From: Sulfurimonas sp. HSL3-2
Lineage (GTDB): Bacteria > Campylobacterota > Campylobacteria > Campylobacterales > Sulfurimonadaceae
Direction of reading: 5' to 3'
Assembly: GCF_039645965.1 (NCBI RefSeq)
Contig: NZ_CP147917.1
Location: forward strand, 1,364,001 to 1,428,000
DNA length: 64,000 nt
The notes under the pieces: generated by a model
Seen by the model: the letters and a program-made list of their open reading frames with translations, nothing else
Told to the model about the DNA's origin: nothing
The model's database searches: none
Made by a program: the position numbers and the translations under genes
In this document: positions 1-64,000 of the stretch, piece after piece
Numbering within the stretch: position 1 is the stretch's first letter
Layout of the letters: each line of letters starts with the position of its first letter

Positions 1-65
1 ATATTACCATTTAAACAACACCTTTAGATATAATTGCAAAATTATATGATAAAAAGGTTTAAACT

Positions 66-1118
66 TTGAAACTTCTTGTCAGTGCTTTGGAGCACTCTGC
101 AAATATCCATCTTAATGCTCTGAAAAAAGAGCTGAGTCCCGACGTCGAATTCATAGGGATATTTGACAAAAAGCTCGGAAATCCCATCATTGATCTCTCC
201 TCTTTAGCGATCATGGGCTTTGTAGATGCCGTCAAAAAACTAAAGTTTTTTTTCAAACTCAATGCCCAGATGGTAGAGCTGGCAAAAGATGCCGACAAGA
301 TACTTCTTATGGACTCATCAGGTTTTAACCTTCCTCTTGCCAAGAAGATCAAAAAAAGATATCCGGAAAAAGAGATCATCTACTATATCCTCCCGCAAGC
401 CTGGGCATGGAAGCAAAAGCGTATACCGGTACTGGAAAAGACCATCACGCACCTTGCTTCGATACTGCCGTTTGAAAAAGATTATTACTCCAAAAATGCT
501 CCTATCACCTATGTAGGGCATCCACTTTTAGATGAGATAAAAGAGTATAAAGAGACACTTTCAAACACGAATAAAATAGCATTTATGCCGGGAAGCCGCA
601 GGGGCGAGATCAAAAAACTGATGCCGATCTTTACCGAACTAAGAGAAAAGCTTGACTGTGAGGCGTATATTATCGTCCCAAAACAGTTCACTAAAGAAGA
701 TATAAAAGAAGTTTACGGTACCCTAACGAAATTTAAAATTGTTCATGATGCACATCAGACTTTAAGAGAGTGTGACTTTGCTTTTATCTGCAGCGGGACG
801 GCTACACTTGAAGCAGCACTTATCGGTATTCCGTTTATTTTGAGCTACATCGCAAAACCGCTTGATTATTTTCTGGCAAGCCGTCTTGTGAAGCTGGATT
901 ATATCGGTCTTGGCAATATCATGTTTGAGAAGTTCAAAGGCGAAGCACTTCATCCGGAGTTTATCCAAAACGAAGTAACCGTTGAAAACCTTTTAGAAGC
1001 ATATAAAAAGTTTGATAGAGAAACATTTCTGAACAATTCAAAAGAGTTACGAAAATACCTAAACCACGGAAGTTCAAAGACCGTAGCATCCATCATAGAG
1101 GGAAAGAATGAAAATTAA
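66..1118 (+). CDS. lpxB: Lipid-A-disaccharide synthase LpxB
   Basis: Glycosyltransferase (GT19) that joins UDP-2,3-diacyl-glucosamine to lipid X at the cytoplasmic face of the inner membrane, making the lipid A disaccharide. The 350-residue protein (E. coli about 380) opens with the family-type SALEHSANIH, and carries LPQAWAWK, PGSRRGEIKKLMP and SGTATLEAAL, which match the conserved LpxB substrate-binding blocks. The start is a TTG with AAAGG about ten bases upstream. It overlaps the next gene by 11 bp and heads a lipid A cluster, so translation is probably coupled. Family assignment is firm; the acyl and sugar details are inferred from the neighbours. Confidence 0.95.
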   Translation: MKLLVSALEHSANIHLNALKKELSPDVEFIGIFDKKLGNPIIDLSSLAIMGFVDAVKKLKFFFKLNAQMVELAKDADKILLMDSSGFNLPLAKKIKKRYPEKEIIYYILPQAWAWKQKRIPVLEKTITHLASILPFEKDYYSKNAPITYVGHPLLDEIKEYKETLSNTNKIAFMPGSRRGEIKKLMPIFTELREKLDCEAYIIVPKQFTKEDIKEVYGTLTKFKIVHDAHQTLRECDFAFICSGTATLEAALIGIPFILSYIAKPLDYFLASRLVKLDYIGLGNIMFEKFKGEALHPEFIQNEVTVENLLEAYKKFDRETFLNNSKELRKYLNHGSSKTVASIIEGKNEN

Positions 1119-2199
1119 TTTTATAGATTTACAGGCGCAGTATCAAGAGTATAAAGCAGAGATAGACAAAGAGGTAAGCGAAGTCTTTACCAGTGCAGGT
1201 TTTATAGGCGGACCGAAACTTGACAGTTTTGAAAAGAACATCGCTGCATATACGGGTGTAAAACATGCTATCGGATGCAGCAGTGGAACTGACGCACTTT
1301 TACTCGCTCTTATGGCACTTGACATCAAAGCAGGCGATGAAGTGATCACGACTCCTTTTACTTTTATAGCGACTGCCGAAGTGATCGCATTCTTAGGTGC
1401 AAAACCTGTATTTGTCGATATTGATGAAAAGACTTACAATATCGATACATCTAAGATAGAAGATCTTATCACTGCAAACACAAAAGCGATCATCCCTGTA
1501 TCTCTTTACGGTCAATGTGCAGATATGAATGAGATAAACGCTATTGCTGACAGACACAATATTACAGTCATAGAAGACGCATGTCAAAGCTTCGGTGCCG
1601 AATATAAAGGCAAAAAGTCTTGTGCGCTTTCACACATAGGCTGTACAAGTTTCTTCCCTTCTAAACCGCTTGGTGCTTACGGTGACGGTGGAGCTATCTT
1701 TACCGACAACGACGAACTTGCTGCGAAGATGAGAATGCTTTTAAACCATGGACAGAATGAGAGATACAAACACAAATATATCGGTATCAACGGTCGTCTT
1801 GACGCTGTTCAAGCTGCTATCCTTGATGTAAAACTGCGCCATTTTGACAAAGAGGTAAAACTGCGCCAAGAGATAGGTCAAAGATACTCTCTTTTACTCT
1901 CAGGTGCAAATGTCGTGACTCCTCATGTAGAGGCTGACAGAACAAGCGTATATGCACAGTACTCGGTAAGAGTAAAAGACAGAGCTTCTATGGTAGCAAA
2001 ACTAAGTGAAAAGTCTATTCCGACTGCCGTTCACTACCCTATGCCTCTTCATCTTCAAGAAGCGTTTGCATACCTTGGATATAAAGCGGGTGACTTCCCT
2101 GTTTCCGAAGCTGTTTCAAATGAGATCATGTCTCTTCCGATGAGCCCGTATCTTACAGATGAACAACAAGATTTTATAGTAGAAGCGATAAAAGGATAA
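1108..2199 (+). CDS. gnnB: DegT/DnrJ-family aminotransferase, probable GnnB
   Basis: PLP-dependent sugar aminotransferase of 363 residues. The DegT signature is complete: GTDALLLAL near residue 60, EDACQ with Asp157 to bind the PLP ring nitrogen, and SFFPSKPLGAYGDGG with the Schiff-base Lys186. In Acidithiobacillus and Campylobacter, GnnB aminates the 3-keto group made by GnnA from UDP-GlcNAc, giving UDP-GlcNAc3N for a lipid A with amide-linked chains at position 3. Its place directly between lpxB and a Gfo/Idh oxidoreductase supports that role over a WbpE-type O-antigen role, but the sequence alone cannot separate them. It lies 2 bp before the next gene. Confidence 0.8.
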   Translation: MKINFIDLQAQYQEYKAEIDKEVSEVFTSAGFIGGPKLDSFEKNIAAYTGVKHAIGCSSGTDALLLALMALDIKAGDEVITTPFTFIATAEVIAFLGAKPVFVDIDEKTYNIDTSKIEDLITANTKAIIPVSLYGQCADMNEINAIADRHNITVIEDACQSFGAEYKGKKSCALSHIGCTSFFPSKPLGAYGDGGAIFTDNDELAAKMRMLLNHGQNERYKHKYIGINGRLDAVQAAILDVKLRHFDKEVKLRQEIGQRYSLLLSGANVVTPHVEADRTSVYAQYSVRVKDRASMVAKLSEKSIPTAVHYPMPLHLQEAFAYLGYKAGDFPVSEAVSNEIMSLPMSPYLTDEQQDFIVEAIKG

Positions 2200-2201
2200 G
2201 T

Positions 2202-3098
2202 ATGATAAAAATAGCGATTATCGGCCTGGGAGCGATGGGTAAAAACCATTACCGTATATTAAGTCAGCTTGACGGCGTAGAGGTCTGCGCACTTTGTGAT
2301 GTCGTACAGAACGATCCTTACAACGAACCGTTTTTTCATGATGTAGACGAGATGCTGGACACTGCAAGACCTGATGCCGTCATAATCGCCGTTCCTACTT
2401 TTTTACATAAAGAGGTCGCTCTAAAATGTGCCGATAAAGGTGTTCATATATTCATTGAAAAACCTGCGGCTTCAACGGTTCAAGATGCAAAAGATATCTT
2501 AAATGCCGTCAATGCAGCGGGGATCAAAAGCTGTGTCGGGCATGTCGAAAGATTTAACCCGGTCGTTCAGGCATTAAAAGATGAACTGGCAGCTAAAGAG
2601 ATATTTTCCGTTGCAGTTACACGTGTCGGACCGTTTCCTCCGCGTATCGCCGATGTCGGAGTTTTAACAGACCTTTCGGTACATGATATCGATCTTATCC
2701 GTTTTATCACGCATAAAGATATCCTTGACCAGTCTATCTTTAAATCAAGAAAGATCCATAACCACCATGAAGACAATGCAGTTCTTAGTTTCGAACTTAC
2801 AGATTCTGTGATCGCGAACATCACGACGAACTGGCTGACTCCGTTTAAAAAACGCTGCATCGAGGTAGCATGTCAGGACTCATACTTTGAAGCTGACCTG
2901 ATAGCGCAGAGTCTTACTGAGTACTCATCGTTTAGTACAAACAACTCTTATGTCGTAAGAGGATGCCATATCAAAAAAGATGAGCCTCTTATCAAAGAGC
3001 TTGAGACTTTCATCTCATACCTCAAAACCGGTGAACGTGGCTCTCTTGCTTCTATCGAAGACAGTATCATCACTTTAAAAATTGCAATCCAATCATGA
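2202..3098 (+). CDS. gnnA: Gfo/Idh/MocA oxidoreductase, probable GnnA
   Basis: NAD(P)-dependent sugar oxidoreductase of 298 residues. The N-terminal Rossmann loop GLGAMG (Gly8, Gly10, Gly13) and the family EKP motif (residues 86-88) are present. Next to a DegT aminotransferase and lpxB it most likely oxidises C3 of UDP-GlcNAc, the first step of UDP-GlcNAc3N synthesis. WbpB-type enzymes of surface-sugar pathways have the same fold, so the GnnA name rests on context. The stop overlaps the start of the next gene (ATGA), indicating a four-gene operon lpxB-gnnB-gnnA-lpxA-like. Confidence 0.78.
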   Translation: MIKIAIIGLGAMGKNHYRILSQLDGVEVCALCDVVQNDPYNEPFFHDVDEMLDTARPDAVIIAVPTFLHKEVALKCADKGVHIFIEKPAASTVQDAKDILNAVNAAGIKSCVGHVERFNPVVQALKDELAAKEIFSVAVTRVGPFPPRIADVGVLTDLSVHDIDLIRFITHKDILDQSIFKSRKIHNHHEDNAVLSFELTDSVIANITTNWLTPFKKRCIEVACQDSYFEADLIAQSLTEYSSFSTNNSYVVRGCHIKKDEPLIKELETFISYLKTGERGSLASIEDSIITLKIAIQS

Positions 3099-3820
3099 TA
3101 GATAAGACTACGATCATAGAAGACGGTGCGAGTATCGCAGATGACGTTAATATCGGGCCATTTTGTTTCATAGGCAAAGATGCCGTCATAGCTTCGGGTG
3201 TGACGATCGCCTCAAATGTCATTATCAAAGGCAAGACTACTGTTGAAGAGAACGTCAAGATATTCAGCTTTGCGACTATCGGGCATAAAGAGTCTACTAT
3301 CAGAATAGGCAAGAACACTCATGTCAGAGAGTTCGCTCAGATCGGAGCTCAAGAGAGTGAAGAGAACAACAGTATAGATATCAGCAACGACAACTTCATC
3401 ATGGCCTATGTGCAGATAATGAGCGGCGTGAAGATAGCAAACAACTGTGTCCTTACAAATGCTGTAAGACTCTATGAGAACGTCACATGCCAAGAGCGTG
3501 TCATCATTGGCGGACTTAGTACGGTAGAGGCAAACAACCATATAGGGACAGGTGTCATGATCGGCGGTGCTTCATTCGTAAACCATGACGTCCCTCCATT
3601 TTGTCTAGTCGAAGGGAACCGTTCAAGTATCAAGGGTCTCAATATCATCGGTCTAAGACGCAGACTTAACAACAGTGACGATATCGAAGACATCAAAGCT
3701 GCATACAAAAAGCTGATCAACCACGGTATAGATAAAAAGCTGGCGGAAACAGTAGAGCAAGAGAGTGCAAACAACTATGTCAAACTGTTTGCAGGCTTCA
3801 TCAAAGAGAGCAACCTCTAA
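3095..3820 (+). CDS. LpxA-like hexapeptide-repeat acyltransferase lacking catalytic His
   Basis: Left-handed beta-helix protein of 241 residues (LpxA is usually 260-270). Hexapeptide turns run from residue 1 to about 165. The LpxA C-terminal signature DVPPF...EGN...GLNIIGLRRR (165-190) and the helical tail are well kept. However, aligning by eye with E. coli LpxA puts Gln107 at His122, Ser110 at the catalytic base His125, Asn129 at His144 and Glu145 at His160. It is therefore either an inactive or regulatory paralogue, or an acyltransferase with altered chemistry, perhaps on the 3-amino sugar made by the two upstream genes. A normal lpxA may exist elsewhere. Its stop overlaps that of the convergent AraC gene. 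Confidence 0.75.
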   Translation: MIDKTTIIEDGASIADDVNIGPFCFIGKDAVIASGVTIASNVIIKGKTTVEENVKIFSFATIGHKESTIRIGKNTHVREFAQIGAQESEENNSIDISNDNFIMAYVQIMSGVKIANNCVLTNAVRLYENVTCQERVIIGGLSTVEANNHIGTGVMIGGASFVNHDVPPFCLVEGNRSSIKGLNIIGLRRRLNNSDDIEDIKAAYKKLINHGIDKKLAETVEQESANNYVKLFAGFIKESNL

Positions 3821-4689
3821 AACTGAATAGGCAGGTAGAAGCTCAGGTCGAACTCTTTGTCGTCTGAGAGATACTTGTTCTTATGGTAGATGGCGTATGA
3901 AGGTTTTGTCGTCGTCTCATACTCACTGCTCAAAAGCCACTCATGATAGACCCAGTTCATGAACCGTAAGAAGTCGCCCTTCTTCCCCTTCAGATCAAAC
4001 TTTGCATAAACGCCGTCTGATATGTTGAACTTCGGCAGTCTGTCACTGTTTACTTCGTTCTTTGTGGCGATGCAGGCGACATACTGGCACTCGTCAAGCG
4101 GCGTGATCGTCGGGTTGTCATGAAAGAGTGCGATCTCCTGATACTCTTTGACATTGTTGCTAAGTACCCACGTCTCTAACTTCTGCCAGCTCTCCTCTAT
4201 GTTTTTAGTGTTGTAACCTTTATTTCTTATGTAGTAGCTTTGTATTATGGGCATCTTTACGATAGTCGCCGTAACGTCACTGAAGTCCGCAGTCGACTGC
4301 ATCGCGCCCTTTGACTGCTGGAGTATCCAGTTCGAGTACAGTCTGTAGCCTCCGTTTTTCCACTCTTTTGGAGTCATCCGAAATCTCTCTTTAAAAGCTT
4401 TTATAAAAGAGGACTGTGAAGAGTATCCGCACATATTGGCGATGTTGGAGATGGTCGAGTATTTGTTTGTCAAAAGAAGGTTGGAAGCTTTTTGCAGGCG
4501 TATGGACTTTATGCTCTCGTAGATATTTCTTCCAAACGCTTCTTTAAAGATACGCTGCATATGGTACTTGCTTACGCCGAAGTCCTGACTCAGCTCGTCA
4601 ATGTCTATATGCGTCTCTATATGGGTATAGACATAGTACATGATATCGTTAGCGATCTTGATTCTTTTTTGCAGTGTTTCTTTCTTCAT
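3817..4689 (-). CDS. AraC-type regulator with GyrI-like effector domain
   Basis: Transcription factor of 290 residues. Residues 1-115 hold two helix-turn-helix units of the AraC/HTH_18 type, ending in the recognisable second HTH ...CGYSSQSSFIKAFKERF and MTPKEW. Residues about 120-290 resemble the GyrI/Rob small-molecule binding domain (ending FYLPI), so the architecture is that of Rob/SoxS-like multidrug or stress regulators with an N-terminal DNA-binding part. The gene is convergent with the lipid A cluster (4 bp overlap of stops) and divergent from the biotin carboxylase, which is a possible but unproven target. The ligand is unknown. Confidence 0.85.
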   Translation of the reverse strand: MKKETLQKRIKIANDIMYYVYTHIETHIDIDELSQDFGVSKYHMQRIFKEAFGRNIYESIKSIRLQKASNLLLTNKYSTISNIANMCGYSSQSSFIKAFKERFRMTPKEWKNGGYRLYSNWILQQSKGAMQSTADFSDVTATIVKMPIIQSYYIRNKGYNTKNIEESWQKLETWVLSNNVKEYQEIALFHDNPTITPLDECQYVACIATKNEVNSDRLPKFNISDGVYAKFDLKGKKGDFLRFMNWVYHEWLLSSEYETTTKPSYAIYHKNKYLSDDKEFDLSFYLPIQF

Positions 4690-4779
4690 AACAATAATTG
4701 TAGCATAAATTAGTCATAAAATAAGCACTTATGAACAATTTTTCGAGCATAAAAGAGGAAGAACTTTTTTTTTGAAACC

Positions 4780-4787
4780 TATAAAAT
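4780..4787 (+). promoter_or_regulatory. Putative -10 element for the biotin carboxylase gene
   Basis: TATAAAAT lies 32 bases before the chosen start at 4819, in the divergent 4690-4818 spacer. No clear -35 is seen, as is usual for Campylobacterota sigma70 promoters. Confidence 0.4.
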
Positions 4788-4818
4788 AGTGCCATCAAAA
4801 AAATGGAGGACTTATCCA

Positions 4819-6270
4819 ATGAAAAAAATAGGTAAAGTACTTATAGCAAACAGAGGCGAGATCGCCCTAAGAATCATCAGAGCTTGTAAAGAGCTGGAGA
4901 TCAAAAGTGTCGCGATATTTTCTGAAGTAGATATCGAAGGTATCTGGGTTAGAAAAGCGGATGAATGTTACCCTATTCTAGGAAATCCCGTTGAAGCGTA
5001 TCTTGACTATAACAAGATAATATCTTTGGCAAAGAAAGCTGAGTGTGACGCTATCCATCCGGGTTACGGCTTTCTCTCCGAGAGCGCAGAGTTCGCTCAG
5101 GCATGTGAAGACAACGGCATCATCTTCATCGGTCCAAAAGCAGACCACATAGCACTTTTCGGTGACAAGATGGCATCTAAAGTGGCTATGAAAAAAGTAG
5201 GCGTTCCTGTACTTGAAGGTACGGATGAGCCTGTAAAAAATATCAAAGAGGGTGAAAAGATCGCTAAAGAGATCGGTTTCCCTGTCATCATCAAAGCGGC
5301 TTTCGGCGGCGGCGGTAGAGGTATGAGGATCGTAAGAGAGGAAAAAGAGTTCAAAGAGCTTTTCGAGTCTGCGGCGAACGAATCTAAAAAATACTTCGGT
5401 AGAGACGAGATGTTCATCGAGAAATATGTCGAGAACCCGAGACACATAGAGATCCAGATCATCGCTGACAAATACGGCAACGTCGTACACCTTGGTGAAC
5501 GTGACTGTTCGATCCAAAGACGTCACCAAAAAGTGATCGAGATCGCACCGAGTCCTAGACTAAGCGAAACTGTAAGACGCGAACTTTACCGCATCTCTAC
5601 AAAAGCGATGTTCAAACTTGGATATGAGAGTGTCGGGACTATCGAGTTTCTTGTCGATGCAGCGGACAACATCTACTTCATCGAGATGAACACAAGGGTA
5701 CAAGTCGAGCACCCTGTAACAGAGATCATCTCAGGGATAGACATCATCCAAAGAATGATACAGATCGCAGAGGGTGACAAACTGCAGTTCCTTCAAGAGG
5801 AGATCAAACTCAAAGGCTTCGCTATCGAGTTTAGGATCAATGCTGAAAACCCGAAACTGAAGTTTATGCCGGCTGTCGGGACTATCACGAACTATATGGC
5901 GCCGGGAGGTCCTGGAGTAAGACTTGACACGAGTATGTACTCAGGATACAAGATCCCTGCAAACTACGACTCTATGATAGGAAAACTTATCGTCTCTGGT
6001 CTTGACTGGGACGGAGTTGTTAGAAAAGCCAAACGTGCTTTAGATGAGTTCTTCATAGAGGGAGTATTTACAAATATCCCTCTTCACAGAGCTATCGTGC
6101 GTGACCTGGATTTTATCGCAGGGACGTTTGATACAAGCTACTTAGATAAAAAACTGGACAAGTTCAACCTTGATGCGATCAACAACATAGAGGAAGAAGA
6201 GCAAAAGATGGCAAATATCTCTAAACTTGTAGAGACCATCAAAGCGCATAATATCAACGTCAGACACTAA
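4819..6270 (+). CDS. Biotin carboxylase (pyruvate carboxylase subunit A / AccC type)
   Basis: ATP-grasp biotin carboxylase of 483 residues that carboxylates biotin on a carrier protein with ATP and bicarbonate. Visible motifs are the glycine-rich ATP loop GGGGRGMR and the signature EMNTRVQVEHPVTE. It is about 30 residues longer than typical AccC, with an acidic tail, as in two-subunit pyruvate carboxylases (PycA) of archaea and Campylobacterota. The start at 4819 is preferred because GGAGGA sits 8 bases upstream; an in-frame ATG-like start at 4789 has no such site. No biotin carrier or transcarboxylase subunit is adjacent. The oadB gene at the window end may belong to the same C3/C4 metabolism. 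Confidence 0.85.
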   Translation: MKKIGKVLIANRGEIALRIIRACKELEIKSVAIFSEVDIEGIWVRKADECYPILGNPVEAYLDYNKIISLAKKAECDAIHPGYGFLSESAEFAQACEDNGIIFIGPKADHIALFGDKMASKVAMKKVGVPVLEGTDEPVKNIKEGEKIAKEIGFPVIIKAAFGGGGRGMRIVREEKEFKELFESAANESKKYFGRDEMFIEKYVENPRHIEIQIIADKYGNVVHLGERDCSIQRRHQKVIEIAPSPRLSETVRRELYRISTKAMFKLGYESVGTIEFLVDAADNIYFIEMNTRVQVEHPVTEIISGIDIIQRMIQIAEGDKLQFLQEEIKLKGFAIEFRINAENPKLKFMPAVGTITNYMAPGGPGVRLDTSMYSGYKIPANYDSMIGKLIVSGLDWDGVVRKAKRALDEFFIEGVFTNIPLHRAIVRDLDFIAGTFDTSYLDKKLDKFNLDAINNIEEEEQKMANISKLVETIKAHNINVRH

Positions 6271-6282
6271 AACTTCTACAAA

Positions 6283-6306
6283 GGGAGTCTTACATGTAAG
6301 GCTCTC
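6283..6306. terminator. Palindrome around TTACATGTAA between convergent genes
   Basis: A near-perfect 24-base inverted repeat (two G-T wobbles) centred on TTACATGTAA at 6290-6299 fills the gap between the biotin carboxylase and the rhodanese stop. It could act as a two-way terminator, although no U-run follows. It is also one copy of the palindrome repeated through the window. Confidence 0.45.
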
Positions 6307-6320
6307 TGCATCTCCTATAT

Positions 6321-6686
6321 TTATTTTACGGTTTGCAGACCTTTATCGATCCAACCCCAATTGATCCCGCCGTCTAACTCATAGACATTTTGATATCCAA
6401 GTTTTGAGCCCATTATCTCACCGATCGCTTTTGTTCTGCTTGCATGAGCACACACTAAGATAAAAGGCTGTTCTTGATCTGTCACCACCTTTGTAAATGC
6501 CTCTAAGAACTGATCTATATCAAAGAGTCCCAGCTCATCAAAAAATGTGATCTTATGGCTGCCTTCGATGATGCCGTACTCCTCCCACTCGTCAACTCTT
6601 CTTACATCGATGATATGAAACCCTTCCTCTTTTTTTTGTTGAAACTCTTTCGTTGAAAGAGACTTGAACGGCCCAAAATCTAACAT
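6321..6686 (-). CDS. Single-domain rhodanese-like protein
   Basis: Rhodanese-homology protein of 121 residues. It begins with a short lead (STKEFQQ) typical of single-domain rhodaneses, shows IIDVRRVDEWEEYGIIEGS (the CH2A-type block), and has an active-site loop CAHASRT with Cys79 to carry the persulfide. It ends in the usual YELDGGINWGW block. Likely role: cytoplasmic sulfur transfer or sulfide handling; the partner is unknown. The start overlaps the end of the upstream hypothetical gene by 7 bp, so the two are probably co-transcribed. Confidence 0.9.
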   Translation of the reverse strand: MLDFGPFKSLSTKEFQQKKEEGFHIIDVRRVDEWEEYGIIEGSHKITFFDELGLFDIDQFLEAFTKVVTDQEQPFILVCAHASRTKAIGEIMGSKLGYQNVYELDGGINWGWIDKGLQTVK

Positions 6687-7021
6687 TCATGGCCTTTCTT
6701 TTTTGTTTTATACCTTTTTGTCAATCTGCAAAAATCATAAAAATCACTTAACATCAGATATCGTATCTCTACATCTTCAAACTTTTTCTGCAGTATCAGA
6801 TGCCCCTGCAAATAGAGCTTTACATCATTTTGAAACTCTTTTGGATACTCGAGTTTTTCTGCCTGCAAAGATGAGAAGCAGTCTAAAAAATCAAAAAAAA
6901 GTCTTGTTACGGTCTCCTCTTTTTCCTGAGACCTCATTGGAAAGAAATCTGTTATCTCTTCAAATGTCTCGCATATATTTACCAAACATGCATTCAAAAT
7001 ATACTCCCTGTTAAACAGCAT
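6680..7021 (-). CDS. Hypothetical protein, 113 aa
   Basis: I do not recognise this protein. It is 113 residues long, predicted mostly alpha-helical, rich in Phe, Glu and Lys, with a basic tail (RLTKRYKTKKK). It has no signal peptide or membrane segment. It overlaps the rhodanese start by 7 bp, which supports it as a real upstream partner. Nothing identifiable lies upstream of it, so it may be the first gene of a two-gene unit. Confidence 0.6.
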   Translation of the reverse strand: MLFNREYILNACLVNICETFEEITDFFPMRSQEKEETVTRLFFDFLDCFSSLQAEKLEYPKEFQNDVKLYLQGHLILQKKFEDVEIRYLMLSDFYDFCRLTKRYKTKKKGHEC

Positions 7022-7396
7022 TTAAAGAGTATATACATAAATCATGCCTGACATTGAAAAGGTATGTGGAATGTCCCCTATTTTCTGTTTACAAGTAAGG
7101 CTTTGTATATGTACTTTTTTCTCCGCAAAAAAGTACCAAAAAGCTCTTGCAACGGCTTCGAGCTTGACTTTGTCAAGTTCCCAAGCAATAGAAAATCCAT
7201 TCCTAAAAATGCAAAACTCGTTTCACTCAAACAGTTGCATTTTCTTTACGTCACTCCTTTTCTATTTCTCGGCTCTGCAGATGTTGCAACTGACACAACA
7301 GGCTTTGTCGTGATATACACTTTAGATTACTATTTTTGAAACTAAATTAAATAAGTATCCTATCCCCGGAATTTTAATTTTGACTTCACTCATAAT
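7022..7396. other. 375-bp non-coding or decayed stretch
   Basis: No convincing gene. Two overlapping plus-strand frames of about 90 codons (7044-7339) are open, but they lack a ribosome site and their translations look random. The middle (about 7120-7270) has a sequence texture unlike its flanks, with repeated AAAAAG and CTTGCAAC-type words, and could be a decayed or dispersed intergenic repeat. No second copy is seen in this window. Confidence 0.35.
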
Positions 7397-8047
7397 TCAC
7401 TCTTTGGTGATAGGTTCTGTTATCTTAAGTTTTTCCAAAGATTCAACAAGTTTGTAAATAGTATTTGATGGATTGTCATTAAATGGATTAGAACTTCCAT
7501 TTATATCTATAAAATGTTTAATTAAATTTTTTGATCTTTTAATTGCTTCACTTTGCTTAGATTTAACTATTTCATAAATAAATTCATTATTTTTTTCATA
7601 GTCAATTAAAGTTTTAAGTTTTTTATTTAATTGGAGTCGATTAATATGTGCTGTCTGTTCTATAAAATGAAGTAATATCCATAGTTCATAAGCTTCATTT
7701 GCATAGGCAACATTAATATTTAAAGCTTTTGCACTTGCGATAGCTCCATTAAACTCTGATTTTGAATAACTATCTTTATCAATGACAATCCACTTCTCAT
7801 CGAAATTAGAATCTTTTAATAAGTGATTTTTTATTGCTTCAAGAACTTTCATTGGATTTGTTCCAATATTCGTTGCAAAAGTAACTTTGCCTCTAAGCCT
7901 ATAATCTTTTATCATTTTTGTAAAATAAAATCTTGAAGACTTTGTATCTTCACAAGCTATAAGAACTCTTTTTGAGATACTTTTTGTTTTTTTAATAGTT
8001 CTTTTTCTTTGAGCTTTTGCTATCTTATGTCTATCTTCAGTTCCCAT
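7397..8047 (-). CDS. rloB: RloB-like protein (AbiLii-type defence partner)
   Basis: RloB-family protein of 216 residues, paired with the AAA ATPase just upstream. A basic N-terminus (1-27) is followed by RVLIACEDTKSSRFYF, with acidic Glu33, and by WIVIDKDSY, with Asp90 and Asp92. This E...DxD layout resembles TOPRIM-like nucleases. RloA/RloB were named as restriction-linked genes in Campylobacter jejuni, and the same pair is listed as the abortive-infection system AbiL. Inference: the pair senses a phage and the RloB part acts as the toxic nuclease. Its start overlaps the ATPase end by 11 bp. Codon use is much more AT-rich than the neighbours. Confidence 0.82.
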   Translation of the reverse strand: MGTEDRHKIAKAQRKRTIKKTKSISKRVLIACEDTKSSRFYFTKMIKDYRLRGKVTFATNIGTNPMKVLEAIKNHLLKDSNFDEKWIVIDKDSYSKSEFNGAIASAKALNINVAYANEAYELWILLHFIEQTAHINRLQLNKKLKTLIDYEKNNEFIYEIVKSKQSEAIKRSKNLIKHFIDINGSSNPFNDNPSNTIYKLVESLEKLKITEPITKE

Positions 8048-9311
8048 TATCTATACTCTCTGCATATAAATTATAGATATGTGGAACTCCACCAAACTTA
8101 CCTTCTAAGTAATTTTTTTCAAGAGAAGTGTCTTTTCTAGCTCCAAAATCTATTAAAGAAAAAATCTCACTTTCACCATATATATTTTTTTCTACAAACC
8201 AAATTTGGTCTCTACGAAATAATTTATGTGTTAGTAAATTTGTATCATGTGTTGCAAAAATTAATTGCGCATTATTTGGATTAGTTTCTTTAGAATTAAA
8301 TAGTTTTATAATAAATTCAGTCATTTGTGTATGAAAACTATTATCTAATTCATCAATAACTAATATTTCACCATTCTCAAGAGTTTCAACAATTGGACCA
8401 GCAAGTAATAAAAACTTTTTTGTACCCGTTGATTCTTTTTTTAATTTAAATTCAATATCTTTGATATACTCATTTTTCTCATTATACTGCATATGTTTGG
8501 TTATTATCTCTGATTGAGTAATCTTACTTTTTTCTGCTTTATCATCTTTGATCATTTTTTGTATAAAAGAAGGAACTTCTTCATACTCCACATCTCTTAT
8601 TTTCATTTCTACATCTTTTATGCCCATATCAACTGATAGAAGTAATTGAAGAATTTTATATTTACTTTCTGAATTACTAAGCATATCATGCGTATAATGC
8701 TCAAATTTATTTTTATCAACATTTGATGTAATATTAAATTGCTTAAACCAATTACTTATATCATTGGATATATCACCATTAAATTGTGCTACCACAGATA
8801 AAAAAAGCGCATTTACTCTTGTTTTATTCTCTTTTACAATAAGGCGACCTTCAGAAAAAGCTGTTGATAAATCAAATTCTTGTCCAGTTCTAATAAATAA
8901 TTTTGTTTCTCTAATATTTGGGGTATAAAAGAGCCATTCATCATGCACAAGGTTATTATCTAATCTAAAGCCATATCTATATTTTATTTTATTGTGTACA
9001 AATGTTGCTTCAAAAAGAGAAGGTTGATTTTCAGTATGAGAATTTAGTTCAAATGATTCTATACCAATTGTGTCATTTTGTTTATATTCAGTTGCCGAAT
9101 TTTCAATAAAATGTCTCATAAAATTCATTGCATTTAATAAATTACTTTTTCCACTCGCATTAGGACCATAAATTACAGCTGATTTTAACAAAGTTTTTTT
9201 GCCATCATCAAAAATATTTTCAGAATGGTCTTTTATCGCTGTGGCTTCCATTGTAAAAGTTATAGAATCTTTAATAGATCTATAATTTTCAACAGTAAAA
9301 TCAATTAACAT
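8037..9311 (-). CDS. rloA: AAA15-family ATPase, RloA/AbiLi-like
   Basis: SMC/OLD-like ATPase of 424 residues. It starts with the AAA15 hallmark FTVENYRSIKD, followed by Walker A GPNASGKSN (49-57), and ends with Walker B ILVIDELDNSFH and an H-loop FATHDTNLL. The large central insert is typical of this family. It is expected to be the sensor/motor half of an anti-phage pair with RloB. No restriction-modification genes flank it here, unlike in C. jejuni. The gene is AT-rich, suggesting horizontal arrival. Confidence 0.85.
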   Translation of the reverse strand: MLIDFTVENYRSIKDSITFTMEATAIKDHSENIFDDGKKTLLKSAVIYGPNASGKSNLLNAMNFMRHFIENSATEYKQNDTIGIESFELNSHTENQPSLFEATFVHNKIKYRYGFRLDNNLVHDEWLFYTPNIRETKLFIRTGQEFDLSTAFSEGRLIVKENKTRVNALFLSVVAQFNGDISNDISNWFKQFNITSNVDKNKFEHYTHDMLSNSESKYKILQLLLSVDMGIKDVEMKIRDVEYEEVPSFIQKMIKDDKAEKSKITQSEIITKHMQYNEKNEYIKDIEFKLKKESTGTKKFLLLAGPIVETLENGEILVIDELDNSFHTQMTEFIIKLFNSKETNPNNAQLIFATHDTNLLTHKLFRRDQIWFVEKNIYGESEIFSLIDFGARKDTSLEKNYLEGKFGGVPHIYNLYAESIDNGN

Positions 9312-9398
9312 TTAATATCCTTTTTAATTGAGGCTATTGTACTCTATTATTTGTGAATAAGTCACAAATAATCAGTTTAAGCATATAATATATCATAA

Positions 9399-9574
9399 AA
9401 AGTTACATTTATATTAAACATCTGGGAAAATCATAATCAAGGTCACATTAAAAAAATACTGTTGACCAACTTTTGAATATCGGTACAGAACTGATTTATT
9501 TAGAAAAAGGAAATAAAGAAAGTGAAAATAATTTTTTAGAGATGTTTGAAATTCATCCAATCAATTATTTTTAA
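9399..9574 (+). pseudogene. Remnant of a broken gene, C-terminal fragment
   Basis: Between rloA and dsbD an in-frame 40-codon stretch (9452-9574) starts right after a stop with no start codon and reads like a true protein end (...LNIGTELIYLEKGN..., ending in PINYF). Another frame just upstream (9399-9455) gives HNQGHIKK, also protein-like. A frameshift near the A-run at 9450-9456 would join them. I read this as the 3' end of a degraded accessory gene left beside the defence pair; its family is not recognised. Confidence 0.3.
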
Positions 9575-9587
9575 AAAAATAAACTAC

Positions 9588-11345
9588 CTAGAGAGCTTCT
9601 AGGTGTTTCATGAACTCTGTAGGTTCTTTGTAGCCTGTTACTGTATTGCTTTGACGGACATTGCCATCTTTGTCTATGAAGATGACGACCGGAGGTCCGA
9701 ATACTCCGTATCTTTTAGACATCGCTTTTTGTGCATCCGTGTTTGCACTCAGGTCTGCACGAAGAAGGACGAACTCTTTCATCTTAGCGACTACGGCTTT
9801 GTCTTTGAATGTGATCTCGTCGAACTCTTTACATGCCGTACACCAAGAAGCGGAAAAGTCCAAGATCACTTTTTTGCCTTTTGCTTTCGCCAGTTCGGCA
9901 TCAAGGTCATTTAGATTTGTCACCACTTTGAACTTGAGTTCATCGGTCTTGGTTTGTACCTCGCTTGCAACCGCTTTTGAAGTGAACTGATCCAGCGGAG
10001 AAAGTATGCTTTTCGAACCGCTGATCGCGCCGATGAAAAGAATGACACCGTAAAGCATGATGATGACCGCGAATATTTTCGAGACACTGTTCTCTCTCAT
10101 ACCGTTTTCAACTTGCAGCGGTTCTAACGCTCCAAACTGCACACCCGTAGCGATAGCCAGCATTGCCCATAGTATCATGATGATACCTTCGTCTAAGACA
10201 CGTGAGACCATCCAGATAGCGACACCGATCATCATCAGACCGAAGATAGTTTTTACCATATCCATCCAGCCGCCGGGACGAGGCATGAACTTCCCTGCCC
10301 CTGTTCCTACGGCGATGAGCGGCAGACCCATACCTATGGAGAGCATAAAGAGTGCTGCACCGCCAAGAAGTGCGTCACCCGTCTGACCGATGTAGACCAA
10401 TGCACCTGCAAGCGGAGCTGCGACACAAGGTCCTACGATCAGTGCAGATAAGAAGCCCATGATCGCAACACCGATGATACCGCCTTTGTTGCTTGTAGCA
10501 CTGCTTACTCTTGACTGGATGAAGTTTGGCACCTGCAGTTCGTAAACGTCGAACATAGATAGAGACAGAAGTACGAAGATCCCTGCAAACGAGTAGATGA
10601 CCCAAGGAGTCTGAAGCGCTGCTTGAAGATTTGCTCCAAAAAGACCTGCCAAGACTCCTGCGATCGTGTAGGCGACAGACATAGCCAAGACATAAACGAT
10701 AGATAGGAAAAATGCGCGTTTCGTCGTAAGCCCTTCCCCTTGTGAGACGATGACCGATGAGATGATAGGGATCATCGGGAACACACACGGAGTCATAGAA
10801 AGTAGAAGTCCAAAGATCAAGAACATTCCAAGAGTAAGCAGGATGTTTCCTGATTTTAACGTATTTGCGATGCTGTCAGTCTCTGACAGCTGCATATCTG
10901 CAGGTTTTGAAGCTTTTTCTGAAACTATCTTAGATGTGTCGACACTTAAAGTGTATGAATGTTGCTGAGGCTCGTAACAAAGACCCTTTTGCGAGCACCC
11001 CTGAAATGCCAGATCAAGATCGACTTTTGCCGTCTCGTCTGAGCTTGAAAGTTTTTTTAGCTTTACCAAAACATGCGGAGATGTCGTAAAGACTTTGTCC
11101 TCTTCATGCATGACGCTTTGTGGAAGTTTTATAGATTCTATTGCTACTGCGTCATTCTTTTTTAAAGAGATCTTTAATTCATTTTCATAAAGGTAAATAT
11201 CTTTTCCAAGAGCTATATCGACGACTATATTTGAGTTCTCATCTACGGTCGCGGATGGCTTAAATGCCTCATCAGGCATAAGAAAAGCCCTCGCCTGGGC
11301 AAGTGTAAAGACACTAAGCAGGGCTAAAAGTATCAGTTTTTTCAT
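9588..11345 (-). CDS. dsbD: Thiol:disulfide interchange protein DsbD
   Basis: Inner-membrane reductant conduit of 585 residues carrying electrons from cytoplasmic thioredoxin to periplasmic thiol proteins. There is a signal peptide (1-20), then an N-terminal alpha domain with two cysteines (GCSQKGLC near residue 120), eight membrane segments (about 165-440) with one Cys in a MTPCVFP-like helix and another in GPCVAAP, and a C-terminal thioredoxin domain with SWCTAC. All three redox domains look intact. It may feed the MsrA-Trx-MsrB and TlpA-like proteins coded elsewhere in this window if these are periplasmic. Confidence 0.95.
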   Translation of the reverse strand: MKKLILLALLSVFTLAQARAFLMPDEAFKPSATVDENSNIVVDIALGKDIYLYENELKISLKKNDAVAIESIKLPQSVMHEEDKVFTTSPHVLVKLKKLSSSDETAKVDLDLAFQGCSQKGLCYEPQQHSYTLSVDTSKIVSEKASKPADMQLSETDSIANTLKSGNILLTLGMFLIFGLLLSMTPCVFPMIPIISSVIVSQGEGLTTKRAFFLSIVYVLAMSVAYTIAGVLAGLFGANLQAALQTPWVIYSFAGIFVLLSLSMFDVYELQVPNFIQSRVSSATSNKGGIIGVAIMGFLSALIVGPCVAAPLAGALVYIGQTGDALLGGAALFMLSIGMGLPLIAVGTGAGKFMPRPGGWMDMVKTIFGLMMIGVAIWMVSRVLDEGIIMILWAMLAIATGVQFGALEPLQVENGMRENSVSKIFAVIIMLYGVILFIGAISGSKSILSPLDQFTSKAVASEVQTKTDELKFKVVTNLNDLDAELAKAKGKKVILDFSASWCTACKEFDEITFKDKAVVAKMKEFVLLRADLSANTDAQKAMSKRYGVFGPPVVIFIDKDGNVRQSNTVTGYKEPTEFMKHLEAL

Positions 11346-11374
11346 TCATTCGTCCTATCTCATTTTTTTGATAT

Positions 11375-11380
11375 ATTATA
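11375..11380 (-). promoter_or_regulatory. Putative -10 (TATAAT) for dsbD
   Basis: Reading the minus strand, an exact TATAAT lies 30 bases upstream of the dsbD start in the 56-bp spacer. Confidence 0.4.
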
Positions 11381-11401
11381 TTATCTAATTAAGTTAAACA
11401 G

Positions 11402-13474
11402 CTAACGGAGTTGCTTCATTTTTTGCTGAATTTTAAAGTATGCGTCCCCATCTAGTAACATCTGCGGTACCGTGACGGCTGTCGTCTTCTCATCGAGTCT
11501 TTTTAGGCGGTTTGTCTCAAAAGAGGGTTCCTCTATCGAACTGAACCCGTCAGGTTTTTTGCCTGTAAGTGTTACTATACGCGAGACTGCATCGGTAAAA
11601 GCATTTTTATTTTCACAGTACTTAAACGCTCCTTCATAACAAAACGGCATCACTCTTCCCGCATATCTCAGCTTTTTGTCTTGAAAGACTTTTACGTCTG
11701 ACGCATCTACATGTATGCTGCCAACAGGAGTGTATGCATTGTAGATGACGGCTTTTAGCTTAGCGCCTTTGGCATTTTTTATATCGTAGTTTATGGCTTC
11801 ATAGGAGGCTAAGAAAAGGATCGTCTCAGCATCCGAGTCCTGCATCACTATATCCATGCCGTGGTCACTTCGTCTGCTCTCGTATGTCCCAAAAAGGTAT
11901 ACTTTCGTGTCTTTTGTCATCAGTTGTTTCAGACTCTCATCTTCTAACTGTTTTACAGGTTTTTTCATATTTACCTGCATATCCACCTGACCGTAGTTGT
12001 TAATATACTCGACCTCTATCCTGTATCTTTTTCCCGGTGCAAATTTATACGTAAAACTTGTGGAACGGTCTCCGTCATAGACGACCTCATCATTGATAAT
12101 GATCTTGATCTTCGACCAGCTTATACTTACATCAAACTCATACGTAAGCGGTCTTGCAAAAGCAAAGTCGCCTATCCAGTACCCTACAAAATTATCGGCC
12201 GGTATACCGTGAAACTTGTTGTGTGAGTAATCTAGAGAGACCTTTGTGACGATCTCGCTGTATTTTACTTTAGAAACATCGAACTTGTCCATATAGTAGG
12301 CTTGAAATGCGTTGCTCGGCACATCCGCTTCGTTTACATGTAAGACATCGAACCAGCGCATCCCTTTGTAAGGGTAAAAAGGGTCGGCTACTCTTTTTGT
12401 AAGTTCCTCTTTCTGTACTTTTATGGCTTCTATCGTTGCATTGATCTCTTGGTATTTTTTTGCATCAAGCTGTAACTCTGGAACCGTTACCGAGCCGACT
12501 CTTTTATCTTCACTTTTTGTAAAGCCTGTTATCTTTTTACCCAGCAGTTTTTGCATCCATTCGCCAAGACTCGTGAACTCTTTAAAACTTGGACAGTGTA
12601 TGCCCATAGGCGCTTGATTCACACACTCCATCACCCTTGGAAACACCGCATGTACTGAGGGCATCTTCTCAATGCGCAGCAATTTCACCTCACCGTCAAA
12701 ATGAAACTTAGTCCCTATTCCGCTGTACACGACGGCTTTTGTGTTCGAGCCTTTTATATTCTTTATCTTGTATGCTGCAGTACCCGTGGAGTTTATAAAG
12801 AGGATGGAAGGTTTTGCCGAGTCTTTTAGGTTGAGCGTCTTGTCTGTGTACTGCGTCGTAAAGTAGAGGTTGTAGTCTTCCTCTTTGACTATCTTCCTCA
12901 GCTCCTGTGTCAGATTCTCATCCGAGATGACAGGTACATAGTCACTTATCCCGACATGCATCATCGTGACCGATACATCCGAGTTATAGACATAGAGTTC
13001 CAGATGATGTACACCGCTTGAAAACTCGATATCCAGCTTTTTTTTCATAGCTTTGACAGACTTTAGGAGTTTTCCGTCAAGATATATCTCCACCCTAGCC
13101 CAGTGGTTGTCGATGTATATCTCTTTTTTAACAGGAAGAAGAGCGACGAAGTAGCCGTCCATCTTTATATAGAAGTCTTTGTTTTTATCGTTGTAGAATT
13201 TTTTTGCGAAATAGTCTATATCTACTTTCGTATCGATCTTCGGTGCGAATTTTTTATAGTCGTAGATATCTACATTGTGATACGTGATATAAAACGCATT
13301 GAGAGGATACTCGAATATTTTTGGAAGAGAGGTCTTAAAGATCAAAAGTCCGACTATCAAAGCGGCGATGGATATGAGAGGGATGAACCCTCTATATATG
13401 ACAAAAAACCGTACCAATACGATCATTGCCATCAAAAAAAGCAAAAGATACACTACAACGTCAAATACCAACAT
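11402..13474 (-). CDS. Membrane-anchored protein with two duplicated PA14-like units
   Basis: No family name recognised. The 690 residues start with two hydrophobic helices (about 5-27 and 30-47), then a large soluble part, probably outside the inner membrane. It is an internal tandem duplication. A PA14-like beta region with GVHHLELYVYNSD (about 88-180) and a unit at 200-345 are followed by a second PA14-like region ending YRIEVEYINNYGQVDM (415-505) and a matching unit at 523-682. Paired blocks include YKIKNIKGSNTKAVVYSGIG versus YDIKNAKGAKLKAVIYNAYT, GKKITGF versus GKKPDGF, and VTVPELQLDAKKY versus VTVPQMLLDGDAY. The shared cysteines suggest disulfides. A carbohydrate or surface-binding role is only a guess. 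Confidence 0.7.
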   Translation of the reverse strand: MLVFDVVVYLLLFLMAMIVLVRFFVIYRGFIPLISIAALIVGLLIFKTSLPKIFEYPLNAFYITYHNVDIYDYKKFAPKIDTKVDIDYFAKKFYNDKNKDFYIKMDGYFVALLPVKKEIYIDNHWARVEIYLDGKLLKSVKAMKKKLDIEFSSGVHHLELYVYNSDVSVTMMHVGISDYVPVISDENLTQELRKIVKEEDYNLYFTTQYTDKTLNLKDSAKPSILFINSTGTAAYKIKNIKGSNTKAVVYSGIGTKFHFDGEVKLLRIEKMPSVHAVFPRVMECVNQAPMGIHCPSFKEFTSLGEWMQKLLGKKITGFTKSEDKRVGSVTVPELQLDAKKYQEINATIEAIKVQKEELTKRVADPFYPYKGMRWFDVLHVNEADVPSNAFQAYYMDKFDVSKVKYSEIVTKVSLDYSHNKFHGIPADNFVGYWIGDFAFARPLTYEFDVSISWSKIKIIINDEVVYDGDRSTSFTYKFAPGKRYRIEVEYINNYGQVDMQVNMKKPVKQLEDESLKQLMTKDTKVYLFGTYESRRSDHGMDIVMQDSDAETILFLASYEAINYDIKNAKGAKLKAVIYNAYTPVGSIHVDASDVKVFQDKKLRYAGRVMPFCYEGAFKYCENKNAFTDAVSRIVTLTGKKPDGFSSIEEPSFETNRLKRLDEKTTAVTVPQMLLDGDAYFKIQQKMKQLR

Positions 13475-13514
13475 TAAATTTCCTCTATAGTCAAAAACGA
13501 CAAATCATTACGCC

Positions 13515-13520
13515 ATTATA
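13515..13520 (-). promoter_or_regulatory. Putative -10 (TATAAT) for the duplicated envelope protein
   Basis: An exact TATAAT on the minus strand lies 41 bases upstream of the 13474 start, in the short gap after putP. Confidence 0.35.
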
Positions 13521-13530
13521 AGTCAACTAA

Positions 13531-15006
13531 CTAAAAAGTTTTATTTAACCTCTTTTGAACCTCGCTAAATATCCTTTCGACATCCGAAGAGTTTTTAGTC
13601 CCTATCTTGCTAAATATCAAAGTCGCTATCCAAGATGCGGCAAAGCCCGGCAGTATCTCATACAGATCAAAGATCCCGCCGTGAAGCTGTTTATATACTA
13701 TCACCGTTACAGAGCCTGCTATCATCCCCGCGATAGCTCCGTTTTTTGTTATGTTGTGATTGTACAAAGAGAGTATGACAACAGGTCCAAAAGCCGCACC
13801 GAACCCTGCCCATGCATACGCCACAAGTTTTAGTACGCTTGAGTTCTCATCTGTCGAGAGATACCACGCGATGACGGCAATAGCCATAACAGTCATGCGC
13901 CCTACCCATACAAGTTCCTTATCTGTTGCGTCTTTTCTAAGGATGGCATGGTAGATATCTCTTGTGAGTACTGAAGAGGATACAAGCAGCTGTGAATCGA
14001 TCGTACTCATAATAGCCGCCAAGATGGCCGCAAGTAAAAAGCCGGCGATCCAAGGATTGAAAAGCAGTTGAGAGAGAGTGATAAATATCTTCTCACTGTC
14101 TTTAAGGTCGACTCCGTGTGAGACGACATATGCAAGACCAAAAAATCCGACTGCCAGTGAGCCGATGATCGAGAGTATCATCCATGTCATACCTATGGTC
14201 TTCGCGCGGTTCATCTCATCTTCATGACGGATCGACATAAAGCGTACGAGTATGTGAGGCTGACCGAAGTAGCCAAGTCCCCAGGCCATTAAAGAGAGTA
14301 TCCCTATAAATGACGTTCCGCTGACTATATCAAGGTTGGCAGGATCGACTGACTCTATGATCTTTAAGCCTGCACTCACTCCTCCGAGATCATATATGAC
14401 GACCAGCGGTACTATGACGAGTGCCAGCATCATAAGTATCCCCTGTATGAAGTCTGTCCAGCTGACCGCATTGTACCCGCCTAAGAATGTATATGATACG
14501 ATGATAAAACTCCCTATGATAAGAGCTGTGGAATAATCAAGATGAAATGTAGCCTCAAAAAGTTTAGCGCCTCCGACAAGCCCCGAAGAGGTGTAAAGCG
14601 TGTAGAAGATCAGGATGACGACCGCCGTCACGACACGAAGAGTATTCCCTTTGTCTTCAAAACGGTTTGAAAAGTAATCTGGTATGGTGATGGCATCATC
14701 AAGATGATGCGTATAGACACGAAGCGGTTTTGCCACATAATGCCAGTTGATAAATGCTCCTAAGATAAGTCCGACAGCGATCCAGCTCCCGACTATCCCC
14801 TGCGTATACATCATGCCCGGAAGCCCTAAAAGAAGCCATCCGCTCATATCTGACGCTCCCGCACTCAGAGCCGTTACTCCCGGTCCAAGACTTCTTCCTC
14901 CAAGTACAAAATCGCTTAAGTCATTAGTCTTAAAGTAAAAATATACTCCAATAGCTACCATGACTACCATATACGCTACGAACGAGACTATCAAGGGTGT
15001 CTGCAT
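13531..15006 (-). CDS. putP: Sodium/proline symporter PutP
   Basis: Sodium:solute symporter of 491 residues with about 13 membrane helices. Near the N-terminus LGGRSLGPGVTALSAGASDMSGW matches the conserved TM2 Na+/proline site, and the mid-protein GYFGQPHILVRFM block is typical of PutP. It imports proline with Na+ for the PutA enzyme. Its ATG overlaps the putA stop by one base (TAATG), so it is translated by coupling from the putA message. Confidence 0.95.
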   Translation of the reverse strand: MQTPLIVSFVAYMVVMVAIGVYFYFKTNDLSDFVLGGRSLGPGVTALSAGASDMSGWLLLGLPGMMYTQGIVGSWIAVGLILGAFINWHYVAKPLRVYTHHLDDAITIPDYFSNRFEDKGNTLRVVTAVVILIFYTLYTSSGLVGGAKLFEATFHLDYSTALIIGSFIIVSYTFLGGYNAVSWTDFIQGILMMLALVIVPLVVIYDLGGVSAGLKIIESVDPANLDIVSGTSFIGILSLMAWGLGYFGQPHILVRFMSIRHEDEMNRAKTIGMTWMILSIIGSLAVGFFGLAYVVSHGVDLKDSEKIFITLSQLLFNPWIAGFLLAAILAAIMSTIDSQLLVSSSVLTRDIYHAILRKDATDKELVWVGRMTVMAIAVIAWYLSTDENSSVLKLVAYAWAGFGAAFGPVVILSLYNHNITKNGAIAGMIAGSVTVIVYKQLHGGIFDLYEILPGFAASWIATLIFSKIGTKNSSDVERIFSEVQKRLNKTF

Positions 15007-18000
15007 TATTTTTCTCCTTTTTCTTTTAGACCGCGAAGTCCTAGATTCCCATATCTATGGTAACTGTTCGAGACACTTTGTTCGACAAAGTAGTGCATAA
15101 GCTCGATACGTCCGTGAACGACAAACGGGTCTCTTGCGATGTAGACCGCATCATCGGCGACCGCTTCATAAATGAACTCCGAAACGTTTTGAGGTCTTAA
15201 GAAGCGCACTCTCTGCACCTCTTTCATGGACTCTGCCAAAGTGCTTTCATCTTCTAAGGCAAAACTGTCATTTTCATCGAGTAAAACTGCTTTTTTCTCA
15301 TGCAGATAATCCAATGACTCGCTCTTATAATGCATAGGGATCGAGATATGCACACGTGCTCCGACTATCTTTGCTGCTGCTATGGATGCCAGCATCTCAA
15401 ACAGGTTATCATCCTCCATAAATCTAAAAAGAACACTCTTTACACTCAGATACCTTATGACATTGCTCTCGCCTCTGATATTTGAATAATCATGTTCTTT
15501 GTTAAACTCGACATCCAGCCAGTACTTGAACTCGCCTATCGCCTTGCGCATCATCTCAAGACTAAATGCTATCTTGTTCTCCTCTTCAAAGAGGGGCTGC
15601 AGTCTGTCCATATAGAGGTTTAAAGCGTTAGAACTCTCAAAACTGATATCCATAAACTGAGATACGTAGTTAAACCCTCCCGCTTTTTTTCCGCTTCCTA
15701 TCGCTGATTTTCCCATACCGCCAAAAGGCTGTCTGCGGACTATTGCACCTGTCGTCATACGGTTTATATAAAGGTTGCCGGCATGAAGTTTCTCTTTAAA
15801 TATCTCCACTTCACGCTCATCCAGACTCTCTATTCCCGAAGTCAGTCCGTATCCCGTAGAGTTTACGATCTCTATCGCCTCTTCAAGATCCTCCGCACAC
15901 ATCACGCTTAGTACGGGACCGAAAAGTTCATTGAGATGACAGAAGTCTCCTTTTGCCGTACCGTACCTGATGGATGGCTTCAGCATATACGGGTTGTCGT
16001 CTGCATAAGAAGGCTTAAGCGCCCACTCCTCATCATTATCGAGATGATGCAGCGCTTTTTCCAAGTTTCCTGAAGGCTTGTTTGAAAGTGTCCCTATCTT
16101 GTTTTGCAGTTCCCAGACCGAGCCTACATGTAAGGATGTCGCCGCATCGACAAGCATCTTTTTAAAGTTCTCATCCTCATACACTTCACGTTCAAGTACA
16201 AGCAACGACGTAGCAGAACATTTCTGCCCCGAGTTGTTAAAAGCAGATGCCGCGACATTTTTGACCGCCTGGTCTCTGTCTGCAAGCGCTGTCACGATAG
16301 TCGCATCTTTACCGCCTGTCTCAGCGCTAAGATGGATATCCGGACGGGCTTTTATCATCTGCTGTGCGGTTGATTCTCCTCCTGTGAAGATAACAAAGTC
16401 GATCCCCTTGTCTTTTATAAGGTGCTCGCCTGCAGCATCTGCGCTGCATGGAACGAACTGCAGGGTGTTTTTACTCACTCCCGCGTCCCAAAAACATTGA
16501 CACAGTCTATACCCGCACAGAACTGCATCCGATGAGGGTTTAAGTATTACCGTGTTTCCCGCAGCCAACGCCGCAGCTACGCCTCCCGTAGGTATGGCGA
16601 TGGGAAAGTTCCAAGGGCTTACCACAAGCCCTACCCCTTTTCCCTCGGTTTTGATCCCGTCCAGAGCGTTCAATCTTTCTACGCTGTATGGATAGAAGTT
16701 TAAAAAGTCTATCGCTTCGCTGACCTCGACATCGGTCTCGGAGAACACCTTTCCCACCTCTGCCGCGGCAACACCGATAAGATCCGCTCTTGCTTTTTTA
16801 AACTCATCGGCGACATTCATAAGTATCTTTTGGCGCTCTTTAGAACTCAGCTCTCTCCAACCGTCAGGATCTGCTTTTGCTACCGAGACCGCTTTGTTCA
16901 GGTCATCTTTTAAAGCCTTTGTATAGCTTCCCACCATCACCTTTTGATGAAACTGAGACTTATCGATAACCTCGACACGCTCTTCTGAAGAGATCTCCTC
17001 ACCGCTAATGACGGGCGCCGCATGAAAACCGCCGCTTTTTGAGATGTTTTTCCATTTATCGCGTATAGATTCCGCCCATCTTATGTTTTGCGGCAGTGCA
17101 AAGTCCGTATCGCTCTCATTTTTAAACTTATACCCTTGAGCCTCGATCCGAGGTGTTATGAGTTCAGCATTTCTGTCTTGCATGCGAAACGGCTCTAAAG
17201 CGATGCTTGGCAAAACCTCTACGGCATCATCATAACTTTTAAGAAGCGTCTTCCAAGCCGGAGTGTCTACGCGAAGTCCGAAACTGTGGCGCAGAAAGTT
17301 TTCTTCTGCCGTGTTTTCGTCAAAACGCCTGACAAGATAGGCAATAGCGTTTGTAAATGTCTTCGCCGTTGCTATGGGAGCATATAAGATGACATTGAGC
17401 CCCTCTTTTTTCAGGACCTGATATGCCGTTTCACTCATCCCCTCCAGCATCTCTGCAGTGTAATACTTTTCTACTCCGCGCTCACGCGCTAAAAGCATAC
17501 CAAGCGCATGGTCGAAAAGATTATGCGAAGCGATACCCACATGCACGTAAGGAGTGACCTTTTCATCTATGAGATAGTCCATCAGGAGTTTAAAGTTCGC
17601 ATCGGTCTCAGCTTTGTTCAGGTACGTCACGCACGGCCATCCGCGAAGACTCGCTTCTGTAAGTTCCATCTCCTGATTTGCACCCTTGACTAAACGGATC
17701 TTGATGGGGACTCCGCCTTTGTTTATCCTCGTCTTCGCCCATTTGACAAGCTTTTGCAGGTTTTTCATAGTGTCGGGAAGATAGGCTTGCAGGACTATTC
17801 CCGCTTCAAGTCCGTAAAACTCCTCTTTTGAAAGAGTCTGCATAAATGCATCGACGGTTATGTTGATATCGCGGTACTCCTCCATATCAAGGTTTACAAA
17901 CTTATGCTGCTCCTTGCCGTGTGCATCGGTGAACTTGTTGTTCATCGCCGCTTTATAGATCGGTTCTAGTCTGCGTGAGATCTCATCCACACTCCACTCA

Positions 18001-18584
18001 TGTGCTACAGGGACTATCTGAGAGAAGATGGTGGAAATCTTTATGGAGATATAGTCTATATTTGGATTTTGCAGGGCTTTTATATATTTTTCTATTCTCT
18101 CCTGCGCCTCTTTTTCGCCTAAGACCATCTCGCCTATGACATTGATGTTTACTCTGGTATGCTCTTTACGTCTTTTATCCAGATGTCTGTTAAGCGGAGC
18201 ATCTTCACCCTTTATGACGATGCTGCTTATATCGTTACGAAGATACTTTATAAAAAGTTCGACCGAAATATCGGGCATATAGATACCGATATGTCTAAAT
18301 GACCATACAAGGAGCTGTTCAAACTCTGTAAAAATATCCGTGTTCTCATATTTTTTAAAGATGTATTCCAACTGATCTGCGATACGTTTAGGATCGTGTG
18401 CACGAAAACTTTGATCTAAAAGCTCTATAAGGAAGACTTTATTCATTGGATCTTTGAGCATTCTCTGCATTATCTCATGAAATTTTTTCTCGCTGCTTAT
18501 CCTGTTTTTTTCTATCTCAAGCTGCCAGTTCCTGGCTACACCTTTCGCTGATTCAAATGTTCTCTTTTGTATTTGCATTGCCAT
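15006..18584 (-). CDS. putA: Bifunctional proline dehydrogenase / P5C dehydrogenase PutA
   Basis: Two-step proline oxidation to glutamate in one 1192-residue protein. The N-terminal half is the FAD proline dehydrogenase barrel ([16 protein letters not shown], and [10 protein letters not shown]). The C-terminal half is an aldehyde dehydrogenase with AETGGKDA (general-base Glu) and [11 protein letters not shown] (catalytic Cys), followed by an extra domain of about 200 residues. No ribbon-helix-helix DNA-binding domain is present, so it is unlikely to be its own repressor as in E. coli. The start at 18584 (MAMQIQKR) is chosen because AGGAGG lies just upstream; an open frame to 18650 has no such site. 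Confidence 0.95.
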
Positions 18585-18751
18585 ACCCTTTCTCCTCCTA
18601 TGATAACAAATTAGATTTAAATCAAACTTGCACATCCCCTCGGCCTCCATCTGCCAAACAGCATAAGTTTAGATTGCAACCTGCAGATTTAAGCGCAATA
18701 TTAGTAATATTTATCTACTCTACATGTATTAAGTTATTTAGGAAGATGATA

Positions 18752-20698
18752 ATGTCAAACAGACTAGAATTTGAAGACTCTCCATATCTTCAGCAGCACA
18801 AGAACAATCCCATAGACTGGTACCCTTGGTGTGATGAAGCTTTTAAAAAAGCAGAAGATGAGCATAAACCCATATTTATCTCTATAGGCTACAGCAGCTG
18901 CCACTGGTGTCACGTGATGGAAAAAGAGGTCTTTGAAGATAAAAAGATAGCAACGTTTGTAAACGAACATTTCGTCTGTATAAAGGTCGACCGCGAAGAG
19001 CGCCCCGATATCGATAAACACTACCAAGAGGTGTATCAGCTTCTAAACCGCCGCGCAGGCGGGTGGCCGACATCTATCTTTGCAACGCCTCAGAACAAGC
19101 CGTTCTTTGCAGGAACATATATCCCCCTGCATAACAAAGAGGGTCATGTAAACATGATGGGCTTTAGTGAGATAACAAAGATCATCGCAGAAAAAGTCGC
19201 GCAAAAAGATGAGCAGATATTTAAAAATGCCGATGAGATAGTAAGTTTTTTAAAGCCGCCGGCACATCCGAAAGAGGCGACAAAACTTACAGAGGATATC
19301 CACAAGAACTTTATCGTCCAGGCGAACAGAAACTTTGAAAAAGTATACGGCGGATTTTCTGTGGCACCGAAGTTTCCGCATACCTCTACGCTTAGCACAC
19401 TTCTAAACATCTCTACGCTTTATGAGAACAAAGAGATAAAACAGATGGTCACTTTCACGCTTGACAATATGATAAAAGGCGGGATGTACGACCTTGTAGA
19501 CGGAGGCTTTTGCAGATACTCCACCGATGATAAATGGCTTGTCCCGCACTTTGAGAAGATGACCTATGACAACGCCCTGCTTTGTGAACTCTACACAAAA
19601 GCCTACCTTGCATACAAAGATGAAACCTACTTACATATAGCCAAACAGACAGCAGAGTTTATGATAAACTTTATGCAAAAAGACGATCTTTTTTACTCGG
19701 CAAGCGATGCGGACAGCGATGAGGGAGAAGGAACTTACTTCACCTATACGAAAGATGAAGTCGAAACCGCACTCATCATAAACGGTTACGAAAATGACGA
19801 GATATCGGTGATATTAAAGTTCTTACATGTAAGCGAGAACGGCAACTTTGAAGAGCGCAATATCATCAGGTTTGAAGAGAGTGTCAAACCCGACTGGTAC
19901 GACAACGTCATGCATATTCTAAGTTCGTTAAGAGAGCATAGAAAATATCCTTTTATCGACAAAAAAGTACAGACCTCATGGAATGCCATGATGATAAAAG
20001 CGCTTTTCACTCTTGGGGAGATCGAAAGTAAATACACCGACATCGCAAAAAGATCTCTTGACGCTCTTTTAAAAGCGATGTATCTAAACGGACAGCTTTA
20101 CCACTCGGCACTTATCCATAAAGAGCCGAAAGTCGGCGCGTTCTTGGAAGACTATGCTTTTATGGGGATCGCTCTTATATCGGCTTATGAACACACGGGC
20201 GACGAGTTTGACCTGATAACCGCGCAAAAATTTGCGAACAAGGCATTAGAAGAATTTTACGACAACGGAAGATGGTTCTTTAGCACGGGAGAGTTCACGA
20301 CACAAGCCGAGGTAAGTGACAATACTTACCCCTCGACTGTAAGCGTAATGATAGACCTGCTGCTCTCGCTTGGCTCTTTGGTCGAAGAGAAATACACCGT
20401 TTTCGCATTTAAGACCCTAGAGTACAACTCTTATGACTTGGGAAGAAAACCGATCTATTCTCCGTATATGTTAGATCAGATGCTGAGATATCTCAAAGGC
20501 GACAGGATCATTAAATCCACCATTGAAAACCTGCGATCAAACGCCAAGGCAATAGCAGAGGTCAAATACCCGTACCTCTTAAAACAGCCAAGTACAAATA
20601 GCGACTATCTGATATGCGGTGCGAACAGCTGTTTTGCGAATACCGCCGATATCGGTCAGATAGATGAGATCATAAGCAACTCTATAACAGAGGAATAG
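18752..20698 (+). CDS. Thioredoxin-domain protein of the DUF255/YyaL family
   Basis: Protein of 648 residues. The N-terminal 160 residues are a thioredoxin-like DUF255 domain with SCHWCHVM (CxxC); the rest is an alpha/alpha-barrel like those of glycoside-processing epimerases ([34 protein letters not shown]). The family occurs in all domains of life (human SPATA20) and its function is unproven. The start at 18752 is preferred because AGGAAG sits about 6 bases upstream; the earlier in-frame start would run into the putA promoter region. It is 6 bp from the next gene, forming an operon with a signalling protein and PPK2. Confidence 0.88.
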
Positions 20699-20704
20699 AG
20701 TATT

Positions 20705-22684
20705 ATGAATGCCCTTTATCTTATTGGAGAGTGGCTCGAAAACAGAGTCGATAAGATAGTCGATGCATGGCTTAGCGATAAAGATATAAAAGAGCTGTTC
20801 TTAAAATACAATATCGATATAAAAAAATTCTCCACGAAGTTTGCCCAAGCGATCCTTCTGCATAATATCGGAGTCATGCAGGAGACGAAACAGCCTGACG
20901 ACTGCCCTATTATGAACAAGTTCGTCGATCTTATGCTTGAGAAAAACATCATATCCGAAGATATCTTTACCATCTGTACCCGTCTTAGAACGACAATACT
21001 GAAGAAACTTTGGGAGGAGTATCCCGACTTTTTTACCGATATCGCCTCTATTCAAAAGATCATCTCCATATTTGACAGAAACCTCTCCGGTGTCCTTGCA
21101 AACTTTGACAGAAAAAATATGGCTAACCGTGCACAAAAACAAAAAGAGCAGGAGTTAAAACTCTATCTTGAACGTTTACAGACAGTATTTGACGTACAGG
21201 ACAACATCATTTTAAAGATACATGAGGGAAAACTTCATCTGGCAAATAAAGCGCTTTTTCTTACAACGGGAGTTAATGATATAAGATCTTATTGTGACAA
21301 ATACAGCGCTCCTCTAGGGTTTATAAAACATGTCAATATCTTTAGCTCAATTTTCAAATCGGGAGAATATGGCAAATGGATAGAAAAAGTCATTCAAGAG
21401 AATAACGGCGAATGTACGGTAGAGCTTTTTAACCATATTACAAACAAAAGCTCTCTTATGCAGATGAAGGTCGCAAAGATCGATGATCTTAATGACTATA
21501 TATTTACTTTTACAAATATCACCGAACAGCAAAGAGAACTGAAAAAACTAAAAGACATGCTCTATAAAGATTCTTTGACCGGATTGGCTAACCTTAAAAG
21601 ATTTGAAGAGATCATCGAGAAAAAACTAGACAGACTGCCGGACAATAATTTTAAGATATTGATGCTCCACCTGCGTGGTTTTAAAATAACGAACGAGACA
21701 TACGGAAAAGAAAAAGGCGAAGAGATCTTAAAGAACGTGGCAGATGTATTAAAAGAACACTATCCAAAAGAATCGGCAAGAATAGATATAGACCGTTTTG
21801 CCGTAATGAGTGAAGATATGACTCTAAGCCATGCTGAGACTCTTGTCAAAGAGATCGACGGTACCATCGATACAAGCAGTATCGACATAAACTCTGCAAT
21901 AGTCCTGCTGCATGAGAAAGACACCAAAGAGAGTATGTTCGAGCGTGGTGAGATACTGCTAAACCATGTAAAAAACAACAAAGAAAAAACAGTTTATGAT
22001 GAAAGCGTACTGCAGGAAAAAGAGAATGAGCGTTTAAAAGAACAGCAGAAGTTTCTTGAGCTTATGAAGCAGTACAAAGAGAACAATCAACATCTGCCGG
22101 TAACGAGCTACTACTTAGAGATACCGATAAAGTCTGACGCTGCTATTTTAAGTATAAACGACGATACGATAAGCGTAACTCTAAGAAAGATATCTCTGTT
22201 TTCTTTATACCGCGATGATCATGTCTATATCCAGATGCCTAAAAAACCGAACTACAAAGCCAAGGTAAAAGGTATCGATACAAAGGGAGACAAAGTCTTA
22301 CTGGGAGAGTTTAAAACGGTCGAGACATCTCCGCTAGACAGAAGAAGCATACATGTAAAACTGCAAGAGCAGGTAGATATCACCATCAAGTCACGAAAAA
22401 ACAGGATTGTTGCGGAACTAGACTCGCTTTCAATAAATAGTTTTGTTATTATAGTAGACCATCTTTATGATATCGAAATGGATACACAGCTCAATATGAG
22501 AGTCACACTCGTGAAAAAGGAACTGATGTTTAGAGGTCATGTGCACCTGATCATAGCCGTAGCGGACAAGTTTAAACTGATAGTGCATCTTACCCAGTCA
22601 CAAAATATACAAGATGAACTTGTACCGTTTATATCTAACAGACAGATCGAAATAATTAAAGAATTACAAAAAAATGTTCTATAA
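20705..22684 (+). CDS. PAS / degenerate GGDEF / PilZ-like signalling protein
   Basis: 659-residue cytoplasmic protein with no membrane segment. An all-helical N-terminus (about 1-135) is followed by a PAS-like region, then a GGDEF fold beginning DMLYKDSLTGLANLKRFEE near residue 285. Its active-site loop reads RIDIDRFAVMS where GG(D/E)EF belongs, so it should not make c-di-GMP. Residues about 450-645 look like a YcgR-type beta-barrel followed by PilZ: DRRSIHVKL supplies the arginine pair and LDSLSINSF stands where D/NxSxxG belongs, with the final Gly missing. It may therefore be a c-di-GMP reader or a degenerate sensor. It lies between the DUF255 gene and ppk2. Confidence 0.72.
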   Translation: MNALYLIGEWLENRVDKIVDAWLSDKDIKELFLKYNIDIKKFSTKFAQAILLHNIGVMQETKQPDDCPIMNKFVDLMLEKNIISEDIFTICTRLRTTILKKLWEEYPDFFTDIASIQKIISIFDRNLSGVLANFDRKNMANRAQKQKEQELKLYLERLQTVFDVQDNIILKIHEGKLHLANKALFLTTGVNDIRSYCDKYSAPLGFIKHVNIFSSIFKSGEYGKWIEKVIQENNGECTVELFNHITNKSSLMQMKVAKIDDLNDYIFTFTNITEQQRELKKLKDMLYKDSLTGLANLKRFEEIIEKKLDRLPDNNFKILMLHLRGFKITNETYGKEKGEEILKNVADVLKEHYPKESARIDIDRFAVMSEDMTLSHAETLVKEIDGTIDTSSIDINSAIVLLHEKDTKESMFERGEILLNHVKNNKEKTVYDESVLQEKENERLKEQQKFLELMKQYKENNQHLPVTSYYLEIPIKSDAAILSINDDTISVTLRKISLFSLYRDDHVYIQMPKKPNYKAKVKGIDTKGDKVLLGEFKTVETSPLDRRSIHVKLQEQVDITIKSRKNRIVAELDSLSINSFVIIVDHLYDIEMDTQLNMRVTLVKKELMFRGHVHLIIAVADKFKLIVHLTQSQNIQDELVPFISNRQIEIIKELQKNVL

Positions 22685-22705
22685 TAATAAAGTAAAGGGG
22701 CAGAT

Positions 22706-23539
22706 ATGAAAAGAGAACAGAGAACAAAAGAAGACAAACTTGTAAAAGTGATGATAAAAGAGTCCAAACTTGCTTACGAAAAAGAGCTGAAAATGCTTCA
22801 GATCGAACTCTTAAAGATGCAGAACCATATAAAAGATACGGGTATGAAACTGCTTATCCTTTTTGAAGGACGCGATGCTGCAGGAAAAGGCGGGACGATC
22901 AAACGCATAACGGAACACCTCAATCCCCGCGGTGCCCGTGTCGTCGCACTTGACAAACCCTCTGACATCGAGAAGACACAGTGGTATTTTCAAAGATATG
23001 TCAGCCATCTTCCTTCCGCCGGAGAGATAGTACTCTTTGACAGAAGCTGGTATAACCGTGCGGGAGTCGAACCTGTTATGGGATTTTGTACACCTGAGGA
23101 GCATGAGGATTTCCTGCGCTCTGTTCCGGGCTTTGAAAGGATGCTTATGAATGCGGGGATACTTGTACTGAAATTCTACTTTTCCGTATCTAAAGAGAAA
23201 CAGGCGAAGCGTTTTAAAGACAGAAAAACAGACCCGCTTAAACACTATAAGATATCACCCGTAGATGAAAAAGCGCAAAAACTGTGGGATAAATACACGA
23301 TCGCTAAATACTCTATGCTGTTATCTTCTCAGACACCGGGGACGCCTTGGACGATTGTCCGTTCAGACAACAAGAAACAGGCTCGCATCAACTGTATCAA
23401 GCATATCATCTCACATATAGATTATCCGGATAAGATCTCTGATGAGTTTTTAAAGACAAATAAAGAGATCGTCCTGGACGGGAATGAAGAGATCTTGATC
23501 ATGGAATCGAATATGAATATTAAAAAAGAGATCGATTAA
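22706..23539 (+). CDS. ppk2: Polyphosphate kinase 2 (PPK2)
   Basis: Polyphosphate-dependent nucleotide kinase of 277 residues, class I length. It has Walker A EGRDAAGKGGT, the lid-type NPRGARVVALDKPSDIE, Walker B LFDRSWYNRAGVEPVMG, and KFYFSVSKEKQAKRF. It phosphorylates GDP or ADP with polyphosphate, or the reverse. It follows the PAS/GGDEF-like gene by 21 bp, suggesting joint control of stress signalling and polyphosphate use. Confidence 0.95.
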   Translation: MKREQRTKEDKLVKVMIKESKLAYEKELKMLQIELLKMQNHIKDTGMKLLILFEGRDAAGKGGTIKRITEHLNPRGARVVALDKPSDIEKTQWYFQRYVSHLPSAGEIVLFDRSWYNRAGVEPVMGFCTPEEHEDFLRSVPGFERMLMNAGILVLKFYFSVSKEKQAKRFKDRKTDPLKHYKISPVDEKAQKLWDKYTIAKYSMLLSSQTPGTPWTIVRSDNKKQARINCIKHIISHIDYPDKISDEFLKTNKEIVLDGNEEILIMESNMNIKKEID

Positions 23540-23597
23540 CATTAAATTAACAATATTTATATATATTATTACATTTAATATATATTAGAGGCATAGT

Positions 23598-24782
23598 TTG
23601 AAAAAAATATCGATTATTTTACTATTATCATTACTTGCGTACAGCGATACTCTACCTATCTCAAGTGAAAAAAAAGAGATACTGCAGTTAAAACGTGAGC
23701 AGATAAGACAAGATATGCAGAGTTCTCAAAGGAGCTGGATATCCCCGCTCAATCTTTCTTTGTCCATAAATAAAAGTGAAGACGCCCTGCACAATAACAG
23801 TGAGACAAAAAATGCGAAGGTAGAGTGGAGTCAAGACCTTTTTAGAAGCGGCGGGATCTACTACACCGTTGAACAGGCAAAGGCTTCAGCAGAGGCAAAC
23901 CTACTTGGTGTCGACATCGAAGAATCAACCTATTTAAAGCAGATATATACTTTAAAGGCGCAGATACAGCGTGATCAGCTCAAGATGGAGCAAGAACAGC
24001 TCACCCTTAAAAATATGGATATAGATCTTTTTATCATAAAAGCCAAATACAAAGTCGGAACGTCGGATATTAGCGAACTCAACCAAGCGACGATAAACAG
24101 AGACAATGCAAGAACAAATCTCATCATTACAAAGAACGCTCTTCATAATGAGATATATGAGCTGAAAAAACTGGTCGACAATGAAAACATAGACGCTATA
24201 ACTCTTCCTGAGATCCCGATGATATCAAGAGATGAGTATTTAAATAAAAACCTTGAGCTCATCCAATACAAACAAAAAGATGTAGTCGTACAGGCAGGCT
24301 GGAAAAACAAACGCTCTGCCTATCTTCCAAAACTGACCTTTAACGGTTCATACGGATATGTGGATTACAGCGGGGACACGACAAGCTACAACGGGGATGC
24401 TTACAGCTATGGTGCCGTACTCAGCATGCCGCTTGATATAAACACAAAAAGCAGTATCGAGTCCGCGAGATTAGCATATTTGCAGACAAAAAGTTCACAG
24501 TCAGACCGTAAGCTGGAACTCGAACAAGAGTATGATAAACGCACAAGTACCATAGGTGATTATAAAGAGAAGATATCTGTCGCACAAGAGATGATAAATA
24601 TGTACAGTGAACTCTATGACTTCACAAAACAGCAGGTAGATGCAGGATTTAAGTCACAATATGACTTAGAATCACTAGGGAACTCTTTAAAGATCCAACA
24701 ACTTGAAGAAAAGATACAAAACTACAATATAACTATCGAAAAGATATCGCTCTATTTCGATACAAAACATGAAGGAAAATAA
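23598..24782 (+). CDS. TolC-family outer membrane efflux protein
   Basis: 394-residue outer membrane channel subunit with a signal peptide (KKISIILLLSLLAYS), long coiled-coil helices and short beta segments. TolC proteins form trimers joining inner-membrane pumps to the outside. Start is TTG with AGAGG before it. It heads a four-gene efflux operon (3 bp gap to the fusion protein). It is clearly related to the second TolC protein coded at 55.5 kb: both hold SGGIYY and SMPLDIN in matching positions. Confidence 0.85.
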   Translation: MKKISIILLLSLLAYSDTLPISSEKKEILQLKREQIRQDMQSSQRSWISPLNLSLSINKSEDALHNNSETKNAKVEWSQDLFRSGGIYYTVEQAKASAEANLLGVDIEESTYLKQIYTLKAQIQRDQLKMEQEQLTLKNMDIDLFIIKAKYKVGTSDISELNQATINRDNARTNLIITKNALHNEIYELKKLVDNENIDAITLPEIPMISRDEYLNKNLELIQYKQKDVVVQAGWKNKRSAYLPKLTFNGSYGYVDYSGDTTSYNGDAYSYGAVLSMPLDINTKSSIESARLAYLQTKSSQSDRKLELEQEYDKRTSTIGDYKEKISVAQEMINMYSELYDFTKQQVDAGFKSQYDLESLGNSLKIQQLEEKIQNYNITIEKISLYFDTKHEGK

Positions 24783-24785
24783 AAG

Positions 24786-25994
24786 ATGCAAGAGATGAAA
24801 AAAGTCACAAGTTATAAAAGCAGCGGATTTCTATGGAAATCTCTCTTACTCTCCTTTATACTCGTCATCGCCTTTATCAGCTATAAGATCTTTATGCCAA
24901 AAGAGGATCAAAATGCATATACATACGTATCTGAACCTTTGAAAAAAGGGAACCTTGTCATAACCGTATCTGCGACCGGAAACATCCAGCCGATCGAACA
25001 GGTCGAAGTGGGCAGTGAGGTCTCGGGAACGATAGAAAAAGTGTTTGTAGACTATAATGATGTCGTTAAAAAAGGGCAGATACTCGCTGAACTGGACAAG
25101 ACAAAATATAAAAGTGCGCTCAATAAAGCCGAAGCTTCTTTATCTGCTGCCAAATCATCGCTTGAGAACATGCAGGCACAGCTTTATCAGGCAGATTCCG
25201 TCATAACAAGAGACAAGATGTTAAAAGAGTCTACAAAAGGTGCTCTTCCTTCAAGAAATGACTGGGATAAAGACTGGTCGAACTATATGATAGCAAAAGC
25301 TCAGGTAAGTAACGCCGAAGCACAGGTCGAACAGGCAAAACAAGCACTTATATCTGCTGAGTATGACCTGCAAAAGACGACTATCTACTCTCCTATAGAC
25401 GGCATCATCTTAGTTCGAAATATCGATCCGGGACAGACTGTCGCGGCATCTTTTCAGACCCCTGTCCTTTTTAACATAGCAAAAGATCTGACAAAGATGG
25501 AACTTCAAGCGAGTATCGATGAAGCAGATATCGCGAAAGTAAAAGCGGGTCAGGATGCAAAGTTTACAGTAGATGCATATGCCGATAAGACCTTTAAAGC
25601 AAAGGTAAGACTTGTACGCGTAAACTCTGAGATCGTCGAAGGGGTCGTGACATATAAAGCGATCATGAACGTCGACAACAGTGACCTGCTTTTAAAACCG
25701 GGAATGAGTGCCGACATCGATATCACGACGCAGACTATAGACAATGAGTTTATCGTTCCAAGAGCTGCCCTGCTCTTTATCCCTGTCAAACCCAAAACAA
25801 AGACATTTTTTGGATCAAGAACGGCTCCAAAAGCGAACATAGATCCAAAACCGCATCTTTGGATACTACAAAACGGCGAACCAAAAAAAGTATATGTAAA
25901 ACTTCTTGGAAACAGCGGTTCATATTCTGCAATAGCATCTGATTCTCTAAAAGAGGGAGACCCTATTATCATTACTCAGGAAAAAGCAAAATGA
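24786..25994 (+). CDS. macA: MacA-type periplasmic membrane-fusion protein
   Basis: 402-residue HlyD/MacA adaptor with one N-terminal membrane helix (about 15-33), lipoyl-like halves (GNIQPIEQVEVGSEVSGTI, and TIYSPIDGIILVRNIDPGQTV), a helical hairpin with a long insert around residues 130-195, and a beta-barrel plus membrane-proximal domain. It bridges the MacB-like ABC transporter and the TolC protein of this operon. Its stop overlaps the ATPase start by 4 bp. Confidence 0.9.
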   Translation: MQEMKKVTSYKSSGFLWKSLLLSFILVIAFISYKIFMPKEDQNAYTYVSEPLKKGNLVITVSATGNIQPIEQVEVGSEVSGTIEKVFVDYNDVVKKGQILAELDKTKYKSALNKAEASLSAAKSSLENMQAQLYQADSVITRDKMLKESTKGALPSRNDWDKDWSNYMIAKAQVSNAEAQVEQAKQALISAEYDLQKTTIYSPIDGIILVRNIDPGQTVAASFQTPVLFNIAKDLTKMELQASIDEADIAKVKAGQDAKFTVDAYADKTFKAKVRLVRVNSEIVEGVVTYKAIMNVDNSDLLLKPGMSADIDITTQTIDNEFIVPRAALLFIPVKPKTKTFFGSRTAPKANIDPKPHLWILQNGEPKKVYVKLLGNSGSYSAIASDSLKEGDPIIITQEKAK

Positions 25995-26671
25995 TCGAAC
26001 TGAGAAGTGTGACAAAGACCTATGGAACGGCCGATGCAGCATCCACCGTTTTAAAAGATATCGATCTCAAGATAGAAGAAGGTGAATTTGTCGCGATCAT
26101 GGGACCAAGCGGAAGCGGAAAATCGACGCTTTTAAATATTTTAGGAACGCTTGATGTCCCGACAAGCGGTACGTACAATTTTTTCGATACTGATATCGGA
26201 GCACTCAGCAAAGACCAAAGATCACTCTTTAGACGCTATGTACTGGGCTTTATCTTTCAAGGTTTCAATCTGCTTAAAAAAACCTCCGCTCTGGAAAATG
26301 TCGAGATGCCCCTTATCTATCTCGGAGTAAAAGCAAAAGAGAGAAAACAAAGAGCCCAAGATGCACTTGTCAGCGTCGGTCTAGAGGAGCGTATGAATTA
26401 CGAACCCTCAGAACTCTCAGGAGGACAGCAGCAGCGTGTCGCTATTGCCAGAGCGATCGTTTCAAAACCGCAGGTGCTCATTGCCGATGAGCCTACAGGA
26501 AATCTTGATACAAAACGCGGTCAAGAGATCATGGAAATTTTAAAAGGGTTTAATCAAGAGGGGATAACCATCATCATGGTTACGCATGAGGAAAACATCG
26601 CCGCATATGCATCAAGAGTCATACATGTACTTGACGGTATCATAGAGAAGGATGAACACAATGCTCATTAA
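25991..26671 (+). CDS. MacB/LolD-type ABC transporter ATP-binding protein
   Basis: 226-residue ATPase with Walker [11 protein letters not shown]-loop FQGFNLL, signature [15 protein letters not shown], Walker [12 protein letters not shown] and H-loop VTHE. The GNLDTKRG block is typical of MacB/LolD/FtsE ATPases. It powers the FtsX-fold permease coded next; in E. coli MacB these are one protein, here they are split. Confidence 0.95.
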
Positions 26672-27872
26672 TGCCCTGCTTCAGGCTCTGCGCGAAATCA
26701 GACGCAACCTTATGCGCTCCATGCTCACAGCCATCGGGATCGTCATCGGGATCGCATCGGTGATCGCTATGGTCAACATTGGTAAAGGTGCAAGTGAATC
26801 GATCACAAAAAGTATCTCAAAACTCGGAAGCAACACACTCTATATCCTTCCAAGCCAAGAGCATGGTCCGGGCAGCCAGTCGGCATTTGCAAAACCCTTT
26901 AAGATGAAAGATGTCGAGATCATAAAAGAGTCTGTATTTGCCCTGCAGGCAGTATCTCCTGCTGAAAGTACCACGTTGACCGTTTTATATAAAGATAAAA
27001 ACTACCAGACAAGTATCCGAGGGATCAATAACGAGTACTTCACTATACAAAACTGGGATCTAAAATCGGGACGTCAATTTACAAGCAGTGAGCTTCGTAC
27101 CGGTCTTGGAAGCTGTATCATAGGAAAAACTGTCGTAGATACGCTTTTTAGCCAAGATGAAGACCCCATAGGTAAAAAGATCCGTATACAGAACTTTTCA
27201 TGTGAAGTCACAGGAGTCTTGGAAGCAAAAGGTGCAAATACATTTGGAAGGGACCAGGATGATATTATTCTCGTTCCTCTAAAACTGTTTCAACGACGCA
27301 TCAGCGGTAATGACAACATACATCTTATCATGGCATCGGTCAAAGAGAACATCCCTCTGGAAGAAGCTACGGTACAGATCCAGCAGCTTATACGTGAAAG
27401 ACGTCATCTAAAACCAGATGATGAAGAGAACTTTGCCGTTAGAAATATGTCATCACTTGTAAACACTATCAGTCAGATAACATCTATGCTGACCATTATG
27501 CTTGGAGCCGTAGCGGCGATCTCACTTGTAGTCGGCGGGATCGGTATTATGAACATCATGCTGGTCTCCGTCACGGAACGTACACGCGAGATAGGCATAA
27601 GAATGGCTATCGGTGCGATGGCGCAGGATATTCTGATCCAGTTTTTAATAGAAGCCGTAGTGCTTTCAGGTCTGGGTGGGATCATCGGAGTCGTTGTCGG
27701 TATTGCTATTACCGTAGGTGTCTCGATCGGAATGGATATCACGCTTATCATCGACCCGAGTATAACAGTCATTGCTCTGATGTTTTCTATGTTGATTGGA
27801 ATAGTATTTGGGATAATCCCAGCAAGAAAAGCGGCGAACATGAATCCTATCGACGCTTTGAGGTATGAATAG
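26661..27872 (+). CDS. MacB-type ABC transporter permease (FtsX fold)
   Basis: 403-residue permease with the MacB layout: one N-terminal helix (RNLMRSMLTAIGIVIGIASV), a large periplasmic domain, and three C-terminal helices, with the conserved GGIGIMNIMLVSVTERTREIG block and a final PARKAANMNPIDALRYE. The start at 26661 has AAGG about 8 bases upstream and is preferred over 26652. It overlaps the ATPase by 11 bp. With TolC and MacA it should form a tripartite exporter for a peptide, lipid or antibiotic; the substrate is unknown. Confidence 0.92.
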   Translation: MLINALLQALREIRRNLMRSMLTAIGIVIGIASVIAMVNIGKGASESITKSISKLGSNTLYILPSQEHGPGSQSAFAKPFKMKDVEIIKESVFALQAVSPAESTTLTVLYKDKNYQTSIRGINNEYFTIQNWDLKSGRQFTSSELRTGLGSCIIGKTVVDTLFSQDEDPIGKKIRIQNFSCEVTGVLEAKGANTFGRDQDDIILVPLKLFQRRISGNDNIHLIMASVKENIPLEEATVQIQQLIRERRHLKPDDEENFAVRNMSSLVNTISQITSMLTIMLGAVAAISLVVGGIGIMNIMLVSVTERTREIGIRMAIGAMAQDILIQFLIEAVVLSGLGGIIGVVVGIAITVGVSIGMDITLIIDPSITVIALMFSMLIGIVFGIIPARKAANMNPIDALRYE

Positions 27873-27891
27873 TTTTTAAAAACTATTCATA
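27864..27891. terminator. 28-bp perfect palindrome, two-way terminator
   Basis: Perfect inverted repeat with arms TATGAATAGTTTTT and its complement, spanning the stop codon of the permease (27870-27872) and sitting between the convergent permease and thrC. The T5/A5 centre gives a U-rich loop side. Likely shared terminator, possibly also limiting read-through in both directions. Confidence 0.65.
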
Positions 27892-27899
27892 TTAAAAGA

Positions 27900-29369
27900 T
27901 TATAGGAATTTTAAGATCTCAGACTCGATCATATCTTTTTCTATAACAGTCTTTTGAGCTATCTCTTTACTGAAAAGCTCTTTTATCATAGCAGGGATCG
28001 GCAGTTTTGCTTCTTCCGAGATCGCTTTAAGTGCATCTTCGTCACGTGCGTCAAGTTCACCAGTCAATGCATTTGCAATAGTAGGAGAGAACTTCGTCCA
28101 CTCTGCAGTCGAGTAAGCGATAGTTTTCAAGTCTTTCTCTGCACAGCTCTCATACGCTTTAAAACATGTAGCAGTATGCGGGTCCATCAGATACCCTGAT
28201 GCGAATGTGTCTTTAATGTACTTTTTACCTTCGTCGCCGTTACAAAAATCAGCTGCAAACGACTCTTGAAGTTTTGCAAGCTCATCTGATGTCAGTTCAT
28301 AGACAAAGTTAGTATCAAGATCGTTCATAAGCTCTTTTGTACGCTTATCTCCAAACATATCATACAAGATACGCTCTACGTTTGACGACTTTAAGATATC
28401 CATCGCAGGAGATGTCGTAGAGACTACGCCGTGACCTACAAGATCGTATCTTCCTGTATTGATAAGACGTGTAAGAACATTGTTTTCATTTGATGCGATA
28501 ATGATCTTTTCAACAGGCAGTCCCATCTTCATAGCGTAGTATCCGCCAAGAGCGTTCCCAAAGTTTCCGCTTGGAACGTCAAGATAGACTTTCTCACCCA
28601 TCTCAATAGCACCTTGACGTACAAGTTCCAAGTAACTGTGGATATGGTAGATGATCTGAAATATGATACGCCCGAAGTTTACAGAGTTTGCAGCTGAAAG
28701 AAGGATGTTCTTCTCTTTTAGAGCCGACTTGAAACTATCACTTGCAAGAAGACGTTTGAGTGCGTTTTGTGCATCATCGAAAACACCGTTAATACCGATG
28801 ACTTTCAGGTTTTTTGCATCTTCAGTGACCATTTGAAGACGTTGAACATCACTTGTCCCGCCGTCAGGGTACAGACATGCCACCTGAACATTCGCACGGT
28901 TTTTAAATGTCTCTAACGCAGCCGGACCGGTATCTCCGCTTGTAGCAGCTAAGATAAGATAGTTCTCGCCTCTTTTTTGAGCGATAGATGAAAGCACTAC
29001 ACCAAAAGGCTGTAACGCCATATCTTTAAATGCACGCGTTGGACCATGGTAAAGTTCACTTACGTAAAGATCGTCTCTTACTTTTACAACAGGAACCGGA
29101 TTTTTAGCATCATCAAACTTGTCATAGAGATTTAGTGCTTCATCTATAACAGATTTGTCTATATCTATCTCAAAACGAGAAAGCATATCGCTTGCCAGCT
29201 CTTTATAGCTTGAGTTTAGATGTTTGTCTAAAAATGCCTGTCCTAGGTCAGGAAGTTCTTTTGGTACATACAATCCGCCAAATGAAGCGATAGGAGAAAG
29301 TATCGCCTGACTAAATGTCACCTCTTTAGGATTTTTACCGTCGTTGCCGCGTGTTTCAATAAAGTTCAT
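27900..29369 (-). CDS. thrC: Threonine synthase
   Basis: PLP enzyme of 489 residues converting O-phosphohomoserine to threonine. It belongs to the long (class II) threonine synthases: N-terminal FIETRGNDGKNPKEVTFSQA, PLP-lysine in GPTRAFKDMALQPFG, and AATSGDTGPAALE for phosphate binding. It is the last gene of the run nadE-degT-lpxK-argB-thrC, separated from argB by 26 bp. Confidence 0.97.
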   Translation of the reverse strand: MNFIETRGNDGKNPKEVTFSQAILSPIASFGGLYVPKELPDLGQAFLDKHLNSSYKELASDMLSRFEIDIDKSVIDEALNLYDKFDDAKNPVPVVKVRDDLYVSELYHGPTRAFKDMALQPFGVVLSSIAQKRGENYLILAATSGDTGPAALETFKNRANVQVACLYPDGGTSDVQRLQMVTEDAKNLKVIGINGVFDDAQNALKRLLASDSFKSALKEKNILLSAANSVNFGRIIFQIIYHIHSYLELVRQGAIEMGEKVYLDVPSGNFGNALGGYYAMKMGLPVEKIIIASNENNVLTRLINTGRYDLVGHGVVSTTSPAMDILKSSNVERILYDMFGDKRTKELMNDLDTNFVYELTSDELAKLQESFAADFCNGDEGKKYIKDTFASGYLMDPHTATCFKAYESCAEKDLKTIAYSTAEWTKFSPTIANALTGELDARDEDALKAISEEAKLPIPAMIKELFSKEIAQKTVIEKDMIESEILKFL

Positions 29370-29395
29370 ATCATTGCCTAAAAAAATTTTTGAAA

Positions 29396-30247
29396 TTATA
29401 GCGTAATTTGAGTACCTACACCCTCAGATGTAAATAGCTCTAAAAGTAATGAGTGTTCAACTCTTCCGTCGATGATGTGAGCCTTCTCGACTCCGCCCTC
29501 TACCGCTTCAAGGCAGGCATCTACTTTAGGCACCATACCGCCGTGGATCGTACCGTCAGCTTTAAGCGCTTCGACCTCATCACGTGTCAGTGAAGGAAGA
29601 AGTACTTTATCATTGTTTAGGACACCCGCCGTATCTGTTAAAAAGATGATCTTTTTAGCACCGACCGATTTAGCTATATATGAAGCTGCAAGGTCTGCAT
29701 TGATGTTGTAGCCCGGGTGGCTCATCTCTTCACCTGCTGCGATAGGTGCGATGACCGGTACGAACTTTTCATCTAAAAGATTTGTGATGACATCGGCATT
29801 TACATTTTTGATCCTGCCCGTAAGTCCCCATTTTGCAAAGTCTCTCGGCTCTGCAGTGATAAAATGTGCGTCTTTACCGCTGATACCTATCGCTTTTGCT
29901 CCGTGAGAGTTGAGAAGCGAGACGATCTCTTTGTTGATCTCACCGCTTAGTATCATCTCCACTATACGCATAACCTCTTTTGTAGTGACACGCTGTCCTT
30001 CGATGAACTTTGTCTCTATCTTTAAAGCATCAAGCATATCTGTAATGGTCTTTCCCCCGCCGTGAACGATGATCGGACGGATGCCTACAAGATACATAAG
30101 CAGAATATCTTCTGCAAACTGCTCTTTTAACTGCGGTGACGTCTGCGCCGAGCCGCCGTATTTTATAACTATCTTTTGTTTTGCAAACTGTTTTATAAAC
30201 GGCAATGCTTCAAGCAGTGTCTTTACTGTTTCGATTTTTTTTTGCAT
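29396..30247 (-). CDS. argB: Acetylglutamate kinase
   Basis: 283-residue amino-acid kinase for the second step of arginine synthesis. Seen motifs: IKYGGSAQ, VHGGGKTITDML, and GKDAHF. The N-terminal helix IETVKTLLEALPFIKQFAKQ matches the arginine-sensitive hexameric type, so feedback inhibition by arginine is likely. Its start overlaps the lpxK stop by one base. Confidence 0.96.
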   Translation of the reverse strand: MQKKIETVKTLLEALPFIKQFAKQKIVIKYGGSAQTSPQLKEQFAEDILLMYLVGIRPIIVHGGGKTITDMLDALKIETKFIEGQRVTTKEVMRIVEMILSGEINKEIVSLLNSHGAKAIGISGKDAHFITAEPRDFAKWGLTGRIKNVNADVITNLLDEKFVPVIAPIAAGEEMSHPGYNINADLAASYIAKSVGAKKIIFLTDTAGVLNNDKVLLPSLTRDEVEALKADGTIHGGMVPKVDACLEAVEGGVEKAHIIDGRVEHSLLLELFTSEGVGTQITL

Positions 30248-31158
30248 TACATGTCCCCTTTGACATAATTATCTATAAGTGTATATACTCTTGGCTCAAC
30301 GTCAAGGTCTAGATCTAATATTGAAATATTAATACCAAAATCCTTGATTTTTACATAATCTTTAAAAGTTACAAGTAAAGATGCCGCTTTACTTGACTCC
30401 ATGATCTCTTCAAGTTCCTCTTTTGTAAAGAAATGATGGTCTTCAAAATAGTGTTTACTCACCACTTTCGGCAAGAAGCCATCCAGTCTCTGAGGTCTTG
30501 CGATGGCTGTTACAAGTGCCATTTTCTCCGTCTCATTTTCTATATGGACAGCTCTTTTAAAATCGATCTCTTCCTGCAGAAGTTCGACCTTTTTTCCGCT
30601 CCATATCTTTTCGCGGTAGGGACCCGAAGGAAGACAAAAACCGTTTTTACTGCGGACATCTATAAGAAGATCAAGTTTTTTGATATGATGCTTGGAGTAT
30701 CCGTCATCCAAAAAGACGAGTTTAGCACCCATCTCTTTTGCTTTTTTTATACCCTCTTCTCTTTTCTCGCTGACGATGACTATCGCTTTTGGTACTTTTA
30801 AGGCGTATATCATCGCCTCGTCACCGCTGGACTCTACATCACAGAGGATCTCATGACCGTTAGAGACTACATGTAAGCCTTGCGTCTTTCTTCCGTATCC
30901 TCGAAGGACGATGGCAACATTCTCATACTTTAATGCCAATGCAGTCGTTAAAGGGGTCTTCCCGCTTCCGCCTACGCTGAGATTGCCGATACTTACGACA
31001 TCGATACCGTAATCTATCGTGTCGGTCATCTTATACTTTATCCAGACTATAAGACAGTAGATAAGAGTGAGCGGAAGGAATAAAAAAGATAAAAGGCGTT
31101 GAAAGATATTCGGTTCATACAGATATCTCTCAACCCAAAAGACTATATATTTTTTCAA
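30247..31158 (-). CDS. lpxK: Tetraacyldisaccharide 4'-kinase LpxK
   Basis: 303-residue membrane-associated kinase that adds the 4'-phosphate of lipid A. An N-terminal hydrophobic helix is followed by VVSIGNLSVGGSGKTPLTTALA (P-loop) and later VFLDDGYSKHH, the second conserved block with the DDG catalytic pair. It overlaps the aminotransferase upstream by 4 bp. Its lipid A partner genes lpxB and gnnAB are 30 kb away. Confidence 0.95.
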   Translation of the reverse strand: MKKYIVFWVERYLYEPNIFQRLLSFLFLPLTLIYCLIVWIKYKMTDTIDYGIDVVSIGNLSVGGSGKTPLTTALALKYENVAIVLRGYGRKTQGLHVVSNGHEILCDVESSGDEAMIYALKVPKAIVIVSEKREEGIKKAKEMGAKLVFLDDGYSKHHIKKLDLLIDVRSKNGFCLPSGPYREKIWSGKKVELLQEEIDFKRAVHIENETEKMALVTAIARPQRLDGFLPKVVSKHYFEDHHFFTKEELEEIMESSKAASLLVTFKDYVKIKDFGINISILDLDLDVEPRVYTLIDNYVKGDM

Positions 31159-32276
31159 ACTCTTGTTTTTGCTATCTTTTTGATCGTGTCTACGACATAC
31201 TTTATCTCTGCATCGCTCATCGCAGGAAAGATAGGAATAGAAAGTACTTTTTGGAACGTTCTAAGCGCAACAGGAAAATCATTTACTCTTAACATATACT
31301 TTGTTTTATAGTACGACAAAAGATGTAACGGTATATAATGAAGCGCTGTTTTGATGCCGTTTTCTTCCAACTCTTTTGCAAATGAATCCCTGTTTTTATC
31401 GACCTCTATGATGTACAGAGCAAATGCATGATCCTCATTGTCCAGACTCGGTAAAGAGATATGCGGCGTGTTTTTAAGTGCATCGTTATATATCTCCGCT
31501 ATCTCGCGCTGTCTTTTGATGTTCTCATCCTGCTTTTGAAGCTGCGCGCTGATATATGCCGCATCAAGCTGACTCATAGTGTATTTATTTCCGATATCGA
31601 TGATGTCATAGATATAGTCTAGTCCATCTTCGTTTACGACCATAGCATGGTTTCTAAGAAGCTTCGCTCTGTTTTTTATATCTTCATCATCCGTTACCAT
31701 CATCCCGCCGTTGCAGATGCTGTTTTTTAGATGCGGAGAGAAACTGAAACATGTGATATCCGCTCCCGTAGAACCGATCTTTTGACCGTTATATGTCGCA
31801 CCAAGTGAATCTGCGGCATCCTCTACTATCTTTACATCATAGATCTTTGCAATGTTATAAAGACGCTCCAGGTCGACACACTGCCCTGCTATATGGCTTA
31901 CGATCACCGCTTTTAGTTTTCTTGAAGAGTTCTCCTCTAAGTAACTTTCCAACTTATCAAGGTCTATATTATAAGTCTTAGGGTCTATATCTATAAAAGT
32001 CGGTTCGGCATCGAAGTGGCGTACGACTTCAGGTACAGAAGGAAAAGCATTCACAGAACAGATGACCTTGTCACCACGCTTAAGATCAAGCGCCAGCATC
32101 GCTAAGTGAAGTGCTGAAGTTCCGCTTGATGTAGCTATGGCATATGTCGCACCGACGTAGTCTTCAAAATCTTCTTCAAGTTTTTCAACAAAGTTTATCT
32201 CATCACCGTCTAGAACATCTGCGATATGGTCATGCTCTGTGACACCGCTTTCCTGTCTGTAAAATGGAACTTCCAT
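31155..32276 (-). CDS. DegT/DnrJ/EryC1-family aminotransferase, substrate unknown
   Basis: 373-residue PLP aminotransferase of the sugar-modifying DegT group: SSGTSALHLAMLAL, VEDAADSLGA (PLP Asp) and a likely PLP lysine in FSFSPHLKNSICNGG. The gap from that Lys to the GG pair is one residue shorter than in the ArnB/PseC-type block, which is unusual. Overlap with lpxK suggests a surface-sugar or lipid A related amino sugar, but no partner oxidoreductase or epimerase is adjacent. It lies 9 bp from nadE. Confidence 0.85.
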   Translation of the reverse strand: MEVPFYRQESGVTEHDHIADVLDGDEINFVEKLEEDFEDYVGATYAIATSSGTSALHLAMLALDLKRGDKVICSVNAFPSVPEVVRHFDAEPTFIDIDPKTYNIDLDKLESYLEENSSRKLKAVIVSHIAGQCVDLERLYNIAKIYDVKIVEDAADSLGATYNGQKIGSTGADITCFSFSPHLKNSICNGGMMVTDDEDIKNRAKLLRNHAMVVNEDGLDYIYDIIDIGNKYTMSQLDAAYISAQLQKQDENIKRQREIAEIYNDALKNTPHISLPSLDNEDHAFALYIIEVDKNRDSFAKELEENGIKTALHYIPLHLLSYYKTKYMLRVNDFPVALRTFQKVLSIPIFPAMSDAEIKYVVDTIKKIAKTRV

Positions 32277-32285
32277 ATTTTCTCC

Positions 32286-33092
32286 TTATAAGTTTATATC
32301 TCTTGGATAATTAAAATCATGATTGATCGTGCGTGAAGTCAGCTTCGCGATGACCGGCATCTTACGCTTAAACTGATTTGCATAGATCTTTTTGACTATC
32401 ATATCCAGCATATCTTTATCTACACCGCGCTTGACTATCTCGTCAATGCTAAGTCTCTCTTCGACATAAAGTCTTAGTGCTTCATCTAGTTTAGCATAAC
32501 TATACCCCAGATCAGCCTCATCGCTTTGCCCGTCCCATAGATCGGCAGACGGCGGCTTATCGATTATACTTTTTGTCACACCAAGGTGACGTGCCAGTTC
32601 AAACACTTCACTTTTATACAGATCGCCTATGGGATTGAGTGCGCTTGCTAAATCCCCGTACAAAGTACCGTATCCGAGCATAAGTTCACTTTTGTTACTT
32701 GTTCCAAGTACCAAAGCGCCCTCTTTTGCCGACATATCAAAAAGTGTGACCATCCTAAGCCTCGCTGAGAGATTCCCCTTACGAAGGTTGTTCATATCGG
32801 GATTTTCCGCCTCATATGCCTGCAGCATCGGAGCTATACTTTTTGTAATAGATCTCAGTCCAAAATCTTTACAAAGATTGTCCGCATCATCCAAAGAGTT
32901 TTGCGATGAGTACTGTGAAGGCATCTTAACGCATAAAAGATCATCACCGAATGCACGATGTGCCAAGACTGCGACCACTGCAGAATCGATGCCGCCGCTT
33001 AAGCCGACAACGACACGTTTAAGTCCAGTCTTACGAACTTCATTATCTAAAAATCGTACTAGATAATCGCTGATTTGTGCATACTTTTTCAT
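32286..33092 (-). CDS. nadE: NH3-dependent NAD+ synthase
   Basis: 268-residue enzyme that amidates nicotinate adenine dinucleotide. The ATP pyrophosphatase loop VVGLSGGIDSAVV is clear, as are TSNKSELMLGYGT and the C-terminal KLTSRTINHDFNYPRD. No glutaminase domain is present, so ammonia is the donor. It is the first gene of the minus-strand run ending in thrC. Confidence 0.96.
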   Translation of the reverse strand: MKKYAQISDYLVRFLDNEVRKTGLKRVVVGLSGGIDSAVVAVLAHRAFGDDLLCVKMPSQYSSQNSLDDADNLCKDFGLRSITKSIAPMLQAYEAENPDMNNLRKGNLSARLRMVTLFDMSAKEGALVLGTSNKSELMLGYGTLYGDLASALNPIGDLYKSEVFELARHLGVTKSIIDKPPSADLWDGQSDEADLGYSYAKLDEALRLYVEERLSIDEIVKRGVDKDMLDMIVKKIYANQFKRKMPVIAKLTSRTINHDFNYPRDINL

Positions 33093-33135
33093 ACTCTATT
33101 TAAACCCTAAACTAAAAGTTATATTAACGAAAAAT

Positions 33136-33141
33136 ATTATA
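33136..33141 (-). promoter_or_regulatory. Putative -10 (TATAAT) for the nadE operon
   Basis: Exact TATAAT on the minus strand, 44 bases upstream of the nadE start in the 89-bp gap behind the DUF455 gene. Confidence 0.4.
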
Positions 33142-33181
33142 TCGTAATTTATTCAACAAAGATTAATATAAGGCTAATACC

Positions 33182-34000
33182 TTAGCACACTTCTTTGTTT
33201 GCCATCACTTTAAGTTCGTTACATGTAAAGCCGGCTTCTTTCCTTGCCTCTACATTAAGCTCTTTTTTCTTTCCAAGCCAAAGCGGATAATATCTATCTA
33301 TTATCTCAAAATAGATCTCTTTATCTTTGCCCTCTTTTTCACATGCATAGGAGAACCATCTGTCCCCTTTTTGTACATGCGAGACCTCTTCATCGACTAT
33401 TACATGTAAAGCTTTTATGATGCGCCCGAGCATCTCGCTTTGTGGAAGTTTTTCTAGCTTTCTAAGGATGGCCGGAGTCGCGTCAAGTCCGTTTGCTTCA
33501 AGGTAGCGCGGAACGACTGCCATTCGCTCAAGTAGGGAATGGGAAGTGCGCTGCATCGCTTCAAAGAGAGCATTATGCACCTCGACCTCGCCGTAGTATC
33601 CGCCGACCTCGTTTAAAAGCTCTTCAAGCATCAGAAAGTGGTTCACCTCATCATCTGCGACTTCGAGCCAGTCGTCATAATACTCTTTTGGCAGTCCGCT
33701 AAATCTGTAAGCCGCATCGAGCGCCAAGTCTATGGCACTGTATTCTATATGAGCTATGGCATGCAGCAGATATATCTGTCCCTCTTTTGTCGTAAGGTTT
33801 TTTCTTTTTGGCACATCCTGAGGCGGGACTATCTTACAAAAACTCTCATAAGAGGGCTGATCAAAGAGTTTTTTCTCATAATTCTCTTCAAAAGTAAACT
33901 CACCGTTTTTATATTTTTGATAAAAACTCTTAAACTCTACTATCTTAGTTTTATGGTTTTGTGTCAGTAATAATTTTTCTAATTGTTCATAAAATTTCAT
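33182..34000 (-). CDS. DUF455 ferritin-like protein
   Basis: 272-residue DUF455 protein: an all-helical ferritin-like fold with metal-type Glu/His motifs in HAIAHIEYSAIDLALDA, ADDEVNHFLMLEELL and IVDEEVSHVQKGDRWF. The function of the family is not established; some members lie beside tRNA-modifying hydroxylases. The start at 34000 is chosen over an upstream in-frame GTG (34021) because an exact TATAAT lies between them, at 34007-34012. The transcript would then be leaderless or nearly so. Confidence 0.85.
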   Translation of the reverse strand: MKFYEQLEKLLLTQNHKTKIVEFKSFYQKYKNGEFTFEENYEKKLFDQPSYESFCKIVPPQDVPKRKNLTTKEGQIYLLHAIAHIEYSAIDLALDAAYRFSGLPKEYYDDWLEVADDEVNHFLMLEELLNEVGGYYGEVEVHNALFEAMQRTSHSLLERMAVVPRYLEANGLDATPAILRKLEKLPQSEMLGRIIKALHVIVDEEVSHVQKGDRWFSYACEKEGKDKEIYFEIIDRYYPLWLGKKKELNVEARKEAGFTCNELKVMANKEVC

Positions 34001-34006
34001 AGGGAA

Positions 34007-34012
34007 ATTATA
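34007..34012 (-). promoter_or_regulatory. Putative -10 (TATAAT) only 6 bases before the DUF455 start
   Basis: TATAAT on the minus strand with 6 bases to the ATG. Transcription would begin at or next to the start codon. Confidence 0.4.
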
Positions 34013-34030
34013 CACTATCACTCTTCTATC

Positions 34031-34040
34031 TTACATGTAA
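34031..34040. repeat. TTACATGTAA palindrome copy
   Basis: Exact copy of the repeated decamer in the divergent spacer between the DUF455 and zinc-ribbon/HEPN genes. It lies just outside the DUF455 promoter. Confidence 0.6.
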
Positions 34041-34152
34041 ACTCAAGGGATCAAATTTATATCAATATTTTAAATATTTCAGTACTTTTTAATAAAAGGG
34101 AATTAAAATATTGCATTTTGCAATTAATTTTCAATTATCGGACTGTTTTATA

Positions 34153-34158
34153 TATAAT
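34153..34158 (+). promoter_or_regulatory. Putative -10 (TATAAT) for the zinc-ribbon/HEPN gene
   Basis: TATAAT lies 45 bases upstream of the start in an AT-rich spacer; AAAGGAG follows nearer the ATG. Confidence 0.4.
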
Positions 34159-34203
34159 GTTCATTAAATCAATAGTTATTAGATTTTCAAAGGAGTAGAG
34201 TAA

Positions 34204-35199
34204 ATGTCAAATTCTTTTAAAGAACTCGAAGATTTGAAGTCAGTATCCGTAGGGATAGATAATGATGAAAAAGGCTACATTGATAAACAATGTCCGTCAG
34301 AAGAATGTGAATTTCTTTTCAAAGTAAACAATGATGACTGGCTTAATATTTTTAAAGATGAGGCTGTTTGGTGTCCAATGTGTAGACATGAAGCTCCCTC
34401 AGACCAATGGTTTACAATCGCTCAGATCGAACATGCTCAGAAAGAGACCTTGACTGTAGTTGAAGGATTACTAGGCAAAGCATTTTCTAATATGACTAGA
34501 AATTTCAATCAAGGCCAATCCAAAAATAGCTTTGTTTCAATCAGTATGAAATACAAAGGTTCAAACAGCAGAACATTCACTATTCCAGCTAAAGCTGCTG
34601 AAGCAATGGAATTAGACATTAAGTGTGAAAAGTGTCATTCACGTTTCTCCGTTTTAGGCAGTGCTTTTTTCTGCCCTGCATGTGGACATAACTCGGTTAC
34701 TCAAACATTTAGTGACTCACTGAGAAAAATCAAAGCAAAAATAGATAATATCGATGTTGTAAGAAAAGCTTTAACTACAGCATCAAGTAAAGATGAGGCG
34801 GAGTTAACTTGTCGTTCCTTACAAGAAACATGTATTTCTGATGGCGTCGTGGCATTTCAGAAACTTTGTGAAGGCTTATATGAAGCATATGGAAAAGCAC
34901 CTTTTAATGCATTTCAGCGTCTTGAGCAAGGTAGTGAATTATGGGAAAAAGCTATCAAGAAAGGATATGCCGATTGGTTAACCTCCGATCAAATAACTAA
35001 GTTAAATATACTATTTCAAAAGCGACATCTGCTAGCTCATAACGAAGGAATCGTTGATGAAAAATATATTACAAAATCGGGAGACTCCGTGTATAAGGTA
35101 GGTCAACGTATAGTAGTTTCTCCTAATGACATTGAATCTTTGTTAGCTATTCTTAAAAAATTAAGCGAAGGCCTAATAGAAGGTTGTGGCGTCGTATAA
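34204..35199 (+). CDS. Zinc-ribbon protein with C-terminal HEPN-like domain
   Basis: 331-residue protein of no named family. Two treble Cys pairs form zinc ribbons: Cys30/Cys35 with Cys57/Cys60, and Cys141/Cys144 with Cys157/Cys160. The helical C-terminus (about 200-331) holds KRHLLAHNEGIVDEKY, where Arg274 and His279 fit the R-x4-6-H motif of HEPN domains, many of which are RNases in defence or toxin systems. It could be a stand-alone RNA-targeting effector; cleavage is not proven. Its base and codon use is more AT-rich than flanking genes, and an attC-like half site covers the stop, both hinting at horizontal arrival. Confidence 0.7.
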   Translation: MSNSFKELEDLKSVSVGIDNDEKGYIDKQCPSEECEFLFKVNNDDWLNIFKDEAVWCPMCRHEAPSDQWFTIAQIEHAQKETLTVVEGLLGKAFSNMTRNFNQGQSKNSFVSISMKYKGSNSRTFTIPAKAAEAMELDIKCEKCHSRFSVLGSAFFCPACGHNSVTQTFSDSLRKIKAKIDNIDVVRKALTTASSKDEAELTCRSLQETCISDGVVAFQKLCEGLYEAYGKAPFNAFQRLEQGSELWEKAIKKGYADWLTSDQITKLNILFQKRHLLAHNEGIVDEKYITKSGDSVYKVGQRIVVSPNDIESLLAILKKLSEGLIEGCGVV

Positions 35200-35224
35200 C
35201 AAGTCGTTATCTCGGATGTTGTAC
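35194..35224. repeat. attC-like imperfect inverted repeat over the HEPN gene stop
   Basis: GTATAACA and TGTTGTAC face each other (8 pairs, one T-G wobble) around a 15-base loop. The left part (GTATAACAAGTCGTT...CGGA) resembles the left half of integron attC sites, and the stop codon TAA sits inside it, as in gene cassettes. The right half is far too short for a working attC. It may equally be a plain hairpin terminator. Confidence 0.3.
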
Positions 35225-35353
35225 CTTCCCATTAATAAATCTTTTAGCATATATTTTAAACACAGTCAACTTTTATACCTACATATAACCTGACACCTTT
35301 TCTCTAACTTTTATAAGTAAATTTTATTTAAATGCTACTTGGTTACACTCTCT

Positions 35354-35363
35354 TTACATGTAA
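35354..35363. repeat. TTACATGTAA palindrome copy at the msr ribosome site
   Basis: Exact decamer copy overlapping the AAGGAG ribosome-binding site of the msrAB fusion gene. If bound by a protein it could control that gene; this is untested. Confidence 0.55.
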
Positions 35364-35373
35364 GGAGTTCGTG

Positions 35374-36561
35374 ATGATAGTAGAGATCGTATTTGCAGCG
35401 GGATGTTTTTGGGGTGTTGAGAAGTACTTTGAACATGTGGACGGTGTTGTGGACGTGAAGTCGGGCTATGTCGGCGGTAACTATCCAAACCCTACTTATG
35501 AAGAGGTACTCAAACACAGAAAGACGAAAGACGGCAAGATCATCAACTATACAGAAGCCGTAAAAGTCAAGTTCGACAACTCCAAAGTGAGCGCCGAAGA
35601 ACTCATAAAAGATTTTTGGGAGCTTCACGATCCTACTCAGCTGAACCGTCAGGGCAACGATGTCGGGACAAACTACAGAAGTGCCATATACTATACGAAC
35701 GAAAACCAGCACAAAATCGCCCTTGAAACAGAAGCAGAGTACCAAAAACTGCTGAGTCAAAACGGTTACGGCAAGATAGTCACCGAGATAAAACCGCTTA
35801 AGAAGTTTTATGATGCAGAGGATTATCATCAGGACTATCTTAAAAAACATCCCTTTGGATACTGCCCTAACCACTCTACGGGTGTGAAGTTTAAAAGCGG
35901 ATATGTCAGCAAAGATATGATCGCTCCTTTAGGCGGCAAAGAGATCATCGTCGTAGTCGCCGAGGGGTATTGCCCGTACTGCGAAAAGTTTAAAGCCGAT
36001 GTCAGCTCTTCGTATCACGGTTCGGTTCCGCTTAGAAATGCAACTGCCAGAGAACTTTCAAAGTTCAATATAAAGTCAGAACTCTATGCCACTCCTACGA
36101 TACTTTTTATACAGGACGGCAAAGAGGTGATGTCTCATCTGGGATACATGGACAAAGAGCAGTTTTACAAAACTCTGGGTGATTTTAAACTCGGTAAAAA
36201 CTCCGAAAGCTACAAAGTGGCTTTTAATAAAGGGACTGAAAACCGTTTTTGCAGACAGTACGATATCTTTAAAAACACTCCTGACGGAGTATTCGTAGAT
36301 AAACTCTCGGGAGAAATACTCTTTGATACAAGAGACAGATTTAACTCGGGAACGGGATGGCTCAGCTTTTATAAAGCGGTCGATGATTCTGTAGTTGAAA
36401 AAGTGGACAACAGTTACGGGATGCAGAGAGTCGAAGTGATCGCAAAAAAAAGCGGCATACATCTCGGGCATGTTTTTCCTTATGACAACAATAAAAGAAG
36501 GTTCTGTATAAACGCCACGGTATTGGAGTTTATACCAAGAGAGAAGCTCAAAAACAGGTAG
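35374..36561 (+). CDS. msrAB: MsrA-thioredoxin-MsrB fusion methionine sulfoxide reductase
   Basis: 395-residue three-domain repair enzyme. MsrA comes first (AAGCFWG catalytic Cys, recycling Cys in FGYCPNHS), then a thioredoxin/glutaredoxin-like domain with EGYCPYCEKF (about 190-290), then MsrB with GTGWLSF, LGHVFP and catalytic RRFCINATV. Both MsrB zinc CxxC pairs are absent, as in Neisseria PilB, but PilB has the order Trx-MsrA-MsrB. The usual resolving Cys in GCGWPSF is Thr here; a Cys in ENRFC at the MsrB start may replace it. No signal peptide, so probably cytoplasmic. Start 35374 is set by AAGGAG upstream. Confidence 0.9.
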   Translation: MIVEIVFAAGCFWGVEKYFEHVDGVVDVKSGYVGGNYPNPTYEEVLKHRKTKDGKIINYTEAVKVKFDNSKVSAEELIKDFWELHDPTQLNRQGNDVGTNYRSAIYYTNENQHKIALETEAEYQKLLSQNGYGKIVTEIKPLKKFYDAEDYHQDYLKKHPFGYCPNHSTGVKFKSGYVSKDMIAPLGGKEIIVVVAEGYCPYCEKFKADVSSSYHGSVPLRNATARELSKFNIKSELYATPTILFIQDGKEVMSHLGYMDKEQFYKTLGDFKLGKNSESYKVAFNKGTENRFCRQYDIFKNTPDGVFVDKLSGEILFDTRDRFNSGTGWLSFYKAVDDSVVEKVDNSYGMQRVEVIAKKSGIHLGHVFPYDNNKRRFCINATVLEFIPREKLKNR

Positions 36562-36633
36562 AAAACCTATAAAGATTTATTAACGTAATTAAAGTTATAC
36601 TTTCACCCCAAAAAAAATATGGAATGAGCCAGC

Positions 36634-38295
36634 ATGAAATATCGCACTAAACTTTTACTCCTCCTTTTAACCGGATTTATGATCCCGCCTTTTGCATGGG
36701 TGCTCATAGTATATTTTTCAAATATTTTTAATTTTGACCAGATAATCAGCATTCTTTTTTCCGCACAGATGATCTCTTATGTCCTCTTTGTGACATCGGG
36801 TGTCGTGTACTTTTTCAACACCAGACTTAAGATCATCGAAAACGCGGTAAACACCAAAAAAGTAGATGAACAGGTCTATAAGACACTTGCGGCTCTGCCT
36901 ATATGGTTTATGATAGCCCAGTTTCTCTACAGCAGTCTCGGGCCCCTGATAGTCATCATCAACTTTGACTTTGTCACGACTCAAAAGTTTATCTTGGCTC
37001 AGCTGTTCACGCTTCCGCTTATCTTGCTTTTTGTCATTCCCGTTTTTATCATCTCTGTTATCGATCTGGAAAAATGGACGCAGGATATCGATCTCTCGGA
37101 CAAATACCAGTTTTTATCATTCGGCAAAAAGATGGTCTTATCCATCTTCAGTACCATCTTTGGAAACATCATCCTGCTGATACTTTTCAGCGTGACGCTG
37201 GCACTCACAAACAGCCATATAGACGTAGACGAGATCATCTTTAAAAACATCACTGTCGGCCTTATAGGGCTGATCATCTCGGCGATCAACATCTATCTTG
37301 TCGTCAAACAGACTACGACCTCGGTAAAAAGCATCACAAATGTCGTCTCGACTGAACACGATAACCTGACAAAATCGATCCATGTTTCAAACAGAGATGA
37401 GACAGGCGTTATGGCTAGAAGTATCAACCAGTTCGTATCTGAACTTCGTCATACCGTCGATGAAGCTAAAAATGTCTCAAGTGTAAATCAAAACGATGCA
37501 CAAAGCATGAATACGATCGTAACAAAGATAAAAGAGCACGTTGATGAAGAGTTTAAGATCGCGACCAAGACTACTGCACAAGTCCATTCGATCCAAAACA
37601 TCATAGAGACGACCTCTCAAAACTTTGAACAGACCAAAGAGAATATGCAGGAGACGAATAATCAGCTTTTACAGGCAAAAAATGATATTTTTACTCTTAT
37701 CAGTACCGTCAACCACAGCGTAGAGCTTGAAAACGAGCTCAACATCAAACTCTCTCAGCTATCATCTCAGATGGAGCAGATAAAAGATGTACTGACACTT
37801 ATAGGAGATATCGCGGATCAGACGAACCTGCTTGCTCTTAATGCTGCCATAGAAGCGGCGCGTGCGGGTGAACATGGACGCGGATTTGCAGTTGTCGCGG
37901 ATGAAGTCAGAAAACTTGCAGAGCGTACGCAAAAAAGCCTTTCTGAGATAAATGCGACTATCACAGTGATATCTCAGTCGGTTATGGAAGTCACTGACCA
38001 GATGCAAAGCAATGCTAAAAATATACAGCATCTCTCCGAGATATCTCAAAACGTCGAGAACAACATCAACAATAGTGTAGACGCAGTAGACAAGACAACT
38101 GCTTTAACTGAGAAAAGTGTAAAGAGTTCTCACGAGATCCTTACACACAACAGCGATATGCTTCTGCAGATAGAAACACTCAACAAGATATCCAAAGAGA
38201 ACGATCTCGGTATGAAAGAGCTCTCTGACATTGCAGACAACCTTTACAGATCTGCAAAAGATCTCAATACTAAACTCAATAAGTTTGATACATGA
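36634..38295 (+). CDS. Methyl-accepting chemotaxis protein with six-helix membrane domain
   Basis: 553-residue chemoreceptor. The N-terminal 230 residues contain about six hydrophobic helices joined by short loops and no periplasmic sensor domain, so it probably senses a membrane or intracellular cue (redox, energy, membrane state). A HAMP-like linker follows ([20 protein letters not shown]), then the signalling hairpin with [20 protein letters not shown], which contacts CheA/CheW. Its stop overlaps the following MBL gene (ATGA). Confidence 0.92.
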
Positions 38296-38894
38296 ATATG
38301 ACAAATATAAAAAGACAGCCTATGGGGCCGTACCAGACAAACTGCTATATCGTGACAGCGGGTGGAAAAGATTTCATTATCGATCCGGGTGTGGGTGCTA
38401 CAGAGTGGGTCATGCAAAATGTCACTAATCCTGTCGCTATACTAAACACTCATGGACATTTTGACCATGTCTGGAGTAATCAGGAGCTAAAAGAAAAACT
38501 TCATATCCCTCTTTACACTCCAAAAGGCGATGTGTTTTTGCTTCAAAGCAGCAGCTGGATGCCTGATCTTCCGCCATCTTATCCGGATGTAGAGGTCGAT
38601 GGAGACGAAGAGTTCGATCTTGAAGGAGTCAAAGTAAAGTTCCGTCATTTTCCGGGGCACTGTCCGGGATGTTCGACTATTGAGATCGGGGATGCTATGT
38701 TTAGCGGGGATTTTATATTTGAACGCTCTATCGGAAGAACAGATTTTCCATACTCTGATCCTGAAGCGATGAAGGACAGCCTAAAAAGATTTTCTGAAAT
38801 AGAGTATGACAAGACTGTCTTTCCGGGGCATGGGGAGAGTACGACGATCTCAGCTGAGCAGAAAAATGCTCCTTACTGGATAAATATGCTTTAA
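38292..38894 (+). CDS. MBL-fold metallo-hydrolase (glyoxalase II-like)
   Basis: 200-residue metallo-beta-lactamase-fold hydrolase with the dinuclear metal motif THGHFDHVW (HxHxDH), later [24 protein letters not shown] and FPGHGEST. This pattern fits YcbL/glyoxalase II-like thioesterases. It is translationally coupled to the chemoreceptor upstream and its stop overlaps by 4 bp with the convergent thioesterase gene. Confidence 0.9.
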
Positions 38895-39394
38895 GCTTCT
38901 CCGGCACTGTCGAGAAGTTTAAGTTTTAAGACATGTCTTTCCGTGATGACAGTCTTGAATGTCCCTGAGAAGACTTTTATATCTAATACAAATGCTTCTA
39001 CCTCTACGTTTCTTTTTCGTCCCTCTTTATGGCGTACTTTTGCGATGACTTTTACCGTATCACCCAGTTTTACGGGTGAAAGAAATTGACATTCGCTCGC
39101 GACCAAGACCACGTTTCTCTCATTTACGGCTGCCATAGCGGCATAATCGGCAGCACCGAAGATGAAACCTCCGTGGATAAGTCCCATCTCATCTGCGACC
39201 ATCTCTTGTATCGTCTTTAGATTGACTTCCACATAGCCGAGCTCTATTTTATGGATCTCCCCGCAAAGTTCCTGATTTATACTGTCATGAGTCTTTAAAT
39301 ATACGCTATTTTCATTTTGATACTCATCCAGTTCTAAATCTTCTTCATGCTCTTCGAGTTCATTCTCGTTGTCTTGTTTATTTTTCTTTGCCAT
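38891..39394 (-). CDS. PaaI-like hotdog thioesterase
   Basis: 167-residue hotdog-fold protein with an acidic leader (about 1-30). The motif [21 protein letters not shown] is the PaaI-type active helix with HGG, followed by the [21 protein letters not shown] strand pair. A role as acyl-CoA or acyl-carrier thioesterase is likely; substrate unknown. It overlaps the cmoB end by 17 bp. Confidence 0.8.
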
Positions 39395-40289
39395 TTTTTT
39401 CCTTAGTAAGTTTTACATACACTCTTTTTGGAGCGGGATATCCCTCTACAGTTTTACTACTATCGTCAGGATCGAGAAAATCTTCAAGGCTTTGCCCTTC
39501 GATCCAGTCTGTTTTTCTTTGTTCGTCCGTTGATGTAGTCGAAGTCTCTAAAACTTCAAAGCCCGAAAAACCTGCACGCAGACACCAGTTTTTAAGTGCG
39601 GGGATCGTAGGGACGAAGTAGATATTCGGTATTTTTGAGTAGCTGCCTTTAGGACTGAGTGCGACCTCATCCTCTCCATCTATATAAAAAGTGTCTAAAA
39701 GAACCTCGCCCTTGTCGTCAAGTCCTTTATAGAGCTCTTTTAACATCATCACGGGATCGCTTCTATGGTACAAAACACCCAAGCAGAATATAAAGTCGAA
39801 CTTCTCTTCGTAAAAAGGCAGGTGTTCGACTCCTAAAAGTTCATACACGATATCCGTCTTGGCAAAGTGGTTGATAAAATCAAACTGTGTCTTATACAAA
39901 GCCGACGGATCGAAGCCAACGAGTTTCTTGGGAGCATCCTCCTGCATACGAAATAGATAGTATCCGTTGTTGCATCCTATGTCGGCGACACGTTTATCTT
40001 TCAGATTAAAGTGCGGACGGATAAGATTATACTTGATATTGCTTTTCCACTCGGTGTCTATAAAAAGACCGAAAAGGTCAAAAGGCCCTTTTCTCCAAGG
40101 CATCATAGCTCTTGCGCTCTCTTCTATCAGTTTTATGTCTACAGGCTCTTTAGAGTAAAGAGTCACCGTATCGTTAAGTTCTATCTGTGCATCGACATCA
40201 GGCAGGGCATCTATTATAGCTCTGAGCGGAGCTATATTCTTCCATGTCATCCATTTTTGTCTGTCTTCTCTAATCTCATTTAAATTCAT
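39378..40289 (-). CDS. cmoB: tRNA U34 carboxymethyltransferase CmoB
   Basis: 303-residue SAM-type enzyme that uses carboxy-SAM to make cmo5U at the tRNA wobble position. Motif I reads [15 protein letters not shown], with [24 protein letters not shown] and [11 protein letters not shown] following, a set specific to CmoB. The length is slightly below the E. coli protein (about 320). No cmoA lies nearby. Confidence 0.93.
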
Positions 40290-40314
40290 GTCGCTATTGT
40301 AACAACTTATTTGT

Positions 40315-40320
40315 TATAAT
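40315..40320 (+). promoter_or_regulatory. Putative -10 (TATAAT) for the CDF exporter gene
   Basis: Exact TATAAT 23 bases before the start codon, in the divergent spacer with cmoB. Confidence 0.5.
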
Positions 40321-40343
40321 CTCAACAAAAAACAGGATATTTT

Positions 40344-41240
40344 ATGCGTATTGAACAAAAAGCTACTGTTGCGTCTATGTCTGTAGCAACGGTTTTAGTC
40401 ACTTTAAAGATGGTTATCGGGGTTATGAGCGGTTCTGTCGCCGTCTTAGCTTCTGCGATCGACTCTTTACTTGACTTGACCGTATCGGCATTTAACTTTT
40501 TTGCACTCGGTCACGCACAAAAAGAACCTGATGACAAATTTAACTTCGGAAGAGGAAAACTTGAACCTCTTGCTGCCGTCGTCGAGGGTACTATCATCTC
40601 GATGTCTGCTATTTTTGTCCTCTATCAGGCGATTATGAAAATGGTCAATAAGACTCCTACACAGCACCTGCAAGAGTCTATAGTCGTAATGGTACTCTCC
40701 ATCATCATCACCGGTGCTTTAGTTCTGTTTCTAAACTACATCGCAAAAAAGACAAAGAACATGGTCATCCGTGCAGACGCCCTTCACTACAAGACGGACC
40801 TTTTTTCAAACGGTGCTGTTCTTTTAGCTCTAGGTCTTATCTCGATGACCGGCATAGAACTTATCGATCCTATTTTGGGTATCGGTATCGCAGTCTATAT
40901 GTTTTATTCGGCTCTTCCGATCGTCAAAGAGGGAATACTTATGCTTTTAGATGTCTCTTTAGAGGAGGAAGAAGTTGAGAAGATCAAAGATCTGCTCGAT
41001 AACGAAAAAGAGATCACGACCTACCACTTTTTAAGTACAAGACAAGCAGGATCACACATCTACATCTCAGTACATCTTGTCTTTAATGTGACTGTCACTC
41101 TTTACGACGCTCACGTAGTCGGCGATAAGATCGAGCTCAAACTGAAAAAGCTTTTTCCGGAGTACAAAGTCCATACGATCGTACATCTTGACCCGTATGA
41201 TGACTCTGAGATAAATGAGATAGAAGATGAATACCATTAA
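40344..41240 (+). CDS. Cation diffusion facilitator (FieF-like)
   Basis: 298-residue metal/proton antiporter with six membrane helices and a cytoplasmic C-terminal domain. Site A residues are in AIDSLLDL (TM2, paired Asp) and DALHYKTDL (TM5, HxxxD), the FieF/YiiP pattern for Zn2+ or Fe2+. KFNFGRGKLEPLAAVVEG is the CDF loop signature. It exports excess metal. The following haem-type protein gene is 13 bp away. Confidence 0.92.
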   Translation: MRIEQKATVASMSVATVLVTLKMVIGVMSGSVAVLASAIDSLLDLTVSAFNFFALGHAQKEPDDKFNFGRGKLEPLAAVVEGTIISMSAIFVLYQAIMKMVNKTPTQHLQESIVVMVLSIIITGALVLFLNYIAKKTKNMVIRADALHYKTDLFSNGAVLLALGLISMTGIELIDPILGIGIAVYMFYSALPIVKEGILMLLDVSLEEEEVEKIKDLLDNEKEITTYHFLSTRQAGSHIYISVHLVFNVTVTLYDAHVVGDKIELKLKKLFPEYKVHTIVHLDPYDDSEINEIEDEYH

Positions 41241-41253
41241 AGGAGACGATCAA

Positions 41254-41829
41254 ATGAAAATCTTAAGACTCTTGCCTATACTGGCAGTCAGTGCAACACT
41301 GCTTTTAGCACAAAGCCCTAATGAGGACGAACTACAATCCGTTGTAAAAGAGGGGCAAGTCGCGACAAAGACTCTTTTACAGACTCTTCAAAAAAACATG
41401 CAGCAGCATATGAAGCAAGGCGGTGTACCTGATGCTCTCGCTTTTTGTTCTAACGAAGCTTATGCACTGACTGACAAAGTCAATGAAAAGCTCAAACAGG
41501 GTGTCGTGGCAAAACGTATCAGTGCAAAATACCGCAATGGTGCAAACGCTCCGCTTGCAGATGAGATGAAGGTCTTAGACTCTCTTCAGAGCTTAAAAGA
41601 CTCAAACAAAAAGTTACCGCCGTTCATCCTGAAAAAAGTCGATGAGCATACCTACAAGTTCTATAAACCATTGGTCATAAACAAGCCGGTATGTCTAAAA
41701 TGCCACGGAGATATATCTAAAGATCCCCAACTGCAAAAAAGCATATCTGAAAGATATCCGGATGATAAAGCCGTGAACTACAAGATGGGTGACCTTCGCG
41801 GAGCGGTAGTAGTCACGATCAAAAGATAA
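41254..41829 (+). CDS. Secreted DUF3365 (Tll0287-like) haem-binding protein
   Basis: 191-residue protein with a cleavable signal peptide (KILRLLPILAVSATLLLA) and a DUF3365 domain. A single haem c motif CLKCH lies about 40 residues from the end, and it closes with YKMGDLRGAVVVTI, a hallmark of the family. DUF3365/Tll0287-like domains often sense redox or gas. The start at 41254 is chosen for AAGGAG 8 bases upstream, which removes an apparent overlap with the CDF gene. Confidence 0.85.
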   Translation: MKILRLLPILAVSATLLLAQSPNEDELQSVVKEGQVATKTLLQTLQKNMQQHMKQGGVPDALAFCSNEAYALTDKVNEKLKQGVVAKRISAKYRNGANAPLADEMKVLDSLQSLKDSNKKLPPFILKKVDEHTYKFYKPLVINKPVCLKCHGDISKDPQLQKSISERYPDDKAVNYKMGDLRGAVVVTIKR

Positions 41830-41838
41830 AACGCTTTT

Positions 41839-42657
41839 TTACTCTTCTAACTGAACCCGTCTGATAAGAGAGTCTATGCTCTCTTTCTCTTTTTGAACGA
41901 CCGAACTCAGTTTACACTCTAAACTTTTTATCATGCCGTTCTTTACAAGGTGAAGCAGTTTATTTAGCACCTGTTTGGCACTTTTTTCATTATCGACCAG
42001 ATAAACGAGCAAAAACTTGTTTTCCTCCCAGCGAACCAGCATATCATCATGACGAATGTTGTTTTTAAAATGCTCTACAAAATCTTTTAAAGCTTTTTCG
42101 TCATGAGAGAAATCTGGATTATCATCTTCATTGATAGTCGCCAAGATGACACCAATGATCTTTTCATTAAAGACAGCAGCATCTTCATATGTCTTATATA
42201 CCTGCATAAAATATTTTTTATCGTAAGCACCGCTTTCTTGGTCTAGATCCGTATTATTCTCAGTCATAATACGCTTGATAAGATCTCGGGTAATATCCGT
42301 AAATGCAGCGATCTGATAATCCTCGACACTGCTGTCAACCCTCACAGAAAAAGCGCAAGGTTCGAAGTTAGGAGTCATCATACTGACTATCCTGTCTATC
42401 TCCTCCAGCTTCATGATGGCATCTAACCAATTTTCATCCTCTGCGACTTTCTCTTTATGAAAATATGAAGGATGAGGGACAAAGCTGTCAATGACCTCTC
42501 CAAAACCTCTTGTGTACTCTTTGAGCGATGAAACGCTAAAAAAAGCGTTAAATGCGGAGTTTGACAAGATTGGCTGTCCCCCTTTAAAGACCACGATCAG
42601 ATCTTTCTCAGAATTTATAATAGTCTGCACCAAAGCTAAGCTAGTTTCTTCTGTCAT
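41839..42657 (-). CDS. PAS plus degenerate GGDEF protein
   Basis: 272-residue cytoplasmic protein. The N-terminal 130 residues look like a PAS fold (DLIVVFKGGQPILSNSAFNAFF...AAFTDITRD). The rest follows the GGDEF fold (ESGAYDKKYFMQVYKTYED), but the signature loop is DMLVRWEENKFLLVYL, with WEENKF in place of GG(D/E)EF, and so is probably inactive. It may be a sensor or adaptor. Convergent with the haem protein, divergent from a small membrane protein. Confidence 0.72.
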   Translation of the reverse strand: MTEETSLALVQTIINSEKDLIVVFKGGQPILSNSAFNAFFSVSSLKEYTRGFGEVIDSFVPHPSYFHKEKVAEDENWLDAIMKLEEIDRIVSMMTPNFEPCAFSVRVDSSVEDYQIAAFTDITRDLIKRIMTENNTDLDQESGAYDKKYFMQVYKTYEDAAVFNEKIIGVILATINEDDNPDFSHDEKALKDFVEHFKNNIRHDDMLVRWEENKFLLVYLVDNEKSAKQVLNKLLHLVKNGMIKSLECKLSSVVQKEKESIDSLIRRVQLEE

Positions 42658-42794
42658 ATCACACCCATAATTTTTGTTTAAAATATCTTACAATAATGGA
42701 ACTTATATAAGCAAATATCTAAAAAATTTGTTGAGAAAGAGAAAAATATATGTCAAAATCACTATATCTACAACTTTTTTAGTACTTTATGTTA

Positions 42795-42800
42795 TATAAT
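42795..42800 (+). promoter_or_regulatory. Putative -10 (TATAAT) for the small membrane protein
   Basis: Exact TATAAT 68 bases upstream of the 42869 start, in the 211-bp divergent spacer. Nothing else is seen in that spacer apart from AT-rich sequence. Confidence 0.4.
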
Positions 42801-42868
42801 GTACAGATTATGTTTATATTGTTTATAACAAGCAGTGCAGATCATCTTGGATATTACAAAGGAAAATA

Positions 42869-43195
42869 ATGGAAGAGACAATGGAACAAACTACAGAAGA
42901 GAAGATAGTGATCAGAAACAGAAGAACAGCAAAAGGTCCGCTAAAGCCGCTGATATTTTTATCATTGCAAGTCATTCTTTTAGAACTTATCAGCTATATA
43001 CTTTTGAATCTATTCGACACCTTGACTATTTTAAGTCTTGGTTTTATAGCAGTTATACAGATCGTATCTTTTATCGTTATGATAGACGGATACAAAAGAG
43101 TTATGGCAAGACAGAAAGAGAGCGCTCCTGTGCCGGTACATGAAGAGACTCTTACCGACCTTGTAGAAACACCAGAAAATACTCCACAATCATAA
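42869..43195 (+). CDS. Small two-helix membrane protein
   Basis: 108-residue protein I cannot assign. Basic residues (IRNRRTAKGPLKP) precede two hydrophobic helices (about 27-48 and 52-72), then a charged tail ending in Pro and Thr residues. AAAGGAAA sits in front of the ATG. A terminator follows, so it is transcribed alone. Confidence 0.6.
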   Translation: MEETMEQTTEEKIVIRNRRTAKGPLKPLIFLSLQVILLELISYILLNLFDTLTILSLGFIAVIQIVSFIVMIDGYKRVMARQKESAPVPVHEETLTDLVETPENTPQS

Positions 43196-43221
43196 AACAG
43201 ACTTTTTATATCAAGTATGTC

Positions 43222-43244
43222 AAGTCCCTTTATTTAGGACTTTT
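43222..43244 (+). terminator. Rho-independent terminator
   Basis: AAGTCC and GGACTT pair around a 9-base loop, followed by a short T-run. It ends the small membrane protein transcript. Confidence 0.55.
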
Positions 43245-43268
43245 CATCTTGCTTCATCTACGACCTGA

Positions 43269-43274
43269 TATAAT
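43269..43274 (+). promoter_or_regulatory. Putative -10 (TATAAT) for the ABC-F gene
   Basis: Exact TATAAT 34 bases before the start at 43309. Confidence 0.45.
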
Positions 43275-43308
43275 ACGAAAATAATTACACCAATTTAAAA
43301 AGAATCAA

Positions 43309-45144
43309 ATGATACAACTTATAAATATCTCTAAAAGTTTTACCTCTCAGGAACTTTTTACAGATCTGAACTTCAAACTTAATCCCGGTAATAAAGTCGG
43401 ACTTGTGGGCAGAAACGGGAGCGGAAAATCTACCCTTTTTAAGATCATCCTCGGTGAAGAGACACCAGACAGCGGAGAGGTCGTCGTACCAAAAGGCTAC
43501 AAGATAGGCGCACTCAGACAGCATCTTGAGTTTAGCGAAGCGACCATAAGAGATGAAGTAGCTCTGGCTCTTAGCGAAGATGACAAGTTCAGCATCTACA
43601 AAGTGGAGAAGATCCTTTTCGGCCTTGGCTTTTCCCATGAAGATCTGGACAAAAGTCCCCTCTCCTTCTCAGGAGGCTATCAGATACGTCTTAATCTGGC
43701 AAAGCTCTTAGTAGCCGAACCAAACCTGCTTCTTTTAGATGAGCCTACCAACTACCTCGATATCGTCTCTCTCCGCTGGCTGAAAAGCTTTTTAAAAGCG
43801 TTTGAGGGTGAAGTGATCCTCATTACCCACGACAGAGACTTTATGGACGGCATCACGACTCACACGATGGGGATCATCCGTAGATCGTTAAACATCATCG
43901 CGGGAGATACGCATAAGTTCTATGCTCAGTTAAAAGCCGATGAAGAGCTGTATGAAAAACAGAAGATCAGTCAGGACAAAAAAGTCAAAGAGCTTGAAGA
44001 GTTCATAGCCAAAAACAAAGCACGCGCTTCAACCGCAGCCCTTGCACAGTCAAAGGTAAAACAGCTTGAAAAGATGGACCTGCTTGAAGACCTAGGATAC
44101 GATTCGACTCTCAAGTTCGACTTTAATTTCAAAGACACTCCTGCGAAAGTCCTGCTTGAAGTAAAAGACCTGAGTTTTGGATACACGCCTGACAACATTC
44201 TCTTTAAAAATATCTCTTTTGCTCTGGCAAAAGGGGAATGTCTGGGTATCATCGGGAAAAACGGTAAAGGAAAGTCTACACTTTTAAATACCATCGCCGG
44301 AGAGTTAAAACCGCTTAGCGGAGAGGTCAATTTTCATACGACGACCGAGTATGCCCATTTCGGACAAACCAATATCTCTCATCTTAGTCCTAATAATACC
44401 GTTATGGATGAGATCTATCTGGGCAATCCTAAGCTGTCAGAATCAACGGTGCGAAGTATCTGCGGCGGGATGATGTTCAGCGGCGAGAGTGCCAAAAAGA
44501 AGATATCGCTTCTTTCAGGCGGTGAGAAAAGCCGCGTTATGCTGGGACAGATACTCGCACGTGATGTCAACCTGCTCTTTTTGGATGAGCCTACCAACCA
44601 CTTGGATATGGATTCCATAGAAGCCCTTACCGTCGCCATACAGAACTTCAAAGGTTCTGTCATTATCGTCACCCACTCCGAAGAGATGCTTCGCCGCGTG
44701 TGCGACAGACTTATCATCTTCGGCAAAGAGGGTGCAGAATATTTTGACGGCGGGTATGATCTGTTCTTAGAAAAAATAGGCTGGGAAGATGAAGAGGCAG
44801 AGGAAAAACCAAAAACCGCTCCTAAAGTCAACAGACAGGAGAACAAAAAGCTAAGAGCCGCACTTATACAAGAGCGAAGCAAACTCACCTCGCCTTTGAA
44901 AAAAGAGGTCGAAAGTGCAGAGAAGTTCATTATCAAGACCGAGGAACAGTTAGAGGTATATCACGAGGAGCTCGTAAAAGCTTCAAATGCTTCGGACAAC
45001 TCAAAGATAATGGAGCTCTCGCAGCTTATCTCTCAACTTGAAAATGGTATCGAAGAAAAGTTCGAACTTCTTGAAGAAAGTCAAACGAAATTAGACGAGA
45101 TACTCAAAGAGTATGAGACAAAACTAAGTGAACTGGGAGAATGA
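43309..45144 (+). CDS. ABC-F family ATPase (Uup/YheS type)
   Basis: 611-residue soluble protein with two ABC cassettes and no membrane part. Walker A is GRNGSGKST and GKNGKGKST; Walker B LLLDEPTNYLD and LFLDEPTNHLD; the second signature reads LLSGGEKSRV. A linker of about 80 residues (KQKISQDKKVKELEEFIAKN) separates the cassettes and a C-terminal coiled coil (about 510-611) ends it. ABC-F proteins act on the ribosome to relieve stalling or protect against antibiotics; this one looks like a housekeeping Uup/YheS type. Overlaps the GNAT gene by 4 bp. Confidence 0.92.
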   Translation: MIQLINISKSFTSQELFTDLNFKLNPGNKVGLVGRNGSGKSTLFKIILGEETPDSGEVVVPKGYKIGALRQHLEFSEATIRDEVALALSEDDKFSIYKVEKILFGLGFSHEDLDKSPLSFSGGYQIRLNLAKLLVAEPNLLLLDEPTNYLDIVSLRWLKSFLKAFEGEVILITHDRDFMDGITTHTMGIIRRSLNIIAGDTHKFYAQLKADEELYEKQKISQDKKVKELEEFIAKNKARASTAALAQSKVKQLEKMDLLEDLGYDSTLKFDFNFKDTPAKVLLEVKDLSFGYTPDNILFKNISFALAKGECLGIIGKNGKGKSTLLNTIAGELKPLSGEVNFHTTTEYAHFGQTNISHLSPNNTVMDEIYLGNPKLSESTVRSICGGMMFSGESAKKKISLLSGGEKSRVMLGQILARDVNLLFLDEPTNHLDMDSIEALTVAIQNFKGSVIIVTHSEEMLRRVCDRLIIFGKEGAEYFDGGYDLFLEKIGWEDEEAEEKPKTAPKVNRQENKKLRAALIQERSKLTSPLKKEVESAEKFIIKTEEQLEVYHEELVKASNASDNSKIMELSQLISQLENGIEEKFELLEESQTKLDEILKEYETKLSELGE

Positions 45145-45674
45145 TTATGAAAACTGAACTCTATTTTTTACGCTCGTCCGAGCAGAAGATCGCATCGGAC
45201 ATGCTTCACTTCGCCTACCGCCTTGATGAGATCGGCAAGACGCTGGAGGACTTTCCCGAGCTTGATATCTACACGAAGCATTATGGTCTAAGCACAAGAG
45301 ACCTTGGGATATACATCTTAAAAGATTACAAGATCGCAGGCGCTGCCTGGATACGCCTATTGCGATTTGAAGATACAGTGCCTGTCCTGACGATGGCAGT
45401 AAAACCGGAGTTTAGAGGAGAAGGGATAGGATCGATGATGCTAGAACAGCTGCTTTTAGAAGCTGCATCGAGATTTGAACAGATCTCCGTGAGTGTACTC
45501 AAAGACTCTCGTGCCGTCAAGTTTTATGAACGTTTTGGTTTTGAAAAGATAGAAGGTTCCGAGTCAAAAAGTCCTATTGACGGTTCCGAGACTATCACAA
45601 TGATAAAAAAACTGGAATACAAAGAGGTAGTGCGTCCAAGCGACGGCTATGACCCTTCTAAATGGATGGATTAA
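45141..45674 (+). CDS. GNAT-family N-acetyltransferase
   Basis: 177-residue acetyltransferase with the acetyl-CoA loop EFRGEGIGSMML (Q/RxxGxG/A) and the C-terminal VKFYERFGFEKIEGS typical of GNAT enzymes. Substrate unknown. Coupled to the ABC-F gene through ATGA; an alternative start 6 bases later (45147) is equally possible. Confidence 0.88.
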   Translation: MIMKTELYFLRSSEQKIASDMLHFAYRLDEIGKTLEDFPELDIYTKHYGLSTRDLGIYILKDYKIAGAAWIRLLRFEDTVPVLTMAVKPEFRGEGIGSMMLEQLLLEAASRFEQISVSVLKDSRAVKFYERFGFEKIEGSESKSPIDGSETITMIKKLEYKEVVRPSDGYDPSKWMD

Positions 45675-45680
45675 AGACTC

Positions 45681-45710
45681 TTACATGTAAGGTGTGATCC
45701 TTACATGTAA
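45681..45710. terminator. Hairpin made of two TTACATGTAA copies
   Basis: TTACATGTAAGG and CCTTACATGTAA face each other with a 6-base loop (TGTGAT), giving a perfect 12-bp stem. It lies between the convergent GNAT and rny stops, so it can serve both. Each arm is itself a palindrome, so a cross-shaped alternative fold is possible. Confidence 0.65.
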
Positions 45711-45713
45711 AGT

Positions 45714-47282
45714 TTACTTCGCGTAGACCGTAGCTCTTGTCTCGCGTATCACGTTTACTTTTATCTCGCCCGGATATTGGACTTTTTCCTCTATCTCTTT
45801 AGCGATCTCTTTAGCCAAAAGTACAGACTCATCATCGTTTATCAATGTTGCATTCACGATGACTCTCAGTTCACGACCCGCATTAATTGCGTACGACTGT
45901 TTGACGCCGTTGTGTCTTGAAGCGATCTCTTCGACCAGACTCACACGTTTTAAGAAGCTCTCTAAAACTTCTCGTCTTGCGCCCGGACGTGCAGCTGAAA
46001 GTGCATCTGCAGCACAGACAGCCCCACACTCCACACTTTTGATCTCTTCATGTCCGTGGTGTGCATAGATAGCGTTTATGACCACCTCACTCTCGTTGTA
46101 TCTGGTACAGACCTCTACGCCAAGATCAACGTGATTCCCGTCAACATCGTGAGTCAGAGACTTACCGATATCGTGAAGCAGACCCGCTCTTTTTGCCAGT
46201 AACGGATCACCGCCCATCTCAGCGGCCATGATGCCTGCCAAATGAGCAACTTCAAGTGTATGAGCCAGAGCGTTCTGCCCGTAACTCGCACGGTATCTTA
46301 GTCTTCCGATCAGTCTCATCAGCTCCGGATTCATCGGAGGAAGTCCCATCTTCGCGACGATATCTTCACCCTCTTGAAGGATCTTGTCTTCGAACTCATC
46401 GCACACTTTTTGATAGATATCCTCTATGCGCGCTGGCTGGATACGACCATCTTCCACAAGCAGTTCTATCGTTTTTGTCGCGATCGCTCTGCGGTAAAGA
46501 TTAAAGCTGCTTACGACGATAGTGTTCGGCGTATCATCGATGATGATATCGACACCGAGCACCATCTCTAGCGCTTTAATATTTCTACCCTCTCTACCGA
46601 TGATGCGGCCTTTTAGCTCATCACTTTCAAGATAGATATTGTTTACCAGTCTCTCACTTGCAAAATCACCCGCAAAACGCGTAGTGGCTTGAGCCAATAT
46701 AAAATTAGCCTTTCTCTGCCCTTCCGCTTTTGCTTCATTCTCATACTTTCTTACAATATGAGCGATATCCGCACGTGAACTCTCTTCTACTTTTTGAAGC
46801 AGAAGAGTTTTGGCTTCGGTTCTTGTCATCCCCGAAGCACCTTCTAAAACTCTTATGACATCGTCTATACGTGATTCATAATCATGTTTTACTATTTCTA
46901 GAGATTTCTCATTTCTTTTTAATTTCAATCTTTCACTAGATAAAGCTAAATTTTCATTTTTTAACTTTTGAGTCTCGCTCTCTTTGTAGCGGTTAAACTC
47001 ATTCTCTTTTCTTTGCAGCTCATCAGAGCGATCCTGCATATCCCGCTTTACACGGTCTTTTACACTCTCGTACTCTTTTCTAGCTTCTAACTCAATCTCT
47101 TGAGATTTTAAATTCGCTTTATGTAAAAGTAGTTCGGCTTCACTCTCTATAGCTTTTGCTTTAGATCTTGCCTGTTCTACATATATTTCAAAATTAGCAC
47201 TTGAAACTTTTTTAGAAATGAAAAAACCTACTACCCCGCCTATGATGGCTGTTAAAGCCCCTAACAGTACGATAGTTAGCAT
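45714..47282 (-). CDS. rny: Ribonuclease Y
   Basis: 522-residue membrane-anchored endoribonuclease that starts mRNA decay. It has one N-terminal helix (LTIVLLGALTAIIGGVVGFF), a long coiled coil (about 25-200), a KH domain (GRIIGREGRNIKALEMVLG) and an HD domain with LLHDIGKSLTHDVDGNH. Full length and intact. Its first 71 bp overlap out of frame the end of the folate gene upstream. Confidence 0.97.
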   Translation of the reverse strand: MLTIVLLGALTAIIGGVVGFFISKKVSSANFEIYVEQARSKAKAIESEAELLLHKANLKSQEIELEARKEYESVKDRVKRDMQDRSDELQRKENEFNRYKESETQKLKNENLALSSERLKLKRNEKSLEIVKHDYESRIDDVIRVLEGASGMTRTEAKTLLLQKVEESSRADIAHIVRKYENEAKAEGQRKANFILAQATTRFAGDFASERLVNNIYLESDELKGRIIGREGRNIKALEMVLGVDIIIDDTPNTIVVSSFNLYRRAIATKTIELLVEDGRIQPARIEDIYQKVCDEFEDKILQEGEDIVAKMGLPPMNPELMRLIGRLRYRASYGQNALAHTLEVAHLAGIMAAEMGGDPLLAKRAGLLHDIGKSLTHDVDGNHVDLGVEVCTRYNESEVVINAIYAHHGHEEIKSVECGAVCAADALSAARPGARREVLESFLKRVSLVEEIASRHNGVKQSYAINAGRELRVIVNATLINDDESVLLAKEIAKEIEEKVQYPGEIKVNVIRETRATVYAK

Positions 47283-47841
47283 TTAGTTTCCTTCTATGCA
47301 ACAATCTTATCCTCGGTGTTATCAATATATCACACGATATATCATGGTCATCACAGATATCTTTATCTGTATAACAGATCTGTGATTGTAAAAAAATTTT
47401 ATATGGATCATTTTTGAGTTTTTCAAAGAAACGATCATACATCCCTTTTCCAAATCCAATACGTCGCGATTTTATATCAACTCCAACCGCTGGAATAATA
47501 GCTACATCAATTTTTCTTATATTTTTAAAACTGTTTCCCGCTTCATATATATTAAACTTTTTTCGTGATAGCGGTAATCTGAATGGTACCATTTTAAAAC
47601 TGATTTCTTGCATAAATGGAAGAAGAACATTATTTTTTTTACGAATAAATCGAATAGATTTTCTTATATCTACCTCTAAATCAAGCGGCCAATAGCAAAG
47701 GACATTAAGTCCTTTTGCATCTTTTAAAAGTGATATAATCTGATTGTTTACCAGGTTATCACGGTAGATTTTGTTGAATTTTGATGATCTGCATAATTTA
47801 TTTAAGCAATTTTGGCGAAAATTCTCTTTTGTCGTGTCCAT
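47212..47841 (-). CDS. 5-formyltetrahydrofolate cyclo-ligase
   Basis: 209-residue 5-FCL that reopens 5-formyl-THF to 5,10-methenyl-THF. Motifs are NVLCYWPLDLEVD, a substrate block starting LPFMQEISFK, and the ATP loop RRIGFGKGMYDRFFEKL. The normal fold ends near CDILIT; the last 24 residues are read out of frame inside rny and are rich in Arg and His. The frame contains no earlier stop, so this tail is probably translated. Confidence 0.88.
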   Translation of the reverse strand: MDTTKENFRQNCLNKLCRSSKFNKIYRDNLVNNQIISLLKDAKGLNVLCYWPLDLEVDIRKSIRFIRKKNNVLLPFMQEISFKMVPFRLPLSRKKFNIYEAGNSFKNIRKIDVAIIPAVGVDIKSRRIGFGKGMYDRFFEKLKNDPYKIFLQSQICYTDKDICDDHDISCDILITPRIRLLHRRKLNANYRTVRGFNSHHRRGSRFFHF

Positions 47842-47855
47842 TTCAAATCTTTTGA

Positions 47856-47861
47856 TATAAT
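47856..47861 (+). promoter_or_regulatory. Putative -10 (TATAAT) for the TlpA-like/ftsY pair
   Basis: Exact TATAAT 31 bases upstream of the 47893 start in the short divergent spacer. Confidence 0.5.
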
Positions 47862-47892
47862 TTCGTATATTTTATCCAATTAAAGGTTTTAA

Positions 47893-48447
47893 ATGCTAAA
47901 AAAATCACTCATTATCTCTGCTTTAACTATTACGCTCTTTTTTCAAGCTTGTAGTGACGACAAAAGTGATGAAAACTCTATGGTCGCATCAAATCAGTTT
48001 GTTTTAAACGATCTTGCTAAAGAATCACATACGATAGTAAAAGAGGGAAATAACTTTACACTTGATAACCTAAAAGGTAAAGTCGTGATTTTTGACATAT
48101 TTGCGACATGGTGTCCTCCTTGCCGCGCTGAAGCGTCACATCTTGCAGCACTACAGGCAAAATATAAAGACGATCTTGTAGTCGCTGGTCTTTCTATACA
48201 AAAAGATCTTACCGCTGCAGATATAGTCGAATTTAAAAACGAATACGGTGCAAACTATATGATGCTTGTCTCTCCTGAGAACCGTAAACTGGCTTTTTCG
48301 ATCGCTTCGACTTTAGAGGGGCTAGAATCGGATTTCCCTATTCCGTTGATGGTAATGTACAAAGACGGTAATCTTGTAAACTACTACATAGGTGCGACAC
48401 CTGAAGAGTTTATAGAAAACGATATCAAAAAGGCGCTAGGTAAATAA
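47893..48447 (+). CDS. TlpA/ResA-like thioredoxin-fold lipoprotein
   Basis: 184-residue lipoprotein: signal peptide ending in a lipobox-like LFFQAC (Cys20), then a thioredoxin fold with FDIFATWCPPCRAEA (CPPC). Likely reduces periplasmic thiols, for example apocytochrome c, with electrons from the DsbD coded in this window. Its stop overlaps the ftsY start (TAATG). Confidence 0.88.
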   Translation: MLKKSLIISALTITLFFQACSDDKSDENSMVASNQFVLNDLAKESHTIVKEGNNFTLDNLKGKVVIFDIFATWCPPCRAEASHLAALQAKYKDDLVVAGLSIQKDLTAADIVEFKNEYGANYMMLVSPENRKLAFSIASTLEGLESDFPIPLMVMYKDGNLVNYYIGATPEEFIENDIKKALGK

Positions 48448-49331
48448 TGTTCGGATTCATAAAACAGGGACTTAAAAAAACCGTCGATGCCATAAAGACG
48501 GTCGCTCCAAAGAAAAAAGTCACACTTACTAAAGAGGAACTGGAAGATATACTTCTAGAAGCTGACGTCGAGTATGCCCTTGTAGAGATCATCTTAAACG
48601 AAATATACCAAGAGAAGATCACACGTACTATACTCGAAGCAAAACTACTGGCTACTTTTGCCTATACAAGCTATGCACAACCTGAACACACGGCACCTTT
48701 TGTAGATCTGATAATCGGTGTCAACGGTGCAGGCAAAACAACAACGATCGCAAAACTAGCTTCTATGTATAAAAATGAGGGAAAACGTGTAATGCTTGGA
48801 GCTGCAGACACTTTTAGAGCCGCAGCGATCGAGCAGCTTACACGCTGGGCAGACAAACTTGATGTTCCTATTGTATTTTCCCGTCAAGGTCATGATCCTT
48901 CAGCTGTCGCGTACGATACTATCGAATCGGCAAAAGCAAAACATTTTGACAATGTTATCATAGACACAGCGGGCCGTCTTCATACGCAGACCAACCTTGC
49001 GAACGAACTTAAAAAGATAGACCGTATCTGCGATAAAGCACACGCCGGTGCTCCGCATAGAACAATTCTTATCTTAGACGGGACACAAGGAAACTCTGCG
49101 ATCGCTCAGGCAAAAGCGTTTAACGAGATGGTTGGCATCGACGGTATCATCATCACAAAACTTGACGGGACTGCAAAAGGCGGTTCTGTCTTTAGTATCG
49201 CTTATGCTCTGCAGCTTCCGATACTTTACATAGGTGTAGGTGAACAGCCAGAACATCTTATCAAGTTTGACAAATACGAGTTTGTAAACGGTCTTCTTGA
49301 CGAGATATTTGCAGCAGATGAAGAAAACTAA
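48447..49331 (+). CDS. ftsY: Signal recognition particle receptor FtsY
   Basis: 294-residue SRP GTPase receptor with an N domain (1-80) and G domain: GVNGAGKTTTIAKLA (G1), DTFRAAAIEQL (G2), DTAGRLHTQ (G3), TKLDGTAKGG (G4), and the closing block beginning LPILYIGVGEQPEHL. It lacks the long acidic A domain of E. coli FtsY, as is common in this phylum. Confidence 0.97.
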   Translation: MFGFIKQGLKKTVDAIKTVAPKKKVTLTKEELEDILLEADVEYALVEIILNEIYQEKITRTILEAKLLATFAYTSYAQPEHTAPFVDLIIGVNGAGKTTTIAKLASMYKNEGKRVMLGAADTFRAAAIEQLTRWADKLDVPIVFSRQGHDPSAVAYDTIESAKAKHFDNVIIDTAGRLHTQTNLANELKKIDRICDKAHAGAPHRTILILDGTQGNSAIAQAKAFNEMVGIDGIIITKLDGTAKGGSVFSIAYALQLPILYIGVGEQPEHLIKFDKYEFVNGLLDEIFAADEEN

Positions 49332-49382
49332 AATATGACAATATGTCATATTTTAAACTACTATACGGACTTTCCCCTACAA

Positions 49383-49388
49383 TATAAT
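49383..49388 (+). promoter_or_regulatory. Putative -10 (TATAAT) for radA
   Basis: Exact TATAAT 44 bases before the start codon and 11 bases before the palindrome copy at 49400. Confidence 0.45.
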
Positions 49389-49399
49389 AAATTTCTCCC

Positions 49400-49409
49400 T
49401 TACATGTAA
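49400..49409. repeat. TTACATGTAA palindrome copy in the radA leader
   Basis: Exact decamer, flanked by CC and GG-like bases, just downstream of the putative radA -10. This would place it at the start of the transcript. Confidence 0.55.
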
Positions 49410-49432
49410 GGCTACACTAAAGGCTCATATTT

Positions 49433-50779
49433 ATGGCAAAGAAAAAAGTTCTCTATGAATGTCAACACTGTGGACTCACCACTCCAAAATGGATGGGAAA
49501 ATGTACAAATTGTGGAGCATGGGACTCTTTTGTCGAACTAAATGAAAAAGAGCAGGAGATCGTAAAGACCCTCTCTTCGATGAGCGATTCAAAGACAAAA
49601 GCAATCTCAATGCCGGACATCACCGAGATCGATATCCCGAGATTCTCTTCACTTGACTATGAACTAGATACCGTTCTTGGCGGCGGAGTCGTACCCGGCT
49701 CTCTTACACTTATCGGCGGAAGCCCGGGTGTTGGCAAATCGACCCTGCTTTTAAAGATAGGCTCAAATATAGCATCTACAGGGAAAAACGTTTTATACGT
49801 GACAGGTGAAGAGTCTGAAAGTCAAGTCAAACTTCGTGCGAACAGACTAGGCTCAAATGAAAAAAATCTGTTTTTATTAAGCGAGATAAGACTAGAACAG
49901 GTCCTTGTAGAACTGCATCACAGAGATTATGAGTTTATAATCATCGACTCCATTCAGACGCTCTACTCTGAAGCTATTACATCTGCTCCGGGTTCGGTCA
50001 CACAGGTAAGACAGATAACCTTTGAACTGATGCGTCTGGCAAAAGAGAAGAACATCGCGATCTTTATTATCGGGCATATTACTAAAGAGGGATCCATCGC
50101 AGGACCAAGAGTCTTGGAACATATGGTCGATACCGTCCTTTACTTTGAGGGGGATTCTTCTCAAGAGCTGCGAATACTAAGAGGCTTTAAAAACCGTTTT
50201 GGACCGACCAGTGAGATAGGCGTGTTCGAGATGAGAAATGACGGACTCGTCAGTGCAAAAGACATATCATCGAGATTTTTTAACCGTACTACTTCTCAAC
50301 CCGGTTCTGCACTTACGGTCATCATGGAGGGTTCTCGTCCAATCATACTTGAAGTACAGGCTCTTGTCTCGGAATCCCATACTTCAAATCCAAAACGTCA
50401 GGCGACCGGATTTGATAACAACAGATTAAACATGCTTTTAGCACTTTTAGAGAGAAAACTTGAGATCCCGCTCAACAGCTATGATGTGTTTATTAACATC
50501 ACCGGCGGCATCAAAATAACCGAAACAGCAGCCGATCTGGCTATACTTGCGGCGATTATAAGCAGCTTTAGAGACAGAGCGATATCTAAAGAGACCGTAT
50601 TCATCGGAGAGGTCTCGTTAGTGGGTGACGTCAGAGAGGTCTTTCAACTTGATTCACGTCTCAAAGAGGCAAAGATGCAAAACATCTCCAAAGCGCTTAT
50701 CGCAAAAAAAACGTTGGAAAAATCTACAATAAAAACTTACATCGTAGATGAAGTGACAAAACTGCTGGAATGGTTTTGA
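49433..50779 (+). CDS. radA: DNA repair protein RadA
   Basis: 448-residue RecA-like branch-migration ATPase. A four-Cys zinc finger opens it (CQHCGLTTPKWMGKCTNCGAW, Cys pairs at about 10/13 and 27/30), followed by Walker A GGSPGVGKST, the RadA-specific GFKNRFGP, and a C-terminal Lon-like domain. All key motifs intact. Confidence 0.97.
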   Translation: MAKKKVLYECQHCGLTTPKWMGKCTNCGAWDSFVELNEKEQEIVKTLSSMSDSKTKAISMPDITEIDIPRFSSLDYELDTVLGGGVVPGSLTLIGGSPGVGKSTLLLKIGSNIASTGKNVLYVTGEESESQVKLRANRLGSNEKNLFLLSEIRLEQVLVELHHRDYEFIIIDSIQTLYSEAITSAPGSVTQVRQITFELMRLAKEKNIAIFIIGHITKEGSIAGPRVLEHMVDTVLYFEGDSSQELRILRGFKNRFGPTSEIGVFEMRNDGLVSAKDISSRFFNRTTSQPGSALTVIMEGSRPIILEVQALVSESHTSNPKRQATGFDNNRLNMLLALLERKLEIPLNSYDVFINITGGIKITETAADLAILAAIISSFRDRAISKETVFIGEVSLVGDVREVFQLDSRLKEAKMQNISKALIAKKTLEKSTIKTYIVDEVTKLLEWF

Positions 50780-50797
50780 TTGTTTAAATTTTTTTTG

Positions 50798-50803
50798 TAT
50801 AAT
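50798..50803 (+). promoter_or_regulatory. Putative -10 (TATAAT) for the 85-aa gene
   Basis: Exact TATAAT 32 bases before the start at 50836, after a T-run that may end radA transcription. Confidence 0.45.
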
Positions 50804-50835
50804 GTTTGAAATATCTAAGAAGGAAAATATATACT

Positions 50836-51093
50836 ATGATAGGTGCAGAATATAAGAGTGAAGAGCGTTATTCAAAACTTTCAATAGTTTTCGATACAAA
50901 AGAGGAAGAAGATCAAGTTTGCTCAGTAGTCAACGAGATTGTGGACGAGAACTCTATAAAACCGGAAATCTACACCTGTGAACTTCCAAACAATAGAAAA
51001 GTATTAGTAATTGAATATCATGACGACTATGACCGTTCATCTGGATCTATTTTTGATAAGATGATGAAAACTTTAGGCATAACTCACTGTTAA
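50836..51093 (+). CDS. Small conserved-looking hypothetical protein, 85 aa
   Basis: Not recognised. Acidic, mixed alpha/beta, no signal or membrane segment; ferredoxin-like size, with strands KLSIVFDT, EIYTCELP and KVLVIEYHDD. Start at 50836 is preferred over 50806 because the longer frame covers the putative -10 and AAGGAAAA precedes this ATG. It is 19 bp from the carbonic anhydrase gene and probably shares its transcript. Confidence 0.6.
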   Translation: MIGAEYKSEERYSKLSIVFDTKEEEDQVCSVVNEIVDENSIKPEIYTCELPNNRKVLVIEYHDDYDRSSGSIFDKMMKTLGITHC

Positions 51094-51112
51094 TAATCAA
51101 AGGACGATAAAA

Positions 51113-51772
51113 ATGGATTTAAAAAAGTTTGCCGAGGGTAATGAACTTTTTCAAAAAGCTTATTTTAAACAGAATGAAAAAGTACTTTTAGAGCTTGCAG
51201 AAAACGGTCAAAACCCGAAGACCCTATTTATAGGCTGTTCTGATTCAAGAGTCATCCCCGATCTCATAATCCAATCAAATCCGGGTGATCTTTTTGTGAT
51301 CAGAAACGTAGGTAATTTTGTTCCTCCTTTTAAGCCCGATGAGGATTACCACTCAACGGCTTCAGGGATAGAATATGCAGTCAGCGTACTCAATGTAAGT
51401 GAGATCATAATATGCGGACATTCACACTGCGGTGCTATTAACCATCTATTTCAGACGATAGAAGACCCGTCACTCACACATACAAAGAAGTGGCTAGATC
51501 TCGGTGAAAAAGCGAAGTCCATGGCGATCTTAAGTCTAGGGAAAAATGCCAATAGTGAAGAGTTATTACGTGTTACGGAAAAACTTTCCGTGATAACACA
51601 GATAGAAAATCTGTTGACATATCCGGCCGTAAAAAAGAAGGTTGATGAAGAAAAATTACATATTCATGGCTGGTATTACGATATACAGACTGGAAAGATA
51701 GATTATTACGATCCGGATTCATATGAATTCGTGCCTTTAAACTCATTGGTTAAAAAAACTGATGTGGTATAA
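51113..51772 (+). CDS. Beta-class carbonic anhydrase
   Basis: 219-residue zinc enzyme for CO2/bicarbonate exchange. Zinc and catalytic ligands are in FIGCSDSRVIPDL and ICGHSHCGAI (Cys, His, Cys plus the Asp/Arg dyad). No signal peptide, so cytoplasmic; fits an autotroph that fixes CO2 with biotin carboxylases and reductive TCA enzymes. Confidence 0.94.
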   Translation: MDLKKFAEGNELFQKAYFKQNEKVLLELAENGQNPKTLFIGCSDSRVIPDLIIQSNPGDLFVIRNVGNFVPPFKPDEDYHSTASGIEYAVSVLNVSEIIICGHSHCGAINHLFQTIEDPSLTHTKKWLDLGEKAKSMAILSLGKNANSEELLRVTEKLSVITQIENLLTYPAVKKKVDEEKLHIHGWYYDIQTGKIDYYDPDSYEFVPLNSLVKKTDVV

Positions 51773-51773
51773 T
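51768..51773 (+). promoter_or_regulatory. Putative -10 (TATAAT) for fliL
   Basis: Exact TATAAT overlapping the carbonic anhydrase stop codon, 37 bases before fliL. Confidence 0.4.
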
Positions 51774-51810
51774 TTGTAAAATTCAAACTCACGACATTTA
51801 AGGATTAAAG

Positions 51811-52365
51811 ATGGCAGAAGCTAAAAATACGGAAGAAACCGAAACAACCGAAGTTAAGAAGTCAAGTTCATTAATGTTGATCGTCATCATTGTTGTGTTG
51901 ATAGTCGTTATCCTTGTAGGTGCTATTATCGGGATACTTATGATGGGCGGTGACGACGGTTCATCTCAACAAGTTCAGACAAATACACAACAGAACTCTT
52001 CAAATACGCAGATGACAAAAAAATCACGTGTTGAACTTGATAACTCAAGAACACTTAACAAGATCGGTATCTTATATCCGTTAGATACTTTTACGGTAAA
52101 TCTTCTAAGTGAAAACGGAAGCCGCTACCTAAAAGCTCAAATATCACTAGAACTAAGCGGTCAAGAACTTGCTGCAGAGCTTGATTCTAAGAAAGCTGTC
52201 ATCAGAGATAGAATACTAAGACTTTTATCTTCAAAATCACTAGAAGAGGTCTCTACACTAAAAGGGAAAGACAAACTTAGTGAGCAGATCATGGATGTTT
52301 TAAATCCAATGCTTACAGACGGAAGTATTAACGGGATCTACTTTACGGAATTCGTTATCCAATAA
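51811..52365 (+). CDS. fliL: Flagellar basal-body protein FliL
   Basis: 184-residue single-pass inner-membrane protein (helix about 21-46, [20 protein letters not shown]) with a Gln/Asn-rich linker and a periplasmic FliL domain ([36 protein letters not shown]). It supports the stators of the flagellar motor. The stop overlaps acpS (TAATG). Confidence 0.93.
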
Positions 52366-52715
52366 TGATAGGGATCGATCTTATTAAGACCAAAAGAATG
52401 GAACATATGATGGAGAGGTTCGGTGAGAACGCTCTTAAAAAGTTCCTCTCAGAGGATGAGATCGCTCTCGTTAAAAACTACAAGACAGCAGCCGGCTTCT
52501 GGGCTGCTAAAGAAGCTTGTTCCAAAGCTCTTGGAACAGGTATCGGGGCAGAGTGCAGCTTTTTTGATATTACTATCTCAAAAACAGTAAAAGGCGCTCC
52601 TCTTATCACGCTTAGTGAAAAAGTACAAAAGAACTTCAATATTAAAGACACATCACTCTCTATCACACATGACGGCGATTATGCCATCGCTGTTGTCGCA
52701 ATAGAAAACTTCTAA
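52365..52715 (+). CDS. acpS: Holo-[acyl-carrier-protein] synthase AcpS
   Basis: 116-residue phosphopantetheinyl transferase. Metal-binding [10 protein letters not shown] and [14 protein letters not shown] are the two AcpS signatures. It activates ACP for fatty-acid and lipid A synthesis. Coupled to fliL, an arrangement that recurs in this phylum. Confidence 0.95.
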
Positions 52716-52723
52716 CCTCTTTT

Positions 52724-52924
52724 TCAGCCGCCGCCTACAAAATCAAGCAGCTCTACCTTATCACCGTCGCTTAATCTGCATGTAGCCCAGTTCTCCTGTT
52801 TAACTACTTCCATATTAAGAGCTGCCGCCATAACTTTATCAGTAAGATTCAGTTCATCGATAAGATCATTCATAGATATACCGTCTTTAAACTCTTTTTC
52901 GTTTCCGTTTACAATTATCTTCAT
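52724..52924 (-). CDS. thiS: Sulfur carrier protein ThiS
   Basis: 66-residue ubiquitin-fold carrier ending in Gly-Gly-Gly (the C-terminal GG is activated by ThiF and loaded with sulfur for thiamine thiazole synthesis). Block NGNEKEFKDGISMNDLIDEL is typical. The usual partner genes are not in view. Confidence 0.9.
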   Translation of the reverse strand: MKIIVNGNEKEFKDGISMNDLIDELNLTDKVMAAALNMEVVKQENWATCRLSDGDKVELLDFVGGG

Positions 52925-52987
52925 TTTTTCTCTTTTAATCTTTTTTAGTAGAAGGAATATTACTATTTTTTTATTAATTTATTACGA

Positions 52988-52993
52988 TATAAT
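52988..52993 (+). promoter_or_regulatory. Putative -10 (TATAAT) for the helicase-like gene
   Basis: Exact TATAAT 28 bases before the start at 53022 in the divergent spacer with thiS. Confidence 0.45.
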
Positions 52994-53021
52994 TTCAATA
53001 ATATACGACTTAAGGAATTAT

Positions 53022-53561
53022 ATGTCATCTCCTGCAATAAAACGCCATAATCACCGCGTTCTACCATGCGACAAAAACCGTAAAATCGAGCTTATTAATT
53101 TCCTTATTGAAAAAAATAGCGACCTTGATATAGCTATAATATCAAAAGAAGCTATAAATAATTTTAAAGATATCTCATTAAACGATAGAGTAAAACTGAT
53201 CGAGGACAGCCAACTGGACTCAGACTATGATCTCATCATAAACTTTGATCTTCCCGATGTAGAGCAGTACATAAAACGTCTTTCACATGCTAAGACTTAC
53301 GCTTTTATCCTGCTAGATCCCGAAGAACAAAAACTTCTATATCCGATTGAAATGGCTCTTGGACGCTCATTAGTACAAGAGGTCATCAAAAAATTTGAAA
53401 CGACTCAAAGTCTCGAGCAAAAAAAAGCTCAAGCAAAAAAAGAGAAAAAAGCTAAACGCTTTGAGAAAGAGCTGCAAAAAGAGAAAGAGAAAAAAGAGAG
53501 AAAAGCTCAAAAAGAGCTTCCTCCTAAACGTAATGTCAGAAAAATAGTCAAAAAAGACTAA
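53022..53561 (+). CDS. Degenerate stand-alone DEAD-box RecA2-like protein with Lys-rich tail
   Basis: 179 residues. Residues about 16-120 read like the C-terminal RecA2 half of a DEAD-box RNA helicase: KIELINFLIEKNSDLDIAIIS, then YDLIINFDLPDVEQYIKRLS and AFILLDPEEQKLLYPIE. The motif VI arginines (HRxGR) are replaced by KRLSHA, and no N-terminal ATPase half exists, so it cannot be a working helicase. Residues 125-179 are a Lys/Glu-rich helix suited to RNA or ribosome binding. The gene is convergent with the nucleotidase (4 bp overlap). Confidence 0.6.
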   Translation: MSSPAIKRHNHRVLPCDKNRKIELINFLIEKNSDLDIAIISKEAINNFKDISLNDRVKLIEDSQLDSDYDLIINFDLPDVEQYIKRLSHAKTYAFILLDPEEQKLLYPIEMALGRSLVQEVIKKFETTQSLEQKKAQAKKEKKAKRFEKELQKEKEKKERKAQKELPPKRNVRKIVKKD

Positions 53562-54526
53562 TGACTTTTTTCCTTTACCTCGTTTAGAGGCGAACTGCTA
53601 AGATAAGGCACTTTCCCCGAGGGAGTGAACTTTGATGCTTCATCAAGATGTCCGTCTTGGTCATCAAAAAAGATATGTGCCTTAAAAGCCTTCAAAATCT
53701 TCGACTTCTCGATACCGCCCAAAAAAAACATCTCATCTACATAGATGCCCCACTGTCTTAACGTCTTTATGACTCTAAGTTCAGCAGGTGCATTACGCGC
53801 AGTGACAATGGCAATCCTGACAGGAGAAAACTCCGTGTTAAAAGGAAGCCTCTCCTGCAGTCTTGCCAGTTTTTTCAAGAAACTCGCATAGGGACCTTCT
53901 GTCATCGGGACATCCTGATTTGTATCCTCATTTTGATGAAAACCGCTAAGACCTTCTGTTTTATAGACGATCTCACTGCTGTCGTCAAATAGGACAGCAT
54001 CGGCATCAAATGCGATGCGTACCTGTCCTTCAGGTATCTTTTCTAAATCTTTTGGCGGGTTTTTAACGATGGCTGCCGCACATGTGACTCCGTCTATTAC
54101 CTTCTGTGCATCTTCGATATTTGTCGTCAAAAAAAGATCTACATCATATGCATCCAGATAATCTACCACAGACTCCCCGCCTGTAAAAGCATGTCTTGAG
54201 ATATTGAGCCCTTTACGTCTGATGTTGTTGAGTACCTGCAAACCTGTCTCAGGACTGTTTCTTGACATGACAACGACTTCGATAAGAGGCGACTCGCCCT
54301 TAGGCTGGTACCTGTTAAGCTCTAAAAGAGCTTTCACCAAAGGCATCCCCGTACCGTCGTTTAACGGCTCGTTCTCCCTCTCGAGCATATACTTTCTATA
54401 CTCGTCCATCGCACTCTCTTTGTCTTCACCGTATTTTGACTTAAAGACTGCGTCCGCTTTGCTTAGATCAAACAAAGCCGTTGCCGAGATGCCTACTACT
54501 AAAGTATCTGAGAGGTCAAGTGCCAT
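53558..54526 (-). CDS. 5'-nucleotidase (NT5C1 family)
   Basis: 322-residue 5'-nucleotidase of the cytosolic type, dephosphorylating nucleoside monophosphates. VVGISATALFDL, the RIAFDADAVLFDDSSE phosphatase-type block, the NTEFSPVRIAIVTARNAPA block and IFFDDQDGHLDEA are characteristic. It follows the MidA-like gene by 10 bp. Confidence 0.85.
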   Translation of the reverse strand: MALDLSDTLVVGISATALFDLSKADAVFKSKYGEDKESAMDEYRKYMLERENEPLNDGTGMPLVKALLELNRYQPKGESPLIEVVVMSRNSPETGLQVLNNIRRKGLNISRHAFTGGESVVDYLDAYDVDLFLTTNIEDAQKVIDGVTCAAAIVKNPPKDLEKIPEGQVRIAFDADAVLFDDSSEIVYKTEGLSGFHQNEDTNQDVPMTEGPYASFLKKLARLQERLPFNTEFSPVRIAIVTARNAPAELRVIKTLRQWGIYVDEMFFLGGIEKSKILKAFKAHIFFDDQDGHLDEASKFTPSGKVPYLSSSPLNEVKEKSH

Positions 54527-54536
54527 ATCGTTCCTT

Positions 54537-55541
54537 TTAAGACTTTCTTATTCTAATCATCTTGAATCTCTCGCCTAAGAGATTTGGCATGATGAGCATC
54601 TTTACTTTTTGAAGTTCCTGCTCATATATCTTCTCATCTACGTTGATTCTAAGCATCTCTAAGAGCTCTAAGATACCCATCTCTACCAATGCCGTCATCT
54701 GAGCTTTTAAAGCCACAAACTCACACCCTGCTTCGACAAATGCATCTTTTACATGTTCAAACGTCACATCATAAGTGATGTCGGAATTTTTAAACAGTTC
54801 TTTTATATCTATATTCTCGTCAAAGAAAGGAAACACTTCATGGTCTTTGTAGATACGGATAGAAAAATCGGGACGGGCCTGCATCTCGCCGTAGTCAAAA
54901 CTTATAAACTCGAACTTCGCGGCAGCACCGTACATCTCTTTGGCAAACTCTTCATAGCCTACGGCTATCTCGCCTTTTGTCTTATGATACTTCGCAGCTT
55001 TTTGAAGTATTGACTCATCAACCGTATCAAACTCGACTTTACCGTCCTCGACAGTAGCGATCTTACCGTCATATAAAAGTTCGCATCCAAACGCGTCAAA
55101 TATCTCGTTGGCTATGAAAAATGCGTTCTTGCATCTAAGCTCACTGAGTGATTTGTAATGTGTAAGCGAGACCACTTCTCCAAAAGACTGTTTAAAGTAC
55201 TCACGCTGCTGTTCCTGAAGCGCATCGAAACGCTCTACGATGACAAACTGCAAGCTCTCTAGAAGCTCAGGATAAAGCGTATAGATAAACTCTACCACAT
55301 CGGCTAAAAAGTAACCGTGGTGTGCACCTATCTCGCAGATGACCGCATCTTTTTCCAAAAAGCCCTCTTCTATCAAAGAGATTATGTGTTTGGCGATTGT
55401 GCCGCCAAAAAACTTCGAAGTGCTTACCGAGGTGTAAAAGTCACCCTCTTTTCCTATCTGTTTGTAGTTTGTGTAATAGCCGTTCTTGCCGTACAGCCAT
55501 TCATTCATATATTCGCTAAATCTCATCTTTAAACTTTTCAT
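54537..55541 (-). CDS. MidA/NDUFAF7-like SAM-dependent methyltransferase
   Basis: 334-residue methyltransferase related to NDUFAF7, which methylates an arginine of respiratory complex I in mitochondria. Motif I reads ICEIGAHHGYFLADV, with the early block GDFYTSVSTSKFFGGTIA typical of the family and FIANEIFDAFGCELLYDG later. A role in complex I assembly is an inference. It overlaps the TolC gene end by 26 bp; a start at 55526 is also possible. Confidence 0.85.
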   Translation of the reverse strand: MKSLKMRFSEYMNEWLYGKNGYYTNYKQIGKEGDFYTSVSTSKFFGGTIAKHIISLIEEGFLEKDAVICEIGAHHGYFLADVVEFIYTLYPELLESLQFVIVERFDALQEQQREYFKQSFGEVVSLTHYKSLSELRCKNAFFIANEIFDAFGCELLYDGKIATVEDGKVEFDTVDESILQKAAKYHKTKGEIAVGYEEFAKEMYGAAAKFEFISFDYGEMQARPDFSIRIYKDHEVFPFFDENIDIKELFKNSDITYDVTFEHVKDAFVEAGCEFVALKAQMTALVEMGILELLEMLRINVDEKIYEQELQKVKMLIMPNLLGERFKMIRIRKS

Positions 55542-56739
55542 AGAGGCTGAGCAGTTCTAGCTGCTTGTCTATCTCGTAAATTTTTGTATCCAGCTTTTGG
55601 ACTTCGACAGAGTTTTTCAGAGTATCTACATCATACTGTGTCTTATACCCTGCGTGAAAAAGCTGCTCTGTGTCTTCTAAAAGCTTTTCATACAACTCTC
55701 TGTTCTTCTTTGAGAGTTGTATCTTGTTCTCAAAACTTTTGATGTTCTGCATCACCTGTTCGAACTGTGCTTTTAACTCTCTTTTTTTGTCAAGGACAAG
55801 CACCTGGGATTTCAGATAGTCGATTCTCGCCGACTCCACATCTCTAAATGTATTTATATCAAGCGGCATCGATGCTTTGATGCCGTAGTTGTAGTAGTCC
55901 GTTTCACTTGAAAATGGAGTACCTGCTCCGCCATACTGCTGATTTTCCGACTTTTCCCAATTATACCCAGCCGTTATGCTGACTTTTGGCAGGTATTTTG
56001 ATATGGTCACATTTTTATTGTACCTGTCTCTTTCTGTCTGACTGTTCGTCTGATAGATCACGATGTTGTTCTTTAAAAACTCATCCTCATCTAGTATTCT
56101 AAGCGTCGGTATCTCCGCCGTCTTATAATCCATATCGCTTATACTTTTAAACTGCGATATCAGTTTTTGTTCATTTGCTTCGATATCAAAAAGAGCCTGA
56201 TTGGCTTCATTAGTCTGGATGATAGCACTGTCTAAAAATCCCGAATCCAGCTGACCGTTTAGGTATTCCTCTTTTTTCTGTTCCAGATTTATCTCGGAGT
56301 TTTTTATCTGAAGATCTTGTTTTTGTTTTCTGTATTCTGTCTGTTTTATCTGCATAAGCAGTGCGATAGTATCTTTTATAAGTTTTCTCTTTGCAACGTC
56401 CAAAGTGTAGTCAGAGTATTTTCTTGAAGCCTCGGCGAACTTGATGCCGTAGTAGATCCCACCGCTTTGAAAGATGGGCTGGTCCATCACGATAGCGGCT
56501 TTTTGAGACTCCTGAGTGTTCCCGTACGGGTTGCTTTTTGAGTAGGCATAGCTGACGACGAGCGGTTGTATCCAAGAATCTCTCAGCTTACTACTGTCGG
56601 CTTCGACTTTTTGGTAGTCGTATGAGAACTCCTGCTGTTTAATATCGGAGATATAGCTCTCTAGTTTTTGATCACTCTCTTTTGCAAAAGAGAGACTACA
56701 GACTGCTAACAGCGATATTAAGACGTTTAAAGCCCTCAT
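55516..56739 (-). CDS. TolC-family outer membrane protein (second copy)
   Basis: 407-residue TolC-type channel with a signal peptide (RALNVLISLLAVCSLSFA). It shares FQSGGIYYGIKFAEAS and SMPLDINTFRDVESARIDYL with the TolC of the MacAB operon at 23.6 kb, so the two are paralogues. The start at 56739 (ATG, with GAGGAAA before it) overlaps argD by 44 bp out of frame. Its pump may be the short HlyD-like protein at 59.7 kb plus genes outside this window. Confidence 0.85.
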   Translation of the reverse strand: MRALNVLISLLAVCSLSFAKESDQKLESYISDIKQQEFSYDYQKVEADSSKLRDSWIQPLVVSYAYSKSNPYGNTQESQKAAIVMDQPIFQSGGIYYGIKFAEASRKYSDYTLDVAKRKLIKDTIALLMQIKQTEYRKQKQDLQIKNSEINLEQKKEEYLNGQLDSGFLDSAIIQTNEANQALFDIEANEQKLISQFKSISDMDYKTAEIPTLRILDEDEFLKNNIVIYQTNSQTERDRYNKNVTISKYLPKVSITAGYNWEKSENQQYGGAGTPFSSETDYYNYGIKASMPLDINTFRDVESARIDYLKSQVLVLDKKRELKAQFEQVMQNIKSFENKIQLSKKNRELYEKLLEDTEQLFHAGYKTQYDVDTLKNSVEVQKLDTKIYEIDKQLELLSLYEKFKDEI

Positions 56740-57877
56740 CAATTTCCTCTTTAGTGATAGTTAACGGCGGCAATAGTCTTAATGTGTTTCTACCCGCTTT
56801 TAAAACCATAACACCGTTTTCTCTTGCACTGTTTATAACCTTTGACAAAGTATCTGCATCTTTAACACGCAGACCGCACATCATTCCGATACCCACTTTT
56901 TCCAAGAAAATATCTTTATGCAGGTTATAAAATCTCTCCAGGGCTTTGTCAAAAAGAAGCATCCCTATCTCCAGGTCTCCGCTTTGTTCATACTCACCGA
57001 GGATATCCATCACTTCACAGATCGCAGTAGAACTCAGATAGTTCCCTCCAAACGTCGAACCGTGGTCACCCGGACTGAAGATATCTTTTAACGTAGTCAT
57101 AACGACACCCACAGGTACGCCGCCGCCCACGCCTTTTGCAAGACTTACGATATCCGGCTCTATCTCATAATGGTTTGAAGCCAGGAACTTCCCTGTTCTG
57201 TAAACACCTGTCTGCACCTCATCTACGATAAGCAGAATATCTCTGCTTTTTAGGAACTTCGCCAACTTCTGGACTTTTTCTTTGTCTTGAGGCTGAACCC
57301 CGCCCTCGCCCTGTACAAGTTCTATCATAACGGCTACGGTATGGTCATCGACCAGGCTTTCTATCTCGTCGATGTTTTTTGCATAGACGAAACCGTCAGG
57401 AAACGGTCCGAAATAGTTATGCATACTCTCTTGACCCGTTGCTTTGACAGTCGTGATAGTACGTCCGTGAAACGAGTGGTCTAGTGTAATGATCTTATAT
57501 TTTTTTATCTGTCCGTCTTTTTCCCCGTACTTGCGTGCTATCTTGATGGCACCCTCGTTTGCTTCAGCCCCGCTGTTTCCGAAGAAACATTTCATATCAT
57601 AGCCGCTTGCTTTTACAAGTTTCTCAGCAGCACGAGCTTGGGGTGCGATGTAGTAAAGGTTTGACATATGGATCATATCTTTTACCTGAGCGCATAAAGC
57701 GTTTGTAAGTCTCTCGTTACCGTGACCCACGCTCACAACTGCGATACCCGAAGTAAAATCTATATAATCTTTTCCGTTTGCATCTATTAATTTTGCGTTT
57801 TTACCGCTTACAAACTCTACGTCCGCTCTTGCGTATGTAGGTAAAACATATTTGTTATCTAATTCTTTTGTTGTCAT
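56696..57877 (-). CDS. argD: Acetylornithine aminotransferase ArgD
   Basis: 393-residue class III PLP aminotransferase of arginine synthesis. TFGGNYLSSTAICEV, LLIVDEVQTGVYRTGK (PLP Asp), and SLAKGVGGGVPVG with the PLP lysine are present. Substrate preference (acetylornithine versus succinyl-diaminopimelate) cannot be told from sequence; many bacteria use one enzyme for both. Confidence 0.93.
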   Translation of the reverse strand: MTTKELDNKYVLPTYARADVEFVSGKNAKLIDANGKDYIDFTSGIAVVSVGHGNERLTNALCAQVKDMIHMSNLYYIAPQARAAEKLVKASGYDMKCFFGNSGAEANEGAIKIARKYGEKDGQIKKYKIITLDHSFHGRTITTVKATGQESMHNYFGPFPDGFVYAKNIDEIESLVDDHTVAVMIELVQGEGGVQPQDKEKVQKLAKFLKSRDILLIVDEVQTGVYRTGKFLASNHYEIEPDIVSLAKGVGGGVPVGVVMTTLKDIFSPGDHGSTFGGNYLSSTAICEVMDILGEYEQSGDLEIGMLLFDKALERFYNLHKDIFLEKVGIGMMCGLRVKDADTLSKVINSARENGVMVLKAGRNTLRLLPPLTITKEEIDEGFKRLNIAVSSL

Positions 57878-57915
57878 GTCACAACCTTTATACTATTTTC
57901 TATTCTTTATAAGGA

Positions 57916-57921
57916 ATTATA
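57916..57921 (-). promoter_or_regulatory. Putative -10 (TATAAT) for argD
   Basis: Exact minus-strand TATAAT 38 bases upstream of argD in the gap after the molybdopterin enzyme. Confidence 0.4.
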
Positions 57922-57965
57922 CATCTAATCATCAAAAGAATTATTTAACTCTTTTGAAAACTAAA

Positions 57966-59696
57966 CTATCCGATCTTTATTTGCACCTTATTCTCCTGAA
58001 AAACAGCGCTGTTACCTTCATAGCTTTTCTTACATGGTGTGAGGTTGTTCACTCCGTCCGTTCCTGAGTAGATAAGTACACAGTCGGGTCTTAGTCTGCT
58101 GTCCAGTCCCGCAGGCAGAGTCACGCTTCCCGTTTCTGAGACGACTTCGAGCATCTGTCCCTCTATGTAACCTAGAGAAGGGTTTACGTAGACTTTATTG
58201 TCCACCTTGAACTGTGAGTTTAGGCTTGCAGGCGACTTACATGTAATGAGAAAAAGGTCCTCGTTCATGTCAAAGTCTATATCCACTTCATCCAAAAATG
58301 CGAACTCTTCATCATCTGTCGTAAAACCCTCTTCGTAAGCTACTCTGCTTCGTCCTTTGACTTTTAAAAGACCGCCCTCGTCCGCTTCGCCAAAAGATCT
58401 GAAATGTTCTATGTACTCTGCTTCGCTCTTTAGCTCGATACCGAACTCATCGCATAAGATGCGTGCGAGTCCATACTCGCTTATGCCGATCTCGCTCTCT
58501 TTTTGCTTTGGCATCATCGAGAGATAATGCGTGCCGTAGTAGGTACGTATATCATCTTTTTCCAGGAAACTCTTTGCAGGGATGACAAGGTCAGCCGCAG
58601 CCGAGGTCTGGTTTTCATACAGCCCGAAATAGACAAGGTTTTCTACCTTCTCCAGCTCCGCTTTTACTCTTGCAGTGTCCGGCATCTGGTTTAGAGGATT
58701 TGTGCCTTGGATGAACACGGTATCAAACTGGCTGAACTTCGTGTCTACCTTGCTGACCTTTTTTGCCTTTAGCGTAAAAGGTGAGTCTATACCCTCTCTT
58801 GAAGAACCGAGGTAACTCACTCCGCATCCCTCTTTTCCAAAAAGCCCGAGTAGCGCGGCAAAAGAGTCAATGGCACGCATCACATCTGCACCGTCAAGAT
58901 ATTTTTGTATCCCCACTCCGCAGAGAATGGCTACTTTTTTACCGTTGATGATCTCTAAAAACTTTCCGATATCGCCAAGGGTCGCACCTATCTCCTCCAG
59001 CACGGCTTTGACACGTACAGTTTGAGTAAGTTCATAAAAATCTTCATGTTCTGTGGCACAACTGCTTACAAATGCATGGTCAACACTGCCTTCTATACAC
59101 AAAAAACGTGAAAGCAGCATGGCGAACTGCATATCTCCATGTGGTTTTAACTGCACATGCAGGTCTGCCATGTCGGCTGCCTTTGTCTTTACAGGGTCGA
59201 TGACGATGATACGTTTCTCTTTTAAAAGCGGCAGAAGATGTGACGAGGTCGTGTGCGGATTTCGTCCCCAAAATACGACTACTTCAGATTTTGCTATCTG
59301 TTCTGGGCTCATAACGTCGTTGTGCCCCCGCCCCGCGATGATGCCCGCTTCCCCTGCTCCGTCGCAAAGAGTTCCATCAGTCAATGTCGCACCGTGAGAT
59401 GCAAAAAAGTAGTCTGTCACCTCCTGCATCAGTCCAAAGTTTCCGTGACCTCTGTAGTGAAGGATATTCTGACTCTCTTTAATGATCTTTTTCAGATGTG
59501 CAAGCGCCTCATCCATGGTGATCGCTTCACCCTTATACCTTGGTGTCTCAATCCTTGCAAACTCTTCATAATGGTTCAGATGCGGACATAAAAACCCTTG
59601 CGTAAACCCCTTTTTTAGAGCCTTTAACTTTCCTCCGTCATACTCAATGGTACAGGCATCAAAACAGTCAAGCGGACAAGCAGTAAGATTACTCAT
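57966..59696 (-). CDS. Molybdopterin (bis-MGD) oxidoreductase, substrate unknown
   Basis: 576-residue enzyme, short for its family (often 700 or more). A [4Fe-4S] site is formed by Cys7, Cys11, Cys15 and Cys37 (CPLDCFDAC...FLCPH). GAGEAG and GRNPHTTSSHLLP fit the cofactor-binding domain, and LCDGAG offers a Cys that could bind Mo. No Tat signal, so cytoplasmic. No Fe-S or membrane subunit is adjacent; instead it overlaps a HlyD-like gene by 8 bp. Formate dehydrogenase or an unknown reductase are both possible. Confidence 0.85.
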   Translation of the reverse strand: MSNLTACPLDCFDACTIEYDGGKLKALKKGFTQGFLCPHLNHYEEFARIETPRYKGEAITMDEALAHLKKIIKESQNILHYRGHGNFGLMQEVTDYFFASHGATLTDGTLCDGAGEAGIIAGRGHNDVMSPEQIAKSEVVVFWGRNPHTTSSHLLPLLKEKRIIVIDPVKTKAADMADLHVQLKPHGDMQFAMLLSRFLCIEGSVDHAFVSSCATEHEDFYELTQTVRVKAVLEEIGATLGDIGKFLEIINGKKVAILCGVGIQKYLDGADVMRAIDSFAALLGLFGKEGCGVSYLGSSREGIDSPFTLKAKKVSKVDTKFSQFDTVFIQGTNPLNQMPDTARVKAELEKVENLVYFGLYENQTSAAADLVIPAKSFLEKDDIRTYYGTHYLSMMPKQKESEIGISEYGLARILCDEFGIELKSEAEYIEHFRSFGEADEGGLLKVKGRSRVAYEEGFTTDDEEFAFLDEVDIDFDMNEDLFLITCKSPASLNSQFKVDNKVYVNPSLGYIEGQMLEVVSETGSVTLPAGLDSRLRPDCVLIYSGTDGVNNLTPCKKSYEGNSAVFQENKVQIKIG

Positions 59697-60486
59697 CTTT
59701 AAACTCTATCTGTACCAGTTTTGAAAATCTCTGCGGAGTCTTTACGATTATCTCTGCTTTGTAGCTAGAGATATGCGTCTCATCCGTAATATTCCAGAGT
59801 CTGTCTATCTTATACTCCGTCTTTTTACCGTCAATAAATATCTTTTTATTCTCTATGCCTTTTACGTCTTCCTCATCAAGATAGACAGTAAGGATCGCTT
59901 TTGAGACATCTGCTATCTTTGCAAGCGGTGTCGACATAGCGACGACCTGTCCCTCTTTGACCATCAGGTCATACAGAACATACCCTTTTGCACTCAAGTG
60001 CTTGTCTTTTACAGACTTGTTAAGCCTTGCTATCTGCAAAGAGGTGTCAAGCAACTGCATCTTTAGGCTGTCGAGCTCTTTTTTTGTAGAGAGATACTGG
60101 TTTTGTGTAGTATAAAGGTCGTAAAACTCTTTATCTTTTTCCACGGTCGATTTGATCTTCAAGACTTTGATACGGTCATAGTTTATATTTTTCTTTTCCA
60201 ATATATCTTGATAGTTTTTTACGATCTCTTCATCCAGTTTTATAGTGTCGTCTAAAAGAGTAGTCTTCTGCTTTAACTGCTTTAATTCTACCAGATCAAG
60301 TTCATCGTCAAGTTTTATATAATCCCCGTTATCAAGAACCTTTCCAAGTTTTTTCTCATCCGTAAAAACAACTTGGGCAGATACGTTTGAGGAGATAGTC
60401 CTGATCTCATACGGCTCGATTTTTGAATAATATACTTTTGCATTTAAAGATGCCGTAACTAAGGCTAATAAGATAAGTCTATTCAC
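59689..60486 (-). CDS. Short HlyD-like periplasmic adaptor protein
   Basis: 265-residue protein with a signal peptide (NRLILLALVTASLNA), a first lipoyl-like segment (SSNVSAQVVFTDEKKLGKVLDNGDYI), a coiled-coil hairpin (about 70-170, very Lys/Leu-rich), a second lipoyl half (AKGYVLYDLMVKEGQVV) and a beta-barrel end. It resembles a minimal membrane-fusion protein without a membrane anchor. It starts an operon with the molybdopterin enzyme, with the paralogous TolC four genes away. Confidence 0.75.
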   Translation of the reverse strand: MNRLILLALVTASLNAKVYYSKIEPYEIRTISSNVSAQVVFTDEKKLGKVLDNGDYIKLDDELDLVELKQLKQKTTLLDDTIKLDEEIVKNYQDILEKKNINYDRIKVLKIKSTVEKDKEFYDLYTTQNQYLSTKKELDSLKMQLLDTSLQIARLNKSVKDKHLSAKGYVLYDLMVKEGQVVAMSTPLAKIADVSKAILTVYLDEEDVKGIENKKIFIDGKKTEYKIDRLWNITDETHISSYKAEIIVKTPQRFSKLVQIEFKDE

Positions 60487-60591
60487 TTTTTTATCCTTAA
60501 AATTTTATATGCATTCTACTCATATAACACTTTTAAAAAGATAAGTAAACACATATAAACTCATATTCATATTTATTTTGATAATATTACA

Positions 60592-60597
60592 TATAAT
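60592..60597 (+). promoter_or_regulatory. Putative -10 (TATAAT) for cheV
   Basis: Exact TATAAT 18 bases before the start codon, divergent from the HlyD-like gene. Confidence 0.5.
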
Positions 60598-60615
60598 CGC
60601 ACAAAGGATAATGGT

Positions 60616-61566
60616 ATGTCCGTTTTAGACAATGTTGACGCATCCACAAATTTAGCAAAAAACAATGAAGTACAACTACTGGTATTTAGAGTCAGTGACA
60701 ATCCCGACTCGGCTTATTACGCTATAAATGTCTTTAAAACACGTGAGGTCGTCGAATCTAAAAATCATTATCTGACGCAGATCCCGTCTGCACATCCTTT
60801 GTTAGAGGGTACTATCACCCTAAGAGGAATCCAGATCCCTATATTGAATCTTCCGGCATGGCTGCATATCACTCTTACTAAAGATGAGATAAAAAAATCA
60901 AATATCCTGATATGTGATTTTAACGGTATCATCATCGGTCTTCGTATCATGTCCGCATACAGAGTTATCAAGAAAAACTGGAACGAGATGCATGCGCCCG
61001 ACAGCTACAGAGTGGGTGACGACAATGTCGTTATCAACGATACAAGACTCGAAGACGGAAATATGTGTCTTATCTTGGACTATGAGAAACTGCTGGCAGA
61101 CGTAGTGCCTCAAGCTATGGTAGATGTCAATGAAGGCAAAAGAGCTCTTCAAGAGGTAGAGATACCGGCTAAACTGAAAAAAGGGACGATCTTAGTTGCA
61201 GAAGACTCTAAAACTGCACAGAAACATCTGATGCAGATATTTGATAATGCTTCATTAAAATATAAGATATTCAACAACGGAAAGCTGCTTCTAGAATATA
61301 TATTTTCACGTGAAGACCCGACAGCCATCCCTGTGGTCATAACGGATATAGAGATGCCGGAGGTTTCAGGTTTTACGGTTGTAAAAGAGTTAAGAGCTGA
61401 TCCTAGGACATCAAAGATACCGCTTATCGTCAACAGTTCGATGACAGGTGAGAACAATAAACGTGAAGCGACTACACTAGGAGCCGACGGTTTCATAGAT
61501 AAGACGAAAAGTCACAACATCATACCTCTTATCGTGCAGGCTATGAACGAAAGAGGTCATCTGTAG
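60616..61566 (+). CDS. cheV: Chemotaxis protein CheV
   Basis: 316-residue coupling protein: CheW domain (about 15-165; NHYLTQIPSAHPLLEGTITLRG) plus a response-regulator receiver (about 190-310) with VVITDIEMPEVSGF (phosphorylated Asp) and NSSMTGE. It links receptors to CheA and adapts through phosphorylation. Convergent with the diguanylate cyclase. Confidence 0.95.
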   Translation: MSVLDNVDASTNLAKNNEVQLLVFRVSDNPDSAYYAINVFKTREVVESKNHYLTQIPSAHPLLEGTITLRGIQIPILNLPAWLHITLTKDEIKKSNILICDFNGIIIGLRIMSAYRVIKKNWNEMHAPDSYRVGDDNVVINDTRLEDGNMCLILDYEKLLADVVPQAMVDVNEGKRALQEVEIPAKLKKGTILVAEDSKTAQKHLMQIFDNASLKYKIFNNGKLLLEYIFSREDPTAIPVVITDIEMPEVSGFTVVKELRADPRTSKIPLIVNSSMTGENNKREATTLGADGFIDKTKSHNIIPLIVQAMNERGHL

Positions 61567-61570
61567 TCTT

Positions 61571-63118
61571 CTAGTAGCTGACTCTGTTCTTACCCTCTTT
61601 TTTGGACCTGTAAAGAAGTTCATCGACTCTTTTATAGATAATATCTTCAGTATCGCCCTCTTTGACCTCTGTCAGACCGATACTGATAGTTATCTTTCTA
61701 TCTTTTAAAGTGTCTAAAGTATCTTCTACACTCTCTCTTATCTTATCGGCGACTTTTATTGTCTGCTGCAGCGTTGTATGAGGAAACAATATAATAAACT
61801 CTTCACCGCCGACTCTAAAAAGATGATCATTTTCCCGTATGCAGGAATCAACTAATTTTGACATCTCGACTAATACTTTGTCCCCCGCCTGATGACCATA
61901 TAGATCGTTAATCTTTTTAAAGTCATCGATATCGTACATCAAGATTGAAAACTGTGTCTTATATCTGCTAAACGTAGATAAAAGCTCTCCAAGTCTTTTA
62001 TTGTATGACTTTCTATTATTTACTTTGGTGAGTTCATCTATATATGCCTGATTTTCTATCTCTTTTTGTACAAGATGCAGTTCAGTCAAATCTCTGCTGA
62101 TCCCTAAAATACCTGCATCCCCATCCTCATCATAATAAAAAGGTATCTTTTGAGTTAAAAGGTACACCTTTGTACCGTTTGGATAGGTGACCCACTCATA
62201 ATTTGAACGAGTCTTCTTCTCTTGTAACATCTTTTCGTCCATATCTCTGAAGAGTTTTGCCATCTCATGCGGAAACAGCTCAAAATCATCATGACCTATC
62301 ATCTCCTCTTTCGATTTTCCTACAAATCTTAAAAATGCGTTGTTACAGCCAAAATACTTAAAGTCTTTATCTTTAAAAAATATCAGATCATCTGTCTGAT
62401 TGATTATTGAATCGAGTAATATATTTTTAGAATTGATCTCTTTTATATTATTGAAGATACTTTTATCGATATTGTCGATATCTATCAGAGGAAAGTTTGA
62501 ATAGTTGAAGTCCTTCTTTTCTAGCTTCTCATTAATGATATTTATAGGGTTGATAAGAATTTTATTCAACATAAATATCAACATAAATAAAGAGATGACA
62601 GACATTGTGACAATGGCGATTAATTTATAACTCAATGTACTGCTTATATATCTTTTAAAATTTTTGGGATTTATCTCTACAAGTAAAATATAGTGTTCAG
62701 GTTTAGAGAGATTCGTTGTTGTAAGAGTTTTACAGACCAGCCTATTTACACTGAAGTCATGCACCTGTATGAACTCATCTACTCCTATACATTCAAAAGA
62801 GTTATAGTCTCTGTCTATATAATTAGTATTTGAAGAGAAATAAACCTTATCATTCTTTACCAATGACAATGAGAGGATCATATTATTTATATCGCTGTTG
62901 GATTTAATGTACCGGGATATCTTGTTTGAATCATTTTCATCTATAAGCAGAGACAGATCATTGTTAAAACTGTCTATCTCCCGTACGATATCATCTTTTT
63001 CATGTTTTGCGAGATTATTATAATCTAGAGTATATTCGATTACTGAATATATAGAGGATGCTATAAACATGGCAAAAAATAAAATTAGCCAAAAAGTCTT
63101 TAAACTGTATCTACCCAT
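61571..63118 (-). CDS. Membrane diguanylate cyclase with PAS and intact GGEEF
   Basis: 515-residue c-di-GMP synthase: two membrane helices (about 8-28 and 165-188) around a periplasmic sensor, a PAS domain (LLDSIINQTDDLIFFKDKD), and a GGDEF domain with FRVGGEEFIILFP. The inhibitory I-site RxxD (RENDHLF) stands in its normal place, so product feedback is likely. It is the only one of the three GGDEF-type proteins here with a complete active site. Confidence 0.95.
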   Translation of the reverse strand: MGRYSLKTFWLILFFAMFIASSIYSVIEYTLDYNNLAKHEKDDIVREIDSFNNDLSLLIDENDSNKISRYIKSNSDINNMILSLSLVKNDKVYFSSNTNYIDRDYNSFECIGVDEFIQVHDFSVNRLVCKTLTTTNLSKPEHYILLVEINPKNFKRYISSTLSYKLIAIVTMSVISLFMLIFMLNKILINPINIINEKLEKKDFNYSNFPLIDIDNIDKSIFNNIKEINSKNILLDSIINQTDDLIFFKDKDFKYFGCNNAFLRFVGKSKEEMIGHDDFELFPHEMAKLFRDMDEKMLQEKKTRSNYEWVTYPNGTKVYLLTQKIPFYYDEDGDAGILGISRDLTELHLVQKEIENQAYIDELTKVNNRKSYNKRLGELLSTFSRYKTQFSILMYDIDDFKKINDLYGHQAGDKVLVEMSKLVDSCIRENDHLFRVGGEEFIILFPHTTLQQTIKVADKIRESVEDTLDTLKDRKITISIGLTEVKEGDTEDIIYKRVDELLYRSKKEGKNRVSY

Positions 63119-63135
63119 CTATTTTCTAGCCTTAT

Positions 63136-63141
63136 ATTATA
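63136..63141 (-). promoter_or_regulatory. Putative -10 (TATAAT) for the diguanylate cyclase
   Basis: Exact TATAAT on the minus strand 17 bases upstream of the start. Confidence 0.4.
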
Positions 63142-63219
63142 TATCGTTAATAAAGACTTTACTGATTAGATCATAAAACTATGCTGAAAGAATTATTTAT
63201 GTAAAAAAGAGAAGAAGAG

Positions 63220-63247
63220 GCTTACATGTAAAGGTTTACATGTAAGC
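63220..63247 (-). terminator. Terminator hairpin of oadB made from two TTACATGTAA copies
   Basis: GCTTACATGTAAA and TTTACATGTAAGC form a perfect 13-bp stem with a 2-base GG/CC loop. On the oadB transcript a CTCTTCTTCTCTTTTTTT tract follows. This has the form of a rho-independent terminator, built from the repeated palindrome. Confidence 0.7.
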
Positions 63248-63257
63248 AGACCTCTTT

Positions 63258-64000
63258 CTATTTGAAGAGAGAAAGAAGTACACCTGCTGCAACAGCAGAA
63301 CCGATAACACCTGCAACGTTTGGACCCATTGCATGCATTAAAAGCATATTTGTTCTGTCATACTCCATACCGACTTTGTTCGATACACGAGCTGCCATAG
63401 GAACCGCTGAAACTCCAGCTGAACCGATAAGAGGATTGATCTTTGTTCCAGGGAACATATTCATGATCTTCGCCATAAGTACACCCGCTGCAGTTCCTAC
63501 TGAGAATGCAACGATACCAAGTGCTAAGATCGCAAGAGTATCCGGTACTAAGAACTGATCAGCTGCAAGTTTAGAACCTACACCAAGACCTAAGAAGATA
63601 GTAACGATATTGATCAATGCATTTTGCATAGTATCTGAAAGACGATCAACAACACCCGACTCTTTTAAGAAGTTACCGAACATAAACGCACCGATTAGAG
63701 GCGTTGAGTCTGGAAGAACTAAAATAGAAAGCGTTAAAACCACAATCGGGAAGATCAGCTTTTCTATACGAGACACGTGACGAAGCGTAGTCATCTTGAT
63801 ACGACGCTCTTTATCATTTGTAAGCGCTTTCATGATCGGAGGCTGGATGATAGGAACCATAGCCATGTACGAATATGAAGCAACCGCGATAGCACCTAAA
63901 AGTTCAGGAGCAAGGTTTGTAGCGATAAAGATCGAAGTCGGACCGTCTGCCCCGCCGATGATCGAAATAGCAGAAGCTTGTTTCAACGTGAAATCAAAGA
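63258..64000 (-). CDS. oadB: Na+-translocating decarboxylase beta subunit (partial)
   Basis: Membrane subunit of a sodium-pumping oxaloacetate (or methylmalonyl-CoA/glutaconyl-CoA) decarboxylase, cut by the window end: the frame stays open to base 64000, so the N-terminus is missing. Visible blocks are [15 protein letters not shown], the [15 protein letters not shown] loop, and the final [26 protein letters not shown], all typical. It may use the biotin carboxylase coded at 4.8 kb indirectly, through C4 acid metabolism. It ends in a hairpin terminator. Confidence 0.93.

Follow-up and report, generated by a model that had tools for sequence, protein, structure and literature searches.

A membrane-anchored bacterial protein with tandem PA14-like and betaglycan orphan-domain-like units

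The gene termed X here lies in a window of 64,000 nucleotides from Sulfurimonas sp. HSL3-2, which is the whole stretch of DNA that was analysed. Its product is best explained as an inner-membrane, periplasmic tandem of two units, each made of a PA14 and an orphan-type domain, which arose by duplication and serves in capture or docking; we assign this explanation as a whole a probability of about 0.55. Its structural core is firmer: the anatomy of the protein, together with a fold of the second copy that resembles the orphan domain of betaglycan and endoglin, is very likely to be correct.

Anatomy of the protein and its duplicated unit

The reading frame of gene X starts with ATG and spans exactly 11402-13474 on the minus strand. 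The domain borders given below were placed by the analyst from short motifs.

11402..13474, minus strand: gene X, membrane-anchored 690-aa protein with two tandem PA14-like plus orphan-domain-like units (ORF list, hydropathy, model, dN/dS)
13340..13471, minus strand: two N-terminal membrane helices, aa 2-26 and 28-45 (hydropathy and model, with a block pLDDT of 52-71 here)
12935..13303, minus strand: PA14-like domain, copy 1, aa 58-180, a divergent copy (self-alignment, family alignment, beta-rich in the model)
12389..12928, minus strand: orphan-domain-like domain, copy 1, aa 183-362, with Cys284 and Cys294 (self-alignment, tree; only 8.1 bits against the profile without Campylobacterota rows)
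11951..12319, minus strand: PA14-like domain, copy 2, aa 386-508 (VIA-align; Pfam PA14 E 0.0011, below the cut-off)
11405..11950, minus strand: orphan-domain-like domain, copy 2, termed C2, aa 509-690 (model of the domain alone, fold matches, profile)
11615..11641, minus strand: codons of the cysteine pair Cys612-Cys620 (both columns invariant in unit alignments)

The sequence-only reading had described a tandem duplication of a two-part unit, and this is borne out by each of three comparisons. Residues 80-345 and 410-690 align with a local BLOSUM62 score of 193, which none of 1000 shuffles reaches (mean 36.9, sd 6.0, maximum 74), BLASTP between the halves 61-380 and 381-690 gives E 4e-15 with identity in 76 of 298 columns, and phmmer between the two halves gives 1.4e-18. 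The two motif pairs that had been taken as aligned are located accordingly, with GKKITGF at 312-318 in the first copy and GKKPDGF at 638-644 in the second, and with VTVPELQLDA at 329-338 and VTVPQMLLDG at 667-676. A search of the gene's own genome for a second gene copy found none. The two anchoring helices of the earlier reading also hold, as hydropathy above 1.5 (19-residue windows) is confined to residues 1-54 and the model places both helices there. From the basic residues between these helices, the secreted-looking homologues and the neighbouring genes, we infer that the bulk of the protein lies in the periplasm, tied to the inner membrane.

Gene X is under purifying selection, yet it evolves faster than its neighbour dsbD. 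Against the orthologue at L057, dN is 0.37 and dS 1.80, giving a dN/dS of about 0.2 from the one computable pair, both pairs with L058 having yielded saturated dS and no value. For dsbD, the same L057 pairing gives a dN of 0.08 and a dS of 0.96.

The full-length model has a mean pLDDT of 83.8 and a pTM of 0.62 (18-row alignment), and in the models the second copy consists of a PA14 fold and an orphan-domain-like fold. Residues of about 381-507 align to PA14-containing entries with Z 8.9-11.8 and an rmsd of 2.3-3.4 Å over 108-124 residues (VIA-align, among the matches listed). Copy 2 has the PA14 beta-sandwich fold, and copy 1 is barely probed by the structure matches; it is the second copy that gives substance to the PA14-like parts seen from the sequence. 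The beta-sandwich is shared, through single-domain matches, with the PA14 domain (PF07691) of the Marinomonas primoryensis adhesin and the Flo/Epa adhesins. Among the best 50 matches listed, both PA14 copies are spanned only by 6qe7 and 6qdi, at an rmsd of 26-27 Å; 6qe7 is a double-PA14 anti-sigma factor and is among the closest known PA14 systems. The Pfam PA14 model scores gene X at 19.2 bits, below its gathering cut-off of 24, and matches 5 of the 18 members of set A4 at E <= 1 (best 1.6e-4). A protein outside the family, L059 (1865-2545, minus strand), is a 227-aa membrane protein with PA14 above the Pfam cut-off and a DD motif, and it adjoins ORFs that by eye resemble glycosyltransferases.

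For the second part of the unit, no Pfam or NCBIfam model is above its cut-off in gene X or the scanned relatives, in agreement with the earlier statement that no family is recognised for the whole. DUF4249 (PF14054) was rejected for gene X: at 23.3 bits it falls below its cut-off of 28.5, its match at 454-594 straddles the domain border and overlaps the start of C2, and it matches 3 of the 18 A4 members at E <= 1. Matches to Clp, diadenosine-tetraphosphatase and V-ATPase F models are at chance level. BiPBP_C (E 5.1e-4), an EMC7 beta-sandwich model (7e-4) and PKD (0.0052) each match single members of the 18 and were taken as a general beta-sandwich likeness. The two columns of the cysteine pair are invariant in unit alignments of 16, 15 and 12 rows, and Cys612 and Cys620 likely form a disulfide. 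Several relatives in which the orphan-type domain stands alone (e.g. L068, L069, L074) do not have the pair, nor do L099 and L100.

The second domain and the orphan domain of betaglycan and endoglin

The part of the unit that the sequence-only reading had called unknown is so in the sense that no family model recognises it; by fold and by profile, it resembles the betaglycan/endoglin orphan domain. With the full-length model, PA14 matches took up the fold search and no orphan domain is among those listed; C2 was therefore folded alone, resulting in a pLDDT of 91.9 and a pTM of 0.90 (28-row alignment). In a Foldseek search of this model against the PDB (350,542 chains), betaglycan or endoglin occupies each of ranks 1-9 (E 0.008-0.27, probability from 1.00 down to 0.28), followed by TagF at E 0.44 and a probability of 0.04; no match reaches E <= 0.001, and TMq is 0.23-0.43. 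VIA-align, which re-examines Foldseek's matches and by its own account does not treat a Z near 8 as decisive by itself, aligns eight betaglycan/endoglin entries at Z 8.4-6.4 (rmsd 2.9-3.9 Å, 111-123 residues, identity 7-11%), with the next entry at Z 3.9. All eight entries with Z >= 5 among those listed are betaglycan or endoglin, and 10 chains are counted at that threshold. Judging by the aligned ranges, the first orphan subdomain would be the one matched in 7lbg, 9fdy and 6mzp, and the second that in 9b9f, 6mzn and 9fk5, the other two rows being endoglin.

Sequence profiles point to the same protein. The best match of profiles A8, A9, A10 and A11 (20, 28, 16 and 24 rows) in the PDB (177,635 sequences) is zebrafish betaglycan (TGF-beta receptor III), at E 0.15, 0.0028, 7.4e-5 and 9.9e-5, respectively. 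The last two are whole-sequence values, for which the best single stretch has an i-Evalue of 0.028 (A10) or 0.051 (A11) and the second stretch 68 or more. The A10 and A11 matches take in 37-55% of the profile, at its N-terminal end; the VVLxLxSxxPVxW motif of the orphan-type domain aligns at two sites in the betaglycan chain, consistent with its two orphan subdomains. Rat betaglycan (9fdy) is matched at E 0.21 (A10) and 0.091 (A11), and endoglin is not among the PDB sequence matches of these two profiles. Matches to ribosomal uL13 (E 0.84 with A9, 0.14 with A10) and fibronectin (E 1.1) were taken as chance. The 16-row proteobacterial profile, which has no Campylobacterota rows, finds C2 at E 3.4e-15, with no match among 2000 shuffles of the gene X protein, and gene X is thereby tied to that profile's match to betaglycan.

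True homology of the orphan-type domain to that of betaglycan and endoglin is probable, because the sequence and structure searches rank the same protein first, though each score is moderate; the weak single-stretch E-values lower our confidence in it and make convergence less improbable. The fold is common to the gene X domain and the betaglycan (TGFBR3)/endoglin orphan domain (6mzn, 6mzp, 9b9f, 9fk5, 9fdy, 7lbg, 5i04, 5hzw), and both systems hold two domain copies in one membrane-anchored protein. Unlike its animal counterparts, gene X is bacterial, has a PA14 domain between the copies and is anchored at its N-terminus. No zona pellucida (ZP) domain is found in gene X among Pfam matches up to E 10, a list from which weak matches may be filtered. 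With no ZP match, and with the orphan-type domain as its sole shared part, gene X is not filed in the betaglycan/endoglin family. In passages of the published accounts, the orphan domain of these receptors is described as being without homology to any known protein, and no paper on bacterial relatives was found in the literature searched, which omits most subscription journals.

Relatives, duplication history and neighbouring genes

Within the order, 18 of 398 genomes have a match to a profile of the units; in four of them (G053, G062, G084, G306) the matches are weak and partial and were left out of the family. Searching the phylum with the second domain yields 7 of 298 genomes and adds three with single-unit genes, and two of seven other genomes of the same genus have gene X. 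A contig scan with the 690-aa protein as query yielded no relatives; 75 candidate stretches from a scan with A6 reduced to four loci, of which two lie on the same contigs as G296 and G396. Outside the phylum, contig scanning leads to Croceicoccus sediminis and a Burkholderiales MAG. In Pseudomonadota, matches occur in 9 of 398 genomes, covering the whole unit in two (one being Croceicoccus, the centre of the search) and only the second domain in seven, and the second domain as query matches in 10 of 299 genomes, mostly through rows already in the profile. For one genome match, L064, which contains two in-frame TGA codons, the open part alone was used.

The double-unit form also occurs in another family of the order, with about 694 aa and a hydrophobic N-terminus (L042, L044; L043 is cut by a contig end). 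Single-unit homologues, a prospect raised by the sequence-only reading, are present in both Campylobacterales and Pseudomonadota (e.g. L050, L054, L055, L056, L063 of Croceicoccus sediminis, L067, L097). They have one PA14-like and one orphan-type domain with the same Cys pair, in proteins of 341-362 aa, or of 497-637 aa with an N-terminal extension. By eye they begin with a signal peptide or a lipoprotein-like start and look secreted, as opposed to the two helices of gene X; also unlike gene X, the 12 single-unit tree rows carry an additional Cys two positions ahead of the pair and another near the C-terminus. In the proteobacterial L068-L075 and L098, the profile finds the orphan-type domain, with no PA14 match. 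Its partners there include EF-hands (L071; L072 below the cut-off) and LprI (L073; L075 below the cut-off), and L098 has a tail that by eye resembles a sorting signal. Three single-unit genes with an N-terminal extension, at L049, L052 and L053, share a conserved cluster with ORFs that by eye resemble ketosynthases and acyl carriers.

In a 23-row maximum-likelihood tree built from the second domain, first copies (98/97), second copies (98/95) and singles (99/99) fall on separate branch sides. This fits one old duplication, with the singles as outgroup, which may have preceded either the split of the two double-unit families or a transfer between them. In a 25-row tree of the PA14 domains, where L047 drew a long-branch warning, first copies are together at 97/97, and second copies are mixed with singles, requiring two changes; L045, L046, L051, L052, L059, L060, L099 and L100 were left out of the trees. 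Two orthologues of the same genus (511 and 504 aa) end right after the second PA14 domain and have no C2, and in L047, from another genus, a short piece alone remains after that domain. For these short forms, loss of the last domain is the simpler reading, because their first copies group with those of the full-length forms in the tree.

Two adjacent single-unit genes in G474 (L056, 6707-8788, minus strand) represent a second local duplication in the family. In G013, a 76-aa, remnant-like ORF (L060, 6208-6435) retains only the LFLSSYAAINWIINNP motif of the orphan-type domain. The single-unit L055 has no match in plasmid or phage records, and L074 has none in plasmid records. L096 gives 118 plasmid matches, none over 80% of the protein, the ten listed spanning residues 6-175, its LprI part.

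On the minus strand, gene X is flanked as follows.

15006..18578, minus strand: putA, proline dehydrogenase/glutamate-semialdehyde dehydrogenase (start taken from homologues; the ORF is listed to 18650)
13531..15006, minus strand: putP, sodium/proline symporter, next upstream of X across a 56-bp gap (TIGR02121, E 2.5e-210)
9588..11345, minus strand: dsbD, periplasmic disulfide reductase, next downstream of X across a 56-bp gap (NF001419, E 1.2e-153)
9586..9604, minus strand: terminator-like hairpin at the dsbD end (pattern match only)

A search for minus-strand terminator-like sites found none in the putP-X or X-dsbD gaps, those of the region lying inside coding sequence or at the dsbD end. 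From the spacing, X is likely co-transcribed with putA, putP and dsbD. The order putA-putP-X-dsbD is found in three genomes (that of the window, G003, G004), and X adjoins putA-putP in all three genomes of the genus that have it. In G001, G002, G006 and G007, dsbD is present, and tblastn detects neither putA nor putP nor X on the stretches of 5.8-12 kb read (that of G002 ends at a contig end). The ORF between dsbD and the next conserved gene in G001 is one that we take to be a monofunctional transglycosylase. Outside the genus, homologues of gene X have other neighbours.

Downstream of dsbD, the window has an RloB (PF13707, E 2.6e-30) and AAA_21 ATPase pair at 7397-9311 (minus strand), and at the same site G004 has a different pair, AAA_21 and DUF4276 (L058, 3727-5474, minus strand); this looks like a variable defence-type site. 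The listed ORFs of putA and a divergent gene (18557-20698) overlap at 18557-18740. Since homologues start about 25 and 62-66 residues later, the true starts of the two genes probably do not overlap.

Possible role and competing readings

In the proposed mechanism, the two N-terminal helices of X would form an anchor, followed by two units that each combine a PA14-type beta-sandwich with the fold of the betaglycan/endoglin orphan subdomains, for which model, fold search and profile make common descent the most likely origin. Gene X would derive from duplication of a single-unit form, the trees placing second copies nearer to singles and suggesting that first copies have diverged. The protein would then act as a tethered capture or docking protein, in which a protein or peptide partner would bind a beta-sandwich surface of the orphan-type domain, as in its animal counterparts, and the PA14-type domain makes a second contact via a site other than the classical calcium/sugar site; the two units may provide two-point binding or a rigid spacer. 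Such a partner is the first guess because animal orphan domains bind protein ligands (BMP9/10, TGF-beta), as stated in passages of PMC11865472 and PMC3275592. The capture role, drawn by analogy, is tentative and stands distinctly below an even chance. The likely co-transcription with putA, putP and dsbD weakly hints at a role in the envelope connected with the use of amino acids or peptides.

Other readings interpret the two domains differently. The likeness to betaglycan and endoglin could be convergence, consisting of a similar layout of two small domains and a chance motif, as the moderate structural scores (Z 6.4-8.4, TMq <= 0.43), the best single-stretch i-Evalue of 0.028 and a Campylobacterota-only profile that has betaglycan first at E 0.86, next to fibronectin at 1.1, would allow. 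This is unlikely: the same protein comes first in both searches, and its E-value falls from 0.15 to 7e-5 as proteobacterial rows are added and then used alone, whereas the same 16 sequences reversed reach E 0.039 at best (Sec13) with betaglycan not found, and a viral structure library gives nothing below E 0.1 for the C2 model (best 0.11, probability 0.60). Alternatively, X may be a glycan-binding PA14 protein, such as an adhesin or a cell-wall glycan sensor, with the second domain as a spacer. Sugar-binding proteins are among the PA14 fold matches (6m8m, 6x8a, Flo and Epa adhesins), and single-unit members conserve the loop motifs FHxI, YWVG and NNWHT. The gene X copies are partly without these motifs, NNWHT being replaced by NNYGQ in copy 2 and NSDVS in copy 1. 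Sugar-binding PA14 domains of the Flo/Epa/Marinomonas (MpAFP) type have a DD pair (cis-peptide), which we take to be their calcium/sugar motif. Of the 27 aligned PA14-like domains in the family, none carries this pair at the position corresponding to SDDG in L059 (Pfam PA14 E 1.1e-6). Glycan binding via a DD site thus appears unlikely for gene X, the glycan hint of the sequence-only reading is weakened, and so is the spacer reading, which we regard as improbable.

Two further readings turn on the surroundings and the fate of the gene. As a partner of its neighbours, X could be a periplasmic accessory that binds proline or peptides for PutP, or a substrate of DsbD that bears a disulfide, which would suit the short, terminator-free gaps on both sides, the shared gene order in G003 and G004 and the Cys pair in each orphan-type domain. 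The homologues that lie among other genes, and the four genomes with dsbD and none of putA, putP and X on the stretches read, make this quite improbable. X could also be an accessory envelope gene on its way out, with no important role. Its scattered occurrence (in 18 of the order's 398 genomes, four weakly), the two orthologues that lack C2, the remnant-like ORF in G013 and a faster change than that of dsbD are all in keeping with decay; the dN/dS of about 0.2 from the one computable pair, the intact reading frames and the full double-unit form in another family (L042, L044) argue against it, and we hold it very improbable.

There is a broader possibility, which we place a little short of an even chance: the orphan domain of the vertebrate TGF-beta co-receptors would share descent with an old ligand-capturing domain of bacterial envelopes, which occurs alone, with PA14 or with other partners, and X would be a co-receptor-like tandem of it. 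Should the homology be true, a domain described as unrelated to any known protein would gain bacterial relatives, and with them a testable origin, simple versions to study and a deeper alignment for reading the conserved surface of the orphan domain. It would also define a domain missed by Pfam and NCBIfam in the proteobacterial proteins scanned. In one genome of Pseudomonadota (G592), there are four matches to the orphan-type domain (L084, L087, L088, L089), three of them close together on one contig.
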